A DNA stretch of 64,000 nucleotides from Blastomonas sp. GTDB lineage: Bacteria; Pseudomonadota; Alphaproteobacteria; Sphingomonadales; Sphingomonadaceae. A program made the position numbers and the translations under genes. The notes beneath the pieces were generated by a model that made no database searches, was not told where the DNA came from, and worked only from the letters and a program-made list of their open reading frames with translations. Of the stretch, positions 1-64,000 are shown piece by piece. The stretch covers positions 1 through 64,000 of the forward strand of contig NZ_JAUCZC010000009.1 of the NCBI RefSeq assembly GCF_030373265.1. Reading direction: 5' to 3'. Positions within the stretch are counted from its first letter, which is position 1. The number at the start of each line of letters is the position of its first letter.

Positions 1-2381
1 ATGCTCTGGCGCAGCGTCTCCTCGGCATAGCCCGACATGAACAGGATCGGCAGGCTGGGTATGCGCTTGCGCATCTCCATCGCCATGCCGGGACCATCGA
101 GATTGGGCATCACGACATCGCTGACCACCAGATCGAAAGGGCCGCTGTCGGCGAGCCGCTCGAGCCCATCTTCGCCATCGGTGGCGGTCACGACGGTGAA
201 GCCCTGGCGGGTCAGCGCGCGTTCGGCGACGGCGCGGACCATGTCCTCGTCCTCGACCAGCAGCAGCCGGGCGTTGCCCCATTGGCCGTTGCTGACCTTG
301 GCGGGTTTGCGGCTGCGCTGCTCGACCGCGCCGCCGCGATAGACCGGGAAGTAGATCGAGAACGTCGTGCCTTTGCCCGTCTCCGAATCGACGAAGATGT
401 AACCGCCCGATTGCTTGACGATGCCATACACGGTGGACAGCCCGAGACCGGTGCCCTTGCCGACATCCTTTGTGGTGAAGAACGGCTCGAAGATACGCGC
501 CTGGACGTCGGGCGGAATACCGACGCCGCTGTCCTCGACCAGGATCGCGCTGTATTCGTCGGCCGGCAGGATATCGCTGGCCATCGCGCGCACCTCGGCC
601 GCGGTCACCTTGCGGGTGCGGATGGTCAGCGTTCCGCCGGGCGGGCGCTTAGCCAGCATCGCATCGCGGCCATTGACCGCGAGGTTGACGATGACCTGTT
701 CGAGCTGGCCGGGGTCGGCGCGCACCGGCCCCAGATTGCGGTCGTGCTGAACCTCGAGCACGATCTTCTCGCCGATGAGACGCTTGAGCAGTTCGGAGGT
801 GTCCGAGACGATATCGGGCAGCTGCAGCACCTGTGGGCGCAGGGTCTGCTGCCTCGAGAACGCGAGCAGATGCCGCGTCAGCGACGCGGCGCGGTTGGAG
901 TTGCTGCGGATCTGCTGGATGTCGTCATAATCGCTGTCGCCGGGGCTGTGGCGCATCAGCATCAGGTCGCAATGGCCGATGATCGCGGTCAGCACATTGT
1001 TGAAATCATGCGCGACGCCGCCTGCCAGCTGGCCGATCGCCTGCATCTTGCTGGCCTGCGCGACCTGCCGCTTGAGCCGGCTTTCCTCCGAATTGTCCTT
1101 GATCGACAGCAGCACCGCGGCATCGCCCATACCGCGCAGCCCTGCGAGCGACAGCGTCACGGGCTCGTCGGGCTGATGCCGCAGCCGCAGCGCGACGTCG
1201 GCGGACATTGCCTGGCCGCTGGCGTGGCGGCGCACCGCATCGGCAAGCGCGCCCTTGCCCTCGCGCACCACCAGATCGCCCGGGTATGGCGGCAGTGCGC
1301 CCTCGGTGAGCCCGGCAGCACGCAGGAACGCATCGTTGGCGAATAGGAAACGGCCATCGCGATCGGTCATCGCCAGACCCACCGGCAGCAGCCCGAGCAG
1401 GGTCTGGACGTAGCCCAGCGCCGTGCCCTTATCCATGCCGCTCGCATCCTCGTCGATCAGCACGACCAGAGCGGGCGCCTTTTCGCGCTCTTCGGGATCG
1501 GTATTGTAAAGCGGATCGAGCAGCGGCAGGTGAAACAGCCTGAGCGGCACGCCCTTGCGGCCCTCGCGCTCGAAATAGATTCGGTTGCGTTCGTCTGCGC
1601 GCAGGAAGCTGGCAAGATCGCGTCCGACGACGTTGCCGACCTCTGCTCCCGCGGCACGCGCGGCAAAGGCGCTGTTGGCAGCGCGGATGCGGCCTTCCGG
1701 GCTGATCGCCGCGGCCATGAAACCGCCCTCACCCAGCGCGCGGCCGGGCCGTCCTGTCAACATCGCATCGGCTTCGGCAGCGAGGTCGAACCGCTGCACC
1801 GGCTCGAACCGCCACAGCAGATAATCCTGCCCGCGCCCGACCCGCTGGACCTGCGCATCGATGTTGCTCCCCGAGCTCACCAGCCCGGCGGCCTTGCCAT
1901 GGCCATCGCGCCAGGCCGCACGGCCCGCCTCGGCCAGCAGATCGCCGCCCTGCCCTGCCAGCGGCAGCTTGGGCGGCACCGTCTCGGCGCCGAACAGGTC
2001 GATAAAGCGCTGGTTGGCACAGATCATCCGCCCGGCCTCATCGGTGATCGCAATCGCAATGACCGGGTGGTCGGTCGCGGCATGGGTTACCGACCAGTCG
2101 GGCAAAGCGGCCTGTACCCGCACGCGCGCGGGGAATTGGCGGCGATACACCAGGATCAGCGCCGCCAGCCCGACCAGCCCCGCAGCAAACAGCATCAGCG
2201 GCACCCAGTCGCCCAGCGCAAGCCAGATCAGCCCACCGCTGACGATGAGGGCACCGGCGATGATCAGCGCGGTGATGCGAGCGTCGGGCGTATCGGGATC
2301 GGGAATTGCGGGCAACCATTCCGGCCAGTCAAGGTCAGGGCGGGCACGGGTGGTGGTCAAGGTCGTCGGAGCCCCTTTCAT
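1..2381 (-). CDS. cckA: CckA-type hybrid histidine kinase (3' end cut by window)
   Basis: Membrane sensor kinase of the alphaproteobacterial CckA-ChpT-CtrA phosphorelay that controls the cell cycle. The ATG at 2381 is chosen because the frame stays open from there to the window edge (793 codons). Two membrane segments lie around residues 37-80, followed by PAS-like sensory sequence. The HisKA motif is AGGVAHDFNN with the phospho-acceptor His at about residue 458, then an ATPase domain. The visible C-terminus has the receiver-domain motif LPILFMSGYAEE, so the last 30 or so residues are missing. The HDFNN form of the H-box and the attached receiver are typical of CckA. Family assignment is firm; the exact function is by homology. 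Confidence 0.9.
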   Translation of the reverse strand, partial: MKGAPTTLTTTRARPDLDWPEWLPAIPDPDTPDARITALIIAGALIVSGGLIWLALGDWVPLMLFAAGLVGLAALILVYRRQFPARVRVQAALPDWSVTHAATDHPVIAIAITDEAGRMICANQRFIDLFGAETVPPKLPLAGQGGDLLAEAGRAAWRDGHGKAAGLVSSGSNIDAQVQRVGRGQDYLLWRFEPVQRFDLAAEADAMLTGRPGRALGEGGFMAAAISPEGRIRAANSAFAARAAGAEVGNVVGRDLASFLRADERNRIYFEREGRKGVPLRLFHLPLLDPLYNTDPEEREKAPALVVLIDEDASGMDKGTALGYVQTLLGLLPVGLAMTDRDGRFLFANDAFLRAAGLTEGALPPYPGDLVVREGKGALADAVRRHASGQAMSADVALRLRHQPDEPVTLSLAGLRGMGDAAVLLSIKDNSEESRLKRQVAQASKMQAIGQLAGGVAHDFNNVLTAIIGHCDLMLMRHSPGDSDYDDIQQIRSNSNRAASLTRHLLAFSRQQTLRPQVLQLPDIVSDTSELLKRLIGEKIVLEVQHDRNLGPVRADPGQLEQVIVNLAVNGRDAMLAKRPPGGTLTIRTRKVTAAEVRAMASDILPADEYSAILVEDSGVGIPPDVQARIFEPFFTTKDVGKGTGLGLSTVYGIVKQSGGYIFVDSETGKGTTFSIYFPVYRGGAVEQRSRKPAKVSNGQWGNARLLLVEDEDMVRAVAERALTRQGFTVVTATDGEDGLERLADSGPFDLVVSDVVMPNLDGPGMAMEMRKRIPSLPILFMSGYAEETLRQS

Positions 2382-2474
2382 GCGGCCTGCTGGCCTGGCA
2401 TCAAGGGTGCGACGCTAGCGCAAGTTTTGCCGTGTTACAAATTGCAGTTGCGGGTCAAACGCAAGCTTGTGCGA

Positions 2475-3098
2475 TCAGGGGTGCCGGACCCGCGCCAGCC
2501 TGCGCCGGCGCTTACCCGCGACCCACACCCGCCAGCCGATCGAGCTTGCCACATAACCGACAGCGGCGAGGACGATCGCCACGACCACCAGACCGAACGC
2601 GGTGATCGAGGCGGCGCCGGTCAGCCATTCCATCCAGGTTTCGACCTGCGGCTGGTTGAGCGCGGTGGCCACGGGCTGGCCGAATGTGGTCGCATCGACA
2701 CGAAGGATGAAGCTGCCCACGTGATAGCTCGCCAGCCAGAACAATGGCGTGGTGAACGGGTTGGTGATGAAGGTGGTCAGCGCGGCGACCGGCACATTGG
2801 CGCGGAACGGCAGCGCCAGCAACGCGGCGGCGAAAATCTGACCGAGCGGAATGATCACGCCGACCAGCACCCCCAATGCCACCCCGCGGGGAACCGAGCG
2901 CCGGGTAAACCGCCACAATTCCGAACGCAGCACGCGCGCGGCAAAGGGCTTGATGAAGCGGTTGCGCTCCATGCTCTCGCGCGTCGGCAGATTGCGTCCA
3001 ACCCAGCGGCTGATCCGGCCCTCAGTCAACTCCAAACCCTTTTGCACTCTTTGATCGCGACAAATGCGACGTCGTTCCATGTGGGAATGACGCTGCAA
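2475..3098 (-). CDS. DUF2062 membrane protein
   Basis: Small integral membrane protein of the DUF2062 family, function unknown. The diagnostic part is the glycine- and proline-rich hydrophobic stretch GVALGVLVGVIIPLGQ followed by the ITNPFTTPLFW segment, and a second hydrophobic helix near the C-terminus (FGLVVVAIVLAAVGYVA) before a basic tail. The first 20 or so residues are very hydrophilic and may not be translated; a TTG near codon 22 would fit the family better, so the start is uncertain. It lies upstream of cckA on the same strand with 93 bases between them. Confidence 0.8.
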   Translation of the reverse strand: MQRHSHMERRRICRDQRVQKGLELTEGRISRWVGRNLPTRESMERNRFIKPFAARVLRSELWRFTRRSVPRGVALGVLVGVIIPLGQIFAAALLALPFRANVPVAALTTFITNPFTTPLFWLASYHVGSFILRVDATTFGQPVATALNQPQVETWMEWLTGAASITAFGLVVVAIVLAAVGYVASSIGWRVWVAGKRRRRLARVRHP

Positions 3099-3294
3099 AA
3101 GGCCATAGCCGATCGCGGATTAAAACGACGTTTACCCGAATTCGCCAGCGAATCGGGCAGCGACGACAGTGCACCACAGCCCATAGCGCGCACGCGTGAT
3201 CTGGCGCACGCTATGTCGTGAACCGACGTTTATTTTCGACGGTCGGAACGCCAGGGCTAGCCGGGGCGGATTGCGCTTCGATTGCAGGCTGGCC

Positions 3295-3777
3295 CTAGCC
3301 CTTGTCGCGCATGATGCGGCCCTGGTCGCGCTTCCATTCGCGCTCCTTGGTCGCGGCGCGCTTGTCGGGCGCCTTCTTGCCCTTGGCAAGCGCAAGTTCG
3401 ACCTTGGCGCGGCCGCGGCCGTTGAAGAATACCGAGAGCGGTACCAACGTCATCCCCTGGCGGTTGACCGCACCGTGCAGCTTGGCGATTTCGCGCGCGT
3501 GCAGCAGAAGCTTGCGCGGGCGCTTGGGTTCGTGGTTCTCGCGGTTGCCGTGGCTGTATTCGGGGATGTTCGAATTGATCAGCCAGATCTGCTCGTCCTT
3601 CACCTCGGCATAGCTTTCGGCGATCGAACCCTGGCCTGATCGCAACGCCTTGACCTCGGTTCCGGTGAGCGCGATCCCCGCCTCGTACACGGTGTCGATG
3701 GCGTAATCGTAGCGTGCGCGCCGGTTCTCGGCGACGATCTTGGTCTTGTCGAAGGTTTCGGGCTTGGGTCGCGCCAT
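3295..3777 (-). CDS. smpB: SsrA-binding protein SmpB
   Basis: Binds tmRNA and delivers it to stalled ribosomes for trans-translation. The 160-residue length is normal. It opens with [25 protein letters not shown] and has the [16 protein letters not shown] and SYAEV segments of the beta barrel, ending in the lysine/arginine-rich tail ([16 protein letters not shown]-like) that enters the decoding centre. The ATG at 3777 overlaps the dapA stop by one base (TGATG), so the longer frame starting inside dapA is rejected and translational coupling to dapA is likely. The tmRNA gene itself is not in the window. Confidence 0.96.
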
Positions 3778-4652
3778 CAAATCAGTCCGGCATGGACGAG
3801 CGCAGCATCGACCGTCTTGCGGCTCTTCTTGTCGGGCGGGGTCATCGGCAGCCGCAGATCGGGCAGGAAATCGGGCCGCACGCGGTTGAGCGCATATTTG
3901 ACCGGGCCGGGCGAGGCATCGGAGAACATCGCCGAATGCAGCGGATACAGCCGGTCGTTGAGCGCGAGTGCCGCCTTGTAGTCGCCCTTGGCGAGCGCCG
4001 CCTGAAACTGCGCGCACAACGCCGGCGCGACATTGGCCGTCACCGAAATGCATCCCACCCCGCCCATCGCGCGATGGCCCAGCGCGAGCTCGTCATTGCC
4101 CGACATCTGGCAGAACTTCTTGCCGCACTGCGCGCGCTGGGCACTTACCCGCTCCAGATCGCCGGTGGCATCCTTGACCCCGATGACCGTCGGAAAGCGC
4201 GACAGCTTGGCCATCGTCTCGACCTTGATGTCGGTGACGGTGCGCGCAGGGACATTATAGAGCATGATCGGCAGGTCGCACGCCTCGGTCAGCGCCTTGA
4301 AATGGGCGCGGACGCCGTCCTGCCCGGGGCGGTTGTAATAGGGTGGCACCACCAAAGCCGCGATGGCGCCGGCGGCCTTGGCGTTGTGCATATGGCCGAT
4401 CGCGACCTTGGTATCGTTCGATCCGCATCCGGCGATCACCGGGACGCGCCCTGCCGCCTGTTCGACGCAGACGCGCACGATGTAATCATGCTCCTCGATC
4501 GACATCGTCGCAGCCTCTCCGGTCGTCCCACATGGCACGAGTCCGGAGCTTCCGTTCTCGATCTGCCAGTCGATCAACGCACGAAAGGCCGGCTCGTCAA
4601 ACGCTCCGTCGCGGAACGGGGTCGCAAGGGCCGGAATTGAGCCGGAAAACAT
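3777..4652 (-). CDS. dapA: 4-hydroxy-tetrahydrodipicolinate synthase
   Basis: Condenses pyruvate with aspartate semialdehyde in lysine and diaminopimelate synthesis. The 291-residue TIM barrel begins [13 protein letters not shown] and carries GTTGEAAT (pyruvate carboxylate binding), the Tyr of LYNVPART and the Schiff-base Lys in [11 protein letters not shown] strong ribosome site (AAAGGAG) stands before the ATG. It is the first gene of a dapA-smpB pair and is divergent from the transglycosylase gene at 4746. A perfect hairpin (4669-4689) lies in its probable 5' leader. Confidence 0.96.
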
Positions 4653-4668
4653 CGGGTAGCTCCTTTAC

Positions 4669-4689
4669 CTTGCCCGCAAATCGGGCAAG
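4669..4689 (-). promoter_or_regulatory. Hairpin in the dapA leader
   Basis: Perfect inverted repeat CTTGCCCG / CGGGCAAG with a 5-base loop, 17 bases upstream of the dapA ATG and just before its ribosome site. A TATAGA hexamer at about 4697-4702, read on the minus strand, could be a -10 box, which would place the hairpin in the transcript. No T-run follows it, so it is not an obvious terminator. Its role is inferred only from position. Confidence 0.35.
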
Positions 4690-4745
4690 AACGAATATCT
4701 ATAGACACGTATGTGTGTTCAGCGCCTGATAAGGATCGAAAGCGC

Positions 4746-6809
4746 ATGATGTCCAGCATGGTTTCACGAATTGCAATTGCGCGCAGCACGGCCGCACTCA
4801 TCGCCCTTCCTTTGTTGGGTATTCCAGCCGCCTGTCTGGCGAGCGAACAATCGGCAGATTATGCCGCGGCCCCCGCGCCGGTCAGCCGATCGGGCGATGG
4901 CAGCGACTGGGACCGCGCCCGCGCGCAGTTGCTGCAATCGATGCCAGCCGACATGTCGGGCACCATCGCCAACTGGCGGTCGCTGACCACCAGCCCCAAC
5001 AATTACACCTTCTCCACCTTCGCCAGCTTCCTCATTTCCAACCCCGGCTGGCCCGATGAGGACAAGCTTCGCCGTAGCGCCGAGCAGTCGCTGGGGATCA
5101 GCCCCGCAGCGCCGCAGGAGGTGGTATCGTATTTCTCGCGGTTCGCGCCGCTGACCAATGTCGGTCGCGCCCGCCATGCGGTGGCGCTCGATGCAATGGG
5201 CCAGCGCGATGCCGCCCGCGCCGAGGCGGCCAAGGCCTGGCGCGGCGGCACGATGATGCCGCAGGACAGGATGCAATTGTTCAGCCGCTTTGGCACCGAT
5301 TTCACGCTGGCCGATCACGACACGCGGATGGACGCCCTGCTGTGGGCCAAGGCGACGCCCGATGCCGAAGAACAGTTCGGCTTCGTTTCGCCCGAACGCC
5401 GCGCGACTTTCGCGGCGCGGCTGGCGATGCTCAAGAACCTGCCCGACGCCGACAGCCTCGCGGGCGCTCTCGGGGCCGAGGCGATGCGCGATTCAGGCTT
5501 CGTGGCTCAGCGCGCCAAGCGGCTCAACGACAGCGGAAACTGGCCGATGGCGCGCAATCTGCTCGCCAGCCGCCCGCCGCTCGAATATCGTCCGACCAAT
5601 CCCGAAGCGTGGTACGAACTGCTGCTGCAGCAGGCACGCGGCGCGAACAATGACAATCAATACAGCACCGCGTTTGACATCGCCTCCAAGGTCGATGATG
5701 CGTTCCCGCAAGGGCACGACATCTCCGACGAAAGCCTGGGCGTGCGCGATGATTACACCAGCCTGACCTGGCTTGCCGGCACGGTGGCGTTGCAGAACCT
5801 TGGCCGTCCGCGCGACGCGATCGGCATGTTCGCGCGCTACGGCGGCGGCGCACGCACCCCGCAGACCCGGTCCAAGGGGTTCTATTGGGCCGGGCGCGCA
5901 GCGGCTGCCGCGGGCGATACGGCAGAAGCGACCCGGTATTTCGAAATGGCGGCGGAATACCCTGACCATTATTACGGCCAGCTCGCCACCGAGCGGCTGG
6001 GCCGGACGATCGCTCCCTTTGCCGAGACGCCGCGGGTTCAGGTGAGCGCAGTCGATCGCGGACGGTTCAACGCCAGCAGTTTGGTGCAGGCGACCCAGGT
6101 GATCGCACGCAGCGGCGACTGGCCCACTCAGCGGCGCTTCTTTGGTGCGGTTGCCGCTTCCGCGAAAACCCCCGAGGAACATGTGATGGCCGCCGAACTG
6201 GCACGCCAGATCGGACGGCGTGATCTTGCGGTGATCGTCGGCCAGGCAGCGCGCACCAAGGGGGTCGACGATCTGCAATCGCTCGCTTTCCCGCAGATGC
6301 CGGTACCGCCAGGCTTCCAGAACAACTGGACGATGATCCACGCGATCACCCGGCAGGAAAGCCAGTATGCGCAGAACGCGGTCAGCCACGCCGGCGCGCG
6401 TGGGCTGATGCAGCTGATGCCGGGCACCGCGCGCGAGCAGGCGGGCAAGATGGGTCTGAGCTATTCGCTGGGCGCGCTGACCGATGACACGCAATACAAC
6501 ATCCAGCTCGGCGCGGGCTATTTCGCGCGGATGATGGACTATTTCGGCGGCAGCTATCCCCTCGCGGTCGCGGCTTACAACGCCGGTCCCGGTAACGTGA
6601 ACAAGTGGCTGCGCGCCAATGGCGACCCGCGCACCGGCGGCATCGACATCGTCGAATGGGTCGAGAAAATCCCGATCTTCGAGACCAAGAACTATGTCCA
6701 GCGCGTGCTCGAGAACGCGGTGGTCTACGACGTGATGCACCCCGAGCGGTCGACGATGCGCGGCAACAACAAGCTCACACGCTATCTGGGCAAGAACTCG
6801 CCTGGCTGA
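4746..6809 (+). CDS. slt: Soluble lytic murein transglycosylase (Slt70-type)
   Basis: Periplasmic enzyme that cleaves peptidoglycan glycan strands to 1,6-anhydro ends. The start at 4746 (MMSSM) is chosen because AAGGA lies about 10 bases upstream and a signal peptide with hydrophobic core and ACLASEQ cleavage site then follows directly. The middle is the alpha-helical superhelix typical of Slt70. The C-terminal SLT domain has RQES with the catalytic Glu at about residue 538, GLMQLMPGTA, and AYNAGPGNVNKW. Length (687) fits the family. It is divergent from dapA. Confidence 0.92.
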   Translation: MMSSMVSRIAIARSTAALIALPLLGIPAACLASEQSADYAAAPAPVSRSGDGSDWDRARAQLLQSMPADMSGTIANWRSLTTSPNNYTFSTFASFLISNPGWPDEDKLRRSAEQSLGISPAAPQEVVSYFSRFAPLTNVGRARHAVALDAMGQRDAARAEAAKAWRGGTMMPQDRMQLFSRFGTDFTLADHDTRMDALLWAKATPDAEEQFGFVSPERRATFAARLAMLKNLPDADSLAGALGAEAMRDSGFVAQRAKRLNDSGNWPMARNLLASRPPLEYRPTNPEAWYELLLQQARGANNDNQYSTAFDIASKVDDAFPQGHDISDESLGVRDDYTSLTWLAGTVALQNLGRPRDAIGMFARYGGGARTPQTRSKGFYWAGRAAAAAGDTAEATRYFEMAAEYPDHYYGQLATERLGRTIAPFAETPRVQVSAVDRGRFNASSLVQATQVIARSGDWPTQRRFFGAVAASAKTPEEHVMAAELARQIGRRDLAVIVGQAARTKGVDDLQSLAFPQMPVPPGFQNNWTMIHAITRQESQYAQNAVSHAGARGLMQLMPGTAREQAGKMGLSYSLGALTDDTQYNIQLGAGYFARMMDYFGGSYPLAVAAYNAGPGNVNKWLRANGDPRTGGIDIVEWVEKIPIFETKNYVQRVLENAVVYDVMHPERSTMRGNNKLTRYLGKNSPG

Positions 6810-6831
6810 CCATCCCAGGCTCCGTCACCCC

Positions 6832-6904
6832 CGCGAAGGCGGGGGCGACGCTTTTGCGCATCGTTCGAGCAGAAGCTTCACCCCCGCCTTCGCGGGAATG
6901 ACGG
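6832..6904. repeat. Palindromic intergenic repeat pair
   Basis: Two GC-rich elements in inverted orientation: CCGTCACCCCCGCGAAGG near 6832 and CCTTCGCGGGAATGACGG ending at 6904. Each can fold alone (CCCCCGC...GCGGGGG) and they can also pair with each other. A close relative is at 33651-33730. It sits between the slt stop and greB and could act as a transcript-end hairpin. Confidence 0.7.
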
Positions 6905-6948
6905 TGGAGGCCGTCGCCTTGTCCGCCCTGCCTTGCTAAAGCCCATCC

Positions 6949-7428
6949 ATGGACCGCCCCAACTACATCACCCCATCGGGCTACGCCGCGCTCAAGGCGC
7001 GGTATGACGAACTGCTCGGCGTCGAGCGGCCGGCGATCGTCGAGATCGTCAGCTGGGCGGCGGGCAATGGCGACCGCAGCGAAAACGGCGATTATCTCTA
7101 TGGCCGCAAGCGGATGCGCGAGATCGACCGCGAGCTGAACCGGCTGGCGCGCAAGATGAAGGCAGCAAGGGTGGTCGATCCCGCCGCGCAGACCGACCAC
7201 TCCAAGGTGTGGTTCGGCGCCGAGGTCGAGATCGCAGACGAGGACGACAACCGCCGCACCCTCACCCTGGTCGGCGATGACGAGCAGGACGCGGGCGCAG
7301 GCCGGATCGGCTGGAATTCCCCCCTCGCCCGCGCGCTGCGCGGCGCCGCGATAGGCGATCTGCGCACGGTGGCGTTGCCGGGCGGGACCAAGGAGTGGGA
7401 AGTGCTGGGCATCGCCTACCCGGCCTGA
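6949..7428 (+). CDS. greB: Transcription elongation factor GreB-type
   Basis: Inserts a coiled coil into the RNA polymerase secondary channel and stimulates cleavage of backtracked transcripts. The 159-residue protein has the N-terminal coiled coil with the conserved turn GDRSENGDYLYGRKRM (acidic tip residues included) and a C-terminal FKBP-like domain with SPLARALRGAAIGD. The YLYGRKRMREIDREL form separates GreB from GreA. It is preceded by the palindromic repeat at 6832 and appears to be a single gene. Confidence 0.92.
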   Translation: MDRPNYITPSGYAALKARYDELLGVERPAIVEIVSWAAGNGDRSENGDYLYGRKRMREIDRELNRLARKMKAARVVDPAAQTDHSKVWFGAEVEIADEDDNRRTLTLVGDDEQDAGAGRIGWNSPLARALRGAAIGDLRTVALPGGTKEWEVLGIAYPA

Positions 7429-7444
7429 CCGACCAAAGACGTCC

Positions 7445-7459
7445 TTAAACAAAGTTTAA
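7445..7459. promoter_or_regulatory. TTAA-N7-TTAA site (CtrA-type box)
   Basis: The sequence TTAAACAAAGTTTAA has exactly the TTAA-N7-TTAA form of the CtrA binding site described in Caulobacter, and is also a perfect 6-bp-arm dyad. It is 17 bases past greB and 215 bases before the haloperoxidase gene. CtrA is the output of the CckA relay. Binding is an inference. Confidence 0.4.
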
Positions 7460-7574
7460 TGCTAAAACTGTCGTATCCGTCCTATAGATTCGGCCCATAC
7501 CTCAGTAGCATTACCTCGCGTGAACAAGGGCCCTGTTCGATGCCGTCACGCACATCAACACAATAAAGTCGTAT

Positions 7575-7645
7575 ACGGTTACCTGTCACCAGATTGGTGG
7601 CCGTTTTTCTGTGTCTTATGTTTCCTCTGCCCTGATTTGGCAGAG
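7575..7645 (+). promoter_or_regulatory. Structured leader before the haloperoxidase gene
   Basis: Two potential hairpins lie in tandem. The first is CACCA-GAT-TGGTG (7587-7599), which extends through outer ACGG (7575-7578) and CCGT (7601-7604) and is followed by TTTT. The second is CTCTGCC / GGCAGAG (7625-7645, 7-base loop), ending 28 bases before the start codon. The first resembles a weak terminator, so attenuation is possible. No known riboswitch class was recognised. Confidence 0.3.
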
Positions 7646-7673
7646 CGATGACGCTTGTCTGAAGGAATTGACC

Positions 7674-9068
7674 ATGAATCCGGTTCTGTATTGGAACGCA
7701 ATACTTTTGGAGTGCTCGCGGCGTGACTTTACCCGCGGCTTCAACAATGCCCAGCAACCCGGGCCGATCCGCACCTCGCGGGCGATGGCGATCGTTCATC
7801 TTGCCATTCACGATGCGGTTGCGTTCAGCAGCGGCAATCCCGGCGCCGCCTGGCTGAGCAAGAAATCGATCGCCCACGGCCTTGGCCCTGCACCGGGCGG
7901 CAGCGTGACCGACATCATCGCCGGCGCCGCGGTGGTCACGCTCAAGGCGATGTATCCGCGCTATGGCATCTATATCGACGATTCGACCGGGGCGGTGAAC
8001 GCCGCGCGGTTCGCATATGGCCAACAGGTCGGCCAGGCGATCCTCGATGCGCGGACCGGAGATGGCTCGGATATCGATATCGTCACCAACCAGCCCTCGG
8101 ACCCTGTCTATGGCCAGCATCGGGCAGACCCGTTCCAGCCTGGGCAGAACCGGCTGGGCCCGGTGTGGGGCAATGTCACGCGGTTTACCGGCGCATCGAA
8201 CCAGCCGCTCGATCCGTTTCCGGGGACCGGCCTGTCCGACTATCTCAACAACCCCGACTACCGCGACGATTTCGACGAAGTCCGCGACTATGGCGCGAAG
8301 CTGCGCGGCAAGCGGAGCGCAGAGCAGGAGCGCATCGGGGTCTATTGGGGCTATGATGGCGCGATGAACCTGGGTGTGCCGCCGCGGCTGTACAATCAGG
8401 TCGCGCGCCGGGTGATCGAGCCGCTGGCGCTGAACATTCCCAAGGCCGCCGAGCTGTTTGCCCAGCTCAACGTCGCGATGGCAGATTCCGGCATCGACGC
8501 GTGGCACTGGAAGTATGTCTATGACCTGTGGCGGCCCGTCGTTGGGCTGCGCCAGGAGGATGCAGTGCGGGGTGGCGATCCGTTCTGGGCACCGTTGGGC
8601 GCGCCGCAGACCAACACCGCAGGGCCCATGACCCGCAGCCCCAACTTCCCTGCCTACCCCTCGGGCCATGCCACCTTCGGCGCGGCGCTGTTCCAGACGC
8701 TGCGGCTGGCGCTCAGCACCGCGCCGGGGCCGATCACGCTCAAGGACGTGCTCGACGTCGAGACGCACGACAGCGCGCCGATCGCCAAGGAAACCTTCAG
8801 CTTTGTGTCGGATGAGCTCGACGGCATTGCCAGCGATCCCGATGGATCGACCCGGACCCGGGTGGACAAGACCTTCGACAATTTCGCCGAAGCGGTCTGG
8901 GAAAACTCGGTCAGCCGGATCTATCTGGGCGTCCACTGGCGGTTCGACGGCATCCCGCGCCGCGATGGCGAGAACATCGGCGGGGTTCCGCTGGGTCTCG
9001 CGATCGGCAGCGAGGCGCACGACTTCTTCAACACCGCGCCATCACTGGGCGGGGTTGTGATGCCTTAA
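7674..9068 (+). CDS. Vanadium-dependent haloperoxidase / PAP2-superfamily enzyme
   Basis: Uses vanadate and H2O2 to oxidise halides, or acts as a related acid phosphatase. The ATG at 7674 is chosen over an upstream start for the GAAGGAA ribosome site. The 464-residue protein has the complete active-site set: K280-x6-R287-P (KYVYDLWRP), PSGH with His332, and S-R415-x5-H421-x3-D (SRIYLGVHWRFD). Spacings match the fungal chloroperoxidase residues K353, R360, H404, R490 and H496. I see no signal peptide, so it may be cytosolic. The natural substrate is unknown. It is convergent with the aldehyde dehydrogenase gene and preceded by a CtrA-type box and a structured leader. Confidence 0.88.
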   Translation: MNPVLYWNAILLECSRRDFTRGFNNAQQPGPIRTSRAMAIVHLAIHDAVAFSSGNPGAAWLSKKSIAHGLGPAPGGSVTDIIAGAAVVTLKAMYPRYGIYIDDSTGAVNAARFAYGQQVGQAILDARTGDGSDIDIVTNQPSDPVYGQHRADPFQPGQNRLGPVWGNVTRFTGASNQPLDPFPGTGLSDYLNNPDYRDDFDEVRDYGAKLRGKRSAEQERIGVYWGYDGAMNLGVPPRLYNQVARRVIEPLALNIPKAAELFAQLNVAMADSGIDAWHWKYVYDLWRPVVGLRQEDAVRGGDPFWAPLGAPQTNTAGPMTRSPNFPAYPSGHATFGAALFQTLRLALSTAPGPITLKDVLDVETHDSAPIAKETFSFVSDELDGIASDPDGSTRTRVDKTFDNFAEAVWENSVSRIYLGVHWRFDGIPRRDGENIGGVPLGLAIGSEAHDFFNTAPSLGGVVMP

Positions 9069-9087
9069 CTCAGCAAACGACGTCGGC

Positions 9088-9122
9088 AGGGTTGCGCGGT
9101 CCCACTCGGGCGGCGCAACCCT
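9088..9122. terminator. Hairpin between convergent genes
   Basis: Perfect 10-bp arms AGGGTTGCGC and GCGCAACCCT with a 15-base loop, in the 62-base gap between the convergent haloperoxidase and aldehyde dehydrogenase genes. There is no clear T-run on either side, so a bidirectional terminator is plausible but not certain. Confidence 0.45.
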
Positions 9123-9130
9123 CTGGCGGA

Positions 9131-10564
<1,434 letters not shown>

Positions 10565-10580
10565 AGCGGGTCCCTTATAG

Positions 10581-10697
10581 CCCTCTCCCCTTCAGGGGAG
10601 AGGGTTGGGAGAGGGGGCCGCCCTCCCCCTTGGCATGAAGCGGGAAGCGGGAAGTCCATTCCCCTCTCCCCGGCCCTCTCCCCTGAAGGGGAGAGGG
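10581..10697. repeat. Nested palindromic repeat (two 24-base units)
   Basis: Two 24-base units lie at 10581-10604 and 10674-10697. Each is itself a palindrome: arms CCCTCTCCCC / GGGGAGAGGG around TTCA in the left unit and TGAA in the right. The units are therefore exact reverse complements of each other. The 69 bases between them are also purine/pyrimidine-biased. It looks like a REP/BIME-type dispersed element in the gap between two co-oriented genes. Confidence 0.75.
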
Positions 10698-10707
10698 GGA
10701 TTTCTGT

Positions 10708-12354
<1,647 letters not shown>

Positions 12355-12740
12355 GGATAACTCCCCCGGAAACCGAAATTGGCAGATTGTTGCAATCGTG
12401 CGACCGAAAGGATGACCGGGCGGTGCATTGTGCTTGGTGCCCGGGCGGAAAAAGCGTTGCGAAACCATGGACTCCGCAGCCCAAGCCCCGTGTGACCCAA
12501 GGCATAACCCCAAATATTTGCCGAGTCACCCGCCAAAAGCCCGCATCGGATGCCCCGCGCGTTGCCGCGGTCGGGACCGGCCTTTGGGGCGCGGACCGGT
12601 GCCGCGTTCAAAGGCCTGTGAATGTTGGAATTGGCGCAGTATTATTGGGCATTAACCGATCATAACTTCATCTGCGCGTGCGATCGGATAAGCTATCGGC
12701 TGCGCGCGAAGCGTCGCCCCAGCACCGGAGGTCATTATAC
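12355..12740. other. Intergenic region between divergent genes
   Basis: 386 bases separate the TPP-enzyme gene from the muramidase gene, which read away from each other, so promoters for both should lie here. A more AT-rich patch around 12620-12675 is the best promoter candidate for the muramidase. I see no convincing ORF, repeat or structured RNA. Confidence 0.5.
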
Positions 12741-13508
12741 ATGGACCGGTCCCCTGTCTTTTCCGCGATCAAGGCGCTGCGCGCCGGAAAGCCTTTCACA
12801 CAGGCCGAGGTCGTCGCGGTCGACGGCCTGCTCGACACGCTGGGGATTGCGCGATCGACGGGCCCGGCGGCAACGGCGGCGAAGATCGGTCTGACCGCAG
12901 CGGACTTCCAGCAGGTCGCGACGGCCCTGGGCTGCACCATCGCCCAGATCCGCGCGGTGTGGGAGGTCGAAAGCGGCGGCGGCTGGTTCAAGGACGTGCG
13001 CGCCGATATTCTCGCGCTCGACGGCCCCGGCGGGTTTCTCGATGGCCCGCATCTGCCCAAGATCCTGTTCGAAGCGCATATCTTCGACCGCTACACCGAA
13101 GGGAAATTCCGCGCGAGCCACCCCAATCTGTCGAGCGCGCGCTGGGACCGGAAGCTCTATATCGGCGGCCAGGGCGAATATGTCCGGCTGTGGAAGGCGA
13201 TGGCGCTCGACCGCCAAGCCGCGCTGCTCTCAGCCTCGGTGGGCGGCGCGCAGATCATGGGGTTCAACCACAAGGCAGCGGGCTTCGAGACCGTCGAGGC
13301 GTTCTGGGACGCGATGAGGGTGTCAGAGGCCGCGCACCTCAACGCGTTCGCCGCGTTCATCACCTCCAAAAAGCTGGTGACCGCGCTCAAGGCGATCAGC
13401 AACGTCGCAGCGACCTGCATCGCCTTTGCCAAGGGCTATAACGGCGCGGGCTATGCCGCGAACAGTTATCACGTGAAGATCGCGGCGGCGCACGCCAGAT
13501 ACAGCTGA
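12741..13508 (+). CDS. Endolysin-type N-acetylmuramidase (DUF3380)
   Basis: Peptidoglycan hydrolase of the family found as phage endolysins. The ATG at 12741 follows GGAGGTC, which fixes the start (255 residues). The catalytic region begins VWEVESGGGWF with candidate catalytic Glu at residues 75 and 77, followed by LPKILFEAHIFDRYT, GQGEYVRLWKAM, GGAQIMGFNHKAAGF and a C-terminal FAKGYNGAGYAANSYH. No signal peptide, holin or phage gene is nearby, so export would need another route, or the gene is a domesticated phage gene. It is convergent with the hydroxyacid dehydrogenase gene. Confidence 0.85.
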   Translation: MDRSPVFSAIKALRAGKPFTQAEVVAVDGLLDTLGIARSTGPAATAAKIGLTAADFQQVATALGCTIAQIRAVWEVESGGGWFKDVRADILALDGPGGFLDGPHLPKILFEAHIFDRYTEGKFRASHPNLSSARWDRKLYIGGQGEYVRLWKAMALDRQAALLSASVGGAQIMGFNHKAAGFETVEAFWDAMRVSEAAHLNAFAAFITSKKLVTALKAISNVAATCIAFAKGYNGAGYAANSYHVKIAAAHARYS

Positions 13509-13523
13509 GCGCCGAGCGCGCGA

Positions 13524-14468
13524 TCAGTAACCCAGCGCCAGGTCGACCTCGTTGACCAGCGCCTCGCCGCGCACGTAACGGCCAAGGTTGTCCGCGAACA
13601 GCGCCGCCGACCGCTGGAACATGCGGGTCTGCGCGCGGCCCGACAGGTGCATCGAAATCTGCACGTTGGGCAGCGTCCACAGTTCGTGATCGGCAGGCAG
13701 CGGCTCGGGCGTGGTGACATCGAGGAACGCGCCGGCGATGCTCTTGGCCTTGAGCGCGGCGATCAGCGCGTCCTGATCGACGCACTCGCCGCGCGCGATG
13801 TTCACCAGAATCGCCTCGGGCTTCATCGCCGCCAGTTCCGCCTCGCCGATCAGCGCATCGGTCTCGCGCGTCGCCGGCGTGGCGACGACCACCCAGTCAT
13901 AGTCCCCGATCCTGCTGCGCCAGTCGTCCGCACCCAACACGCCTTCGCCCGGCCGCGCGGTGCGCGCAACGCCGGTCACCGCGACGCCGAACCCCTTGAG
14001 CCGCTCGCCGATCGCCGCTCCGATCGCGCCATAGCCGATGATCAGCGCGCGGGTCTCGAACAGTTCGATCGTGCCCGGCGAGGCCCACAGCCATTCCTTG
14101 CGGTCGGCGGCGCGCACGACATCGGCATAGCACTTGGCCATGCTCAGCATCCCCAGCACCGCATATTCGGCGACCGCAATCGTATTGATGCCGACGCCGT
14201 TGGTGACGCGGGTGGCGCGCGCGGTCAGTTGCTCGACCGGGAAGTGGTCGAGCCCGGCATACAGCGTCGAGACCCATTTGAGCTGCGTTCCGGCGAGCAT
14301 CACATCGCGCATTGCCTGCTTGTCGTGCATGTCGACCCAGGCGATGTCCGCATCGGCCACCTCGCGCACCGCCTCTTCGGTCGAACCGATCCAGGCGACG
14401 TCTACGCCCTGAGGGATCGAGCTTTCCAGGAACGGGCGCACCAGCGCGGAAATTACGGCCTTGGTCAT
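13524..14468 (-). CDS. D-2-hydroxyacid dehydrogenase
   Basis: NAD(P)-dependent reduction of a 2-oxoacid to a D-2-hydroxyacid (glyoxylate/hydroxypyruvate reductase-like). The Rossmann motif is GYGAIGAAIGERLKGFG. The substrate Arg is in NIARGECVDQDAL, the Glu in TTPEPLP, and the C-terminal HLSG places the catalytic His. 314 residues, normal for the family. The substrate cannot be told from sequence. Its gene is convergent with the muramidase gene and downstream of cysS on the same strand. Confidence 0.85.
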   Translation of the reverse strand: MTKAVISALVRPFLESSIPQGVDVAWIGSTEEAVREVADADIAWVDMHDKQAMRDVMLAGTQLKWVSTLYAGLDHFPVEQLTARATRVTNGVGINTIAVAEYAVLGMLSMAKCYADVVRAADRKEWLWASPGTIELFETRALIIGYGAIGAAIGERLKGFGVAVTGVARTARPGEGVLGADDWRSRIGDYDWVVVATPATRETDALIGEAELAAMKPEAILVNIARGECVDQDALIAALKAKSIAGAFLDVTTPEPLPADHELWTLPNVQISMHLSGRAQTRMFQRSAALFADNLGRYVRGEALVNEVDLALGY

Positions 14469-14556
14469 GCTCTCTCCTGTTCAGGCAAACGCACCGCTAC
14501 CTGTTCTCCGGCCGCCGCCGGAATCCAGAGCGGTTGTGGCGCAATCCGACTCCTGG

Positions 14557-14660
14557 GCTCCGGCTTTCGCCGGAGAACGAACCCTACCCGTCTGTCCCGA
14601 GCGAAGTCGAGGGACGTGTTCGCCGACGGTAGCGTGTACGTCCCTCGACTTCGCTCGGGA
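14557..14660. repeat. Intergenic palindromic repeats with a 22-bp perfect inverted repeat
   Basis: A perfect 22-bp inverted repeat has arms at 14595-14616 (TCCCGAGCGAAGTCGAGGGA plus CG) and 14639-14660 with a 22-base loop. Just before it is a smaller hairpin, CTCCGG...CCGGAG (14558-14575). The GAGCGAAGTCGA core resembles repeats found in many copies in sphingomonad genomes. It lies in the 221-base gap between cysS and the dehydrogenase gene and probably forms a transcript-end hairpin for cysS. Confidence 0.7.
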
Positions 14661-14689
14661 ACTCGGGAATGTTGTATCCAAAGAGCGCG

Positions 14690-16165
14690 CTAGACCTCGA
14701 TCCGCCACTCCCAGCCGAGCGGATCACCATCCATCACCTCGATACCCGCGCTGGTCAACTCGTCGCGGATCGCATCGGATGCCGCGAAGTTCTTGTCGGC
14801 GCGGGCCTCCTTGCGCAGCTTCAGCAGGCGCTCGACGTCGGCCTCGTCGATGGTCGCCGCCGCCGGGCGAAGGCGCAGGTCTGCACGCTCAAGCGCCAGC
14901 AGCCCAAAGCCCAGCACGGCGTCCATCGCGGCAATCACTGCCAGTCGCTGCCCTGCATCGACCTTCTTCTGCGCCAGCACCTCGTCGAGCACAGTGAGCG
15001 CCTTCGACGTGTTCAAGTCATCGGATACCGCAGCGTCGAAATCGCCCAGCAGCTGGACCAGACGCGGATGATCGACCGTATCGGCCGCGCTCGCGCCCGA
15101 TCGCAAGGCAGCGACCGCCATCACCAGCCGCTTCAATCGCGTCAGTGCCGCGAGCAGATTGTCCCAACTGAACTCGAGCTCGCTGCGGTAATGCGCCTGC
15201 AGGCACATCAGCCGATACGCAAGCGGGTGGAACCCCTTGTCGATGAGCAACTGCAGCCGGAGGAACTCTCCGGACGACTTCGACATCTTGCCGGTGCGGT
15301 CGATCAGGAAGTTGTTGTGCATCCAGATCTTGGCGCCGGAGTTTCGCGGATCATCCAGACCATTAGTGCAGCAGAATGCCTGATTCTGGGCGATTTCATT
15401 GGGATGATGAATTTCGCGATGGTCGATACCGCCGGTATGGATGTCGAAGGGGAAGCCGAGCAGTTTTTCTCCCATCACCGAGCACTCCAGGTGCCAGCCC
15501 GGGGCACCCCGGCCCCAGGGCGAATCCCACTCCATCTGCCGCGTCTCGCCGATGGGTGTCTTGCGCCAGATCGCAAAGTCAGCAGCGTTGCGCTTGCCTT
15601 CCACGCCCTCGATCCGGCCCTCACCGTCCTCGGTCACCGCGCGCGCCAGGCGGCCATAATCGGCCACGGTCGTTACATCGAAATAGAGCCCGCTGTCCAA
15701 CTCATAGCAGTGCTTGTCGGCCATCGACTTGCCCCACTCGATCATCGCCCCGACATATTCGGTCGCACGCGGATGCTGCTTGGGCTGGACGTTCAAGCGG
15801 GCCAGATCGCGCTCGAAATCCTCCTGATAGAAGCGCGCGATATCCCACGCAGACTTGCCCTCACGCGCCGCCATGCGTTCCATCTTGTCCTCGCCCTCAT
15901 CGGCGTCGGACGTCAAATGGCCGACATCGGTGATGTTGATGACATGGGTGAGCTTGTAGGCCTTCCATTGCAACGTGCGTCCCAGCGTATCGGCGAAAAC
16001 ATAGGCACGCATGTTTCCGATGTGCTGGTAATTATACACCGTGGGCCCGCAGCTATAGACCCGCGCCTCGCCCGGGTGGACGGGCTCGAACGGCTCTAGC
16101 GAACGCGTCAGGCTGTTGAACAGCACCAAAGGTGCCTTGTCGGATGAAGGTGCGGACTGGGTCAT
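14690..16165 (-). CDS. cysS: Cysteinyl-tRNA synthetase
   Basis: Class I synthetase that charges tRNA-Cys. The start at 16165 (MTQSAPSSDKAP) is chosen over an upstream start because family similarity begins just after it (LVLFNSLTRSLEPFEP). Zinc-binding Cys is in SCGPTVYN, followed by the HIGH-equivalent HIGN, the zinc/substrate region around LECS and GGIDHREIHHPNE, and KMSKS in GKMSKSSGEF. 491 residues, full length. Confidence 0.97.
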   Translation of the reverse strand: MTQSAPSSDKAPLVLFNSLTRSLEPFEPVHPGEARVYSCGPTVYNYQHIGNMRAYVFADTLGRTLQWKAYKLTHVINITDVGHLTSDADEGEDKMERMAAREGKSAWDIARFYQEDFERDLARLNVQPKQHPRATEYVGAMIEWGKSMADKHCYELDSGLYFDVTTVADYGRLARAVTEDGEGRIEGVEGKRNAADFAIWRKTPIGETRQMEWDSPWGRGAPGWHLECSVMGEKLLGFPFDIHTGGIDHREIHHPNEIAQNQAFCCTNGLDDPRNSGAKIWMHNNFLIDRTGKMSKSSGEFLRLQLLIDKGFHPLAYRLMCLQAHYRSELEFSWDNLLAALTRLKRLVMAVAALRSGASAADTVDHPRLVQLLGDFDAAVSDDLNTSKALTVLDEVLAQKKVDAGQRLAVIAAMDAVLGFGLLALERADLRLRPAAATIDEADVERLLKLRKEARADKNFAASDAIRDELTSAGIEVMDGDPLGWEWRIEV

Positions 16166-16222
16166 GACCCCCTGCCCTTGCCTGCAAACCGCGCGGGCCG
16201 TCAAGCACCATGGCGCGGATAC

Positions 16223-16264
16223 AAAAACCCCGCCCGGGCCGGTCGCAGCGGCCCGGGCGGGGTT
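16223..16264 (-). terminator. Rho-independent terminator of the CHASE2 cyclase / FecR-like operon
   Basis: A 15-bp perfect stem (arms 16226-16240 and 16250-16264, core CCCCGCCCGGGCC) with a 9-base loop is followed on the minus strand by a run of five T (16227-16223). It lies 14 bases past the stop of the secreted protein gene at 16279, so it ends the cyclase/FecR-like transcript before cysS. Confidence 0.85.
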
Positions 16265-16278
16265 GAAACGCGATCAGA

Positions 16279-17070
16279 TCAGCGGTCGCCGCTGGTTGCG
16301 GTATCTGGTTCGATCGCTGCCATGGATTCGACCAAGAGGCTGAGCTGATTCTCGCAACCATTCTCGATCAGCGTTCCGGCAACCTCGTCGATCTCGGTGG
16401 GTACGCTGGGCAGCACGACCAGGTCGATCTTCTTCGCCGCGCCGTCGGGTCCGGTCAGCGTGTAGCTCGAACCGCTCACCACCGGGACCTCGGCGAACGG
16501 CCACACGCGGTTGCCCGATCCCTTCTTCCACAAGAGGTCGGCCGAGGCACCGCCGGTGCCGGACAGCTTGAGGTTGACGTCATCCGCCACGCTCGAGCGC
16601 CAGAACAGCAGCCGGTTGGGCTCAGCCACACAGAACTTGCCCGCCTTGCTGGCATCAATGAACCACAGATTGGGGCTGCGCGGCGCTGCAGGCTTGGCTT
16701 CGGACGGGGCACCGCGAACGGCTCCGGTGCGGGTCCGGCTGGCTCCGCCGCTGGTCGACAGCAGGCTGGCGATCTGCGTGCTCTGCGTCTGGTCGCGCTT
16801 GACCGCGCCATCGAGCGTGAAGGTGCCGGGGCCGGAAAGAACGCGCGTTCCCGCCTTGTCGAGCACAGTTACGCGGTCGCTGGCCTTGAGCACCACCTTG
16901 GTGTTGGCGGGCAGCTTCTTGCCGGCGGGATATTGCGCCGCCGAGGGCCCCGCCGATCGGACGACCATCGATTGCGCGATGGCGGCACCGCTTGCGGTAA
17001 TCCCCAAAGTTAAGACTGCACCCAACGCAAGCGCCCGGCGAAGTACGGACTTCCTTTCAACCGAGAACAT
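16279..17070 (-). CDS. Secreted FecR-like protein, partner of CHASE2 cyclase
   Basis: 263 residues with a clear signal peptide (basic start, ALALGAVLTLGITASGAAIAQS) after an AAAGGAG ribosome site at 17070. The part after the signal (KLPANTKVVLKASDRVTVLDKAGTRVLSGPG) resembles the beta-rich FecR fold; the rest has no motif I recognise. It overlaps the 3' end of the cyclase gene by 14 bases, so the two are co-transcribed. An envelope partner of the extracytoplasmic CHASE2 domain is an inference from this context. Confidence 0.65.
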   Translation of the reverse strand: MFSVERKSVLRRALALGAVLTLGITASGAAIAQSMVVRSAGPSAAQYPAGKKLPANTKVVLKASDRVTVLDKAGTRVLSGPGTFTLDGAVKRDQTQSTQIASLLSTSGGASRTRTGAVRGAPSEAKPAAPRSPNLWFIDASKAGKFCVAEPNRLLFWRSSVADDVNLKLSGTGGASADLLWKKGSGNRVWPFAEVPVVSGSSYTLTGPDGAAKKIDLVVLPSVPTEIDEVAGTLIENGCENQLSLLVESMAAIEPDTATSGDR

Positions 17071-19093
17071 AGCTTTCTCCTTTTTGTGTCTGACCAAGTC
17101 GCTTGAACAGATTCGCGATGGCCTCTTCTTGCCCCAATGCTTCAAGCCGTGTTGTGAGTTGAACCACAGCGGCCAAATCACCTGCCTGGTGGGCCGCCAC
17201 CAGCTCCCCGATACTGGTGCGTTCGCTGACCGGCATGTCCGGCGCGGGTTCGAATATATCCACCGGCTTGGCGCGCCCTCTTAGCACAATCCGCCCCATC
17301 GGACGATACCAGTCGAGCCCGGAACGCTCCGCTGCCTCGCGGCTGACCAGCACGCGGGTATCGAGATTCTTGTTGGCCGCCTCCAGCCGCGCGGCGGTGT
17401 TCATGCTGTCGCCGAAGGCGGTGTACTGGATACGGCCCTCGCCGCCGAAATTGCCGACGATCGCCTCGCCGAAATGCACGCCCACCCGGGTGCGGCCGAT
17501 CGGCGGCACGCCTTCGGGCGCGCTGCGGCGGAAATCCTCGCCCGCTTCATACATCGCCCACGCGGCGCGGACCGCGCGCTCGCCATCGTCGGGAAAGCTG
17601 ATCGGCGCGCCCCAGAAGGCGACCACCGCATCGCCGACGAACTTGTCGAGCGTGCCGCCATATTGCAGCACCACGTCTGCCAGCCGGTCGAGATAATCGT
17701 TGAGCAGCAACGCCACCATTTCCGGCTCGATCGCGTGGGTCAGCTTGGTGAACCCTTCCAGATCGGTGAACACGCAGAAGATCTCGCGCTTCTCGCCGTG
17801 CAGCGCCAGTTTGTCGGGGTCCTTGAGGATCTCCGCCGCCACCGAGCGGGGCAGATATTTGCCCAAAGCGTTCTGCGCGAAGGCGCGCTGCTTGGAGCCG
17901 ACCACACGCGCCGCCGCGCCGACCGAGGTATAGGCAAGCAGCCATCCCGTCGCCCAGCCGAAGCTCGGCAGATTGAGCGTATCGAAACCCTGATGTTGCA
18001 GGATGAACGGCACGGTGATGAAGAACAGGATCTGCGACCCCAGCAGCAACCCCATGATCCACGCGCGCGCCTGGCTGATCGCGGTGGCGCAGCCCGCGAT
18101 CACCACGACGAAGGCGATCACCCACAGCGACCAGCCGGGAGACGCAAACGGCTGATCGTTATCGAGCAGCTGCGACATCATGTGCGCGTGCACTTCCAGC
18201 CCGATCATCTGCGATTCGCCGGTGACGACATCGCCGATGCGGGTCAACGGGGTGTCGAACTTGTCGAAGTCGACGAAATCGCCCCCGATCAGGATGTGCT
18301 TGCCGGCGACCTCGCTGGCCAGGAACTCGGCGCTGGCGGAGTCGGCGAACAGATCGATCGGCAGCTTGTTGATCACCGGACGGTCCGACGACAGCGGCAG
18401 CCGGAAGCGAATGGCGCCGCGATAATCGGCAAAGGCGGCATTGGGCGGCGTCATCGCGCGCACCATGATCGGCGGCAGGTTCTTCGGCTGGTCAGGCCAG
18501 CGCCGCGCCACGCCATCGGCATCGGTCAGCAGACGGATGCTGGTGGGCACCGTCTTGTCGGTCGTGACATCCTTGAGGAACTGCTCGAGAAATTCCTGCT
18601 GACGAAACTGGATCGCCTCGGTGTTGGTATCGTTCGAGGCATAAGCGACATGGGTGGGCGTGGTCATCGATCGCAGCGCCGACTTGAGCGCCGCATCGTC
18701 GTCCTGCGGCTGATCGAACAGGATATCTATGCCGATCGATTTTGCGCCCATCGCGTCGAGATTCGTCAGCGCATTGGCCAGGATGGTGCGGTCCACCGGA
18801 GAACGCTGGCCGGTGTCGATCAGCGTGTCGTCGGTATAGACCACCATCAGGATGCGCGGGTCCTGGTCGACTTTCTGGGCAAAATTCGCCGCGCGCATGT
18901 CGTACATCGCGTTTTCGGCGTCGCCCAGCAGCGGCATCTGCGGGCTGAACCGGGCGACCGCGATGGCGAACACCAGAAAGCCCAAGGTCGCGAGCAGCCG
19001 CACAAGACCAAGCTGGCGGATCAATCGGCCGGCCGAACGCCCGACCTCGTCGCGGCTGGTCGGCGCGGATGCAGTGACGGGTTTCAATGCCAT
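17057..19093 (-). CDS. CHASE2-domain adenylate/guanylate cyclase
   Basis: Membrane class III nucleotide cyclase, 678 residues. After one N-terminal helix (about 31-48) comes a CHASE2 sensory domain (about 55-320, with VVYTDDTLIDTGQRSPVDR and GIDILFDQPQ), then three hydrophobic helices (about 325-400). The catalytic domain follows: metal-binding Asp444 in FCVFTDLEGFT, second Asp in DKFVGDAVVAFWGAP, and NTAARLEAANK. A basic C-terminal helix follows. cAMP is the more likely product, but specificity cannot be read with confidence. Its 3' end overlaps the secreted FecR-like gene. Confidence 0.9.
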   Translation of the reverse strand: MALKPVTASAPTSRDEVGRSAGRLIRQLGLVRLLATLGFLVFAIAVARFSPQMPLLGDAENAMYDMRAANFAQKVDQDPRILMVVYTDDTLIDTGQRSPVDRTILANALTNLDAMGAKSIGIDILFDQPQDDDAALKSALRSMTTPTHVAYASNDTNTEAIQFRQQEFLEQFLKDVTTDKTVPTSIRLLTDADGVARRWPDQPKNLPPIMVRAMTPPNAAFADYRGAIRFRLPLSSDRPVINKLPIDLFADSASAEFLASEVAGKHILIGGDFVDFDKFDTPLTRIGDVVTGESQMIGLEVHAHMMSQLLDNDQPFASPGWSLWVIAFVVVIAGCATAISQARAWIMGLLLGSQILFFITVPFILQHQGFDTLNLPSFGWATGWLLAYTSVGAAARVVGSKQRAFAQNALGKYLPRSVAAEILKDPDKLALHGEKREIFCVFTDLEGFTKLTHAIEPEMVALLLNDYLDRLADVVLQYGGTLDKFVGDAVVAFWGAPISFPDDGERAVRAAWAMYEAGEDFRRSAPEGVPPIGRTRVGVHFGEAIVGNFGGEGRIQYTAFGDSMNTAARLEAANKNLDTRVLVSREAAERSGLDWYRPMGRIVLRGRAKPVDIFEPAPDMPVSERTSIGELVAAHQAGDLAAVVQLTTRLEALGQEEAIANLFKRLGQTQKGESYVLG

Positions 19094-19414
19094 GATATCG
19101 GTTGCTGCCCCCCGGCGCGCTTGTACGAATCCCGGTCGCCAGCCTTAGCGCGCATTCGAAAGGGTGCAAATGCAGCCGGACCACGCGCGCGCATCGCCAC
19201 GGCGACGCAATCGCGCTGTATCCTGCATCCATGGAAGCCTTTGCGCATAGTCACACCCCGTCTGCCTCGCCGCAAATCCTGCGGCGGCAGATACTGTCCT
19301 CGGTGCGACCCGGTCGGATTCTATCGGCTGCTATAATCTCCCCAGGCCCGCGTGACCAGTTCCGCGGCGGGATGGACGCAGATTATCCGGCAGCCGATGA
19401 ATGCCGGCTGTCTG
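19094..19414. other. Intergenic region upstream of the cyclase gene
   Basis: 321 bases between the cyclase start and the 3' end of the nitroreductase gene, both on the minus strand. The cyclase promoter should lie here. I see no convincing ORF or strong repeat. Confidence 0.45.
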
Positions 19415-20086
19415 TCAGAACCCTCGAAATTCGATGGCATCGGTCAGGTCGACCCGCGGCACCGCGAAATTGTTGATCGGCGCATCGGGGTCGCGATAGC
19501 CCACCGCCATACCGGTGAAGAAGATATAGTCGTCGCTGATGCCTAGCAGCTCGCGCATGTAACTGCCATACATCGCCCAGATTTCCTGCGGGCAGCTGTC
19601 GAGCCCGGCTTCGCGGAGCAGCAGCATTACGGTCTGCAGCCACATCCCCATGTCGGACCATTGCGGCGACCCCATATAGGTGCGGCAATAGGTGAAGATC
19701 TGCACCGGCGCGCCGAAGCTGTCCCAGTTCTTGCCCATCTGTGCGATGCGCCCCGCAGCATCGTCCCGCGCGAGCCCCAAAGCATCGAACATCCTCTTGC
19801 CGACCAGCCGCCGCTGCTCCTCGTAGCGGCCTTCGAGGCCCTTGGGGTAGATGTCGTATTCCATCCCCGCGCCCATCGGCTCCTCGGCCGCCTTGGCCTT
19901 GATCTGGGCGGTGAGGTCAGCGAGCGGCTCGCCGGTCAGCACAATGGCGTGCCAGGGCTGGGTATTGCCCCCCGATGGCGAGCGCTGCGCCTTGGTCAGG
20001 ATCTCCGTGATCGTCTCGAGCGGCACCGCATCGGGCCTGAACTGGCGCACGGACCGACGGGTGGCAACGGCTTCGGATACGTTCAA
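19415..20086 (-). CDS. Nitroreductase-family flavoprotein
   Basis: FMN-dependent NAD(P)H oxidoreductase of the nitroreductase fold, 223 residues. The N-terminus has the FMN phosphate-binding RRSVRQF, then SPSGGNTQPWHAIV, and the C-terminal half has SDMGMWLQTVMLLLREAGLDSCP with GMAVGYRDPDAPIN near the end. The substrate is unknown. The gene stands alone. Confidence 0.88.
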   Translation of the reverse strand: MNVSEAVATRRSVRQFRPDAVPLETITEILTKAQRSPSGGNTQPWHAIVLTGEPLADLTAQIKAKAAEEPMGAGMEYDIYPKGLEGRYEEQRRLVGKRMFDALGLARDDAAGRIAQMGKNWDSFGAPVQIFTYCRTYMGSPQWSDMGMWLQTVMLLLREAGLDSCPQEIWAMYGSYMRELLGISDDYIFFTGMAVGYRDPDAPINNFAVPRVDLTDAIEFRGF

Positions 20087-20171
20087 GGCGGGTTCTCCAG
20101 ATCGGGATCAGTGATTTAATCGCTTGGTTAATCGCAGCAAACCGCTTTAGCAACACCTGATGCAGGTGCGT

Positions 20172-20507
20172 CTATTTGCCGAACATTTCGCGCAAAATGG
20201 CGAGCAATGCAGACAAAGCCGTCCCGTCGATCTTGCCAAGATTCTTTATACCCCGCGCCCTGTCTACCGCGCGCATCTGGTCAGGCAGTAAAAGGCCGTC
20301 GCGCCCCTGGAAGCAGACCTCCAGTCGGAAAGGCGCCTCAAATCCGCCACTCGTCATGGGAACGATGATCACCGTCTTAAGTCTTGCGTTCAGCACATCG
20401 GGGCTCACAATCACGCAGGGTCTGGTTTTCTGAATTTCAGCGCCGCGTGTCGGATCGAGCGCGAACAGCCAGACCTCTCCCTGCTGGGGGAAGGCGCGTT
20501 TCACCAC
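20172..20507 (-). CDS. mazF: MazF/PemK-family toxin
   Basis: Probable ribosome-independent mRNA endonuclease. The 111-residue SH3-like fold has the family opening GEVWLFALDPTRGAEIQKTRPCVIVSPD (the basic Arg and Thr of the active site included), VIIVPMTSG, and LLPDQMRAVDRARG. It overlaps the preceding antitoxin gene by 7 bases, as expected for a coupled toxin-antitoxin pair. Cleavage specificity cannot be told. Confidence 0.9.
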   Translation of the reverse strand: MVKRAFPQQGEVWLFALDPTRGAEIQKTRPCVIVSPDVLNARLKTVIIVPMTSGGFEAPFRLEVCFQGRDGLLLPDQMRAVDRARGIKNLGKIDGTALSALLAILREMFGK

Positions 20508-20761
20508 GTCAAGCTTTCGTCGTCATCGTTGGCAAAGCCAAGCCAGTCGGCCGACGCCTCATCGAGCTCGCTATCCCCGATGATCTGTGCCGCTTCTGCC
20601 CAGCCATGGTGACGGTCACGAACGATCGGCGTCGCCACCACGCGCCCGTTTTCAACGACGACGTCCATTTCGGTACCCGTGCTCACGCCCAGCTCGTCCA
20701 GAACTGGCTTGGGCAATATCATACCGGTGGAGTTACCCATTTTGCGAAGAGCAGATTTCAT
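20501..20761 (-). CDS. mazE: MazE/AbrB-type antitoxin
   Basis: 86 residues. The N-terminal swapped-hairpin DNA-binding domain (MKSALRKMGNSTGMILPKPVLDELG) is followed by an acidic toxin-binding tail (DSELDEASADWLGFANDDDESLTW). It lies directly before the toxin gene with a 7-base overlap and probably autorepresses at the dyad just upstream. Confidence 0.9.
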   Translation of the reverse strand: MKSALRKMGNSTGMILPKPVLDELGVSTGTEMDVVVENGRVVATPIVRDRHHGWAEAAQIIGDSELDEASADWLGFANDDDESLTW

Positions 20762-20770
20762 GGCCGAACT

Positions 20771-20789
20771 GTTATCACAAAGTTATAAC
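20771..20789. promoter_or_regulatory. Possible MazE operator
   Basis: Inverted repeat GTTAT-N9-ATAAC, starting 10 bases upstream of the antitoxin ATG. AbrB/MazE proteins usually bind short AT-rich dyads in this position. The assignment is positional. Confidence 0.35.
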
Positions 20790-20809
20790 ATAAGCAATGA
20801 GTCAGCTTG

Positions 20810-22633
20810 CTATGCGTCGTCGAACAACCCCGCCAGCTGCTCGACCATCGTGCCGCCCAGCTGTTCTGCGTCCATGATCGTCACCGCGCGCTTGTAGTAG
20901 CGGGTGACGTCGTGGCCGATGCCGATGGCGATCAACTGGACCGGCGACATCCGCTCGATCCAGTCGATGACCTTGCGCAGGTGCTGCTCGAGATACGCGC
21001 CGTGGTTGACCGACAATGTCGAGTCATCGACCGGCGCGCCGTCGGAGATCACCATCAGGATGCGCCGCTCCTCGTGGCGCGCGAGCAGGCGGTTGTGGGC
21101 CCAGAGCAAAGCCTCGCCGTCGATGTTCTCCTTCAGCAACCCCTCGCGCATCATCAGGCCAAGGTTCTTGCGCGCGCGCCGCCAGGGCTCGTCGGCCTTT
21201 TTGTAGACGATATGGCGCAGGTCGTTGAGCCGGCCTGGGAGCTGCGGGCGGCCTTGCGCCAGCCAGTCCTCGCGGCACTGGCCACCCTTCCACGCCTTGG
21301 TGGTGAAGCCCAGGATCTCGGTCTTGACCCCGCAGCGTTCGAGCGTGCGCGCCATGATGTCGGCGCTGATCGCCGCGATGCTGATCGGGCGTCCGCGCAT
21401 CGATCCCGAATTGTCGATCAGCAAGGTCACGACGGTATCGCGGAAGTCGGTTTCGCGCTCGATCTTGTACGACAGCGAATGTCCCGGCGCGACCACGACC
21501 CGCGCCAGACGCGCGGCATCGAGCATGCCTTCTTCCTGGTCGAAGTCCCAGCTGCGGCTCTGCTGCGCCATCAACCGCCGCTGCAGCCTGTTGGCAAGCT
21601 TGGTCACCGCGCCCTGCAGATGCGCCAATTGCTGGTCGAGATAGGCGCGCAGCCGCAGCAGTTCGTCCTCGTCGCACAGGTCGGTGGCCTCGACCACCTC
21701 GTCGAAGCGGGTCGACCAGGCCTTGTACTCGAAGTCCGAGGGCAGATCGGTCCATGGGCGGTTGGGCCGGGTCGGCATCATGCCATCGTCGCCCATCTCG
21801 CCGGGGTCGCCGTCGTCGCCCTGCTCCATTTCGCCTTCGGTCTCGGACTGGTCGCCGTCCTCGTTCTCGCCGGTCTGCTCCTCGCCGCGCGCTTCGGTCT
21901 GGCCCTGATCGGAACCGTCCTGCTCGCCGTCCTGGTCTTCGGGCTCGCCTTCCTCGGAGGAATCGTCGTCGTCGCCGTCGTCCTGGCTGTCCTCCTCGTC
22001 CATCTGGCCTTCGGTAAGCTCGAGATGTTCGAGCAGCCGGGTGGCGAGCGCGGCAAACGCGCCCTGGTCGTCGAGGGACAGCGCGAGATTGTCGATATCC
22101 TCGCCGCCCTTGTCCTCGATCCATTCTCGTACCAGATCGACCCCGGCGACCGCGCCCGCGGGCATCGGCTTGCCGGTCAGCCGCTCGCGCACGATCAGCC
22201 CGAGTGCGGTCGAGAGCGGCACCTCATCGACTTTGGTTGCCCGCGCGATCGGGTCAGAGCGCATCCGCATTTCCAGCGCGGCATCCAGATTGGCGCCCAG
22301 CCCGGTCATCGAGCGGGTGCCCAAAGCCTCGATCCGCACCTGTTCGACCGCATCGAAGGCCGCACGCGCCACCGCCTCCTTGGGCGCATTGGCGTTGTGC
22401 TGCATGGCGTTGTGATGCTTGAGCCGCAGCGCATACAGATCGGCAAAACCGCGCGCCTCGGCGACCTGATCGGCGGGCAATTTGCGCCCCGGCATCGGCA
22501 CGCGCAATTTGTTGCCCGATTGCGACGGCGGATCGGCGGTGAACGCCACCTCGACCTCAGGCTCGTTCGCGATCGCGCGCGCTGTGCCGGCCAGCACGTT
22601 CTTCAGGTCATCGAGCGGGGTACGATTTGTCAT
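20810..22633 (-). CDS. cobT: Cobaltochelatase subunit CobT
   Basis: With CobS forms the AAA+/VWA chaperone complex that drives cobalt insertion by CobN in aerobic B12 synthesis. 607 residues: an N-terminal helical region, a very acidic linker (about residues 205-290, mostly D, E, Q, G) and a C-terminal VWA domain with the MIDAS motif [11 protein letters not shown] and later [10 protein letters not shown]. Such a linker is typical of CobT. In many alphaproteobacteria cobT is next to cobS; here about 2.9 kb with three other genes lies between them. cobN is not in the window. Confidence 0.94.
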
Positions 22634-22690
22634 ACCCTATGGCTGGAGATGGACACGACCGATGTCAAGCAGACGGCGGCGCTGCGGCGC

Positions 22691-24805
22691 TTATTGCGGC
22701 GGTTCGGATGGCGGAGGGGGCGGCGGGCGCTGCCGCTGGACGCTCGCGCCGTTGCCGTCGACCGTCACCGCCACGGGCGCGCCACCGACATCGCCCGAAA
22801 TGGTGACGCCCTCGGGCGTGACTCGGACATTCGTACCGCCGACCTGCGCATCGATCTCGCCCTCGATCAACGGACCGATGACGGGATCAGAGTCGATCTC
22901 TTCGGGGGGTGCCGCAGGCGCGGCACGCCGTGGCGGAACCGCGCCGCGCACTGCCTCGCCCATGAACTGCCGCCAGATGCGCGCGGGCAGACCGCCGCCG
23001 CGGATCCCCTGCATCGGGCTGTTGTCGTCGTTGCCGATCCACACGCCGACGACGAGATCGCCGGCATAGCCGACGAACAGCGCGTCGCGGTTGTCCTGGC
23101 TGGTGCCGGTCTTGCCGAAATTGGGGATGGAAAGGCTCGCCGCCCGCCCGGTGCCGCGGTTGACCGCCGCGCGCAGCATGTCCTGCATCTGCTCGTGCAC
23201 CCGCGATGAATAGCTGTCGGGGCCCTCGACCAGCCACTCGAACCAGCCCTGCTCCTCGCGCGCAAAGGCGTGCGGCTCGACCGGCCACTGGTTGCCCGCG
23301 ACCCCGGCAAAGGCTGCGGTGAGCTCGATCAGGCTGGCGCTGGCGCTGCCCAAAGCCAGGCTGGGGTCGCCCTCGGTAAAGGGCCCCTTGAGGCCAAGCT
23401 GGGTCGCCTGCTTGATCACGGCCTCGCTGCCCAATTGCTGGAACAGCCGGACGGCAGCGACATTGCTCGAATGGATGAACGCCTCTTCGAGGCTGATCGT
23501 GCCGCGATAGCGGTCGCCGGCGTTGCGCGGACGATAGGTACCGGTGGTGATCGGGCTGTCATCGACAAGCGTCTCGGGCTCCATGCCGGCCTCGAGCGCC
23601 GCCAGATAGACGAACAGCTTGAAGGTCGATCCCGGCTGCCGGCGCGCCTGGGTCGCGCGGTTGAAGGGCGAGTCCTTGTGGTTCTTGCCGCCGACCATCG
23701 CGACCACTTCGCCATTGGTGCGCATCGCCACCAAAGCCACCTGCGCCTTGCCAAGCCCTGCGCGCGAAACGATGCGCTCGGCAGCGCGCTGCAGCCGGGC
23801 GTCGAGCGTCGTCGTGAGCTCAAGACGGGCGTGCGACATTTCCGTCAGCGCGCGCGCCTGCGGCATCGCCCAGTCGGCAAAATAGGTGCCGTTGGCGATC
23901 TTGGGTCGTTCGTGCACGTCTAGCCGCGGCGAAGGCAGCGCATCCGCCTCCGCCCGCGTCATGAAGCCTGCATTGACCATCGCGGTGCGCACCATCGCTG
24001 CGCGACGGCTCGCGCCTTCCCAGTTGCGGGTCGGGGCAAAGCGCGAGGGGGCCTGCACCAGCCCTGCGAGCAGGATCGCCTGCTCGGGCTTGAGCCGCTC
24101 GGGCTGACGATCGAAATAGTGCAGCGATGCCGCGCGCAGCCCGTACACATTGTCGCCGAAATAGGCGTTCGAAAGATAACGCCCGAGGATCTCGTCCTTG
24201 GTCAGCCAAGCCTCGAGCCAGAACGCGATCAGCATCTCGCGCAACTTGCGTGTCAGGCTGCGTTCGGGGGTGAGAAAGCTGATCTTGGCGAGCTGCTGGG
24301 TGATCGTGCTGCCGCCCTGCGTGCCGCTGTCGCCTGACACGTTCGCCCAAAGCGCGCGTGCGAGGCCGCGCGGGTCGATGCCCCAGTGCGAATAGAACCG
24401 CCGGTCCTCGATCGCCAGGAACGCCTGTACGACATGCACAGGCAGGCGCTCGACCACCACCGGCTCTTCCACCACCGCCCCGCTGCGCGCGATCGGCGTG
24501 CCATCGGCGGCGAGCAGGGTGATTTCGGGCGGCGCGATCGGCTGAAGCGACTTGGACAGCGGCGCTGTGATCGCCAGCCAGCCCAGCAGGATCAGGAACA
24601 ATGCGAACCCTGCCGCGATGATCCTTTTGCCCCACCACCAGCGCGTTCGCGGCGGCTTGACCGGTTCGGGCTGAGCAACGCCGTCGGCAGTGTCAAGCCA
24701 CGGATTGCGCGCCTCGCCCAGCCCCGCAGGAGGCCACGGCGCATCCGCAGGAGAAGCCCCGCCACCCCCAAAACGCCCCGATCCGAATCGCATATTCTTG
24801 AACAC
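22691..24805 (-). CDS. Class A penicillin-binding protein (PBP1A family)
   Basis: Bifunctional peptidoglycan polymerase, 704 residues. A proline-rich cytoplasmic N-terminus is followed by one membrane helix (about 67-85). The GT51 transglycosylase domain has EDRRFYSHWGIDPRG and QGGSTITQQLAK. The transpeptidase domain has the active Ser393 in STFK, SSN, and KTGTS at Lys565. The C-terminus is a Pro/Arg-rich tail (RQRPPPPPPSEPPQ). It is on the same strand as cobS and cobT and lies between them. Confidence 0.93.
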   Translation of the reverse strand: MFKNMRFGSGRFGGGGASPADAPWPPAGLGEARNPWLDTADGVAQPEPVKPPRTRWWWGKRIIAAGFALFLILLGWLAITAPLSKSLQPIAPPEITLLAADGTPIARSGAVVEEPVVVERLPVHVVQAFLAIEDRRFYSHWGIDPRGLARALWANVSGDSGTQGGSTITQQLAKISFLTPERSLTRKLREMLIAFWLEAWLTKDEILGRYLSNAYFGDNVYGLRAASLHYFDRQPERLKPEQAILLAGLVQAPSRFAPTRNWEGASRRAAMVRTAMVNAGFMTRAEADALPSPRLDVHERPKIANGTYFADWAMPQARALTEMSHARLELTTTLDARLQRAAERIVSRAGLGKAQVALVAMRTNGEVVAMVGGKNHKDSPFNRATQARRQPGSTFKLFVYLAALEAGMEPETLVDDSPITTGTYRPRNAGDRYRGTISLEEAFIHSSNVAAVRLFQQLGSEAVIKQATQLGLKGPFTEGDPSLALGSASASLIELTAAFAGVAGNQWPVEPHAFAREEQGWFEWLVEGPDSYSSRVHEQMQDMLRAAVNRGTGRAASLSIPNFGKTGTSQDNRDALFVGYAGDLVVGVWIGNDDNSPMQGIRGGGLPARIWRQFMGEAVRGAVPPRRAAPAAPPEEIDSDPVIGPLIEGEIDAQVGGTNVRVTPEGVTISGDVGGAPVAVTVDGNGASVQRQRPPPPPPSEPPQ

Positions 24806-24848
24806 AGCGGTGTATTATATCAATATGACAGCGGTGGCCAGAGCGCCC

Positions 24849-25190
24849 TCACGTGTCCAAAGCTGCCCGGCAGCACTCTGCCAATTGCGGCACGTCGTTT
24901 TTGGCTGCTGCGTATATAATTTCGTGATCCACCATGTCATATTCATGACGCAGTCTGTTGCCCAATCCACGCAAGGCATGGAACGGAACGTCGGGAGCGA
25001 TGGTGGCGATCCGCTCCTCTCCAATCCTGATGACGGCCTCCGTTATGCGCTGCAGACACCGCTCAATCGCATCAACCGTCATCCGACTGGCAGAGAATTG
25101 CTGGAGGGTCATGTCAGCCAGGTAATCTGCAACGAATTCTGCATTTTCGATGATGTCCTGCAGGCGATCGTGCTCCCGGTTAGAAGACAT
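24849..25190 (-). CDS. HEPN-domain protein (DUF86/HepT-like)
   Basis: Likely the RNase toxin of an MNT/HEPN toxin-antitoxin pair; 113 residues if started at the ATG at 25190, or 121 from an upstream start. The HEPN active-site area reads RGLGNRLRHEYD (R74...R79-L-R-H82-E-Y84). The H-x-Y is present, but the classic Arg five residues before the His is Gly, so the R-x4-6-H motif is not canonical. The start overlaps the nucleotidyltransferase gene by 11 bases (35 with the longer start). Confidence 0.82.
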   Translation of the reverse strand: MSSNREHDRLQDIIENAEFVADYLADMTLQQFSASRMTVDAIERCLQRITEAVIRIGEERIATIAPDVPFHALRGLGNRLRHEYDMVDHEIIYAAAKNDVPQLAECCRAALDT

Positions 25191-25476
25191 CAACTCGGTC
25201 CCGGTCGATCGCAATCTGCATTCTCGGTTTGCGAGCAGGTTCCGCTACCAAATCAACCTTTACGGTAAGAATTTCCTCCAACCGGTCTGCAATCTTGGCA
25301 TATTGGAAGACGCCAACTTGCGCGACTGCAGCGAAGCGCGCAGCCAGATCGATATCGGACTGCGGGCCCTCTTCGCCCCGCGCGGTTGAACCAAACAGGG
25401 ACAATCGCTCAACGCCAAGCGCGCGAAGCTCGGCCTCGTGTGCCTTCAATCGAGCAATCGCTGTCGCCTTGTCCAT
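25180..25476 (-). CDS. Minimal nucleotidyltransferase (MNT, MntA-like)
   Basis: 98-residue Pol-beta-type nucleotidyltransferase with a complete GS-x10-DxD motif (G29-S30, D41-I-D43 in GSTARGEEGPQSDIDL). In the known MntA/HepT systems this protein adds AMP to the HEPN toxin and blocks it. It precedes and overlaps the HEPN gene. A late Asp in VKVDLVAEP is the third carboxylate candidate. Confidence 0.88.
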   Translation of the reverse strand: MDKATAIARLKAHEAELRALGVERLSLFGSTARGEEGPQSDIDLAARFAAVAQVGVFQYAKIADRLEEILTVKVDLVAEPARKPRMQIAIDRDRVDVF

Positions 25477-25491
25477 CGCAACCTCGCAAAA

Positions 25492-26484
25492 TCACCCCTT
25501 GCCGATGATGCTCTCGGGCAGATCCTCACCGAACACGCGCTGATAATATTCCGCCACCAGCATCCGTTCGGCCTCGTCGCATTTGTTGAGGAACGACAGC
25601 CGGAACGCGAAGCCGATGTTGTGGAAGATCGCGGCGTTCTGTGCCCAGCTGATCACGGTGCGCGGGCTCATCACGGTCGAGATATCGCCGTTGATGAAAC
25701 CCTGGCGGGTGAGATCGGCAACCTTGACCATGTTCTTGACCACCTTGGGATCGGTCTCGCCGACCTTGGCGAGCACCACCTTGGCTTCGGTCTCGGCGGG
25801 CAGATAGTTGAGCGTGCACACGATGTTCCACCGGTCCATCTGGCCCTGGTTGATCTGCTGGGTGCCGTGATACAGCCCGCTGGTGTCACCCAGGCCCACG
25901 GTGTTGGCGGTGGCGAACAGCCGGAAATACGGGTTCGGGCGGATCACCCGGTTCTGGTCGAGCAGCGTCAATTTGCCCTCGGTCTCGAGCACGCGCTGGA
26001 TCACGAACATCACGTCGGGGCGGCCCGCGTCATATTCGTCGAACACCAGAGCAGTCGGGGTCTGCAGCGCCCAGGGCAGCAGGCCCTCGCGGAACTCGGT
26101 GACCTGCTTGCCGTCGCGCAGCACGATCGCGTCGCGCCCGACCAGATCGATACGGCTGATATGCGCATCGAGGTTGATGCGGATGCACGGCCAGTTGAGT
26201 CGCGCGGCGATCTGCTCGATGTGCGTCGACTTGCCCGTGCCGTGATAGCCCTGCACCATCACGCGGCGGTTGTGGGCAAAGCCCGCCAGCACCGCGAGCG
26301 TGGTTTCCGGGTCGAACACATAGCTTGGGTCGAGATCGGGAACGCGCTCGTCGGCCTCGCTGAAAGCGGGCACTTCCATGTCGATGTCGACGCCGAACAC
26401 GTCGCGCGCCTTCACCATCCGGTCGGGGGCATCAAGCACGGTGCCGTCGCGGCTGTCAGGCTGGGTATTGGAAATATCTGTCAT
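25492..26484 (-). CDS. cobS: Cobaltochelatase subunit CobS
   Basis: MoxR-type AAA+ ATPase partner of CobT. Start at 26484 ([14 protein letters not shown]), giving 330 residues. Walker A is [13 protein letters not shown] and Walker B is [12 protein letters not shown]; the sensor region is [21 protein letters not shown]. It lies 55 bases after the J-domain gene on the same strand, and the MNT gene starts 15 bases past its stop. Confidence 0.95.
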
Positions 26485-26539
26485 GGTGGTGTCCGCTAAT
26501 TGTCGGTCGTTTGGGGGATGCCCCTGCCCGATGGCATCA

Positions 26540-27190
26540 TCAGGCAAATGCAGCAAGTTTGCGCAAGTGCGTATAGGCGGCGATGACCTCCTGCAAGGCT
26601 TTCTCGTGGCTGCGGTCGCCGCCGTTACGGTCCGGGTGATAGGCGCGGACCAGCTTTGAATACGCCTGGCGGATCGTGGCGCGGTCGGCGTCCGCACTCA
26701 GCCCCAAAGTCTTGAGCGCGCTGCGATCGGCGACGCTGAGCCCGCGCTGCGCCGCGGCGCGGTCGTTGGCCTGGGCGGCGGCGCGATCCTTGATGTTCTG
26801 CCGAAAGCGCGCGCCGATGGCATCGAGCGGATCCGAAAAGTCGCCCCAGCGCGGCGCCTGGCCCGCACCTGCGGCAAAGGCGCGGGTCTCGCGGTCCCAG
26901 CCCGAGGTTGGCCGCTGCGCCTCGTAGATCTCTTCGGCGCTCATTCCCGCGAAGAAATTGTAGCGTTCGTTGAACGCGCGGATGTGCTCGAGGCAGAACC
27001 AGCGATAGCGGCCCGGCCCATCGAACTGCGCCCCATGCGCGCGATTTTCGGCCGGCGGCGCGCGAAACTCGCCATCCTCGGGGCACTCGGCCCAGTCGCA
27101 GCGGTGTCCGGTCCCCTCGACCCGCCCATGGAATCGCGCCCGACGCCGTGCGCTGCCGCCATCTCGCTGCGATCCTCCAGAGTCCGTCAA
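26540..27190 (-). CDS. J-domain protein with N-terminal Cys/His cluster
   Basis: 216 residues, a J-domain co-chaperone thought to stimulate a DnaK-type Hsp70. The J domain is at the C-terminus (about 157-213) with HPD at 185-187 ([12 protein letters not shown]). The N-terminal half has C31-x4-C36 and C66-x2-H69 (CDWAEC and [10 protein letters not shown]), which could bind a metal. This layout differs from DnaJ, where the J domain is first. It is divergent from bolA (66 bases) and upstream of cobS, an arrangement conserved in alphaproteobacteria. Confidence 0.87.
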
Positions 27191-27256
27191 AATCCACGCC
27201 GTCCGTTGCTGCGTGCCGCCTCGTATTGCGGCAAGGAACGGTCTATATAGGGTGGC

Positions 27257-27541
27257 ATGGACACGAAAACCAAGGGCCCGATGGCCAGCGAAATCGAAAA
27301 CCGGCTGAGGACGGCGCTATCGCCGCTGCAGCTCGACGTGATCAACGACAGCGCCAAGCACAGCGGCCATATGGGCGATGACGGCAGCGGCGAATCGCAT
27401 TTCACCGTGATCATCGAAAGCGCCGCCTTCACCGGCAAGTCGCGGCTCGAACGCCAGCGGATGGTCAACGCCGCGCTGGGCGACCTGCCGGGGCAGAAGG
27501 TCCACGCGATGGCGATCAAGGCCCGCGCACCCGGGGAATAA
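27257..27541 (+). CDS. bolA: BolA family protein
   Basis: 94-residue BolA-like protein, a partner of monothiol glutaredoxins in iron-sulfur handling and regulation. It has the BolA pattern INDSAKHSGH, then ESHFTVIIESAAFTGKSRLERQRMV and VHAMAIKARAPGE. An ATG at 27281 is an alternative start that would drop eight residues. It is divergent from the J-domain gene. Confidence 0.9.
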   Translation: MDTKTKGPMASEIENRLRTALSPLQLDVINDSAKHSGHMGDDGSGESHFTVIIESAAFTGKSRLERQRMVNAALGDLPGQKVHAMAIKARAPGE

Positions 27542-27591
27542 CCCTGCGCAATCACACCGCCTCGTTCACCTCCGCACTCGCCGCCGACCGC

Positions 27592-28005
27592 GTGCAGGTC
27601 TGGCGATCGGTGACATCGCTGACCGGATTGCGGCGCGAGATGATGCCGGTGCTGGCGATGACGTCGCCGCCGGGGGTGGATAGTCTGACTGACCTGCCGC
27701 TGACGCCAGGCCAGCCGCTGTTTCGCAGTCGGCTGCTGCTCGGCGGCTTCCTCCCAGCCGGGACGAGCGCGCTCACTTTGCTCTCGCTGGAGCCAGGATC
27801 GGGGTTTGTCGAGCAATCACCGATGACCGGAATGGCGCAGTGGCGGCACGAGCGCCGGCTGACCGATGCCGGCACCGGCTGCAAGGTCACCGACACGCTG
27901 GAGTTTGAACCAAAGATCCTGCCCGACGTGACGGCTGCGCTGATCCGCATGTTCTTCGACCACCGGCACCGTCGACTGCGGCGCATGTTCGGACAGATGC
28001 CTTGA
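27592..28005 (+). CDS. SRPBCC-fold (START-like) protein
   Basis: Ligand-binding SRPBCC-type domain, function unknown. Recognisable elements are the VWRSVTSLTGL helix, the strand region EPGSGFVEQSPMTGMAQWRHERRL, and a C-terminal helix FFDHRHRRLRRMF. GTG at 27592 is the first standard start, but the family's first strand and helix appear to be encoded upstream in the same frame (27544-27591, NHTASFTSALAADRV). The real start may therefore be a CTG near 27544, almost touching the bolA stop. Confidence 0.7.
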   Translation: MQVWRSVTSLTGLRREMMPVLAMTSPPGVDSLTDLPLTPGQPLFRSRLLLGGFLPAGTSALTLLSLEPGSGFVEQSPMTGMAQWRHERRLTDAGTGCKVTDTLEFEPKILPDVTAALIRMFFDHRHRRLRRMFGQMP

Positions 28006-28066
28006 CGCTTTTCGGCAGAAATGGTTGGCATGAGCCTTCGCCGTCAGATCCTGTGGGGACCATGTG

Positions 28067-28984
28067 ATGACCGATTTTGCACTCACCCGCATCGCGCTGC
28101 CCACCGGGGTCGAACTCGACGTCGCGATCACCGGCCCCGCCGACGCGCCGCCGCTGATCCTGCTGCACGGGTTTCCCGAATCGCACCGCACGTGGCGCTA
28201 CGTGATGGCGCATTTCGCCGACCGCTACCGGCTGATCGCACCCGACCAGCGCGGCTTTGCAGGGTCCTCCAAGCCCGAGGGCATCGAGGCGTATCAGCCC
28301 AAGGCCATGGTCGCGGATCTGCTGGCGCTGGCCGATCATCTGGGTATCGACACCTTCACCCTGGTCGGTCACGACTGGGGCGGCGCGATCGCGTGGATGG
28401 CCGCGCTCAATCATCCCGACCGGATCACCCGGCTGATCATGGCCAATTCCGCGCACCCGTTCACCTATCAGAAGGCGCTGTTCGATGACCCCGACCAGCG
28501 CGCCTCGGCGCAATACATCACCGAAATGCGTCGCCCGGATTTCGAGCAAATCGTCGCGCAGATGGGCTGGGATGCCTATTTCGATTCGCGCTTTGCCGAA
28601 CCCAGCGCGGTGGTCCACATCACGCCGGAGGAACGCGCGATCTACCTCGCGCAATGGCAGACCCCCGGCGCGTTCACCGCGATGGTCAACTGGTACCGTG
28701 CCAGCCCGCTGATCGTCCCGCCGATGGAAGGGGAAGTGGAGCGGCCCGCATATCTCGACCGCCCCTTCCCCCCGGTGACCCAGCCGACTTTGCTCTATTG
28801 GGCGATGGACGATTACGCGCTGCGTCCGTCCTTGCTCGTCGGCATCGACACCCTGGTTCCCGACCTGACGCTGGTGAAAGCCCCCGGCGGGCATTTCGTG
28901 CCGTGGGAACAGCCGGATGCGTTGATCGCGGCGATGGAAGAATGGTTGGCCGATCCAAACGATCAGGCCCCATCCGGGCGATAG
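28067..28984 (+). CDS. Alpha/beta hydrolase, epoxide-hydrolase-like
   Basis: 305 residues; ATG at 28067 follows GGGGA. The oxyanion-hole motif HGFPES and the nucleophile elbow GHDWGG with Asp (not Ser) as nucleophile point to the epoxide hydrolase / haloalkane dehalogenase branch. The acid is likely an Asp in YWAMDDYALRP, and the base His is in PGGHFVPWEQP. The substrate is unknown. Confidence 0.88.
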   Translation: MTDFALTRIALPTGVELDVAITGPADAPPLILLHGFPESHRTWRYVMAHFADRYRLIAPDQRGFAGSSKPEGIEAYQPKAMVADLLALADHLGIDTFTLVGHDWGGAIAWMAALNHPDRITRLIMANSAHPFTYQKALFDDPDQRASAQYITEMRRPDFEQIVAQMGWDAYFDSRFAEPSAVVHITPEERAIYLAQWQTPGAFTAMVNWYRASPLIVPPMEGEVERPAYLDRPFPPVTQPTLLYWAMDDYALRPSLLVGIDTLVPDLTLVKAPGGHFVPWEQPDALIAAMEEWLADPNDQAPSGR

Positions 28985-28998
28985 CCGGCTATTTCTAT

Positions 28999-29994
28999 TC
29001 AGTCCGCCCGCGCCGACAGCGCCGGATCGTCGCGGACGCTATCCCGCCCTAACGTAGGAGCAATGCCAGTCCCCGCGTACGCCGGGGCTGGCACCAGGTG
29101 CGCACCGGCGTGGCCCAAAGCGCGGATGGCGCAGACAACAAACGCAAAGACTGCAAAGCCGCCCAGCACATCCACCAGATGGTGGCCGCCGTGCAGAAGG
29201 ATGGCGGGCAGCATCAGGATGTTGATCGCAAGAAACACGGGAAACAGGCTGGTCCGCCGTGTGTAGAACACGGTCATCATGGCCATCACCGTGTGCATCG
29301 ACGGGAAGGCGATCAGCCCCTGCAGCGACAAGGGTTCAATCACTTCCGACCCGTTATTGGCGATCAGCCGGAGATGCGCGATGTAGTCCGCATCGACGGT
29401 CAGACCGAGGCCATCGCGCAGGTGCGCGGGCAGCTCGACGATGTGTGCCGGTCCGAAGCTGGGGGCAACCGCCCAGATCGATATGCTGACGACACTCGAA
29501 AAAACGCCAACCAGCATGAATTCGTGCAGTGAACGCGTCCTGCCAGTGAACCCGAGCAGCCCGATGACGAGCATGAGCTGGAGCAGCGAGCTTTGGTAGA
29601 CGATCCCCAGAATGTCGGAAAGCAGCTGCCGTCCTTCGAACCACATCACAAAGGCGGCCCATTCGAAACCGATCATGGCATCCAGCGCCATCAGCAGCGG
29701 GTCCAGTTTCGGGGCATCGGCGCTGAACAGCAGATAATTCAAGGTCGCGCCGGCGTTGGTGAACCCCACGTACAATCCGGTCACGATGAGGACCGTGGCG
29801 ATCCGGTCGTTGTTGCGCGACGTTCTGTAGAACGTGCCCAGGACAACCAGACCCAGCGAGCAGAGATAGGGGAACGCGAACTTGCCCCAGGCCACCTCTC
29901 CGTATCCTTGAGAGGACAGCACTACCGACGCGCCGAAACACGCCAGGATCACCAGGAGCACGATGGTTTCTGCGGATGAAATCGTCTTGTGCAT
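28999..29994 (-). CDS. PAP2-superfamily membrane phosphatase
   Basis: 331-residue polytopic protein with about seven membrane helices. The PAP2 core has FPSMHTVMAMM (catalytic region) and LHGGHHLVDVLGGFA; this form is close to the inositol-phosphoceramide-synthase / InPase branch. The C-terminal 40 or so residues are hydrophilic and partly encoded by a palindromic repeat (29064-29093, VPAPAYAGTGIA), suggesting the repeat extended the gene. Lipid phosphate or phosphotransfer activity is inferred from the family. Confidence 0.82.
   Translation of the reverse strand: MHKTISSAETIVLLVILACFGASVVLSSQGYGEVAWGKFAFPYLCSLGLVVLGTFYRTSRNNDRIATVLIVTGLYVGFTNAGATLNYLLFSADAPKLDPLLMALDAMIGFEWAAFVMWFEGRQLLSDILGIVYQSSLLQLMLVIGLLGFTGRTRSLHEFMLVGVFSSVVSISIWAVAPSFGPAHIVELPAHLRDGLGLTVDADYIAHLRLIANNGSEVIEPLSLQGLIAFPSMHTVMAMMTVFYTRRTSLFPVFLAINILMLPAILLHGGHHLVDVLGGFAVFAFVVCAIRALGHAGAHLVPAPAYAGTGIAPTLGRDSVRDDPALSARAD
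29064..29093. repeat. Palindromic repeat inside a coding 3' end
   Basis: Imperfect hairpin: TGCCAGTCCCCG paired with CGGGGCTGGCA around CGTACGC. This is the sphingomonad-type repeat that in protein appears as PAYAG. It lies within the C-terminal codons of the PAP2 gene. Confidence 0.55.
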
Positions 29995-30148
29995 GCCCTG
30001 TCTCGCGATGGTGCCGCCGGAGCCCGCCCGATCGAGGTTCCGCGATAGGCGGCAAACCTTAAAATGCGGCTAAATCTGCCCGCATGTCCGGTTGCAGCCT
30101 TGGCCGAGCCATCAGGCGCGCGCGCCACGTCAGGCAAAAGGCCCCATC

Positions 30149-31192
30149 TCAGCGCCACCGCACCCAGGCGCCATGTGCCTGCGCTTCGCCGAGCAGACTC
30201 GGCTCGCAACCGCCGGGCCAGTACCGCACCTTCAACTCATGGCGGAAGGTCGCGCGGTTGGTTTCCAGCGCGATCCATCCCAGCGGGCGTTCCGCCGTCG
30301 CTGCGGCCCCCGCTCGGGCCATCGCGGCTTCGATCATCACCTGCCGCTCGGGCGGGATGTATTGCCAAACGATCGAATGCATCAGCACGCGGGTGACGCC
30401 CGGCTCCTGCGGCTCGGCCAGCCGCGCGGTGACCCAGTCGGCAGCGTCGGCCTGGACCAGATCGACTGGGCGCGCACGGATCATCGCGATGCCCGCCTCC
30501 ATCCGTTCGAACCGCGCATGCGCCTCGGGCCAGATATAGGCGATCAGCCGGTCGGCAGCGGCGTCATCGCGCACATCGATCGGCTGGAGGTCGCAGCCGC
30601 GCACGCTGGTGATGTGGAAAGCCGTATCCGGTGGAGGCGCGCCCTGCCAGTCGGGGCGGATCGTGCACGGTGCATCCGCAGGGCCCGAGACCACCCCGCC
30701 AAGATCATAGCCATAACGGTCGATCAGCAGGTTCATCCCCGCGCTCGACCCGATCTCGCCCAGTTCGAACACAGCCGTCGTCCGGCTCGCCAGCCAGTGC
30801 AGCGCCGCGACGAAGCTTGCCGAGCGCCCCGCCTCGTTGGTCTGCGGCGGGCCGTCGAACCACGGCAGCAGCTCGGCATCGTGCGCGGCCACCACGTCTG
30901 CGACGATCGCATCGATCTGAGCCTGCCCCGTCACCTCGCGGGCGTAGACCGCGCCCAGCGCAGGCCCCTCCCCCTTGCGGAACAGATGATGCAGCCCGCC
31001 CGCCAGCCGCAGCGGCATTGCATCGGCGAGCACATCGCCCGGCCAATCCGCGATCCGTCGCCCGCACGCCGTATCTCCGCGTGCCAGGGCAATCAGCGCG
31101 CGGCAGATCGCCGCGGTCGCCGGCGCATCATTGGCCGCCACGTGATCGGCCTGCGCGCCGATCTGCCATGCGATTTCGTCGTGCCGCTCCAT
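30149..31192 (-). CDS. DUF2332 family protein
   Basis: 347 residues, start at 31192 ([10 protein letters not shown]). The sequence matches the DUF2332 pattern: [25 protein letters not shown], a conserved [10 protein letters not shown], then [17 protein letters not shown] and [15 protein letters not shown]. The GxSAGMNL part resembles a Rossmann-like nucleotide or SAM site, but the function is unknown. It is divergent from hisG, 38 bases between starts. Confidence 0.85.
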
Positions 31193-31230
31193 ATTGCCCT
31201 TTGCCCTGCTTGGCCCTACATGCCGCGACC

Positions 31231-31896
31231 ATGGCCGACACGCTGATCTTTGCAATCCCCAAGGGGCGAATCCTCGACGATGCCCTGCCCGTGCTGGCGC
31301 GGGTGGGGATCGAGCCTGCGCCCGAATTCCACGATCCCAAGAACCGCTCGCTGCGCTTCCGCACCAACCGCGCCGACATGGACATCATCCGCGTGCGCGC
31401 GTTCGATGTCGCGACCTTCGTGGCGCATGGCGCGGCGCAGATCGGCATCGTCGGCTCGGACGTGATCGACGAGTTCGATTATTCGGACCTCTACGCGCCC
31501 GTGGACCTCAACTTCGGCCATTGCCGCCTGTCGGTGGCAGAGCCCGTCGACGAGGCCGGCGCGCGCCAGCCGCGCCCGTCGCACATCCGCGTCGCCACCA
31601 AATATCCCAACATCACCCGCCGCCATTTCGAACGGCAGGGCGTGCAGGCCGAGTGCGTGAAGCTGAACGGCGCGATGGAGCTCGCCCCCTCGCTGGGTCT
31701 GGCGCGGCAGATCGTCGATCTGGTGGAATCGGGCCGCACGCTCAAGGACAACGGCCTGGTTGAAACCGAAGTCATCACGCAGGTGTCGGCACGGCTGATC
31801 ATCAACCGCGCCGCGCTCAAAAAGGATCATGCGCGGCTGGGGCCGCTGATGTCCGCGTTCCGCGATCTCGCCGCCGAGCAGAGGCAGGCGGCATGA
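31231..31896 (+). CDS. hisG: ATP phosphoribosyltransferase, short form
   Basis: First step of histidine synthesis (ATP + PRPP). 221 residues, the short form that lacks the regulatory domain and normally needs HisZ, which is not in the window. It opens [20 protein letters not shown] and has [10 protein letters not shown] and the PRPP-loop region near [18 protein letters not shown]. The stop overlaps the hisD start (ATGA), so the two are translationally coupled. Confidence 0.96.
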
Positions 31897-33182
31897 CGCT
31901 GCGACTTTCCACGCGCGATGCCAATTTCGCCAAGGCGTTCGACCGGCTGGTGCGCGGTCGTCGCGAGAGCGATATCGAGGTCAGCCGCGATGTCACCGCG
32001 ATCATCGCCGACGTCAAGGCGCGCGGCGATGCGGCGCTGATCGATTACACCGCACGCTTCGACAACCACAGCCTTGATGGCGACGGCTGGAGCATCGGCA
32101 AGGCGGAGTGTGCGGCAGCCTATGCGGCGCTCTCCGACGAGCTGCGCACCGCGCTCGATCTCGCCGCCAGCCGCATTCGCGCCTATCACGCAGCGCAACT
32201 GCCCGAGGACCGTGACTATACCGATGCCGCAGGCGTGCGCCTCGGTGCGCGCTGGACCGCGGTCGATGCTGCCGGGCTCTACGTGCCCGGTGGCCGCGCG
32301 GCATACCCATCATCGCTGCTGATGAACGCGATCCCCGCCAAGGTCGCAGGGGTCGAGCGACTGGTCGTCGTCACGCCCACGCCCCAGGGGATCATCAACC
32401 CGCTGGTGCTCGCCGCTGCGCATCTGGCAGGAGTCGACGAGATCTGGCGGATCGGTGGCGCGCAGGCGGTTGCGGCGCTTGCCTTCGGCACCGACACGAT
32501 CCGCGCGGTCGATGTCATCACCGGCCCCGGCAATGCCTGGGTCGCCGAGGCCAAGCGCCAGCTTTACGGCGTGGTCGGCATCGACATGGTCGCAGGCCCC
32601 TCCGAGATCGTCGTGGTGTCGGACGCCAAAAGCGACCCCGAATGGATCGCCGCCGACCTGCTCAGCCAGTCCGAACATGACCCGACCAGCCAGTCGATCC
32701 TGTTCACCGACGATGCGGGCTTTGCCGACATTGTCGCGGATACCGTCGGTGTCCAGCTCGCCCAGCTTTCGACCGAACAGGTTGCAACCAAGGCGTGGGA
32801 AACCAACGGCGCGATCATCGTCGTCGACAGCCTCGAAGACGCGATGCCGCTGGTCAACCGGCTCGCCGCCGAGCATCTCGAGCTCGCGGTCGATGAGCCC
32901 GAAAAGCTGTTCGCCAAGGTGAAGCACGCTGGCTCGGTGTTCCTGGGGCGCCTCACCCCCGAGGCCGTCGGCGATTACGTCGCCGGGCCCAACCATGTGC
33001 TGCCCACCGGGCGGCGCGCACGCTTTTCTTCGGGCCTGTCGGTGCTCGATTTCATGAAGCGCACCAGCTTTATCGAGCTGGGTCGCGAAGGCCTGCAGGC
33101 GATCGGTCCGGCAGCGGTGGCGCTCGCCGAGATGGAAGGCCTGCCCGCGCACGCCGACAGCGTCCGGCGCCGCCTGACATGA
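31893..33182 (+). CDS. hisD: Histidinol dehydrogenase
   Basis: Zinc enzyme for the last two oxidations of histidine synthesis. 429 residues. Signature [16 protein letters not shown], upstream [17 protein letters not shown], the [13 protein letters not shown] site with catalytic residues, and a C-terminal metal-binding region ([20 protein letters not shown]). It overlaps hisG by four bases and is followed 10 bases later by nusB. Confidence 0.97.
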
Positions 33183-33192
33183 TGGAACCCCA

Positions 33193-33639
33193 ATGAACCC
33201 AAAATCCCAATCCCGCTCCGCCGCCCGCCTTGCCGCGGTCCAGGCGCTGTACCAGCACACGATGGAGGAAATCCCCATCCCGCAGTTGCTGCACGAGTTC
33301 CACATGCACCGGCTGGGGGAGGAAATCGATGACGACCAGTTCGCCGACGCCGATGTCGACTTCTTTGACGATGTCGTCGAAGGCACCACTGCGCGGCTCG
33401 CCGAGATCGATGGGCTGATCGAGGGCAAGCTTGCCAGCGGCTGGTCGCTGACCCGGCTCGACCGCACGTTGCACCAGATCCTGCGCGCGGGCACCTATGA
33501 GCTGCTGGCGCGGCGCGATGTCCCGGTGGGCAGCGTGATCAACGAATATCTCGATGTCGCGCACGCGTTCTTCGACGCCAAGGACACGCGCTTTGCCAAC
33601 GGGTTGCTCGACGCGATTGCCAAAGATGTGCGGGCATAA
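33193..33639 (+). CDS. nusB: Transcription antitermination factor NusB
   Basis: 148-residue all-helical RNA-binding protein of the rRNA antitermination complex. It begins with KSQSRSAARLAAVQALYQHTME (Arg-rich RNA-binding helix). The C-terminal half has VINEYLDVAHAFFDAKDTRFANGLLDAIAKDVRA, the conserved NusB end. It follows hisD in an operon-like series. Confidence 0.95.
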   Translation: MNPKSQSRSAARLAAVQALYQHTMEEIPIPQLLHEFHMHRLGEEIDDDQFADADVDFFDDVVEGTTARLAEIDGLIEGKLASGWSLTRLDRTLHQILRAGTYELLARRDVPVGSVINEYLDVAHAFFDAKDTRFANGLLDAIAKDVRA

Positions 33640-33649
33640 CGGCCCATCT

Positions 33650-33730
33650 TCGTCATTCCCGCGAACGCGGGAATCCCGCTTCGGTGTGACGCTGGCGCAA
33701 AAGCGGGACCCCCGCCTGCGCGGGGGTGAC
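33650..33730. repeat. Palindromic intergenic repeat pair
   Basis: Two hairpins: TTCCCGCGAACGCGGGAA at 33656-33673 and ACCCCCGC / GCGGGGGT at 33708-33727. The ends CGTCA...TGACG are mirror copies. It is the same family as the element at 6832-6904 and lies between nusB and thiL. Confidence 0.7.
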
Positions 33731-33747
33731 GTAAAAGGTCAGGCTGT

Positions 33748-34677
33748 TTGGTCTTGACCACCGAGCCCGCCTTCATCGACCTGCTCCGCAAGCTCGCCAC
33801 CGATCCGGCGGCGCGGGGGCTCAACGATGACGCGGCGGTGCTGACCATCGGCCAGCAGGCGCTGGTCGTCACCAAGGACATGCTCGCCGAGGGCGTGCAC
33901 TTCCTCGCCGCCGATCCCCCCGCCGATGTCGCGTGGAAGCTGGTCGCGGTGAATGTGTCCGATCTGGCCGCCAAGGGCGCGACCCCGCTGGCCTGCCTGA
34001 CCGGGCACACGCTGTCCGGGGATGCGGCGTGGGACCGCGCCTTTGTCGACGGACTGGGCGAGGCTCTAATCCATTACGGCATGATGCTGATCGGCGGCGA
34101 TACGATCAGCGCGCCGGTGGGCACGCCGCGGGTGCTGTCGCTGACCGCGATCGGCCTCCCCTCGGTGCCGGTGCCGCCTTCGCGCAGCGGCGCGCTCGCA
34201 GGCGACGGGCTGTTCGTCACCGGGACGATCGGCGATGGCTGGGCCGGGCTGCAGCTGCTGCAGAAGGGCAAGAGCGCGCCGCCTTCGCTGATCGCGGCCT
34301 ATCGCCGGCCGCAGGCGCGCATCGCCGATGGCCGCGCGCTGGCGCCGATCGCGCATGCGATGATGGACGTGTCCGATGGGCTGCTGATCGATGCCGCGCG
34401 GATGGCAGGCGCCTCGAACCTGGCGGTGCGGATCAATCTGGCCAAGGTTCCGCTTTCGGACGACTTCGTCCAGACGTTTGGCGCCGATCAGGCCTCTGCC
34501 CTGTCGGCCGCCACCGGTGGCGACGATTATCGGCTGCTGTTCGCCGCCGACAGCGAAGCGCATTTGCCGGTCGCCGCACAGCGCGTCGGCAGTTTTTCCG
34601 AAGGGTCTGGCCTCAGCCTGGTATGGAACGGATTGCCGGTCGATTTGCCAAAAAAGCTCGGCTGGCTGCACGGCTGA
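33748..34677 (+). CDS. thiL: Thiamine-monophosphate kinase
   Basis: Phosphorylates thiamine monophosphate to the diphosphate. 309 residues, TTG start with AAAAGG upstream; another TTG at 33754 is possible. Motifs: NDDAAVL (metal and phosphate site), ITKDMLAEGVHF-like VTKDMLAEGVHF, the GGDT after LIHYGMMLIGGDT, and the C-terminal ATGGDDYRLLF. It follows nusB with the repeat in between. Confidence 0.95.
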   Translation: MVLTTEPAFIDLLRKLATDPAARGLNDDAAVLTIGQQALVVTKDMLAEGVHFLAADPPADVAWKLVAVNVSDLAAKGATPLACLTGHTLSGDAAWDRAFVDGLGEALIHYGMMLIGGDTISAPVGTPRVLSLTAIGLPSVPVPPSRSGALAGDGLFVTGTIGDGWAGLQLLQKGKSAPPSLIAAYRRPQARIADGRALAPIAHAMMDVSDGLLIDAARMAGASNLAVRINLAKVPLSDDFVQTFGADQASALSAATGGDDYRLLFAADSEAHLPVAAQRVGSFSEGSGLSLVWNGLPVDLPKKLGWLHG

Positions 34678-34812
34678 ACCCTTAACTTTATTAAGTTGCG
34701 CCCCTGTAAACCCCGCTTATACCTATGCGCCGGGACGCTGACGTTCATGTGAAGGGCGCGGTGATCACCGACCTTGGCCAATATGGCCTTCGCTTTTTTG
34801 GGGGAGCGACGC

Positions 34813-36945
<2,133 letters not shown>

Positions 36946-36980
36946 AGCTTGCGTTAGCCTTCTCATCTGAACGACAACTC

Positions 36981-37011
36981 GCCCCGCCGGTCCCTTCCGG
37001 CGGGGCTTTTT
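36981..37011 (+). terminator. Rho-independent terminator of hppA
   Basis: A 10-bp perfect stem GCCCCGCCGG / CCGGCGGGGC with a 6-base loop TCCCTT, followed by TTTTT. It lies 36 bases after the hppA stop. Confidence 0.92.
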
Positions 37012-37094
37012 CTTGGCAACTGCCGCCGCGCCATGATCGCGTTTCAGGCTTAACGGATTAACCACTGCACTTAAGCTGTTGTTTCGATGTTATG

Positions 37095-37152
37095 CGCTAT
37101 AGCGTCTTGGGGGTCCGAGGTTGTTCCGGACTGAAGCAGGAACGCTATAGCC
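37095..37152 (+). promoter_or_regulatory. Repeated CGCTATAGC motif before the CelD-type gene
   Basis: The perfect palindrome CGCTATAGCG is at 37095-37104. A near copy, CGCTATAGCC, is at 37143-37152 and ends two bases before the ATG at 37155. The spacing is 48 bases. Two operator-like half-sites or an mRNA stem are possible; no known regulator was recognised. Confidence 0.35.
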
Positions 37153-37154
37153 GC

Positions 37155-38357
37155 ATGGATCAAGGCCTGGTCACGGCAGGATCGATAACCGTCACGGCGG
37201 CAGACGTCGGGATGCGCCTGTCGCGTTTCGATCCGGCGGCCCTCGATGCAGCGTTCGTGAACGCCTGGCACCGGCTTGCCGATACCGCCAGCGAGCCCAA
37301 TTTTTTCCATGCGCCCGAGTTTCTGGTTCCCGCGATCCGCCACTGCGATACGCTGCGCCGAGCCGAGATCGCCGCGGTGCATATCGATGACCAGTTGTGC
37401 GGACTGATGCCGATCGCGCGCGAGACGCATTATGGCCGATGGCCGGTGCCGCACAGCCAGAACTGGCGGCACCCCAACTGCTTTCTGGGCACGCCTTTGG
37501 TTCGGCCCGGCCACGAAACCGCATTCTGGCAAGCGCTGCTTGGCGATCTTGACCGCAGGTCGAATGCGGGCCTGTTTCTGCACCTGCACGGCATCGCCAC
37601 CGATGGCCCGGTGTTCGCCGCGCTGGAGCAGCTTTGCGCCCGCCAGCAACGCGGCTGCGCCATCGTGCTCGCCGAAGAACGCGCGATGCTGGCGACCGAC
37701 CTCGATGGCCCCGCCTATTACGAGCAGGTGGTGCGCAAGAAGAAGCGCAAGGAACTGGCCCGCCTGCGCAACCGGCTCGCCGAGCTTGGCAGCATCGAAA
37801 CCATCGAGGGCTGCGAGCCCGCCGGGCTCGATGCCTGGCTGGCCGAGTTCATGGCGCTCGAGCAATCGGGATGGAAGGGCCGCAACGGCTCTGCCCTGAC
37901 CGATATGACGGAGACCCGGGCCCTGTTTCTCGAGGCGAGCCACGCCGCGCACGCCTCCGGGCGGCTGCATCTCATCGCCATGCGGCTCGATGGACATGCG
38001 ATCGCAATGCTGGTCAATTTCCTGAGCCCGCCCGGCGGCTTCTCGTTCAAGACCGCTTTTGCCGAGGAATACGCCCGCTTCTCGCCCGGGGTGCTGCTGC
38101 AGATCGACAATCTCGATATTTTGAAGCATCATGGCCTCGCCTGGATGGACAGCTGCGCCGCCGAGGGCCATCCGATGATCGACAGCCTGTGGGCCGAGCG
38201 CCGCCATGTCGCGCGCGTGTCGGTCGCGCTCAAGGGCTATGGTCGCCCTGCCCTGTTCGGCCTGTTCCGCCAGGGCGAACGCATGATGGACCGTCGCCGC
38301 GCCGCTGCTGCCGGTGCCCCCGCGCCTTCCCATTCCGTGGAGAATGACGATGACTGA
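37155..38357 (+). CDS. GNAT N-acyltransferase, CelD/BcsL type (Acetyltransf_6)
   Basis: 400 residues from the ATG at 37155. Two GNAT-like halves; the conserved part is the basic VRKKKRKELARLRNRLAELG followed by AEFMALEQSGWKGRNGSAL and the C-terminal acyl-CoA fold (LHLIAMRLDGHAIAMLVNF, FKTAFAEEYARFSPGVLLQID). This is the CelD/FemAB-like family whose members acylate amines in envelope molecules. Its stop overlaps the cupin gene, so they are co-expressed. The substrate is unknown. Confidence 0.8.
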   Translation: MDQGLVTAGSITVTAADVGMRLSRFDPAALDAAFVNAWHRLADTASEPNFFHAPEFLVPAIRHCDTLRRAEIAAVHIDDQLCGLMPIARETHYGRWPVPHSQNWRHPNCFLGTPLVRPGHETAFWQALLGDLDRRSNAGLFLHLHGIATDGPVFAALEQLCARQQRGCAIVLAEERAMLATDLDGPAYYEQVVRKKKRKELARLRNRLAELGSIETIEGCEPAGLDAWLAEFMALEQSGWKGRNGSALTDMTETRALFLEASHAAHASGRLHLIAMRLDGHAIAMLVNFLSPPGGFSFKTAFAEEYARFSPGVLLQIDNLDILKHHGLAWMDSCAAEGHPMIDSLWAERRHVARVSVALKGYGRPALFGLFRQGERMMDRRRAAAAGAPAPSHSVENDDD

Positions 38358-39237
38358 TCAGCCCCATCCGGCCGAATTTGCAGATGCCCTGACCGGCGCG
38401 GTGTTCACCGGCGATGCCAAGGCACGCTTTGCGCTGTGCTATCCCGAAACGCCGCATGTGCTCAGCCACTGCCTGCTGCAGCACCCGCTGCTCGAGCTCG
38501 AGGCGCTGGCGAAGCTGGGCGAATCGCTGCCCGACCGGTCGCTCGAATACAACCGCGGCGATCTGCCCATCGGCATCCGCCCCGAGGACGTGCCCTCGAA
38601 CGGCATGACCATCGGCGAGACGATCCGCGGGATCGACAGCGCCAACAGCTGGTGCGTGCTCAAGAACATCGAACAGGTGCCGGCCTATAGCGATCTGTTG
38701 CTGGCGCTGCTGGGTGAACTCGACGATGTCACCAGCGTGACGACCGGCGCGATGCTGCGCCCGGAAGGCTTCATCTTCGTGTCCTCGCCCGGATCGATGA
38801 CGCCCTATCATTTCGATCCCGAACACAACATCCTGCTGCAATTGCGCGGCCACAAGACGATGACGGTGTTCCCGGCAGGCGACCCGCGCTTTGCCGCGCC
38901 GCAAGCGCACGAGGCCTATCATTCGGGCGGCGGGCCGCGCAATCTGCCCTGGGACGAGGGCTTTGCCGCACACGGCACCGATTACCGCCTCGATCCCGGC
39001 CAGGCGATCTTCGTCCCCGTGATGGCGCCGCATTATGTCCGCAACGGCGACAAGCCCTCGATCTCGCTGTCGATCACCTGGCGCTCCGAATGGAGCTATG
39101 CCGAGACCGACGCGCACGCGATGAATTCGGTGCTGCGCAAGTTCGGCCTCAACCCCGCCCCGCCCCGGCGCTATCCGGTCAACAATGCGGTGAAATCCTT
39201 CGGCTACCGGGTGCTGCGCAAGCTCGGGCTCGACTGA
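38350..39237 (+). CDS. Cupin-like (JmjC-type) protein
   Basis: 295 residues; start at 38350 chosen because GGAG ends 7 bases upstream, making an 8-base overlap with the previous gene. The jelly-roll core has SSPGSMTPYHFDPEHNILLQLRGHKTMTVFP: H-F-D gives the first iron ligands, and a later His in VMAPHYVRNG gives the third, as in 2-oxoglutarate-dependent JmjC-like oxygenases. Substrate unknown. Translational coupling to the acyltransferase suggests they act on the same molecule. Confidence 0.78.
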   Translation: MTDQPHPAEFADALTGAVFTGDAKARFALCYPETPHVLSHCLLQHPLLELEALAKLGESLPDRSLEYNRGDLPIGIRPEDVPSNGMTIGETIRGIDSANSWCVLKNIEQVPAYSDLLLALLGELDDVTSVTTGAMLRPEGFIFVSSPGSMTPYHFDPEHNILLQLRGHKTMTVFPAGDPRFAAPQAHEAYHSGGGPRNLPWDEGFAAHGTDYRLDPGQAIFVPVMAPHYVRNGDKPSISLSITWRSEWSYAETDAHAMNSVLRKFGLNPAPPRRYPVNNAVKSFGYRVLRKLGLD

Positions 39238-39309
39238 ACGCACCACCGGGCGCACCACCCGCCGCACAGTGGCTGGACCTGACGCGGTTTTTCGCACACA
39301 GCCTCACAG

Positions 39310-40161
39310 ATGTCCGAACGTCTGAGCATCCTTCTGCAGCACCTGCTGCCCAAGCAACTCGTCACCACGCTGGCCGGGCGTGTAGCCGGAGCGCGCGGCG
39401 GCGGCGCGACCACCAGGCTGATCCGCTGGTTCGTGGGCCGCTACAAGGTCGACATGAGCGAGGCGGAAAACCCCGATATCGCAAGCTATGCCAGCTTCAA
39501 CGACTTTTTCACCCGCCCGCTCAAGGCCGGTGCGCGGCCCTTGGCCGACGCGGATTTCGTCAGCCCGGTCGATGGCGCGATCAGCCAGTTCGGCGCGATC
39601 GACGACCACCATATCCTGCAGGCCAAGGGCCACCGCTACACCATCACCGATCTGGTCGGCGGCGATGCCGCGCTGGCCGCACCCTTCCAGCATGGCAGCT
39701 TTGCCAATCTGTACCTGTCGCCGCGCGACTATCACCGGTTGCACATGCCCTGCGACGGGCGGCTGATGCGGATGATCCATGTTCCCGGCGCGCTCTACTC
39801 GGTCAATCCGGTGACCGCACGCGGCGTCGCCAACCTGTTCGCGCGCAACGAGCGCGTGGTGTGCGTGTTCGAATCGCCCGAGCACGGCCCGTTCGTGATG
39901 GTGCTGGTCGGCGCTACGGTGGTGGGCAGCATGGCGACGCCCTGGCACGGGGTGATCAACGCCAAGCGCACGGGCAGGCTCTCGCAATGGGATTACACCG
40001 ATCAGGACATCACGCTCGCCAAGGGCGCGGAAATGGGTCGCTTCCTGCTGGGATCGACGGTGATCATGCTGTTCCGGCAGGACAACATCGTGTTCAATCC
40101 CGATTGGGCGCCCGAACGGCCGGTGCGGCTGGGCGAGATGATGGGCAATCGCCCGGGCTGA
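39310..40161 (+). CDS. psd: Phosphatidylserine decarboxylase
   Basis: Pyruvoyl enzyme that makes phosphatidylethanolamine. 283 residues. N-terminal membrane-associated part, then YASFNDFFTRPLKAGARP, VSPVDGAISQFG and FLYLSPRDYHRLHMP-like (NLYLSPRDYHRLHMPCDG). The self-cleavage motif is LGST at residues 247-250, with Ser249 becoming the pyruvoyl group. It follows the cupin gene by 72 bases on the same strand. Confidence 0.95.
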   Translation: MSERLSILLQHLLPKQLVTTLAGRVAGARGGGATTRLIRWFVGRYKVDMSEAENPDIASYASFNDFFTRPLKAGARPLADADFVSPVDGAISQFGAIDDHHILQAKGHRYTITDLVGGDAALAAPFQHGSFANLYLSPRDYHRLHMPCDGRLMRMIHVPGALYSVNPVTARGVANLFARNERVVCVFESPEHGPFVMVLVGATVVGSMATPWHGVINAKRTGRLSQWDYTDQDITLAKGAEMGRFLLGSTVIMLFRQDNIVFNPDWAPERPVRLGEMMGNRPG

Positions 40162-40166
40162 CCACG

Positions 40167-40195
40167 CCTCGCCGGGGCCTCGCCGGGGCCTCGCC
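40167..40195. repeat. Short tandem repeat between convergent genes
   Basis: The 11-base unit CCTCGCCGGGG occurs 2.6 times in the 34-base gap between psd and the convergent GNAT gene. Confidence 0.7.
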
Positions 40196-40816
40196 TTATA
40201 GATAGCGGTCGAGCGCCGCGAAGATGTCGCGGATCCCCTGCAGGTCGCTGGTCGCGCGCAGCTTGGCGATGGCGGGCTTCACCTCCAAAGTATAGTCCTG
40301 CACGCCGCTGTCCCATTGCCGCAGCTCGCCTCCGATCGCGCGGATGAAGCCGATCGCGGCCTGGTTTTCCGCCAGCGTCTGGATGTCGAGCACTGGCATC
40401 TGCTCGGCGCAGCAGTTGATCAGCAGCACCGCCGTCAGCATCCGACCCAGCCCGATGCCGTGATAATCGTCGAGGATCGCGACCGAGAACTCGCCCGACC
40501 GGTCCTGCTCGGAGCTGCGGAAGGCGTGGACCGCGCCGATCGCGGGGTTGTCCGCGCCGTCCATATGGATCGCACCCCAGGCGATATGGTCATGCCCGTC
40601 GGCGTCGACCAGTTTCCGGATGACGCTGTCCGATGGCATCGGCTGCACCGAGAAGAACCGCAGATAGCGCGACTGGGTGGAAAGATGCGCGATGCCCGCG
40701 CGCATCTGCTCGGCGTCCGAGCTGCGGATCGAGCGGATGCAGATCGATCTGCCGTCGCTGGCGGTGGTGTGGATGATCTGGTCGATGATCTCGCCCGAAG
40801 GCCGTTCGTCGCTCAT
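40196..40816 (-). CDS. GNAT family N-acetyltransferase
   Basis: 206 residues from the ATG at 40816 (MSDERPSGE); longer starts lack a ribosome site. The acetyl-CoA loop is LDDYHGIGLGRMLTAVLL (Q/R-x-x-G-x-G/A form) in the middle, with FSVAILDD before it. An N-terminal part IRSIRSSDAEQMRAGIAHLSTQSRYLRFF resembles acetyltransferases that modify proteins. Convergent with psd and divergent from the AceE-like gene. Substrate unknown. Confidence 0.82.
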   Translation of the reverse strand: MSDERPSGEIIDQIIHTTASDGRSICIRSIRSSDAEQMRAGIAHLSTQSRYLRFFSVQPMPSDSVIRKLVDADGHDHIAWGAIHMDGADNPAIGAVHAFRSSEQDRSGEFSVAILDDYHGIGLGRMLTAVLLINCCAEQMPVLDIQTLAENQAAIGFIRAIGGELRQWDSGVQDYTLEVKPAIAKLRATSDLQGIRDIFAALDRYL

Positions 40817-40958
40817 TGGTCTTGCGCCCTCGCTCAGTCTTTGCCGCTCGGACTGCATCACAATCGACCGGCGGCGTTTTTGCAACCTAGCAAAATCCGG
40901 CCGACCAACGATATAGCATGCAGCCCTGCCCTTGGCCCATCGGAAGGTTACCCCGCCA

Positions 40959-43325
40959 ATGACTGCATCGACCCTCGCCGCCGACATCGCGACCCGGCCG
41001 GACCGCGCCGAGACGGTCGAGTTGCTGACCCAGATCGAGCAAAGGCTGCGCTGGCTGTCGTCGTGGATGATCCACAACGCCAACACGCTGCGCGACAAGC
41101 GTGACGGCCTCAAGGTCGGTGGGCACCAGGCGAGCTGCGCCTCGATGACCGCGATCATGGCGGCCTTGTATTTCCACGCGCTGCGCCCGCAGGACAAGGT
41201 TGCGGTCAAGCCGCATGCCGGGCCCGTGCTGCACGCGATCCATTATCTGCTCGATGAGCAGACCCGCGAGAAGATGGAGCGCTTCCGCGGGCTTGGCGGG
41301 GTGCAGAGCTACCCCTCGCGCACCAAGGATTCCATCCCGGTGGATTTCTCCACCGGATCGGTAGGCCTCGGCGTCGCGATCACCGCGTTCTCCTCGCTGG
41401 TGCAGGATTATCTGATCGCGCACGGCCAGATGCGCGAGGAGCAGTCGGGCCGGATGATCGCGCTGATGGGTGATGCCGAGCTCGACGAGGGCAACATCTA
41501 CGAATGCCTGATCGAGGGCTACAAGCACGATCTGCGCAACTGCTGGTGGGTGGTCGACTACAACCGCCAGTCGCTCGATGCCACCACCGCCGACCGCATG
41601 TTCCGCCGCTTCGACGACATCTTCGAGACCTGCGGCTGGCGCGTCGTCACGCTCAAGCACGGCAAATTGCAGCGCGCGGCCTTCCAGCGCCCCGGCGGCA
41701 AGGCGCTCGAGGACTGGATCGAGACCTGCCCCAACGCCGAATTCGCCGCGCTCACCTATCTGGGCGGCGCGGCGTGGCGCGAGCGGCTGATGCACGACAT
41801 CGGCAAGAAGCGCGGCGTCGCCGATCTGCTCGGCTCGTTTGACGACGCCGAACTCGCCCGGCTGATGACCAATCTGGGCGGGCATTGCATCGAGACGCTG
41901 CTCGACGCCTTTGACAGCATGGACGACGAGCGCCCGACGCTGCTGATCGCCTATACCGTCAAGGGCTATGGCCTGCCGCTCGCAGGGCACAAGGACAACC
42001 ATTCAGGGATGATGAACACCGGCCAGATCGAAAGCCTGCGCAGCGATCTGGGCATTTCGCCGGGCGAGGAATGGGGCAAATGGTCCGGGTTGGGCGACAA
42101 CCTCGCCAGCACGCTGCAGGCGTTCGTGGATGCCAGCCCGATCGCGCGCAAGCAGGCCGAGCATGCCGCGCCCGCCATCCCCCTGCCCGACCGGCTGCCG
42201 GTGCCCGAAGGCAAGGAGCAATCGACGCAAGCGGCGTTCGGCAAGGTGCTGCACGATCTGGCCAAATCGAGCGAACCGCTCGCCGACCGGCTGGTCACCA
42301 CCGCGCCCGATGTCACCCAGACCACCAATCTTGGCGCGTTCGTCAACCAGCGCGGACTGTTCCGGCGGCAGGAGCTCGCCGATGTCTACCAGCGGATCAA
42401 GATCCCCTCGGCGCAGAAATGGTCCGCGCACCGCGCCGGACAGCATATCGAGCTGGGAATCGCCGAGAACAACTTCTTCCTCGCGCTGGCCTCCTTGGGC
42501 CTTGCCGCGCCGCATTTCGGCACGCGGCTGATGCCGGTGGGAACCGTCTATGATCCCTTCATCGCGCGCGGGCTCGATGCGCTCAATTACGGCTGCTACC
42601 AGGATGCGCGGTTCCTGCTGGTCGGTACGCCCTCGGGGATCACGCTGGCCGGCGAAGGCGGCGCTCACCAGTCGATCAACACCCCGTTGATCGGCATGGG
42701 CCAGCCGGGGCTGGAAAGCTTCGAGCCGGCGTTTGCCGACGAGGTCGCGCTGATGATGGGCTGGGCGTTCGCGCATATGCAGGCGGACGGCGGCAGTTCG
42801 GTTTATCTGCGGCTGACGACGCGGGTGATCGAGCAGGCAGCCCGCACGGATAGCAGCTGGGAGGACGACGCGATCGCGGGTGCCTATTGGCTGCGCGAAC
42901 CGTCGGGCCAGGCAGACGCCGCGATCGCCTATTGCGGCGCGGTCGCGCCCGAAGCGCTGGCGGCGTGGGACGCGCTCAAGGACGACATCCCCGGGCTCGG
43001 CCTGCTCGCGGTGACCTCGCCCGACCGGCTGCACCGCGACTGGTCCGCGCAGCGCGCCGCGCGCTGGACCGGCAAGGCGCAAGGTCCCAGCCATATCGAA
43101 AAGCTGCTCGGCGCTCTGAGCCCTGATGCAGGCCTCGTCACCGTGCTCGATGGATCGCCCTCGGCGCTGTCTTGGCTGGGTGGGGTGCGCGGCCACCGGG
43201 TCAGCCCCTTGGGCACCGACCGCTTCGGCCAGACCGGCGACCTGCTCGATCTGTATCACGCCTATCGGCTCGACCGCGAGGCGATCATCGATGCGATGGC
43301 CGAGCTGGTGCTGCAGCGCGGATGA
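40959..43325 (+). CDS. AceE-like homodimeric 2-oxoacid dehydrogenase E1 / transketolase-like TPP enzyme
   Basis: 788 residues, start at 40959 after GGAAGG. The domain order is as in homodimeric pyruvate dehydrogenase E1: a TPP-binding N-terminal domain (GGHQASCASMTAI, GDAELDEGNIYE with the GDG-like turn, and VDYNRQSLDA), a middle domain (LGIAENNFFLALASLG, with Glu near the cofactor) and a C-terminal transketolase-like domain. E. coli AceE has about 887 residues. No E2 or E3 gene is adjacent, so the partner complex and substrate (pyruvate or 2-oxobutyrate) are open. Confidence 0.78.
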   Translation: MTASTLAADIATRPDRAETVELLTQIEQRLRWLSSWMIHNANTLRDKRDGLKVGGHQASCASMTAIMAALYFHALRPQDKVAVKPHAGPVLHAIHYLLDEQTREKMERFRGLGGVQSYPSRTKDSIPVDFSTGSVGLGVAITAFSSLVQDYLIAHGQMREEQSGRMIALMGDAELDEGNIYECLIEGYKHDLRNCWWVVDYNRQSLDATTADRMFRRFDDIFETCGWRVVTLKHGKLQRAAFQRPGGKALEDWIETCPNAEFAALTYLGGAAWRERLMHDIGKKRGVADLLGSFDDAELARLMTNLGGHCIETLLDAFDSMDDERPTLLIAYTVKGYGLPLAGHKDNHSGMMNTGQIESLRSDLGISPGEEWGKWSGLGDNLASTLQAFVDASPIARKQAEHAAPAIPLPDRLPVPEGKEQSTQAAFGKVLHDLAKSSEPLADRLVTTAPDVTQTTNLGAFVNQRGLFRRQELADVYQRIKIPSAQKWSAHRAGQHIELGIAENNFFLALASLGLAAPHFGTRLMPVGTVYDPFIARGLDALNYGCYQDARFLLVGTPSGITLAGEGGAHQSINTPLIGMGQPGLESFEPAFADEVALMMGWAFAHMQADGGSSVYLRLTTRVIEQAARTDSSWEDDAIAGAYWLREPSGQADAAIAYCGAVAPEALAAWDALKDDIPGLGLLAVTSPDRLHRDWSAQRAARWTGKAQGPSHIEKLLGALSPDAGLVTVLDGSPSALSWLGGVRGHRVSPLGTDRFGQTGDLLDLYHAYRLDREAIIDAMAELVLQRG

Positions 43326-43338
43326 GGAGCACAACACG

Positions 43339-44343
43339 ATGAGCGCCTGGCGGCTGGCGGCTGCGGTGGACGATATCCGGCCCGTTTTGTTGGATATGCG
43401 GGCCGACCATCCGCTGTGCGCGATCGCGACTTTGGTCGAAACCTCCGGCCCCGCCCCGCGCGAGATCGGGGCGCAGATGCTGATCACCGACGCCCAGCAT
43501 TGGGGCTTCCTGTCCGGCGGCTGCATCGAGGACGATGTCGCGCGCCACGGACGCGAGGTCATCCTCGATGGCGAACCCCGGCTGCTGCGCTATGGCGAGG
43601 GCAGTCCGTGGATCGATATCAAATTGGCCTGCGGCTCGGGGATCTCGGTGCTGGTCGAGCAGGTATCGCTGGCAGAGCCTTCGGTGGCGGCGCTGCTGGA
43701 GGGGTTTGCCACCCGCACGCCGGTGCTGTGGCGCAGCGACGGTCGCACGCGCGACGCCGTGTCCGCGACAACCCCGCCGCCCGAGCCATGGGATGGAAGC
43801 CACTACGCCAAGCTGTTCGAGCCGGTGCTGCGGCTGGTGCTGATCGGCGAGGATGCTGCGGCGCTGGCGAGTGCTGCGCTGGCGCAGCAGGCGGGCATGG
43901 AGGTGGCGCTGATCACCCCCAACGGCCCCGAACAGGCGCCGTTTTCGGGCATCGGCTATTATCGCACCGCCGCGGTTGATGCGCTGGACGCCATTGGCCT
44001 TGATCGCTGGACCGCGGTCGCGGTGATGTCCCATGACCGCGAGGACGACGAGCAGGCGCTGGCGCACGCGCTGCAGTCCGAGGCGTTCTACGTGGGTGCG
44101 ATCGGTGCGCGCGCGCGGCTCGAGATGCGGCGCGAGAAATTGCGCGGCCATGGCGTGTCCGAGCGCGCCATCGCGCGGCTGCACGCGCCGATCGGGCTTC
44201 AGGGCTTCGGCAAGGCGCCGCGCGATATCGCGCTGTCGCTGGTCGCCGAAGTTGCGCGCAATTTCCATGCGCGCTCGGCGGTCAGCAGGTCCTCGGGCGA
44301 ATCGATGTCCAGGATCGCGCCGATATCGTCGGTCTCCAGATAG
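43339..44343 (+). CDS. xdhC: XdhC-family molybdenum cofactor chaperone
   Basis: 334 residues, start at 43339 (MSAWRLAAAVDDI). XdhC proteins bind molybdopterin and promote its sulfuration before insertion into xanthine-dehydrogenase-type enzymes. N-terminal motif LVETSGPAPREIGAQMLI and GGCIEDDVARH; C-terminal Rossmann-like part with AVAVMSHDREDDEQAL and YVGAIGARARLEMR. It starts 13 bases after the AceE-like stop. Its 3' end overlaps the opposite MobA-like gene by 145 bases; the last 20 or so residues are antisense to that gene. The hydroxylase subunits nearby are the likely clients. Confidence 0.87.
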   Translation: MSAWRLAAAVDDIRPVLLDMRADHPLCAIATLVETSGPAPREIGAQMLITDAQHWGFLSGGCIEDDVARHGREVILDGEPRLLRYGEGSPWIDIKLACGSGISVLVEQVSLAEPSVAALLEGFATRTPVLWRSDGRTRDAVSATTPPPEPWDGSHYAKLFEPVLRLVLIGEDAAALASAALAQQAGMEVALITPNGPEQAPFSGIGYYRTAAVDALDAIGLDRWTAVAVMSHDREDDEQALAHALQSEAFYVGAIGARARLEMRREKLRGHGVSERAIARLHAPIGLQGFGKAPRDIALSLVAEVARNFHARSAVSRSSGESMSRIAPISSVSR

Positions 44344-44849
44344 GCGACATCGCGCCGGCGCTTGAGGCCGTGCGCCGCACCCTGATCACCTTCAAGCCGG
44401 GCCAAGTCTGCCACCGCCTCGCGCACGAAGCAGACCGGATGACCCGGCCTGCCGTCGACAACCGGCCGTGCGGCATAGCCTGCCGTCTCGGCGAGCTCCG
44501 CCAGCCGACCGCACAGCGCCGCAGGCACCAAAGGCATATCGCCCAGAAACACGAACACGCCCTTGCGGCACGCGGCGAGCGCGACGCTGCCGGTGCGGAT
44601 CGAGGCGGCCATGCCCTCCTCCCATCCGGGTGTCGGCACGATGCGGCAGGACAGCCCTTCGAGCGCGGTCGCGATTGCGCGGTGCTGGTCGCCGGTCGCG
44701 ACCAATACGGTATCAAACCCCGCCGCCAGCACCGCTTCGGTGGTCCTCCGGATCACCGGCACGCCGCCCAGATCGGCGAGCAACTTGCCCCCGCCAAAGC
44801 GCCGCCCCGCGCCTGCCGCGAGGATCAGCGCGCCCCAGCCTTCAAGCAC
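44199..44849 (-). CDS. MobA/MocA-like nucleotidyltransferase
   Basis: 216 residues. The NTP-binding start ALILAAGAGRRFGGGKLLADLGG, then a metal-binding region VFLGDMPLVP and GRPGHPVCFVREAV, place it with CTP/GTP:molybdopterin transferases. It would add cytidine to molybdopterin for the hydroxylase encoded just upstream on the same strand. The C-terminal 20 residues after DIDSPEDLLTAERA overlap xdhC on the other strand. Confidence 0.85.
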   Translation of the reverse strand: MLEGWGALILAAGAGRRFGGGKLLADLGGVPVIRRTTEAVLAAGFDTVLVATGDQHRAIATALEGLSCRIVPTPGWEEGMAASIRTGSVALAACRKGVFVFLGDMPLVPAALCGRLAELAETAGYAARPVVDGRPGHPVCFVREAVADLARLEGDQGAAHGLKRRRDVAYLETDDIGAILDIDSPEDLLTAERAWKLRATSATSDSAISRGALPKP

Positions 44850-44864
44850 GCGGGCCGCGCACGA

Positions 44865-47132
44865 TCAGGCCTTGGCCTGGGTCAGAATGGGCAGCGTGCG
44901 GATGCGCTTGCCGGTCGCGGCGAACAGCGCATTGGCGAGCGCAGGCGATGCCGGCGGGACGCCCGGCTCGCCGATGCCGCCGATCTTGGCCCCGCTCTCG
45001 AGGAAATGCACGTCGATCATCGGCGGCGCATCGGCGAGCTTGAGGATGTTGTAATCGTTGAAATTGCTCTGCACCACCGCGCCCTTGTCGAGCGTGATCG
45101 CCTCGCCGATCGCCGAGGACAGCCCCATGATCAGCCCGCCTGCAATCTGCGCCTCGGCGTTGAGCGGATTGACCGTGGTGCCGCAATCGACCACCGCCCA
45201 GGCCTTGAGCACCTTGGGGCTGCCATCCTCGCGCACGCTCGCCTCGATCACTTCGGCGACGATGGTGCCGAAGCTCTCGACGATGGCGATACCGCGCCCG
45301 ACACCCTCGGGCAACGGGCTCCCCCAGCCGGCGCGCTGGGCGACGGTATCGAGCACCTTGAGGTGGCGCGAGCCTGCAGGCAGATGCTTGCGGCGGAACT
45401 GGTAAGGATCCTCGCCCGCGGAATGCGCCAGTTCGTCGATGAAGCTTTCGTTACAGAAGCCGATCTGGGTCGAATTCACCGAGCGCCACGGACCATCCAT
45501 CTGGTTCGACTGATAGCTGAAATGCCGCCGCGAGGTAGCGGGAATCGCGTAGATGAAGCTGGTCTCACCCTCGGCATCGCCGCTCTGCACATAATCGGTG
45601 CGCCAGGCGCTGATCCTGCCGTCCTGGCCCAGCGTTGCCTTCAATTGCGCCGAGGATTGCGGGCGATAGGTGCCGTGGCGCACCTCTTCCTCGCGGCTCC
45701 AGATCAGCTTCACCGGATAGGGCACCTGCTTGGCGAGCAACGCCACCTGATCGATGATTTCGGTCATGTCGGGGAAGCGTCGTCCGAAGCCGCCGCCCAT
45801 GATCATGGGATTGAACACGACATCGTCCATGGCGATGCCCGCCGCCTTGGCGGCGCGCGCGCGAGTCGAGAGCGGGTCCTGCAGACCGCCCCACAGCGTG
45901 AGCTTGCCCTGCGCGTAATGCCCGGTCAGCGCGAATGGCTCCATCATCGCGTGGTGCAGAAACGGGACGCGATACTCGGCGGTCAGCGTCTTTGCGCCCG
46001 CCACGCCGAACGCGGCATCGACATCGCCCTCGCCGCCCTCGTTCTCGGGCTTGCCCGCCTTGCGCAGCGCTTCTTGTGCCGAGTAGATCGAGGCGCTGGA
46101 AACATTGCCATGGCCGCCATCGGAGAACTGTGGGCTGAGCGCCTTCAGCCCCTTTTGCGCCTGCCAATAGCGTTTGGCGACGACGATCACCGCATCATCG
46201 AGCTTGATGACCTTCTCGAGCCCCGTCACGGCGAGCGCGGGCTTTTCGTCCACCGACAGCAGCTTGCCGCCGCGCACCGGGGCAGCGGCGATGGTCGCGA
46301 CGCGCATCTCGGGCAGAACAAGATCGATGCCATAGACCGCGCTGCCATCGACCTTGGCGGGGATATCGAGCCGGGGAACCGGCTTGCCGATCAGCGTGAA
46401 CTGGTCGCGCGTCTTGAGCACCGGGTCGCTCGACAGCGAGCGTTCGGCCGCGCCCGCGGCAAGCTCGCCATAGCGCAGCGCCTTGCCGGACTTGGCGTGG
46501 ATCACCTTGCTGTCCGCAGTGGTTAGCTCGCTTGTCGGAACGCCCAGGCGATCAGCCGCCTCCTCGATCAGCGCGAGCCGGACCGCTGCTCCCACCGTGC
46601 GCATGCCAACCTGGCCGGTGTAGCGCACCGCCGACGAGCCACCGGTGATCTGAAGCGGCAGCGAGCGCGCGATCATCGCGATCAGTGCACCGGGCAGCGC
46701 GTTGATGACGCCGGGGGCACCCGACATCTCGGCGAGAAAGCCCTTGCCCAGAGGCGTGTTGGCAAAGGCGGTGTCGGCAGGCGCCTGCTCGACCCTGACC
46801 TTGCTCCAGTCGGCATCGAGCTCGTCCGCGAGCATCTGGCCAAGCGCGGTATGGCTGCCCTGGCCAAAATCGATGTGCGGCGAATAGACGGTGACGGTGT
46901 CGTCCTCGGCGATCTTCATCCAGCCGAGGAAATTGCGGTCGTTGCCGGTCTCGGTCAGCGTCTTGGCGCGCGCCCTGGCTGAGCTGTCGCTCCAGTAGAC
47001 GCCGAACACGCCGCCGCCGACCAGCAGCGCGCTGCCGACCAGAAAGGCGCGGCGCACCATGCCCTTCTTCTTCTTCGGCGGCGCAGCTTCGATCGGCATA
47101 TCGAGGTGCGGGGTGGGATTGTCTGCCATCAT
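44865..47132 (-). CDS. Molybdenum hydroxylase large subunit (IorB-like aldehyde/isoquinoline oxidoreductase)
   Basis: 755 residues from the ATG at 47132, which overlaps the small-subunit stop (ATGA). An N-terminal twin-arginine-like signal or anchor ([21 protein letters not shown]) follows a Lys-rich stretch. Molybdopterin-binding motifs: [38 protein letters not shown], and the C-terminal [19 protein letters not shown] with the catalytic Glu. Together with the 2Fe-2S subunit it forms a membrane-side or periplasmic hydroxylase; the substrate is unknown. Confidence 0.88.
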
Positions 47133-47611
47133 GCGTCTCCCTGCAAGGCGGCCGCAGCTTGCCCGGTCGCCGCGAGGATCGCCTTGCGGATGCGCGGATA
47201 GGTGCCGCAGCGACAGATGTTGGTCATCGCCTCGTCGATCTGCGCGTCGCTCGGGCTTCCGGTCGCCTCGATCAGCGCCACCGCCGCCATGATCTGGCCC
47301 GACTGGCAATAGCCGCATTGCGGCACCTGCGCCTCGATCCACGCCCGCTGGACGGTGTGGAGCGCGCCATCGCTCCCTTTGAGCCCCTCGATGGTGGTGA
47401 CCGAGCGGCCTGCGATTTCGCTGATCGGTACGCTGCACGAGCGGGTGATCTGGCCATCGACATGCACCGAACATGCCCCGCACGCGGCAATACCGCAGCC
47501 GAACTTGGTGCCGGTGAGCTGCAAATCCTCGCGCAGCGCCCACAGCAGCGGCGTATCGGCATCCGCCTCGACGCTTACATCCCTGCCATTGACCTTGAAT
47601 TCGATTGCCAC
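47129..47611 (-). CDS. 2Fe-2S subunit of a molybdenum hydroxylase (IorA-like)
   Basis: 160 residues. The plant-type 2Fe-2S cluster has [17 protein letters not shown] and a later Cys at RSCSVP; the second cluster has [10 protein letters not shown] and [15 protein letters not shown]. It comes first in the operon IorA-like / IorB-like / MobA-like. Confidence 0.92.
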
Positions 47612-47759
47612 TGCGCGCCACCCCTGTCGTCTAGATCAGTCCTGTATTACAACCTAATGCCCGGCGGGCCAATGCAAATAACGCATGGCGGCAAGTGCGC
47701 GCGCCGCCCTCGCCAATCGAACGCGTCTGGTGCATGCTTGCCCAAAGGAGCGCGGGCGC

Positions 47760-48146
47760 ATGATCTATATCTGGCTGAACATTGTTCCGATCCTGGCGGC
47801 GACCTTTGCCGGGCTGGCCATCGGCTATGCCTGGGCGCGGGCATCTGGACGGGCAATCGGCATCGGCGTCGGCATCGCCGCGCTGATTGCCGAGTTCTGG
47901 CTGGTCGCGATCCTGGCCGGCGCGGTGATCCTCGCACCCGATCAGGCCCCGCCCTGGACGATGGCACTGGGCAGCGCGTTCATCATCTGGATTGGCTTCG
48001 TGCTCCCCGCTTTGGTGGTGAACCTGAGCGTCGGCGGAGCCGGGGCGCGCGCCATCGCCAGCGCGGCGGGATACTGGCTGGTGACGATGCTGGTGCAGGC
48101 TGCCGTGCTGCAGGCCATGGGGCTGGTGCCGCCCCCCGCGGGGTAG
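47760..48146 (+). CDS. Small four-helix membrane protein
   Basis: 128 residues with four hydrophobic helices (about 3-22, 32-57, 68-88 and 98-122). The layout and GFVLPALVVNLSVGGAG recall DUF1761-type proteins, but I cannot place it firmly. The ATG at 47760 is preceded by AAAGGAG. Function unknown. It is divergent from the hydroxylase operon. Confidence 0.65.
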   Translation: MIYIWLNIVPILAATFAGLAIGYAWARASGRAIGIGVGIAALIAEFWLVAILAGAVILAPDQAPPWTMALGSAFIIWIGFVLPALVVNLSVGGAGARAIASAAGYWLVTMLVQAAVLQAMGLVPPPAG

Positions 48147-48278
48147 ATCCGGCGCCTGCCGACCACGGCAACTGGCGGTAACCGCAACAATCGACTATCG
48201 CGTTCGTAATATGGTGACGACCCGCCGATCCAGACCCGCACCCGGGCACCGACGCCACGCCATGAGGCCGCACATCCG

Positions 48279-49016
48279 ATGACCGCCGCCAGTCCCGAAA
48301 CCACGGATCCCCAAACCTTTGGTGTCGTGAGCTACAACATCCGCAAGGCGATCGGCGCCGACCGCAGGCATGATCCCGAGCGGATCATGCGCGTGCTCGC
48401 GGAAACCGGCGCGGACATCGCGGTGCTGCAGGAGGCCGACCGCCGCCTCGGCGAGCGGCACAGCGCGCTGCCTGCAGGTCTGGTCGCAGAAGCCGGCTGG
48501 CAGGTGGTGCCGGTCACAACCGCGCGCAACGGCATCGGCTGGCACGGCAACGCCATCCTCGTCTCGCCGCGGGTCGATATCATCCGCGGCGAGCGGCTGA
48601 AGCTGCCGATGCTCGAGCCGCGCGGCGCGGTGCTGGCGGACCTGGAAATCGACGGCAGCCCATTGCGCATCGTCGGCGCGCATCTCGACCTGTCGGGCCT
48701 GTGGCGGCCACGCCAGCTCAAGGCCCTGGTCGGCCATGTCCACGCGCAGGACGAGGAGCGCCCGACATTGATCACCGGTGATTTCAACGAATGGCGCCGC
48801 GAGCCATCGGGCCTGCTCCACCTGGTGCGGCACTTCGAGCATATTCGCCCGGGTCCCAGCTTCCCCGCGCGCTGGCCGGTGGGGCATCTCGATCGGATGT
48901 TCGTCTCGGCCGAGCTGGCGGTGGAGCAAGCCGCGGTGCACTCGAGCCGTCTGGCGGCCCTGGCGTCCGATCATCTGCCCGTCTGGGCCAAATTGCGTCT
49001 GCCCGGCACCCGATGA
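48279..49016 (+). CDS. Endonuclease/exonuclease/phosphatase-family protein
   Basis: 245 residues of the EEP fold. Catalytic pattern: VVSYNIRKAIG, VLQEADRR (metal Glu), VGAHLDLSG, LITGDFNEWR and ASDHLPVWA (Asp-His). It overlaps the phospholipase-D-like gene by four bases (ATGA), so they are coupled; a phospholipid-related phosphodiesterase is then more likely than a nuclease, by inference. Confidence 0.87.
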   Translation: MTAASPETTDPQTFGVVSYNIRKAIGADRRHDPERIMRVLAETGADIAVLQEADRRLGERHSALPAGLVAEAGWQVVPVTTARNGIGWHGNAILVSPRVDIIRGERLKLPMLEPRGAVLADLEIDGSPLRIVGAHLDLSGLWRPRQLKALVGHVHAQDEERPTLITGDFNEWRREPSGLLHLVRHFEHIRPGPSFPARWPVGHLDRMFVSAELAVEQAAVHSSRLAALASDHLPVWAKLRLPGTR

Positions 49017-50578
49017 GCTTGTGGGGGGCGATCCTGCTGGTGCTTGCGGGGCTGGTCGCGGCCGTGGTTGTCCTGCGGCTGATCTTCCGCTTGCCCAAGC
49101 TGCCGCCCGAACCTGTCCCTCCCCCGCCCGAGGACACGCCCGACAGCCGGATCGGCAAGGCGATCGCGGGGCTCGAGGCGGAGCATCCCGGCCTGTCCGG
49201 CATCCTGCCGCTGATCGACTCGCGCGGGGCTTATGCGGCTCGGGTCAAGCTCATCCGCGCGGCCGACCGCTATCTCGATGTGCAGTATTACATCTGGCGC
49301 GAGGATGTCGCGGGGCTGTTGCTGCTGGAAGAGCTGCGCGAAGCCGCCGACCGCGGGGTAAAGGTCCGCCTGCTGCTCGACGACAACGGCATCGCCAGGC
49401 TCGATGACGAACTGGTCGCGCTGGAGAGCCACCCCAATATCGAGGTGCGGCTGTTCAACCCCTCGGTGATCCGCACGCCAAAGCTGATCGGCTATCTGCT
49501 GCATTGCATCCGGCTCAACCGGCGGATGCACAACAAGAGCATGACCGCCGACAACCAGATGACAATCATCGGCGGGCGCAACATCGGCGATGAATATTTT
49601 GGTCCCGGCGACCAGCCCGAATTCGCCGATCTCGACGTGCTGGCGATCGGTGCGATCGTCCCCGAGATGGCCGCAGATTTCGCGCGCTACTGGACCAGCG
49701 CGTCGTCCTATCCTGCCCCCTTGATGCTGCCGTCTGCTGGCCCCGGTGCGCTGGGTGAGCTGGCGCGCAAGACACAGCGGCTGAAGGACAGCGATCGGCT
49801 GGCACAAGAGTACGAGGCTGCGGTCGATACCCTGTCCTATGCCGACCCGCTGACCCATCACGCGATCGATTACGACTGGGTGCCGGTAAAGATGATCAGC
49901 GATGATCCCGCCAAGGCACTGGGCCATTCGCCACGCACGCCGCAGCCGATCGGCGAGATCGGCGCGATCATGGAGCAGGCGCGCGAACGGCTCGGTCTGG
50001 TGTCGGCCTATTTCGTCCCGGCCAAGGCAGGCGCTGCCATGTTCGAGGCGCTGTCGGCCCGCGGGGTCACGGTCGACGTGCTGACCAACGCGCTCTCGTC
50101 GACCGATGTCGCGGTGGTCCATGCCGGCTATGCCCGCTATCGCAAACAATTGCTGCGCGCCGGCGTGCATCTGTGGGAAATGAAAGGCGATGCTCCGCGC
50201 CATCCGGCGCCGCGCAGCGGTGTGATCGGCAGCCTGCCACGCTCGAGCCGCTCGTCGCTGCACGCCAAGACCTTCACCATCGACGGCCAGAAGCTGTTCG
50301 TCGGATCGTTCAATTTCGATCCGCGCTCGATGCATCTCAACACCGAGCTCGGCTTTCTCATGGACAGCCCCGCGCTTGCCAGCCGTCTGCAGGAGCTGTT
50401 CAGCGTACCGATGCGCCAGCGCGCCTATCAGGTCGAGCTGACCGAAGGAGGCGCGCTGCGATGGATCGACGAGCGCCCCGATGGCACGGTGATCCACACT
50501 CACGATCCCGCCACGACCCTGCTGCGCCGTGCGCAGGTGGTGTTCTGGCGCGCGATGCCGGTCGAATGGCTGCTCTAG
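49013..50578 (+). CDS. Phospholipase D / cardiolipin-synthase-like enzyme
   Basis: 521 residues. An N-terminal membrane helix (about 3-22) is followed by a proline-rich link and two PLD domains. HKD motifs: HNKSMTADNQMTIIGGRN with His173 and HAKTFTIDGQKLFVGSFNF with His417. This is the layout of the cardiolipin synthases and phosphatidyl transferases. It is coupled by ATGA to the EEP-family gene. Confidence 0.88.
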   Translation: MSLWGAILLVLAGLVAAVVVLRLIFRLPKLPPEPVPPPPEDTPDSRIGKAIAGLEAEHPGLSGILPLIDSRGAYAARVKLIRAADRYLDVQYYIWREDVAGLLLLEELREAADRGVKVRLLLDDNGIARLDDELVALESHPNIEVRLFNPSVIRTPKLIGYLLHCIRLNRRMHNKSMTADNQMTIIGGRNIGDEYFGPGDQPEFADLDVLAIGAIVPEMAADFARYWTSASSYPAPLMLPSAGPGALGELARKTQRLKDSDRLAQEYEAAVDTLSYADPLTHHAIDYDWVPVKMISDDPAKALGHSPRTPQPIGEIGAIMEQARERLGLVSAYFVPAKAGAAMFEALSARGVTVDVLTNALSSTDVAVVHAGYARYRKQLLRAGVHLWEMKGDAPRHPAPRSGVIGSLPRSSRSSLHAKTFTIDGQKLFVGSFNFDPRSMHLNTELGFLMDSPALASRLQELFSVPMRQRAYQVELTEGGALRWIDERPDGTVIHTHDPATTLLRRAQVVFWRAMPVEWLL

Positions 50579-50579
50579 G

Positions 50580-51041
50580 CTATTTGCCCGCGACCCTTTT
50601 GTAACGCCACGCCTGCGGCTTGCTGCCATCGATCATCGACGCTTCGGCGTGCAGCATCCCGCCCTCCATCCAGTAACGGATGCGCTGCGGGTAGGTGTGG
50701 TTGGGGTTGACGAAGACCACCTCGGCCGGGCCCGCCTTGACCGCGCGAAAGGCGGCGGCGGGGTTGCCGAAGGGCGATCCGTAGAACATCAGATCGCCAT
50801 TCTCGTTGCGCGCGATCCGCATGAACTCATAGCTGGTGACCGCATCGGCGCGGCCGCCGCGCCCGGTGCCCAGCATCGTCTGCGCGCGGCATCCGGTCCA
50901 GTTTTCTTCGGTCCAGCGGTCGTCGGCCTCTTCGGACAGCCAGCGTCCTTCGATCCAGCATGGCAGCGATGGCGGCGCAGGCAGGCTCGGCAGTGCTGTT
51001 GCCTGCAGGGCCATTCCGATGATCCAGCCCGTCAGTCCCAT
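50580..51041 (-). CDS. DUF6265-type secreted protein
   Basis: 153 residues. A short hydrophobic start (GLTGWIIGMALQATALPSLP) may be a signal. The core reads CWIEGRWLSEE, TMLGTGRGGRAD, SYEFMRIARNENGDLMFYGSP, VVFVNPNHTYPQRIRYWMEGG, with a Trp-Arg end. This matches DUF6265, function unknown. The stop is almost flush with the PLD stop (convergent). Confidence 0.72.
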   Translation of the reverse strand: MGLTGWIIGMALQATALPSLPAPPSLPCWIEGRWLSEEADDRWTEENWTGCRAQTMLGTGRGGRADAVTSYEFMRIARNENGDLMFYGSPFGNPAAAFRAVKAGPAEVVFVNPNHTYPQRIRYWMEGGMLHAEASMIDGSKPQAWRYKRVAGK

Positions 51042-51050
51042 GCCCGTCCC

Positions 51051-51968
51051 CTATTTGCGTCCGTCGCGCAGCAGGTAGATGCCGCTGGCGATGATGATCC
51101 CGGTGCCCGCCAGTGCGACCAGATCAGGATAGTCGGAATAGAACACCACCCCGATGCCGATCGCCACCAGAATCTGGACGTACACCATCGGCGCGACCAC
51201 CGCCGCCGACCCGCGCACCGTTGCGGTGTAGATCAGCATGTGCGCAAAGCTCGCCGATACCGCGACCACGGTGCACACCAGGATCACATGATTGCTGGGC
51301 CAGCCGACCCGCAGCGGCGGATAGCCCGAGACATGGCCGATCGCCGCCGCCAGCACCAGGATCGGCGCCGCGATCGCGGCCACCAGAAACTGCATCAGCA
51401 GCACGCTGCCGGACCCTGCGGCGCGGGCATTGGTCATCATCAGCCCGCTCATGCCGAACGCCGCCGCCAGCGGCAGCAGCGCCGCCACGCCAAGATCGGC
51501 AAAGCTCGGGCGCAGCACAATGATCACCCCGACAAAAGCCACCAAGGTCGCCAGCCATCGTCCCCGGCTGAGCTGCTCGCGATACAGGATCGACGATATC
51601 ACCGCGGTCAGCAACGGCGCCATGAACTGGATCGACACCGCGGTTGCCAGCGGCATCATGAAGATGCTGGTAAAGAACGTCAAAGTCGCCGCAGCCAGGA
51701 AGAAACCGCGCGCAAGCTGCACCCTGGGCCGCGGGAACCGGAACCCCTTGGGGCCCTCGACCAGCAGCAGCACCACGCCGAGCCCGATCGCACCGATGGT
51801 AAAACGCAGCGCCGCCACCGCCATGCCGGGCCATTCGCCGCTGGCGGACTTGATCATCCCGTCGCCGCCGGACAGCAGCGCGAAGCCTGCCAGCGCATAG
51901 GCCATTCCGGCCGCGATATTGGTGCGATTGGCCTCGGCTGCGGTCTGGGAATCGGAATTATCGGGCAA
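51051..51968 (-). CDS. EamA-family (DMT) transporter
   Basis: 305 residues, ten hydrophobic helices in two EamA repeats. The first repeat ends with ALRFTIGAIGLGVVLLLVEG; the second has the usual MVYVQILVAIGIGVVFYSDYPDLVALAGTGIIIASG. A drug/metabolite exporter of unknown substrate. Divergent from cpaF. Confidence 0.85.
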   Translation of the reverse strand: MPDNSDSQTAAEANRTNIAAGMAYALAGFALLSGGDGMIKSASGEWPGMAVAALRFTIGAIGLGVVLLLVEGPKGFRFPRPRVQLARGFFLAAATLTFFTSIFMMPLATAVSIQFMAPLLTAVISSILYREQLSRGRWLATLVAFVGVIIVLRPSFADLGVAALLPLAAAFGMSGLMMTNARAAGSGSVLLMQFLVAAIAAPILVLAAAIGHVSGYPPLRVGWPSNHVILVCTVVAVSASFAHMLIYTATVRGSAAVVAPMVYVQILVAIGIGVVFYSDYPDLVALAGTGIIIASGIYLLRDGRK

Positions 51969-52026
51969 TGCGCAGACCTGCTTGGATGTTGTTAACTTTT
52001 GCCGGGCTTAATGCCCGATATGCGGT

Positions 52027-52045
52027 GTGATGCAAGCTGCATCAC
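52027..52045. promoter_or_regulatory. Dyad between EamA gene and cpaF
   Basis: Perfect inverted repeat GTGATGCA-AGC-TGCATCAC. It lies 59 bases upstream of the EamA start and 142 upstream of the cpaF start, in a region that should carry both promoters. An operator is plausible; the regulator is unknown. Confidence 0.35.
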
Positions 52046-52186
52046 GGCCGCCCGGCGCTGTCATCCGTCCTTATGCCCGGTCAGCCAAGGCTGGCGTTAG
52101 GACATTGTCAAAGTTTCCGGGCTATTCACCATTCTGGTCATCGACAGATGTTTGATCTGTCAAATAATCCGGGAAAATCGGTCATC

Positions 52187-53740
52187 ATGAGCGCGTTTGG
52201 CAGAAAAAACGGAATAGGTCAGATGGGCGCCGGGGCGCGGCCAAGCTTTGGCGTGGCACGCCCGATGAAGGGCGGAGGACCTGCCCCTGCCCCCGAATCC
52301 CGGCTCGGCCTGTCGCTCGATATGGGCGGCGATCAGTTTCCCGACCTTGATTCCGCCGAACTCCCCAGCCTCGACATGCTGGATCAAACCCCCGAGAGCG
52401 TCGCGCTGAACGAGGCGATGACCCGGCTGTCCGATCGCGCCAATTCGATCGCCGACACCGGGCCGCGGGTCGAAGGTTTCGAAGCCTCTGTCCACAAGAT
52501 CAAGGAACAGGTGCTGCCGCGCCTGCTCGAACGCGTCGATCCCGAAGCGGCTGCCACGCTGACCAAGGACGAGCTCGCCGAGGAGTTCCGCCCGATCATC
52601 CTCGAAGTGCTCGCCGAATTGAAGCTGACGCTCAACCGGCGCGAACAGTTCGCGCTCGAGAAGGTGCTGATCGACGAGCTGCTCGGCTTCGGCCCGCTCG
52701 AAGAGCTGCTTACCGATCCCGACATCACCGACATCATGGTCAACGGCCCCGAGCAGACCTATATCGAAAAAAAGGGCAAGCTCACCATCGCGCCGATCCA
52801 GTTCCGCGATGAGGAACATCTGCTGCAGATCGCCCAGCGCATCGTCAACCAGGTCGGCCGTCGGATCGACCAGACCACGCCGCTGGCCGATGCCCGTCTC
52901 AAGGACGGCAGCCGCGTCAACGTCATCATTCCGCCGCTGTCGCTGCGCGGCACCGCGATCTCGATTCGTAAGTTTTCCGAAAAGCCGATCACGCTCGACA
53001 ATCTCAAGGATTGGAACGCGATGTCGGAAAAGATGGCGACCGCGCTGAAGATCGCCGGCGCCTGCCGCTTCAACGTCGTCATCTCGGGCGGTACCGGCTC
53101 GGGCAAGACGACCATGCTCAACGCGCTGTCGAAGATGATCGATCCGGGCGAGCGCGTGCTGACCATCGAGGATGCCGCCGAACTTCGCCTGCAGCAGCCG
53201 CACTGGCTGCCGCTGGAAACGCGTCCGCCCAACCTCGAAGGCAAGGGCGCGATCAGCATTGGCGATCTGGTCAAGAACGCGCTGCGTATGCGTCCTGATC
53301 GCATAATCCTGGGCGAAATTCGTGGCGCGGAGTGCTTCGATCTGCTCGCCGCGATGAACACCGGTCACGATGGATCGATGTGTACGCTCCACGCCAACAG
53401 CCCGCGCGAAGCCTTGGGCCGTATGGAAAACATGATCCTGATGGGCGACATCAAGATCCCCAAGGAAGCGATCAGCCGCCAGATCGCCGAATCGGTCGAT
53501 CTGATCGTCCAGGTCAAGCGCCTGCGCGATGGTTCGCGCCGCGTCACCAACATCACCGAGGTGATCGGCATGGAGGGCGAAGTCATCGTCACCCAGGAAC
53601 TGTTCAAGTTCGAATACATGGACGAAGGCGCCGACGGCAAGATCATCGGCGAATACCGCTCGACGGGTCTGCGCCCTTATACGCTGGAAAAGGCGCGGCA
53701 GTTCGGCTTCGAACAGGCATTCCTCGAAGCCTGCCTGTAA
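52187..53740 (+). CDS. cpaF: CpaF-type type II/IV secretion ATPase
   Basis: 517 residues from the ATG at 52187 (MSAFGRKNGIGQ); an ATG at 52148 is possible. N-terminal helical part, then GFGPLEELLTDPDITDIMVNGP, Walker A GGTGSGKTTML near residue 300, Asp-box IEDAAELRL, Walker B RMRPDRIILGEIRGAE and the His-box NTGHDGSMCTLHAN. This is the motor of Tad/Flp pilus assembly. No other cpa/tad gene is nearby, so here it stands as an orphan. Confidence 0.92.
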   Translation: MSAFGRKNGIGQMGAGARPSFGVARPMKGGGPAPAPESRLGLSLDMGGDQFPDLDSAELPSLDMLDQTPESVALNEAMTRLSDRANSIADTGPRVEGFEASVHKIKEQVLPRLLERVDPEAAATLTKDELAEEFRPIILEVLAELKLTLNRREQFALEKVLIDELLGFGPLEELLTDPDITDIMVNGPEQTYIEKKGKLTIAPIQFRDEEHLLQIAQRIVNQVGRRIDQTTPLADARLKDGSRVNVIIPPLSLRGTAISIRKFSEKPITLDNLKDWNAMSEKMATALKIAGACRFNVVISGGTGSGKTTMLNALSKMIDPGERVLTIEDAAELRLQQPHWLPLETRPPNLEGKGAISIGDLVKNALRMRPDRIILGEIRGAECFDLLAAMNTGHDGSMCTLHANSPREALGRMENMILMGDIKIPKEAISRQIAESVDLIVQVKRLRDGSRRVTNITEVIGMEGEVIVTQELFKFEYMDEGADGKIIGEYRSTGLRPYTLEKARQFGFEQAFLEACL

Positions 53741-53755
53741 ACGCCCTCCGGCCGA

Positions 53756-53944
53756 TCAATAGCCCTTGAGCGCGATCGCGGTGGCGAACACCGCGATCAC
53801 CGCCGAGACGATGAGGATCAGCGGCCAGGGCATGAACCCCACCCGGTCGAAATTCCGCCGCCGCATGCGCCGCGAATCGGCAATCGCCGCAGTTCCTGCA
53901 AGCGCGGACATGGCGATGGCAAGCTGGGCCCAGATGCTGTGCAC
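53756..53944 (-). CDS. Small one-helix membrane protein
   Basis: 62 residues from a GTG at 53944 preceded by GGAGAC at good distance; the longer frame from 54040 is less likely. One weak N-terminal hydrophobic stretch and one strong C-terminal helix (MPWPLILIVSAVIAVFATAIAL). Convergent with cpaF. Unknown function. Confidence 0.5.
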   Translation of the reverse strand: MHSIWAQLAIAMSALAGTAAIADSRRMRRRNFDRVGFMPWPLILIVSAVIAVFATAIALKGY

Positions 53945-54103
53945 GATATCGTCTCCTTGAGGCTGCTCATTTGGGGGCGCGTGCCGTAATGTCCAGCCCC
54001 GATCGCGCTTTGCAGTCATCCGGCATTGACCCGTGCGCACAACCGCATAGCTTTCTGTCGCAAGAGTCCCAGCGGGTGAGTTAGATGCGACAGGAACAAT
54101 GCG

Positions 54104-54781
54104 GTGAGCCTTGAGATGCTGACGCTATTGGCGATGGCTTTGCAGCCGCCGCTTACCGTAAGTGAGGCGCTTGAACTGCCCGCAGCGGAAGCCGGCGACT
54201 GGGCATTGGCCGGACTCGAGCATGGCCCGATCGTCGAAGCGGAACGTGTAAAGAATCAGATGGCGCCACCTGGTGAGGTGGTGATGATCTACCGTGAGGC
54301 AGCAAGCCGGGTACCATTGGGATGCGCGCGTCGGTGGTGGAGAGTTGCCTTTGCCGACCGACGGACCCCTTCGGTCGATCAGGCAGAAGCAGAACTCGGT
54401 ATCCGCGCCATCTCCCGCAATTCGGGGTATGAAGCGGCTCTAAGCAGCTCTGAACCGTGTCCGATTGATGGCTACGCCCTTGTTAGCAAAGGATTGCCGG
54501 TGTCGGTGGCCCTCGACGCATTACGCAAGCTTCGCCAGGTGGCAGCCGGCGAATCATCCCTCGCCATCGAATGCAAGGACTCGACACGATCCGATATTTG
54601 CAAAAGCCCGACGAACACGTTGACCGAGCTCGGATCGCTCCCTGCCAGAATGATAGAATATCACAACGGTCCATTCAGCATCGTGCTGGGTGTGCCTGAC
54701 CAGCCGATGACATTGGTTATGTTTGGCGCGCCGAAGAGCAATAGCATGCAGGTCTCACGCTTCCTCCCTGCACCCTTTTGA
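54104..54781 (+). CDS. Hypothetical protein, 225 residues
   Basis: GTG start with AGGAA seven bases upstream. A short hydrophobic beginning (LEMLTLLAMALQPPL) could be a weak signal. The rest is soluble, with scattered Cys (four) and no motif I recognise. Codon use is less GC-biased than its neighbours. The frame is open and has a good ribosome site, so it is probably real, but I cannot name it. Confidence 0.55.
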   Translation: MSLEMLTLLAMALQPPLTVSEALELPAAEAGDWALAGLEHGPIVEAERVKNQMAPPGEVVMIYREAASRVPLGCARRWWRVAFADRRTPSVDQAEAELGIRAISRNSGYEAALSSSEPCPIDGYALVSKGLPVSVALDALRKLRQVAAGESSLAIECKDSTRSDICKSPTNTLTELGSLPARMIEYHNGPFSIVLGVPDQPMTLVMFGAPKSNSMQVSRFLPAPF

Positions 54782-54793
54782 CCGCGCGCCCCC

Positions 54794-55573
54794 TCAGTCC
54801 GTCGCGACGGTCCGGAACACCATCGAGCGCCAGCCTGAACGATCGAACTTCTGCCATTCGCCTTCGGGCTGCGCCAGCCGGTCGGCGAGCGCGTACATCA
54901 CCGCTGGGTTCACTGCCAGCCCGCAATGGCTGGCGATGACCTCGAGCGTTTCGGCCTGCGGCCCCGGCTTCTGCACCGACGCACGCCAGGCGACGATGCC
55001 GTCGCTGCGGCTGAGGATCGAGGTGGTGGGCACCGGCGGGGCTTCGTCGAGACGGCTGAAGCGACCCTGCCGCAGCGGCTCGGGATCCTTGCCGTTCAGC
55101 CGCTCGAACAGACGGCTGGCGTTGGTATAGCCGCGATCGTTGGACAACGGGCTGCCCAGGCTGATCACCTGGCGCACCTTGTCGGGGCTGTGCTTGGCCA
55201 TTTCGCGCGCGAACAGTCCGCCCAGGCTCCAGCCGATCAGCGACACCGGCCTGCCCGACTCCTGGTGGACACGGTCGAGCAGCGCATACAGCGCCTGTTC
55301 GCGATCGCTGTTGAAGCGCAGGTTGCGTCCCAGATCCCAGCCATAGGTCGCATAGCCCAGATCGGTGAGTAGTCCGCGCATCGGCCGCGTCGAGGTGTCG
55401 CCCGCCAGAAAGCCGGGAAGCACGATGACAGAATGCCCATCGCCTTTGGGCAGCCGCTTCATCGCGCGGCGCAGCGCGACGAACCAGCCCAGCTCGAACA
55501 CCGCCCTGCCCTCGCTCAGCGTCAGCAGGGGATGCGGTGGGCGGGCTTTGGAGGGGGTGGCTGTCTGGGTCAT
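54794..55573 (-). CDS. Alpha/beta hydrolase, lipase-like
   Basis: 259 residues from the ATG at 55573 (MTQTATPSKARPP). The nucleophile elbow is GWSLGG with Ser; the oxyanion-hole region is VLPGFLAGD; a late SHCGL supplies the His. Similar to PGAP1/lipase-type hydrolases of sphingomonads. Substrate unknown. Convergent with the hypothetical gene. Confidence 0.82.
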   Translation of the reverse strand: MTQTATPSKARPPHPLLTLSEGRAVFELGWFVALRRAMKRLPKGDGHSVIVLPGFLAGDTSTRPMRGLLTDLGYATYGWDLGRNLRFNSDREQALYALLDRVHQESGRPVSLIGWSLGGLFAREMAKHSPDKVRQVISLGSPLSNDRGYTNASRLFERLNGKDPEPLRQGRFSRLDEAPPVPTTSILSRSDGIVAWRASVQKPGPQAETLEVIASHCGLAVNPAVMYALADRLAQPEGEWQKFDRSGWRSMVFRTVATD

Positions 55574-55660
55574 GATACGGCGGTTCCTGTCTGAGCCAGA
55601 AGATAGGAACGCGCCCAACCCATTTTAAGCCTCACTCCACCAGCGGCGGTCCGCGCTCGA

Positions 55661-56434
55661 TCAGCGACCGGTCCAGTTGCCGGGGCGCTTCTCGACGAAC
55701 GCCGCCATGCCTTCGGTCTGGTCCTCGCTGCCGAACAGCCCGTGGAACAGGCGGCGTTCGAACACCACCCCCTGCTGCAGCGTGGTCTCGAACGCGGCGT
55801 TGACCATTTCCTTGACCGCCAGCGTCGCCAGCGGCGCCATGCCCGCAATCGTGGTCGCCGCCTTGACGGCTTCCTCGACCAGATCGGCGACGGGCACGAC
55901 CCGCGCAACCAGACCCGATTGCTCGGCTTCGGCCGCGTCCATCATCCGGCCGGTCAGGCACATGTCCATCGTCTTGGCCTTGCCGATCGCGCGCGCCATG
56001 CGCTGCGATCCGCCCATGCCCGGCGTCACCGCCAGCTTGATCTCGGGCTGGCCGAACTTGGCGTTGTCGCCTGCGATGATGAAATCGCACATCATCGCCA
56101 GCTCGCAGCCACCGCCCAGCGCGTAGCCTGCGACCGCGGCGATCACCGGCTTGCGGGTCGCAGTGACCCGGTCGTAGCCGGCAAAGAAGTTGCTGCCGTA
56201 CATGTCGGCGAAGGACTGCGACGCCATTTCCTTGATGTCCGCGCCGGCGGCGAACGCCTTTTCGCTGCCGGTCAGCACCGCGCAGCCCTGGCTGGCGTCG
56301 GCATCGAACGCGCCGAGTGCGGCGATCAGATCGGCGAGCACCTGGCTGTTGAGCGCGTTGAGCGCCTGGGGACGGTTGAGCGTGATCAGCGTGACGGCAC
56401 CGCGCTGTTCGACGAGCAGGGTTTCATAGGTCAT
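55661..56434 (-). CDS. Enoyl-CoA hydratase
   Basis: 257-residue crotonase fold. The oxyanion-hole strands are in GADIKEMA and [11 protein letters not shown]; catalytic Glu residues are in [14 protein letters not shown]-like ([16 protein letters not shown]). It overlaps the 3-hydroxyisobutyryl-CoA hydrolase gene by four bases. In the valine pathway it would hydrate methacrylyl-CoA. Confidence 0.9.
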
Positions 56435-57486
56435 CGTGCAATCTCCAATGGGGTCCAGGCCTGATCGGCGGGAAGCGGCGCAAAGATGCTGTCGAGCAGC
56501 GCATCAGTCACGCCTTCGGGGGTTTCGGGGTTCCAGCGCGGGGCATTGTCCTTCTCGATGATCAGCGCCCGCACGCCCTCGATGAAATCGTGCCTCTGCA
56601 CGACGCGCGCGCCGATGGCGTATTCCTGCGCCATCTCACTGGCGAAATCGGGCATGGCCGCGCCTTCCTTGAGCTGGCGCAGCGCCACCTTGCAGGTCTG
56701 CGGCGACTTGTGCGCCAGCGTTGCGAGCTCTTTGCCGCTCCACTCCGAGCCCTCGGCCTCAAGCGCCGCGAGGATGTCCTCATAGCGGTCCGAGGCGAAC
56801 AGCCGATCGATCAGCTCGCGGTTGCCGAGGATGCGCGCCGGCGGTGGTTCGACCGCGAGACTCTCGAGAATGTCGTCGATCCGGTCGGGGTGTTCGGCAA
56901 TCTGCGCCTTGGCGTTGGCGAGTGTGTCGGACGGCAGATAGTGCGTGGCTAGGCCCAGCGCATGGCATTCGGCGCCATCAAGACGCGCGCCGGTCAGCGC
57001 CAGGAACTGCCCGGTGCGGCCCGGCAACCGCGACAGGAACCAGCCGCCGCCGACATCGGGGAACAGCCCGATGCCGGTCTCGGGCATGGCAAAGCGCGTT
57101 GCCTCGGTCGCCACGCGATAGCGCGCGGGCTGCGACAGGCCGACTCCGCCGCCCATGGTGATGCCATCCATGAACGCGACCACGGGCTTGGGGTAGACGA
57201 ACAAAAGGTGGTTGAGCCGGTATTCGACGAAAAAGAATGCGCGCGCCTCGACCCCGTCCTTGGCGCCGCTGGTGGCGAGCATGCGGATATCGCCGCCCGC
57301 GCAGAAGCCGCGTCCTTCGGCATGGTCGATGATCACCGCCTCGACCGCGGGATCGTTGATCCACCCCGTCAACGCCTCGGTCATCGCCTGGCACATCGCG
57401 GTGGTCAGCGCATGGATCGCGCTGGGACGGTTCAAGCTGATGATGCCGGTGCGCCCTTCGACGCGGGTGATTACATCGCTGGTCAT
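56431..57486 (-). CDS. 3-hydroxyisobutyryl-CoA hydrolase
   Basis: 351-residue crotonase-fold thioesterase of valine degradation. The start at 57486 has AGGA eight bases before it. It has the HIBCH pattern [49 protein letters not shown] and a long C-terminal extension ([22 protein letters not shown]). Between the acyl-CoA dehydrogenase and hydratase genes in one operon. Confidence 0.9.
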
Positions 57487-57497
57487 GTCTGTCATCC

Positions 57498-58643
57498 TTA
57501 CTGGCGCAGCATTTCGCGCGCGACGATCATCCGCATCACTTGGTTGGTGCCTTCGAGGATCGAGTGCACACGCAGATCGCGCCAGAAGCGCTCGATCGGA
57601 TAATCCTGCAGATAGCCATATCCGCCAAACAGTTGCAGCGCATCGTTGACGATCTTCGATCCGCTGTCGGTGGCGAGGCGCTTGGCCATCGCGGCGAACT
57701 TGGTCTTGTCGGGCGCATTGGCCGAGACCTTGGCGGCGGCGAGATAGAGCAAAGCGCGCGCGGCCTCCAAATCGGTCGCCATGTCGGCGAGCATGAACTG
57801 GGTGTTCTGGAATTCGCTGATCCGCTTGCCGAACTGCTTGCGGTCGTTGGTGTAGGCCACCGCCTCGTCGAGGCAGCGCTGCGCCCCGCCGAGCGAACAC
57901 GCACCGATGTTGAGCCGACCGCCGTCGAGCCCCATCATCGCGAAGCGGAAGCCGTCGCCTTCGGCACCGACGCGGTTGGCGACCGGGATGCGCGCGTTGT
58001 CGAAGATCACCTGTGCGGTGGGCTGGCTGTGCCATCCGAGCTTCTTCTCGTTCGCGCCGAAGCTGACGCCCGGGGTATCCTTGTCGACCACAAGGCACGA
58101 AATGCCCTTTGCGCCATCCTCGCCGGTGCGCACCATGGTGACATAGACGTCGTTGGCGCCCGCGCCGCTGATGAACTGCTTCGATCCGTTGACGACATAA
58201 TGATCGCCATCGAGCACTGCCTTGGTCTTGAGCGCGGCGGCGTCCGATCCCGATCCGGGTTCGGTCAGGCAGTAGCTTGCGATCTTGTCCATCGTGACGA
58301 GGTCGGGGAGATAGCGGCCCTTCAAGTCATCCGAGCCGAAGGTGTCGATCATCCATGCCGCCATGTTGTGGATCGAGATGAAGGCGCTGGTCGAGGGGCA
58401 GCCATAGGCCATCGCCTCCATGATCAGCGCGGCCTCGAGGCGTCCAAGACCGATGCCGCCGCTTTCCTCGCTGACATAGATCGCGGCGAAACCGAGGTCG
58501 GCGGCTTCCTTGATCGTGTCGCGCGGGAAGATGTGTTTCTCGTCCCATTCGGCGGCAAAGGGCGTGATCCGGTCGGCGGTGAACTTGCGCGCTGCGTCCT
58601 GGATGGCAAGCTGGTCTTCGGTGAGCTCGAACTGGTCGGTCAT
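57498..58643 (-). CDS. Isobutyryl-CoA dehydrogenase-type acyl-CoA dehydrogenase
   Basis: 381-residue FAD enzyme, first in the operon with HIBCH and enoyl-CoA hydratase, so isobutyryl-CoA is the likely substrate. Motifs: AYCLTEPGSGSDAAALKT (FAD region), FISGAGANDVYVTM, and the C-terminal GGYGYLQDYPIERFWRDLRV with the catalytic Glu in ILEGTNQVMRM. The later step enzymes (mmsA, mmsB) are not in the window. Confidence 0.92.
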   Translation of the reverse strand: MTDQFELTEDQLAIQDAARKFTADRITPFAAEWDEKHIFPRDTIKEAADLGFAAIYVSEESGGIGLGRLEAALIMEAMAYGCPSTSAFISIHNMAAWMIDTFGSDDLKGRYLPDLVTMDKIASYCLTEPGSGSDAAALKTKAVLDGDHYVVNGSKQFISGAGANDVYVTMVRTGEDGAKGISCLVVDKDTPGVSFGANEKKLGWHSQPTAQVIFDNARIPVANRVGAEGDGFRFAMMGLDGGRLNIGACSLGGAQRCLDEAVAYTNDRKQFGKRISEFQNTQFMLADMATDLEAARALLYLAAAKVSANAPDKTKFAAMAKRLATDSGSKIVNDALQLFGGYGYLQDYPIERFWRDLRVHSILEGTNQVMRMIVAREMLRQ

Positions 58644-58846
58644 GGCATTCCTGTCGCTGCTGTTCGTTCAACTGTGGCTTGGCGACTATCGCAATCGCCC
58701 GACTTTGGCCAGAGCGTGCACCCTGCCGTTTTTCACTCATGATGTGCAGAAATGCCCCGATGCAATGCCGCCGGGTACAGAAAACTTGGTGCTGCCGTCC
58801 CAGCAGGGATGACGCGGCCGGTGCAGGCTGATAGCAGCCAAACGAC

Positions 58847-59794
58847 ATGGCGCTGTCTCCCACCCCTTCTGCCACGCAAGCCACCGACCCCATCGGTCCG
58901 CCGGTTCACCGGCCGCTGTTTGCAATCCTGACGCGTCTGGTCGCGGCGCTGTGCCTGACCGCGATGTTCGCCTGCGTCAAGATCGCCTCGACCCGCGGCG
59001 TGCATGTGCTCGAAAGCGTGTTCTACCGCCAGCTGACCGGGCTTGCGCTGATGATCCCGGTGGCCTTCGCAGGTGCGGGGATTGCGGCGCTGAAGACATC
59101 GCGGCCCTGGACCCACGCCGCGCGCATGGCGGTGGGCCTCACCGGCATGACGCTCAACTTCCTGTCGTTCACCTTGCTCCCCATCGCCGAAGCCACTGCG
59201 ATCGGCTTCATGGTGCCGATCGTCGCGACGTTGCTGTCGGTGATATTGCTCAGCGAAGCGGTGGGCCTGCACCGCTGGGCGGCGATCGCGCTGGGGCTGG
59301 TCGGGGTCTTCGTCGTCATCCAGCCGGGCGATGGCCATATTCCCTTGAACGGCGCGCTGGTCGCACTGGCGGGCGTCGGGGTCACGGCGTGGGTCAGCAT
59401 CCTGATCCGCAAATTGGGCGAGACCGAAAAATCGGTGACGACGATGTTCTGGTTCTCGCTGACGTCGCTGTTTCCATTGAGCATCGCGATGCTGTTCGTC
59501 GGTCAGCCGCATGATCTGGAAACCTGGGGCATCATCGCCCTGATCAGCGTGTTCGGCGCCGCAGCGCAGCTGGCGATCACATCGTCGCTGCGCTTCGCGC
59601 CGGTATCGGTGGTGCTGCCGATGGACTATTCCAGCCTGATTTGGGCGGCACTCATCGGCTATGTGATCTGGGACCGCTGGCCGGTGCAAGCGACATGGTT
59701 CGGCGCACCTTTGATCATCGGGTCGGGGCTGTACATCGTCTGGCGCGAACACCGCCTTTCGCGGCCGCCGCGCCAGAGCGTTCAGCCGACCTGA
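58847..59794 (+). CDS. EamA-family (DMT) transporter
   Basis: 315 residues, ten helices in two EamA repeats; the first ends with GLTGMTLNFLSFTLLPIAEATAIGFMVPI and the second with APVSVVLPMDYSSLIWAALIGYVIWD. A small-molecule exporter, substrate unknown. Its 3' end overlaps the opposite acyl-CoA ligase gene by 13 bases. Confidence 0.86.
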   Translation: MALSPTPSATQATDPIGPPVHRPLFAILTRLVAALCLTAMFACVKIASTRGVHVLESVFYRQLTGLALMIPVAFAGAGIAALKTSRPWTHAARMAVGLTGMTLNFLSFTLLPIAEATAIGFMVPIVATLLSVILLSEAVGLHRWAAIALGLVGVFVVIQPGDGHIPLNGALVALAGVGVTAWVSILIRKLGETEKSVTTMFWFSLTSLFPLSIAMLFVGQPHDLETWGIIALISVFGAAAQLAITSSLRFAPVSVVLPMDYSSLIWAALIGYVIWDRWPVQATWFGAPLIIGSGLYIVWREHRLSRPPRQSVQPT

Positions 59795-61365
59795 CGCTCG
59801 CGGCCCTGCCAATAGGGCTCGCGCAGCGACCGGCGCAGGATCTTGCCGGTGGCGTTGCGCGGCATCTCTGGAATGACATCGATCGTCTTGGGCGTCTTGA
59901 ACGGCGCGATCCGCTCGCGTGCCCAGGCGATCACCGATGCCGGATCGACCTCGTGCCCCGGCTTGGCCACCACAACGGCCTTGACCGCCTCGCCCCACTT
60001 CTCGTCGGGGATGCCGATCACCGCGACCTCGAGCACATCGGGATGGCCAAAGATCGCGTTCTCGACCTCGGCGGGATAGACGTTCTCGCCGCCCGAGATG
60101 ATCATGTCCTTCACCCGGTCCTGGATGAAGACATAGCCGTCATCGTCCATATACGCCGCATCGCCGGTGCGCAGCCAGCCATCGGCGTCGACCGTCTCGC
60201 GGGTCTTGGCCTCGTTGCGCCAGTATCCCACCATGTTGAGCGGCGACCGCGTCGCAATCTCGCCGATCGTGCCGTTGGGCACCGGGTTGCCCGCGCCATC
60301 GACGATACGCACCTCGACCCCGGGCAGGGCCTTGCCCGCCGAGCGCATCCGCTCGTTGCCAGCTGGATCGTGATCCTCGGGCGGCAGCGCGCAGAAGGTG
60401 CCGGTGGTTTCGGTCATGCCATATTGCTGGCAGAAATCGGCGCCCATGGTCTGCATGCACTGGCGCAGCAGCTCGAGCGGGATCGGCGCTGCGCCGTACA
60501 TCACCAGCTTGAGCGGGGACCAGTCGGTGCTGGCGGCGCGCGGGTGGTTGACCACCATTTGCAGCGCGGTCGGCACCAGGAACATATGGGTCACGCCATC
60601 GGCGACGCAATCGAGCACCGCATCGGGCGAAAACTCGGCGCGGATCACCGCGCGGCAGCCGTTGTAGAACGCGATCGTGCCGACGCCCGAGCCCGCGATA
60701 TGCGCCACCGGCATGATCACCAGCATCGAATCCTCGTGGTTGATCTTATACCAGTCGACATCGGACGCCTCGATAATGGGGCGCAGGCCGAACATGTTGC
60801 GGTTGCACAGCACCGCGCCTTTGGGATTGCCGGTGGTGCCCGAGGTGTAGAGTTGCAGCACGCCCCTGTCGGGATCGGCCTCGGGCAGGTCGCCCTCGGG
60901 TTGCGCATCGACCCAGGCCTCGAACGATTTCAAATCGGCGGTATCGGCATCGCCCTCGACCAGCGTGTGACGCAGCGATCCCAGCCCCTTGCCCGCGGTG
61001 GCGCCCAACCCTGCGCAGGTGCTCTGGCACACAACCAACGCGGCGCCGGTGTCTTCGAGGATATAGCGCACCTCGGGCACCGCGAGCCGCCAGCCGACGG
61101 GGACCATCGCCAGCCCCGCGCGCGAGGCGGCGACCAGCAGGATGAAATAGAGGCTCGCGTTCTTGCCCAGCCAGGCAATCCGCTCGCCGGGCCGCAGCCC
61201 AGCGCCGGCAAAGGCGCGGGCGTAGCGGTCGACCAGCCCGTCGAGCTCGCGATAGGTGATGCGCTGGACGCCGTCATCCAGCGCGATGCCCTCGGGACGT
61301 TCGTGCGCCCAATAGGCAATGGTCGATCCCAGATCGGTGCGCGCGAGCGCGGTGGTTGCCAGCAT
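59782..61365 (-). CDS. AMP-dependent acyl-CoA ligase
   Basis: 527 residues from the ATG at 61365, preceded by GGAGAGA. Motifs: LYTSGTTGNPKGAV (P-loop), YGMTETTGTF, GWLRTGDAAYMDDDGYVFIQDR, and the C-terminal lysine in PRNATGKILRR. It forms an acyl-adenylate and then an acyl-CoA, typically from a medium/long-chain fatty acid. The exact substrate is unknown. Confidence 0.9.
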   Translation of the reverse strand: MLATTALARTDLGSTIAYWAHERPEGIALDDGVQRITYRELDGLVDRYARAFAGAGLRPGERIAWLGKNASLYFILLVAASRAGLAMVPVGWRLAVPEVRYILEDTGAALVVCQSTCAGLGATAGKGLGSLRHTLVEGDADTADLKSFEAWVDAQPEGDLPEADPDRGVLQLYTSGTTGNPKGAVLCNRNMFGLRPIIEASDVDWYKINHEDSMLVIMPVAHIAGSGVGTIAFYNGCRAVIRAEFSPDAVLDCVADGVTHMFLVPTALQMVVNHPRAASTDWSPLKLVMYGAAPIPLELLRQCMQTMGADFCQQYGMTETTGTFCALPPEDHDPAGNERMRSAGKALPGVEVRIVDGAGNPVPNGTIGEIATRSPLNMVGYWRNEAKTRETVDADGWLRTGDAAYMDDDGYVFIQDRVKDMIISGGENVYPAEVENAIFGHPDVLEVAVIGIPDEKWGEAVKAVVVAKPGHEVDPASVIAWARERIAPFKTPKTIDVIPEMPRNATGKILRRSLREPYWQGRERQVG

Positions 61366-61459
61366 GTCTCTCTCCAAACACGTGTGACGGGCCGTTTCGA
61401 CCCTGCCGCTTACGCGGGCAGGCTAGGCGGAATGCGGGCGGCTTGACAATAGAATTGCG

Positions 61460-61530
61460 TCAAACCCGGCGATAGACCAGCGACAGGGTGTCGGTGGGCA
61501 TCGCGATCAGCACCGCGGTGGAAAGCCGCC
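61460..61530 (-). pseudogene. 3'-end relic of a DUF938 methyltransferase gene
   Basis: On the minus strand this segment reads STAVLIAMPTDTLSLVYRRV then stop. The intact DUF938 gene 1.1 kb away ends TSRHAMPANNLTLVYRKRSA. In DNA, 61470-61505 and 62578-62613 agree at 26 of 36 positions by hand count. Only the last 20 or so codons are present and there is no start. It is therefore the displaced or decayed end of such a gene. Confidence 0.65.
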
Positions 61531-61539
61531 CCACTCCTC

Positions 61540-61632
61540 ATCGTCACCCCGGACTTGATCCGGGGCCCAGAGCGATCACGTGCGCTGCCTGGAATTAAAA
61601 CCCTGGGTCCCGGGTCAAGCCCGGGATGACGG
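61540..61632. repeat. Palindromic intergenic repeat in inverted copies
   Basis: CGTCACCCCGGACTTGATCC near 61542 and the mirror form GTCCCGGGTCAAGCCCGGGA near 61607, ending ATGACGG at 61632. This motif (CATCCCGG-TTGA-CCGGG type) is a common alphaproteobacterial repeat. It borders the AT-rich island. Confidence 0.65.
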
Positions 61633-61770
61633 ATAAGGTGGGCTGGCAGCCAAGGGGCCAGTGAAAGGGTGTCCGGCTTTGGCAGAATTGATCCGATAGC
61701 TGCCCGACCGGATTTGGATAGCTACCGATGCATCGGGAATGGCTGTTTTTAGGTGGTTACCGGACAATCA

Positions 61771-62358
61771 TCAGTCTATAACTTGTTCACGAGAGCTTTC
61801 GGCCTTGCTCCGCCTGCATCTCCATATCGCCAGCGTCATCCCTCCTAGCGGGACCGCGAGCAGCACGAGTAGCCAATCGCGCACCTCCCAGAACACGAGC
61901 ATGTTCATGAAGGTGTGTAATCCGAAGCACAGCGTAAACTTAAGCAGGGGCTGAGGTGGCCGAGGAAACGCGTATATTGCGGCAGTCAAGGTGTGAAAGA
62001 ATAGTGCGGGAATTGGCAGGAGAGCCTCGGATACCGAATTTATCCCAACGTCATTCTCCCAAAGCATTATCAACGGTTTAGAAAGTGCAAGCTCATAAAT
62101 ACCAAAAAGAGCGATGACAGCGAAAGTGTTCTGCGGGATCTTGTAGGTTTTCCCAGCCACAATCTTAAGAAGCTCTTCGAAGAAAGCTGCACTCATCACT
62201 AGCGCTACGGTCCTGATGGTCGTGCCTCCTGCATCTATCATGGCTATTTCGAGCGAGATCTGCGGAATTGCGACCACAAGCCCGCCCCTATGAAGTAGAC
62301 CGTAGCTGTTTTTAAAAAGCAGATTCTGTTGTTGCTCCTGCGTGTTGCATAGAGCCAT
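61771..62358 (-). CDS. PrsW-like membrane protein, probably frameshifted
   Basis: 195-residue frame with five or so hydrophobic helices. It has AAFFEELLKI (E-E-x-x-K), FFHTLTAAIYAF and GLHTFMNMLVFW, the three motif areas of PrsW-type intramembrane proteases. GC is low (23 of 60 bases at 62041-62100). The first 25 codons (CNTQEQQQNLLFKNS...) look like an out-of-frame read: another frame upstream (62244-62435) encodes a hydrophobic N-terminus that joins this one if one base is re-read near 62283-62290. It is therefore likely a frameshifted or pseudogenised gene of foreign origin. Confidence 0.55.
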   Translation of the reverse strand: MALCNTQEQQQNLLFKNSYGLLHRGGLVVAIPQISLEIAMIDAGGTTIRTVALVMSAAFFEELLKIVAGKTYKIPQNTFAVIALFGIYELALSKPLIMLWENDVGINSVSEALLPIPALFFHTLTAAIYAFPRPPQPLLKFTLCFGLHTFMNMLVFWEVRDWLLVLLAVPLGGMTLAIWRCRRSKAESSREQVID

Positions 62359-62435
62359 GCTAGAAATGCCAAGATCCCGAGCGAGAACGTAATTAGTGCC
62401 GCCAATTGTCCCACCTGCTTAATCGAGTTGAACAA
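62244..62435 (-). pseudogene. Frameshifted N-terminal part of the PrsW-like gene
   Basis: This frame starts with a TTG at 62435 and reads two hydrophobic segments (LAALITFSLGILAFLAWLYA and ATVYFIGAGL), then runs on in a wrong frame to a stop at 62244. If one base is re-read in GGGGCGGGC (62283-62290) the frame continues into IPQISLEIAMIDAGG of the 61771-62358 gene. There is no ribosome site before the TTG, and the codon two before it is a stop, so the true start may be lost. Confidence 0.5.
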
Positions 62436-62561
62436 AATCTATCAACGCGCGCGATCGCCCCATTCCACAAGAAGTCGAATGTCAGCAATGGGGTCGCTTG
62501 CCGAACGGCAGCTTGTTTCTCGCAGCTATCACAAGCCGACATAGCAACGATTCAACTCGCG

Positions 62562-63206
62562 CTACGCCGAACGCTTCCGATAAACCAGCGTGAGATTGTT
62601 GGCTGGCATTGCGTGGCGGCTGGTGCGCGCGAAGCCATGGTCCGATGCGACGCGATCCATGTCATCGAGGTGGCGCAGGCCCCATGCCGGGTTTCTCGCC
62701 TTGAGCGAGTCATCGAATGCAAGATTGGAGGCTGTCGTCTCCACGCCTTCCTCGAGATAAGGCCCATAGAGAAGGATGGGCGCCTCATCCGCGAGTGCCT
62801 GCGCGCAGCCCTTGAACAATCCCAGCGTCGCATCCCACGGGCTGATATGCACCATGTTGATGCAGATGATGGCGTCGGCGCTCTCGATCGGCCAGCCGGG
62901 CTGCGCGGCATTGATCGGCAGAGGCGGCCGCACATTGGATGCGCCCGCTTGCGCAGCCCAGGCCGCGATCGAGGCGAGCGCGGCGGGTTCGCAATCGCTG
63001 GGCTGCCAGACGAGGTGCGGGAAGGCTTGCGCAAAATGCACGATATGCTCGCCGCTGCCGCTGGCGATCTCGAGTACATTGCCGGTGGCGGGCAGATGGT
63101 CGCGCAGCACCTCGGCGATCGCGTCGCGGTTGCGCAGGGTGGCAGGCGCATGGCGGCGCGCTTCTGCGCCTGCCTCGTCGATCAGCCAGGGTTTTGGGTC
63201 GGTCAT
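62562..63206 (-). CDS. DUF938 SAM-dependent methyltransferase
   Basis: 214 residues from the ATG at 63206 (MTDPKPWLIDEAG). Class I methyltransferase fold with SAM motif VLEIASGSGEHIVHFA, DCEPAALASI and ADAIICINMVHISPW, ending MPANNLTLVYRKRSA. Substrate unknown. The last 15-20 codons have a lower-GC codon style than the rest and have a diverged second copy at 61460-61530. Divergent from the ICMT-like gene (83 bases). Confidence 0.88.
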   Translation of the reverse strand: MTDPKPWLIDEAGAEARRHAPATLRNRDAIAEVLRDHLPATGNVLEIASGSGEHIVHFAQAFPHLVWQPSDCEPAALASIAAWAAQAGASNVRPPLPINAAQPGWPIESADAIICINMVHISPWDATLGLFKGCAQALADEAPILLYGPYLEEGVETTASNLAFDDSLKARNPAWGLRHLDDMDRVASDHGFARTSRHAMPANNLTLVYRKRSA

Positions 63207-63289
63207 CGAGCGAACCATGCCGCGATATCGGCTACCGCGCAATCGGGCAGCTTGCCACAGCCGATGCGAGCCGCCACGGTGGCCCGATC

Positions 63290-63787
63290 ATGCAAGACGA
63301 ACCGCCTCAGTTGCCGCGCATCGATGCCAGCATCGCGCCATCGGTCGGCTTTCCGCCGCCTCTGGTGTTCCTGGGCTTCATCCTGCTCGGGCTGCTCGCC
63401 GACCGGGTGCTCGGCCTTCCGGCGATGCCGATCAGCCGCGATATCGGCTGGATCGGCTTTGCGCTGATGATGGCGGGGATTGCGGTGCTGATCGTCTCGC
63501 TCGGCATGTTCCGCGCCTATGGCGAGAACCCCGAACCGTGGACGCCGAGCCAGGCGATCATCGCGCGCGGGCCCTATCGGCACAGCCGCAACCCGATGTA
63601 TCTGGCGATGGTGATCATCCATATCGGCTATGCGATCTGGGATGCGAGCGCGGGTGTGCTGCTGTTCGTGCCGTTCGCGTTCATCGCCATCGACCGCGCG
63701 GTGATTGCCAAGGAAGAGACATACTTAACCCAGAGATTTGGCAAGCCGTATCAGGATTATTGCCGCCGCGTGCGCCGCTGGCTCTGA
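63290..63787 (+). CDS. Isoprenylcysteine-carboxylmethyltransferase-family (ICMT/PEMT) protein
   Basis: 165 residues from the ATG at 63290; the longer frame upstream is rejected because it runs across the divergent DUF938 gene. Four hydrophobic helices, with the SAM-binding motif GPYRHSRNPMYLAMV and the C-terminal EETYLTQRFGKPYQDYCRRVRRW. Bacterial relatives methylate lipids or small molecules; the substrate is unknown. Confidence 0.87.
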   Translation: MQDEPPQLPRIDASIAPSVGFPPPLVFLGFILLGLLADRVLGLPAMPISRDIGWIGFALMMAGIAVLIVSLGMFRAYGENPEPWTPSQAIIARGPYRHSRNPMYLAMVIIHIGYAIWDASAGVLLFVPFAFIAIDRAVIAKEETYLTQRFGKPYQDYCRRVRRWL

Positions 63788-63844
63788 CCTCCGGCAGCCA
63801 AGAAAGTGCCCGCCTGGCGCTGGGCCGGACGGGCCTTCCCTCTC

Positions 63845-64000
63845 CTATTCTGCAGCCTCGGCCTGTTCAGCGGCGGGCTCGGTCCACACCAGCACCGGCT
63901 TGCGCGCGGCCAGCGTCTCGTCGAGACGGCGGCGCGGGGCGAAATGCGGTGCGCTGTGCAGCGACGCATCGCCCGCCTTGGCGCGCTCGGCCACCGAGCG
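63845..64000 (-). CDS. gcvPB: Glycine dehydrogenase subunit 2 C-terminus, partial
   Basis: The last 51 codons of a gene cut by the right edge. The tail PHFAPRRRLDETLAARKPVLVW resembles the end of the P-protein second subunit of the glycine cleavage system. No active-site region is visible, so the name rests on this tail alone. Confidence 0.55.
   Translation of the reverse strand, partial: RSVAERAKAGDASLHSAPHFAPRRRLDETLAARKPVLVWTEPAAEQAEAAE

Follow-up and report, generated by a model that had tools for sequence, protein, structure and literature searches.

Organization of the DUF938 locus

The DNA analysed is a single stretch of 64,000 nucleotides (the window) from a Blastomonas genome, G000 in our numbering. 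In it, a gene for a DUF938 methyltransferase-like protein is followed on its own strand by an AT-rich island, a stray second copy of its 3' end and a CoA ligase gene. The genes and gene parts are as follows.

59782..61377, minus strand: AMP-binding CoA ligase, a conserved neighbour that adjoins DUF938 in genomes with an empty locus
61460..61531, minus strand: native 3' end of DUF938 in displaced position, roughly its final 22 codons
62562..63206, minus strand: DUF938 methyltransferase-like gene, a mosaic (ORF and Pfam PF06080, E 6e-67)
62562..62867, minus strand: foreign-type replacement 3' part of DUF938 (identities and C-part tree)
62868..63206, minus strand: native-type 5' part of DUF938, reaching codon ~126 of a 226-aa ORF (identities and N-part tree)
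63290..63787, plus strand: PEMT/ICMT-type methyltransferase, the conserved neighbour on the other side

The protein of the intact gene covers the full Pfam DUF938 profile (1-202 of 202, E 6e-67). Its start is taken as the ATG of position 63206, although a TTG at 63242 could give a longer gene, and its terminus, AMPANNLTLVYRKRSA, lies at 62562 on the minus strand. An earlier note on this DNA had described orphan DUF938 C-terminal codons near 61460 in the same orientation as the intact terminus at 62562, and both are there: the orphan, which is a trimmed copy of the native end, reads AMPTDTLSLVYRRV and a stop that ends at 61460, again on the minus strand. The two ends, on the same strand, agree at 27 of 36 bases, one more than the 26 given before; when 200,000 pairs of 36-mers were drawn at random from the window, none reached 26 matches.

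The low-GC island reported between the two ends was likewise found, with 38.3% GC at 62041-62100 and 50.2% over 61757-62489, against 64.9% over the window. Only 4 of 1266 windows of 700 bp (step 50) fall to 51% GC or below, all of them within the island. The two DUF938 termini do bracket it, as had been said, but they do not form the edge of the event, since the foreign part begins at about 62867, near codon 127. A repeat bracketing the island was also considered as that edge and rejected, the repeat search having returned just one 12-base pair.

Empty and filled states among Blastomonas genomes

We compared nine Blastomonas genomes (G000 to G008), all of which share the order PEMT - DUF938 - CoA ligase - EamA - acyl-CoA dehydrogenase. 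In five of them (G003, G004, G006, G007 and G008) the locus is empty, and a DUF938 gene of native type stops about 90 bp before the adjoining CoA ligase gene; it is the only one there, as the earlier note had predicted for an empty site. The remaining four are filled, with inserts extending 1032 bp (G000), 1424 bp (G001), 478 bp (G002) and 922 bp (G005) past the DUF938 stop. Each of the four carries a foreign DUF938 3' part and, beyond the insert, a partial native 3' end.

Alignment of DUF938 from the nine genomes revealed an N-terminal part that is alike in all and, after the motif CINMVHIS, another sequence that the four filled genomes have in common. In filled genomes the gene is vertical to about codon 126, and the last ~98 codons are of foreign type. 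For the N part, identity is 68-79% between filled and empty genomes and 73-83% among empty ones; the C part of the window gene is 53-64% identical to the five native genes, and identity among the four filled genomes is 79-95%. The transition can be followed along the alignment: up to position 80, filled-to-empty and empty-to-empty identities differ by at most 6 points, and at positions 121-150 they stand at 40% and 66-80%, with 74-77% from filled to filled. Positions 81-110 are variable (filled-to-empty 51-53%, empty-to-empty 65-68%, filled-to-filled 54-57%), and this imperfect fit of the N part, where filled genomes also differ among themselves, counts against the mechanism proposed below. 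In G002, 96 displaced native DUF938 codons follow the insert and start at about the place where the foreign part starts, which locates the break in the middle of the gene; G002 is the only genome to have kept both junctions at codon ~127.

Phylogeny of the two gene parts

A tree of three flanking proteins placed G002 as sister to G003 (support 0.928) and united G000, G001 and G005 in one clade (1.000). The DUF938 N-part tree gave the same two groups (0.845 for G002/G003 and 0.944 for G000/G001/G005). In the C-part tree, the displaced G002 fragment paired with the native 3' part of G003 (0.968). The filled genomes' functional C parts came together in one group (0.936), which included a further fragment, at G001:C6, and stood beside a sequence of another genus (0.918). 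These placements indicate that the native DUF938 end was displaced and that a foreign-type end took its place. Because G003, the sister of G002, is empty, there were either two insertions or a single one that G003 later lost cleanly.

The empty and filled genomes and the trees support the inference in the earlier note of an inserted element that brought its own terminus and pushed the old one away; the site, which had been put at the 3' end of the gene, instead falls at codon ~126-128. The note had also offered a decayed tandem duplicate as an alternative. An old DUF938 paralogue decaying in place would explain why a second fragment, of 96 codons, lies downstream in G002, yet that fragment begins at the very codon where the foreign part starts and groups with the native G003 gene, whereas it is the 3' part of the intact gene that is foreign; moreover, the five empty genomes carry one native gene each. 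As the two parts of the gene differ in phylogeny, we rejected this explanation, which is hardly credible.

The insert and its cargo

Between the two DUF938 ends lies a cassette with a single cargo gene, described by the following features.

61757..62489, minus strand: gene cassette, the AT-rich island (no DNA match in G001/G005, where the flanks match; GC 50.2%)
62244..62435, minus strand: N-terminal part of the cassette membrane-protein gene, first frame (alignment with an intact 214-aa homologue in G417)
61771..62358, minus strand: C-terminal part of the same gene in the other frame, a 195-aa ORF

The slot holds a different cargo in each of the four filled genomes: in the window, a membrane-protein gene in two frames; in G001, a GDPD-family protein (Pfam E 2.7e-15); in G002, a homologue of a 95-aa membrane-type ORF from another genus; and in G005, a 170-aa protein that matched nothing in Pfam. 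Among G000, G001 and G005, three different cargos thus occupy the same slot between matching flanks, and neither G001 nor G005 has DNA matching positions 61770-62476 of the window, although the flanks match on both sides. Comparison of the genomes shows the insertion into DUF938 and the exchange of cargo genes.

The membrane-protein gene of the window looks frame-broken. Its two frames overlap and an intact homologue of 214 aa exists in G417, a pattern that a decayed gene or a sequencing indel would give. The search for the island in other genomes that had been suggested earlier recovered cargo homologues in 2 of 396 other family genomes (G417 and G005). Neither the window ORF nor its intact homologue matched Pfam or NCBIfam above cut-off; the cargo may resemble PrsW/CPBP-type membrane proteases. 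Comparison with plasmids gave no match to the window insert.

The earlier note saw no integrase, and we found no integrase-like ORF on the inserts of G000, G001 and G005, the 478-bp insert of G002 being too short for one; the window insert also contains no IS91-type transposase ORF. Of the proposal that the island is the remnant of an integrative element, the insertion with a replaced gene end holds, but what the insert carries is a gene cassette lying between repeated sites.

A recurrent site of about 111 bp

The cassette is bounded by copies of a site that we modelled over 114 positions from aligned copies lying between neighbouring genes. In the window, these elements are as follows.

62480..62540, minus strand: half-site (model positions 51-111), cassette entry (nhmmer E 1.6e-8; earlier model E 4.7e-7)
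62490..62496, minus strand: left core CGACCCC, left edge of the cassette (coordinate and edges of shared cassettes)
61752-61756, minus strand: right core CCACC, at the cassette exit
61645..61753, minus strand: full-length site (model positions 2-110), cassette exit (nhmmer E 1.4e-7; earlier model E 0.0024)
61518..61644, no strand assigned: REP-like repeat (GGGTCCCGGGTCAAGCCCGGGATGACG type) joined to the right-hand site (matches G000:C44 and C15)

The window was searched with a profile built from 66 other copies, its own sites lying outside the training sets. Two sites flank the window cargo, and no third was found below E 0.2 in the 64 kb, the next best match having E 0.24. The E-values for the window sites, and those given below for joined IS flanks, G001:C6 and the arsC slot, refer to the small sets searched. 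Positions 61518-61756 match G000:C44 at 84%, a match that stops at the cassette core (61756), and positions 61523-61735 match C15 at 85%. The right-hand site and the REP-like repeat form one recurring unit, present at G000:C44 and in part at C15.

The model copies came from following up the DUF938 finding, and the counts describe this particular model. With the best 150 candidates per genome scored, all nine Blastomonas genomes contain the site at E 0.01, with at least 10-47 matches each; with the best 25 scored in each of 149 sampled family genomes, at least 28 genomes from at least 21 of 96 genera contain it at E 1e-6. The fetched loci yielded 301 profile matches, redundant and non-independent since loci overlap, and the same sequences reversed yielded none. 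A first left-edge pattern, the motif after the foreign DUF938 stop with at most 2 mismatches, had occurred at 3-12 places per Blastomonas genome against 0-2 for its backward control; with 3 places against 2 in G000, this pattern alone is uninformative there. A first right-edge pattern, searched in G000 only, was dropped (4 places against 2 for the backward control). Among the matches listed are contiguous, empty-looking sites, for example L213 1558-1469 (E 6e-14) and L208 1553-1647 (E 5e-11).

RNAalifold found no consensus structure for 66 distinct aligned sites; a seed alignment of nine copies forms a hairpin with little covariation. Rfam returned no match to the site in the 12 loci examined, and a known structured RNA was rejected as its identity.

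Cassettes between neighbouring sites

We counted neighbouring sites 150-2600 bp apart in 46 loci, setting aside 5 overlapping pairs, 1 closer and 6 farther. The two sites share a strand in 47 pairs and face opposite ways in 5. The 47 same-strand intervals measure 155-2469 bp (median 529), and 46 of them contain an ORF of at least 60 aa, which alone is no proof of a gene; 32 of these ORFs run on the site's own strand and 14 on the opposite one. One cassette in G001 (L133 2744-3049) encodes a barstar-like protein on the opposite strand (Pfam E 7.9e-9), and several other cassette ORFs look like small lipoproteins. When a three-site stretch of G008 was compared with plasmids, it matched one Blastomonas plasmid, over 106 bases only.

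Three pairs of near-identical cassettes (97.2-99.1% identity) lie in different species and neighbourhoods, at 98.3% over 407 bp, 99.1% over 535 bp and 97.2% over 393 bp, and their flanks differ beyond the edges. On the left, two of the three start at CGACCC, and the third alignment begins 22 bases earlier (17 of the 22 agree). On the right, two pairs end 1-2 bases past CCACCC, and the alignment of the first pair runs about 14 bases further, through a conserved motif. The G002 slot cassette has a counterpart in another genus (G098), with 79% identity over 365 bp; their alignment opens 6 bases ahead of CGACCC and closes inside the motif that follows the right core. Of the seven pairs compared, three are less informative: G001/G001 and G008/G003 share site sequence, and G001/G006 reach only 79.6%. 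Sequence comparison shows near-identical genes at different locations, their edges lying at or close to an ACCC core.

The cassette edges share this core and part of the arms. At right edges the mean upstream-arm score is -5.9, compared with -13.6 in shifted controls; 18 of 52 arms score above the controls' 95th percentile. The window's own edges score 10.6 and -9.9. That edges are alike only in part, with the right-edge arm of the window near the control mean of -13.6, argues against the mechanism favoured below.

Tandem single-gene units, sites mostly on one strand and of near-constant length, the same cassette in different places and sharp edges all recall an integron-type array. We therefore weighed a CALIN with very divergent attC sites and an integron integrase supplied from elsewhere. 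Integron core motifs are RYYYAAC/GTTRRRY, and no such pair occurs in the site consensus, where the ACCC core stands in direct repeats; the 66 aligned sites have no common fold, the units are dispersed over the chromosome, and none of the nine genomes has an integron integrase (IntI, TIGR02249) above cut-off. A CALIN of this kind is highly improbable. Of three integron features tested, sharp-edged tandem cassettes were found, and the integron integrase and a foldable attC were both lacking; for that reason we would not file the cassette system as an integron.

A candidate recombinase on IS91-type elements

Matches below cut-off to other tyrosine recombinases occur in all nine Blastomonas genomes and in all 14 control genomes. 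G005 contains two kinds of multicopy element, present in 7 and 8 copies, and both encode a tyrosine recombinase alongside an IS91-like transposase ORF. The transposase of the first matches NF033538 above cut-off (E 3e-129); the models closest to its recombinase are those of XerA (E 1e-54) and IntI (E 3e-52), each matched below cut-off. These elements lie in loci L178-L190, and the type with a 329-aa recombinase (IS329) sits at the site core in most copies.

When the flanks of IS329 were joined, a match to the site spanned the joint for 6 of the 8 copies (E <=5e-5); one further copy matched weakly and one not at all. In five of the six, the match of the right flank stops beside the core, at model position 93 or 94, and in the sixth it stops at 89. 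For the 316-aa type, CGACCCA was read in the left flank about two bases from the element in 6 of 7 copies, but joining the flanks gave back a site in just 1 of 7. Of the 149 family genomes, 7 contain relatives of the 316-aa-type recombinase, and 4 of these belong to the at least 28 with sites, a co-occurrence that is suggestive only (one-sided Fisher p 0.024). At E 1e-30, no relative was found in G000, G006 or G008, though all three carry sites.

Because IS91-type elements occupy the site core in G005, we infer that the best candidate for the catalyst is an XerA/IntI-like recombinase encoded with an IS91-type transposase on multicopy elements of a sister species. The window copy is probably immobile now, as its cargo is in two frames, one flank has decayed and G000 has no close relative of the candidate recombinase.

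The same elements raise the question of whether IS91-type rolling-circle transposition itself moved neighbouring genes, the sites being its targets or ends. Elements with a tyrosine recombinase do sit in the sites of G005, at the same core as the cassettes. However, one-ended transposition leaves one edge fixed and the other variable, and the cassettes have two precise edges. The IS91-family elements carry genes of their own, whereas the cassettes have none for movement, and relatives of the recombinase reach 7 of 149 family genomes against at least 28 of 149 for the sites. We regard such transposition as a very unlikely source of the cassettes. IS329 might be a parasite of the site, a point that weighs against the mechanism set out below.

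A second slot and a detached DUF938 end

The site also occurs upstream of an arsC-like gene. In seven of the nine Blastomonas genomes, a half-site from model position 42-53 lies ~55-65 bp upstream of this gene (only weakly matched in two of them, at E 2e-4 and 0.0015), and a closing half-site, positions 1-49/50, is present in G002, G004, G006 and G008. The arsC slot gives a second unit boundary, at model position 50|51, which goes beyond what one simple recombination explains and is a further point against the mechanism. Loci L234, L237, L238 and L241 represent this second recurrent cassette slot. Weak displaced second fragments of the arsC 5' end were detected in G008 (E 4e-4) and G002 (E 1e-3).

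At G001:C6 (L040 7483-7800), a foreign-type DUF938 3' part lies away from DUF938, beside a small cassette ORF. It sits between site positions 1-54 and 70-110, an arrangement that resembles the junction of a circular unit.

Both observations bear on a Campbell-type homologous integration, in which a foreign DUF938 3' part and a cassette would have entered by a single crossover near CINMVHIS, the sites being uninvolved in that step. The break indeed falls in a conserved stretch of DUF938, G001:C6 joins the foreign 3' part to a cassette end as a donor circle would, and the arsC-like gene too has its weak displaced 5' fragment (G008 and G002). This route nevertheless has to accept that the same codon was probably hit twice, G002 being sister to the empty G003, and arm homology leaves the exchange of cargo at the core unexplained, the arms differing in near-identical pairs. 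We consider homologous integration unlikely.

Proposed mechanism

We consider the following account probable. As comparison of the genomes shows, a segment was inserted at codon ~126-128 of DUF938 and brought a single-gene cassette between sites; such cassettes would move as circles by recombination at the core. Most likely, an element bearing a DUF938 3' part and a cassette inserted at codon ~127; the reading frame ran on into the foreign part, which replaced the last ~98 codons and left DUF938 open. The native 3' part remained beyond the insert, whole in G002 and trimmed in the window. In the clade of G000, G001 and G005, it was cut to about 22 codons, and the REP-like repeat now adjoins the right-hand site. 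Later, cargo was exchanged at the core sites, placing different genes in the same slot.

The cassettes would move as circles through site-specific recombination at the ACCC core, catalysed by a tyrosine recombinase encoded away from the DUF938 locus; both the circles and the recombinase are inferred. As the maker of the crossover within DUF938, a site-specific integrase is a candidate only, and the cassette site gives no reason why a DUF938 3' part should be on the unit.

Comparison with known systems

Prophage e14 in icd of Escherichia coli, a 15-kb prophage with a displaced region of 163 bp (PMC6379469), offers a parallel for the DUF938 end. In both, an insertion into a protein gene comes with an element-supplied 3' end and leaves the old end displaced at the far side. 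The features of this kind of event, namely relatives with an empty site and, on the two sides of the insert, a hybrid gene and a displaced native end, are all present at DUF938. Unlike e14, the DUF938 insert extends only 0.5-1.4 kb past the stop and holds a single cargo gene but no recombinase; the part of DUF938 that was replaced amounts to ~98 codons, and its replacement has a divergent source.

The pdif/Xer modules of Acinetobacter plasmids are small gene modules between dif-like 28-bp sites, on which a cellular or external tyrosine recombinase acts. They resemble the cassettes as small modules between recombination sites; the site described here is longer, at about 111 bp. In the literature covered, which consists of the beginnings of abstracts and leaves most subscription journals outside, no account of such cassettes in Sphingomonadales was found.

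Implications

The repeats around the DUF938 insert mark what looks like an unnamed gene-cassette system across a bacterial family. Tentatively, and with somewhat less than even confidence, we suggest that Sphingomonadaceae possess a cassette system distinct from integrons, with an ACCC core, a non-folding site of ~111 bp, an XerA/IntI-like recombinase accompanied by an IS91-type transposase, and core genes rebuilt as mosaics. The site model enables genome-wide catalogues of cassettes and a direct test of the recombinase. If the proposal is true, cassette traffic can rewrite half of a conserved gene while leaving its frame open, and common environmental bacteria shuffle small genes by a mechanism that integron searches would miss, because integron integrase and foldable attC are both absent.
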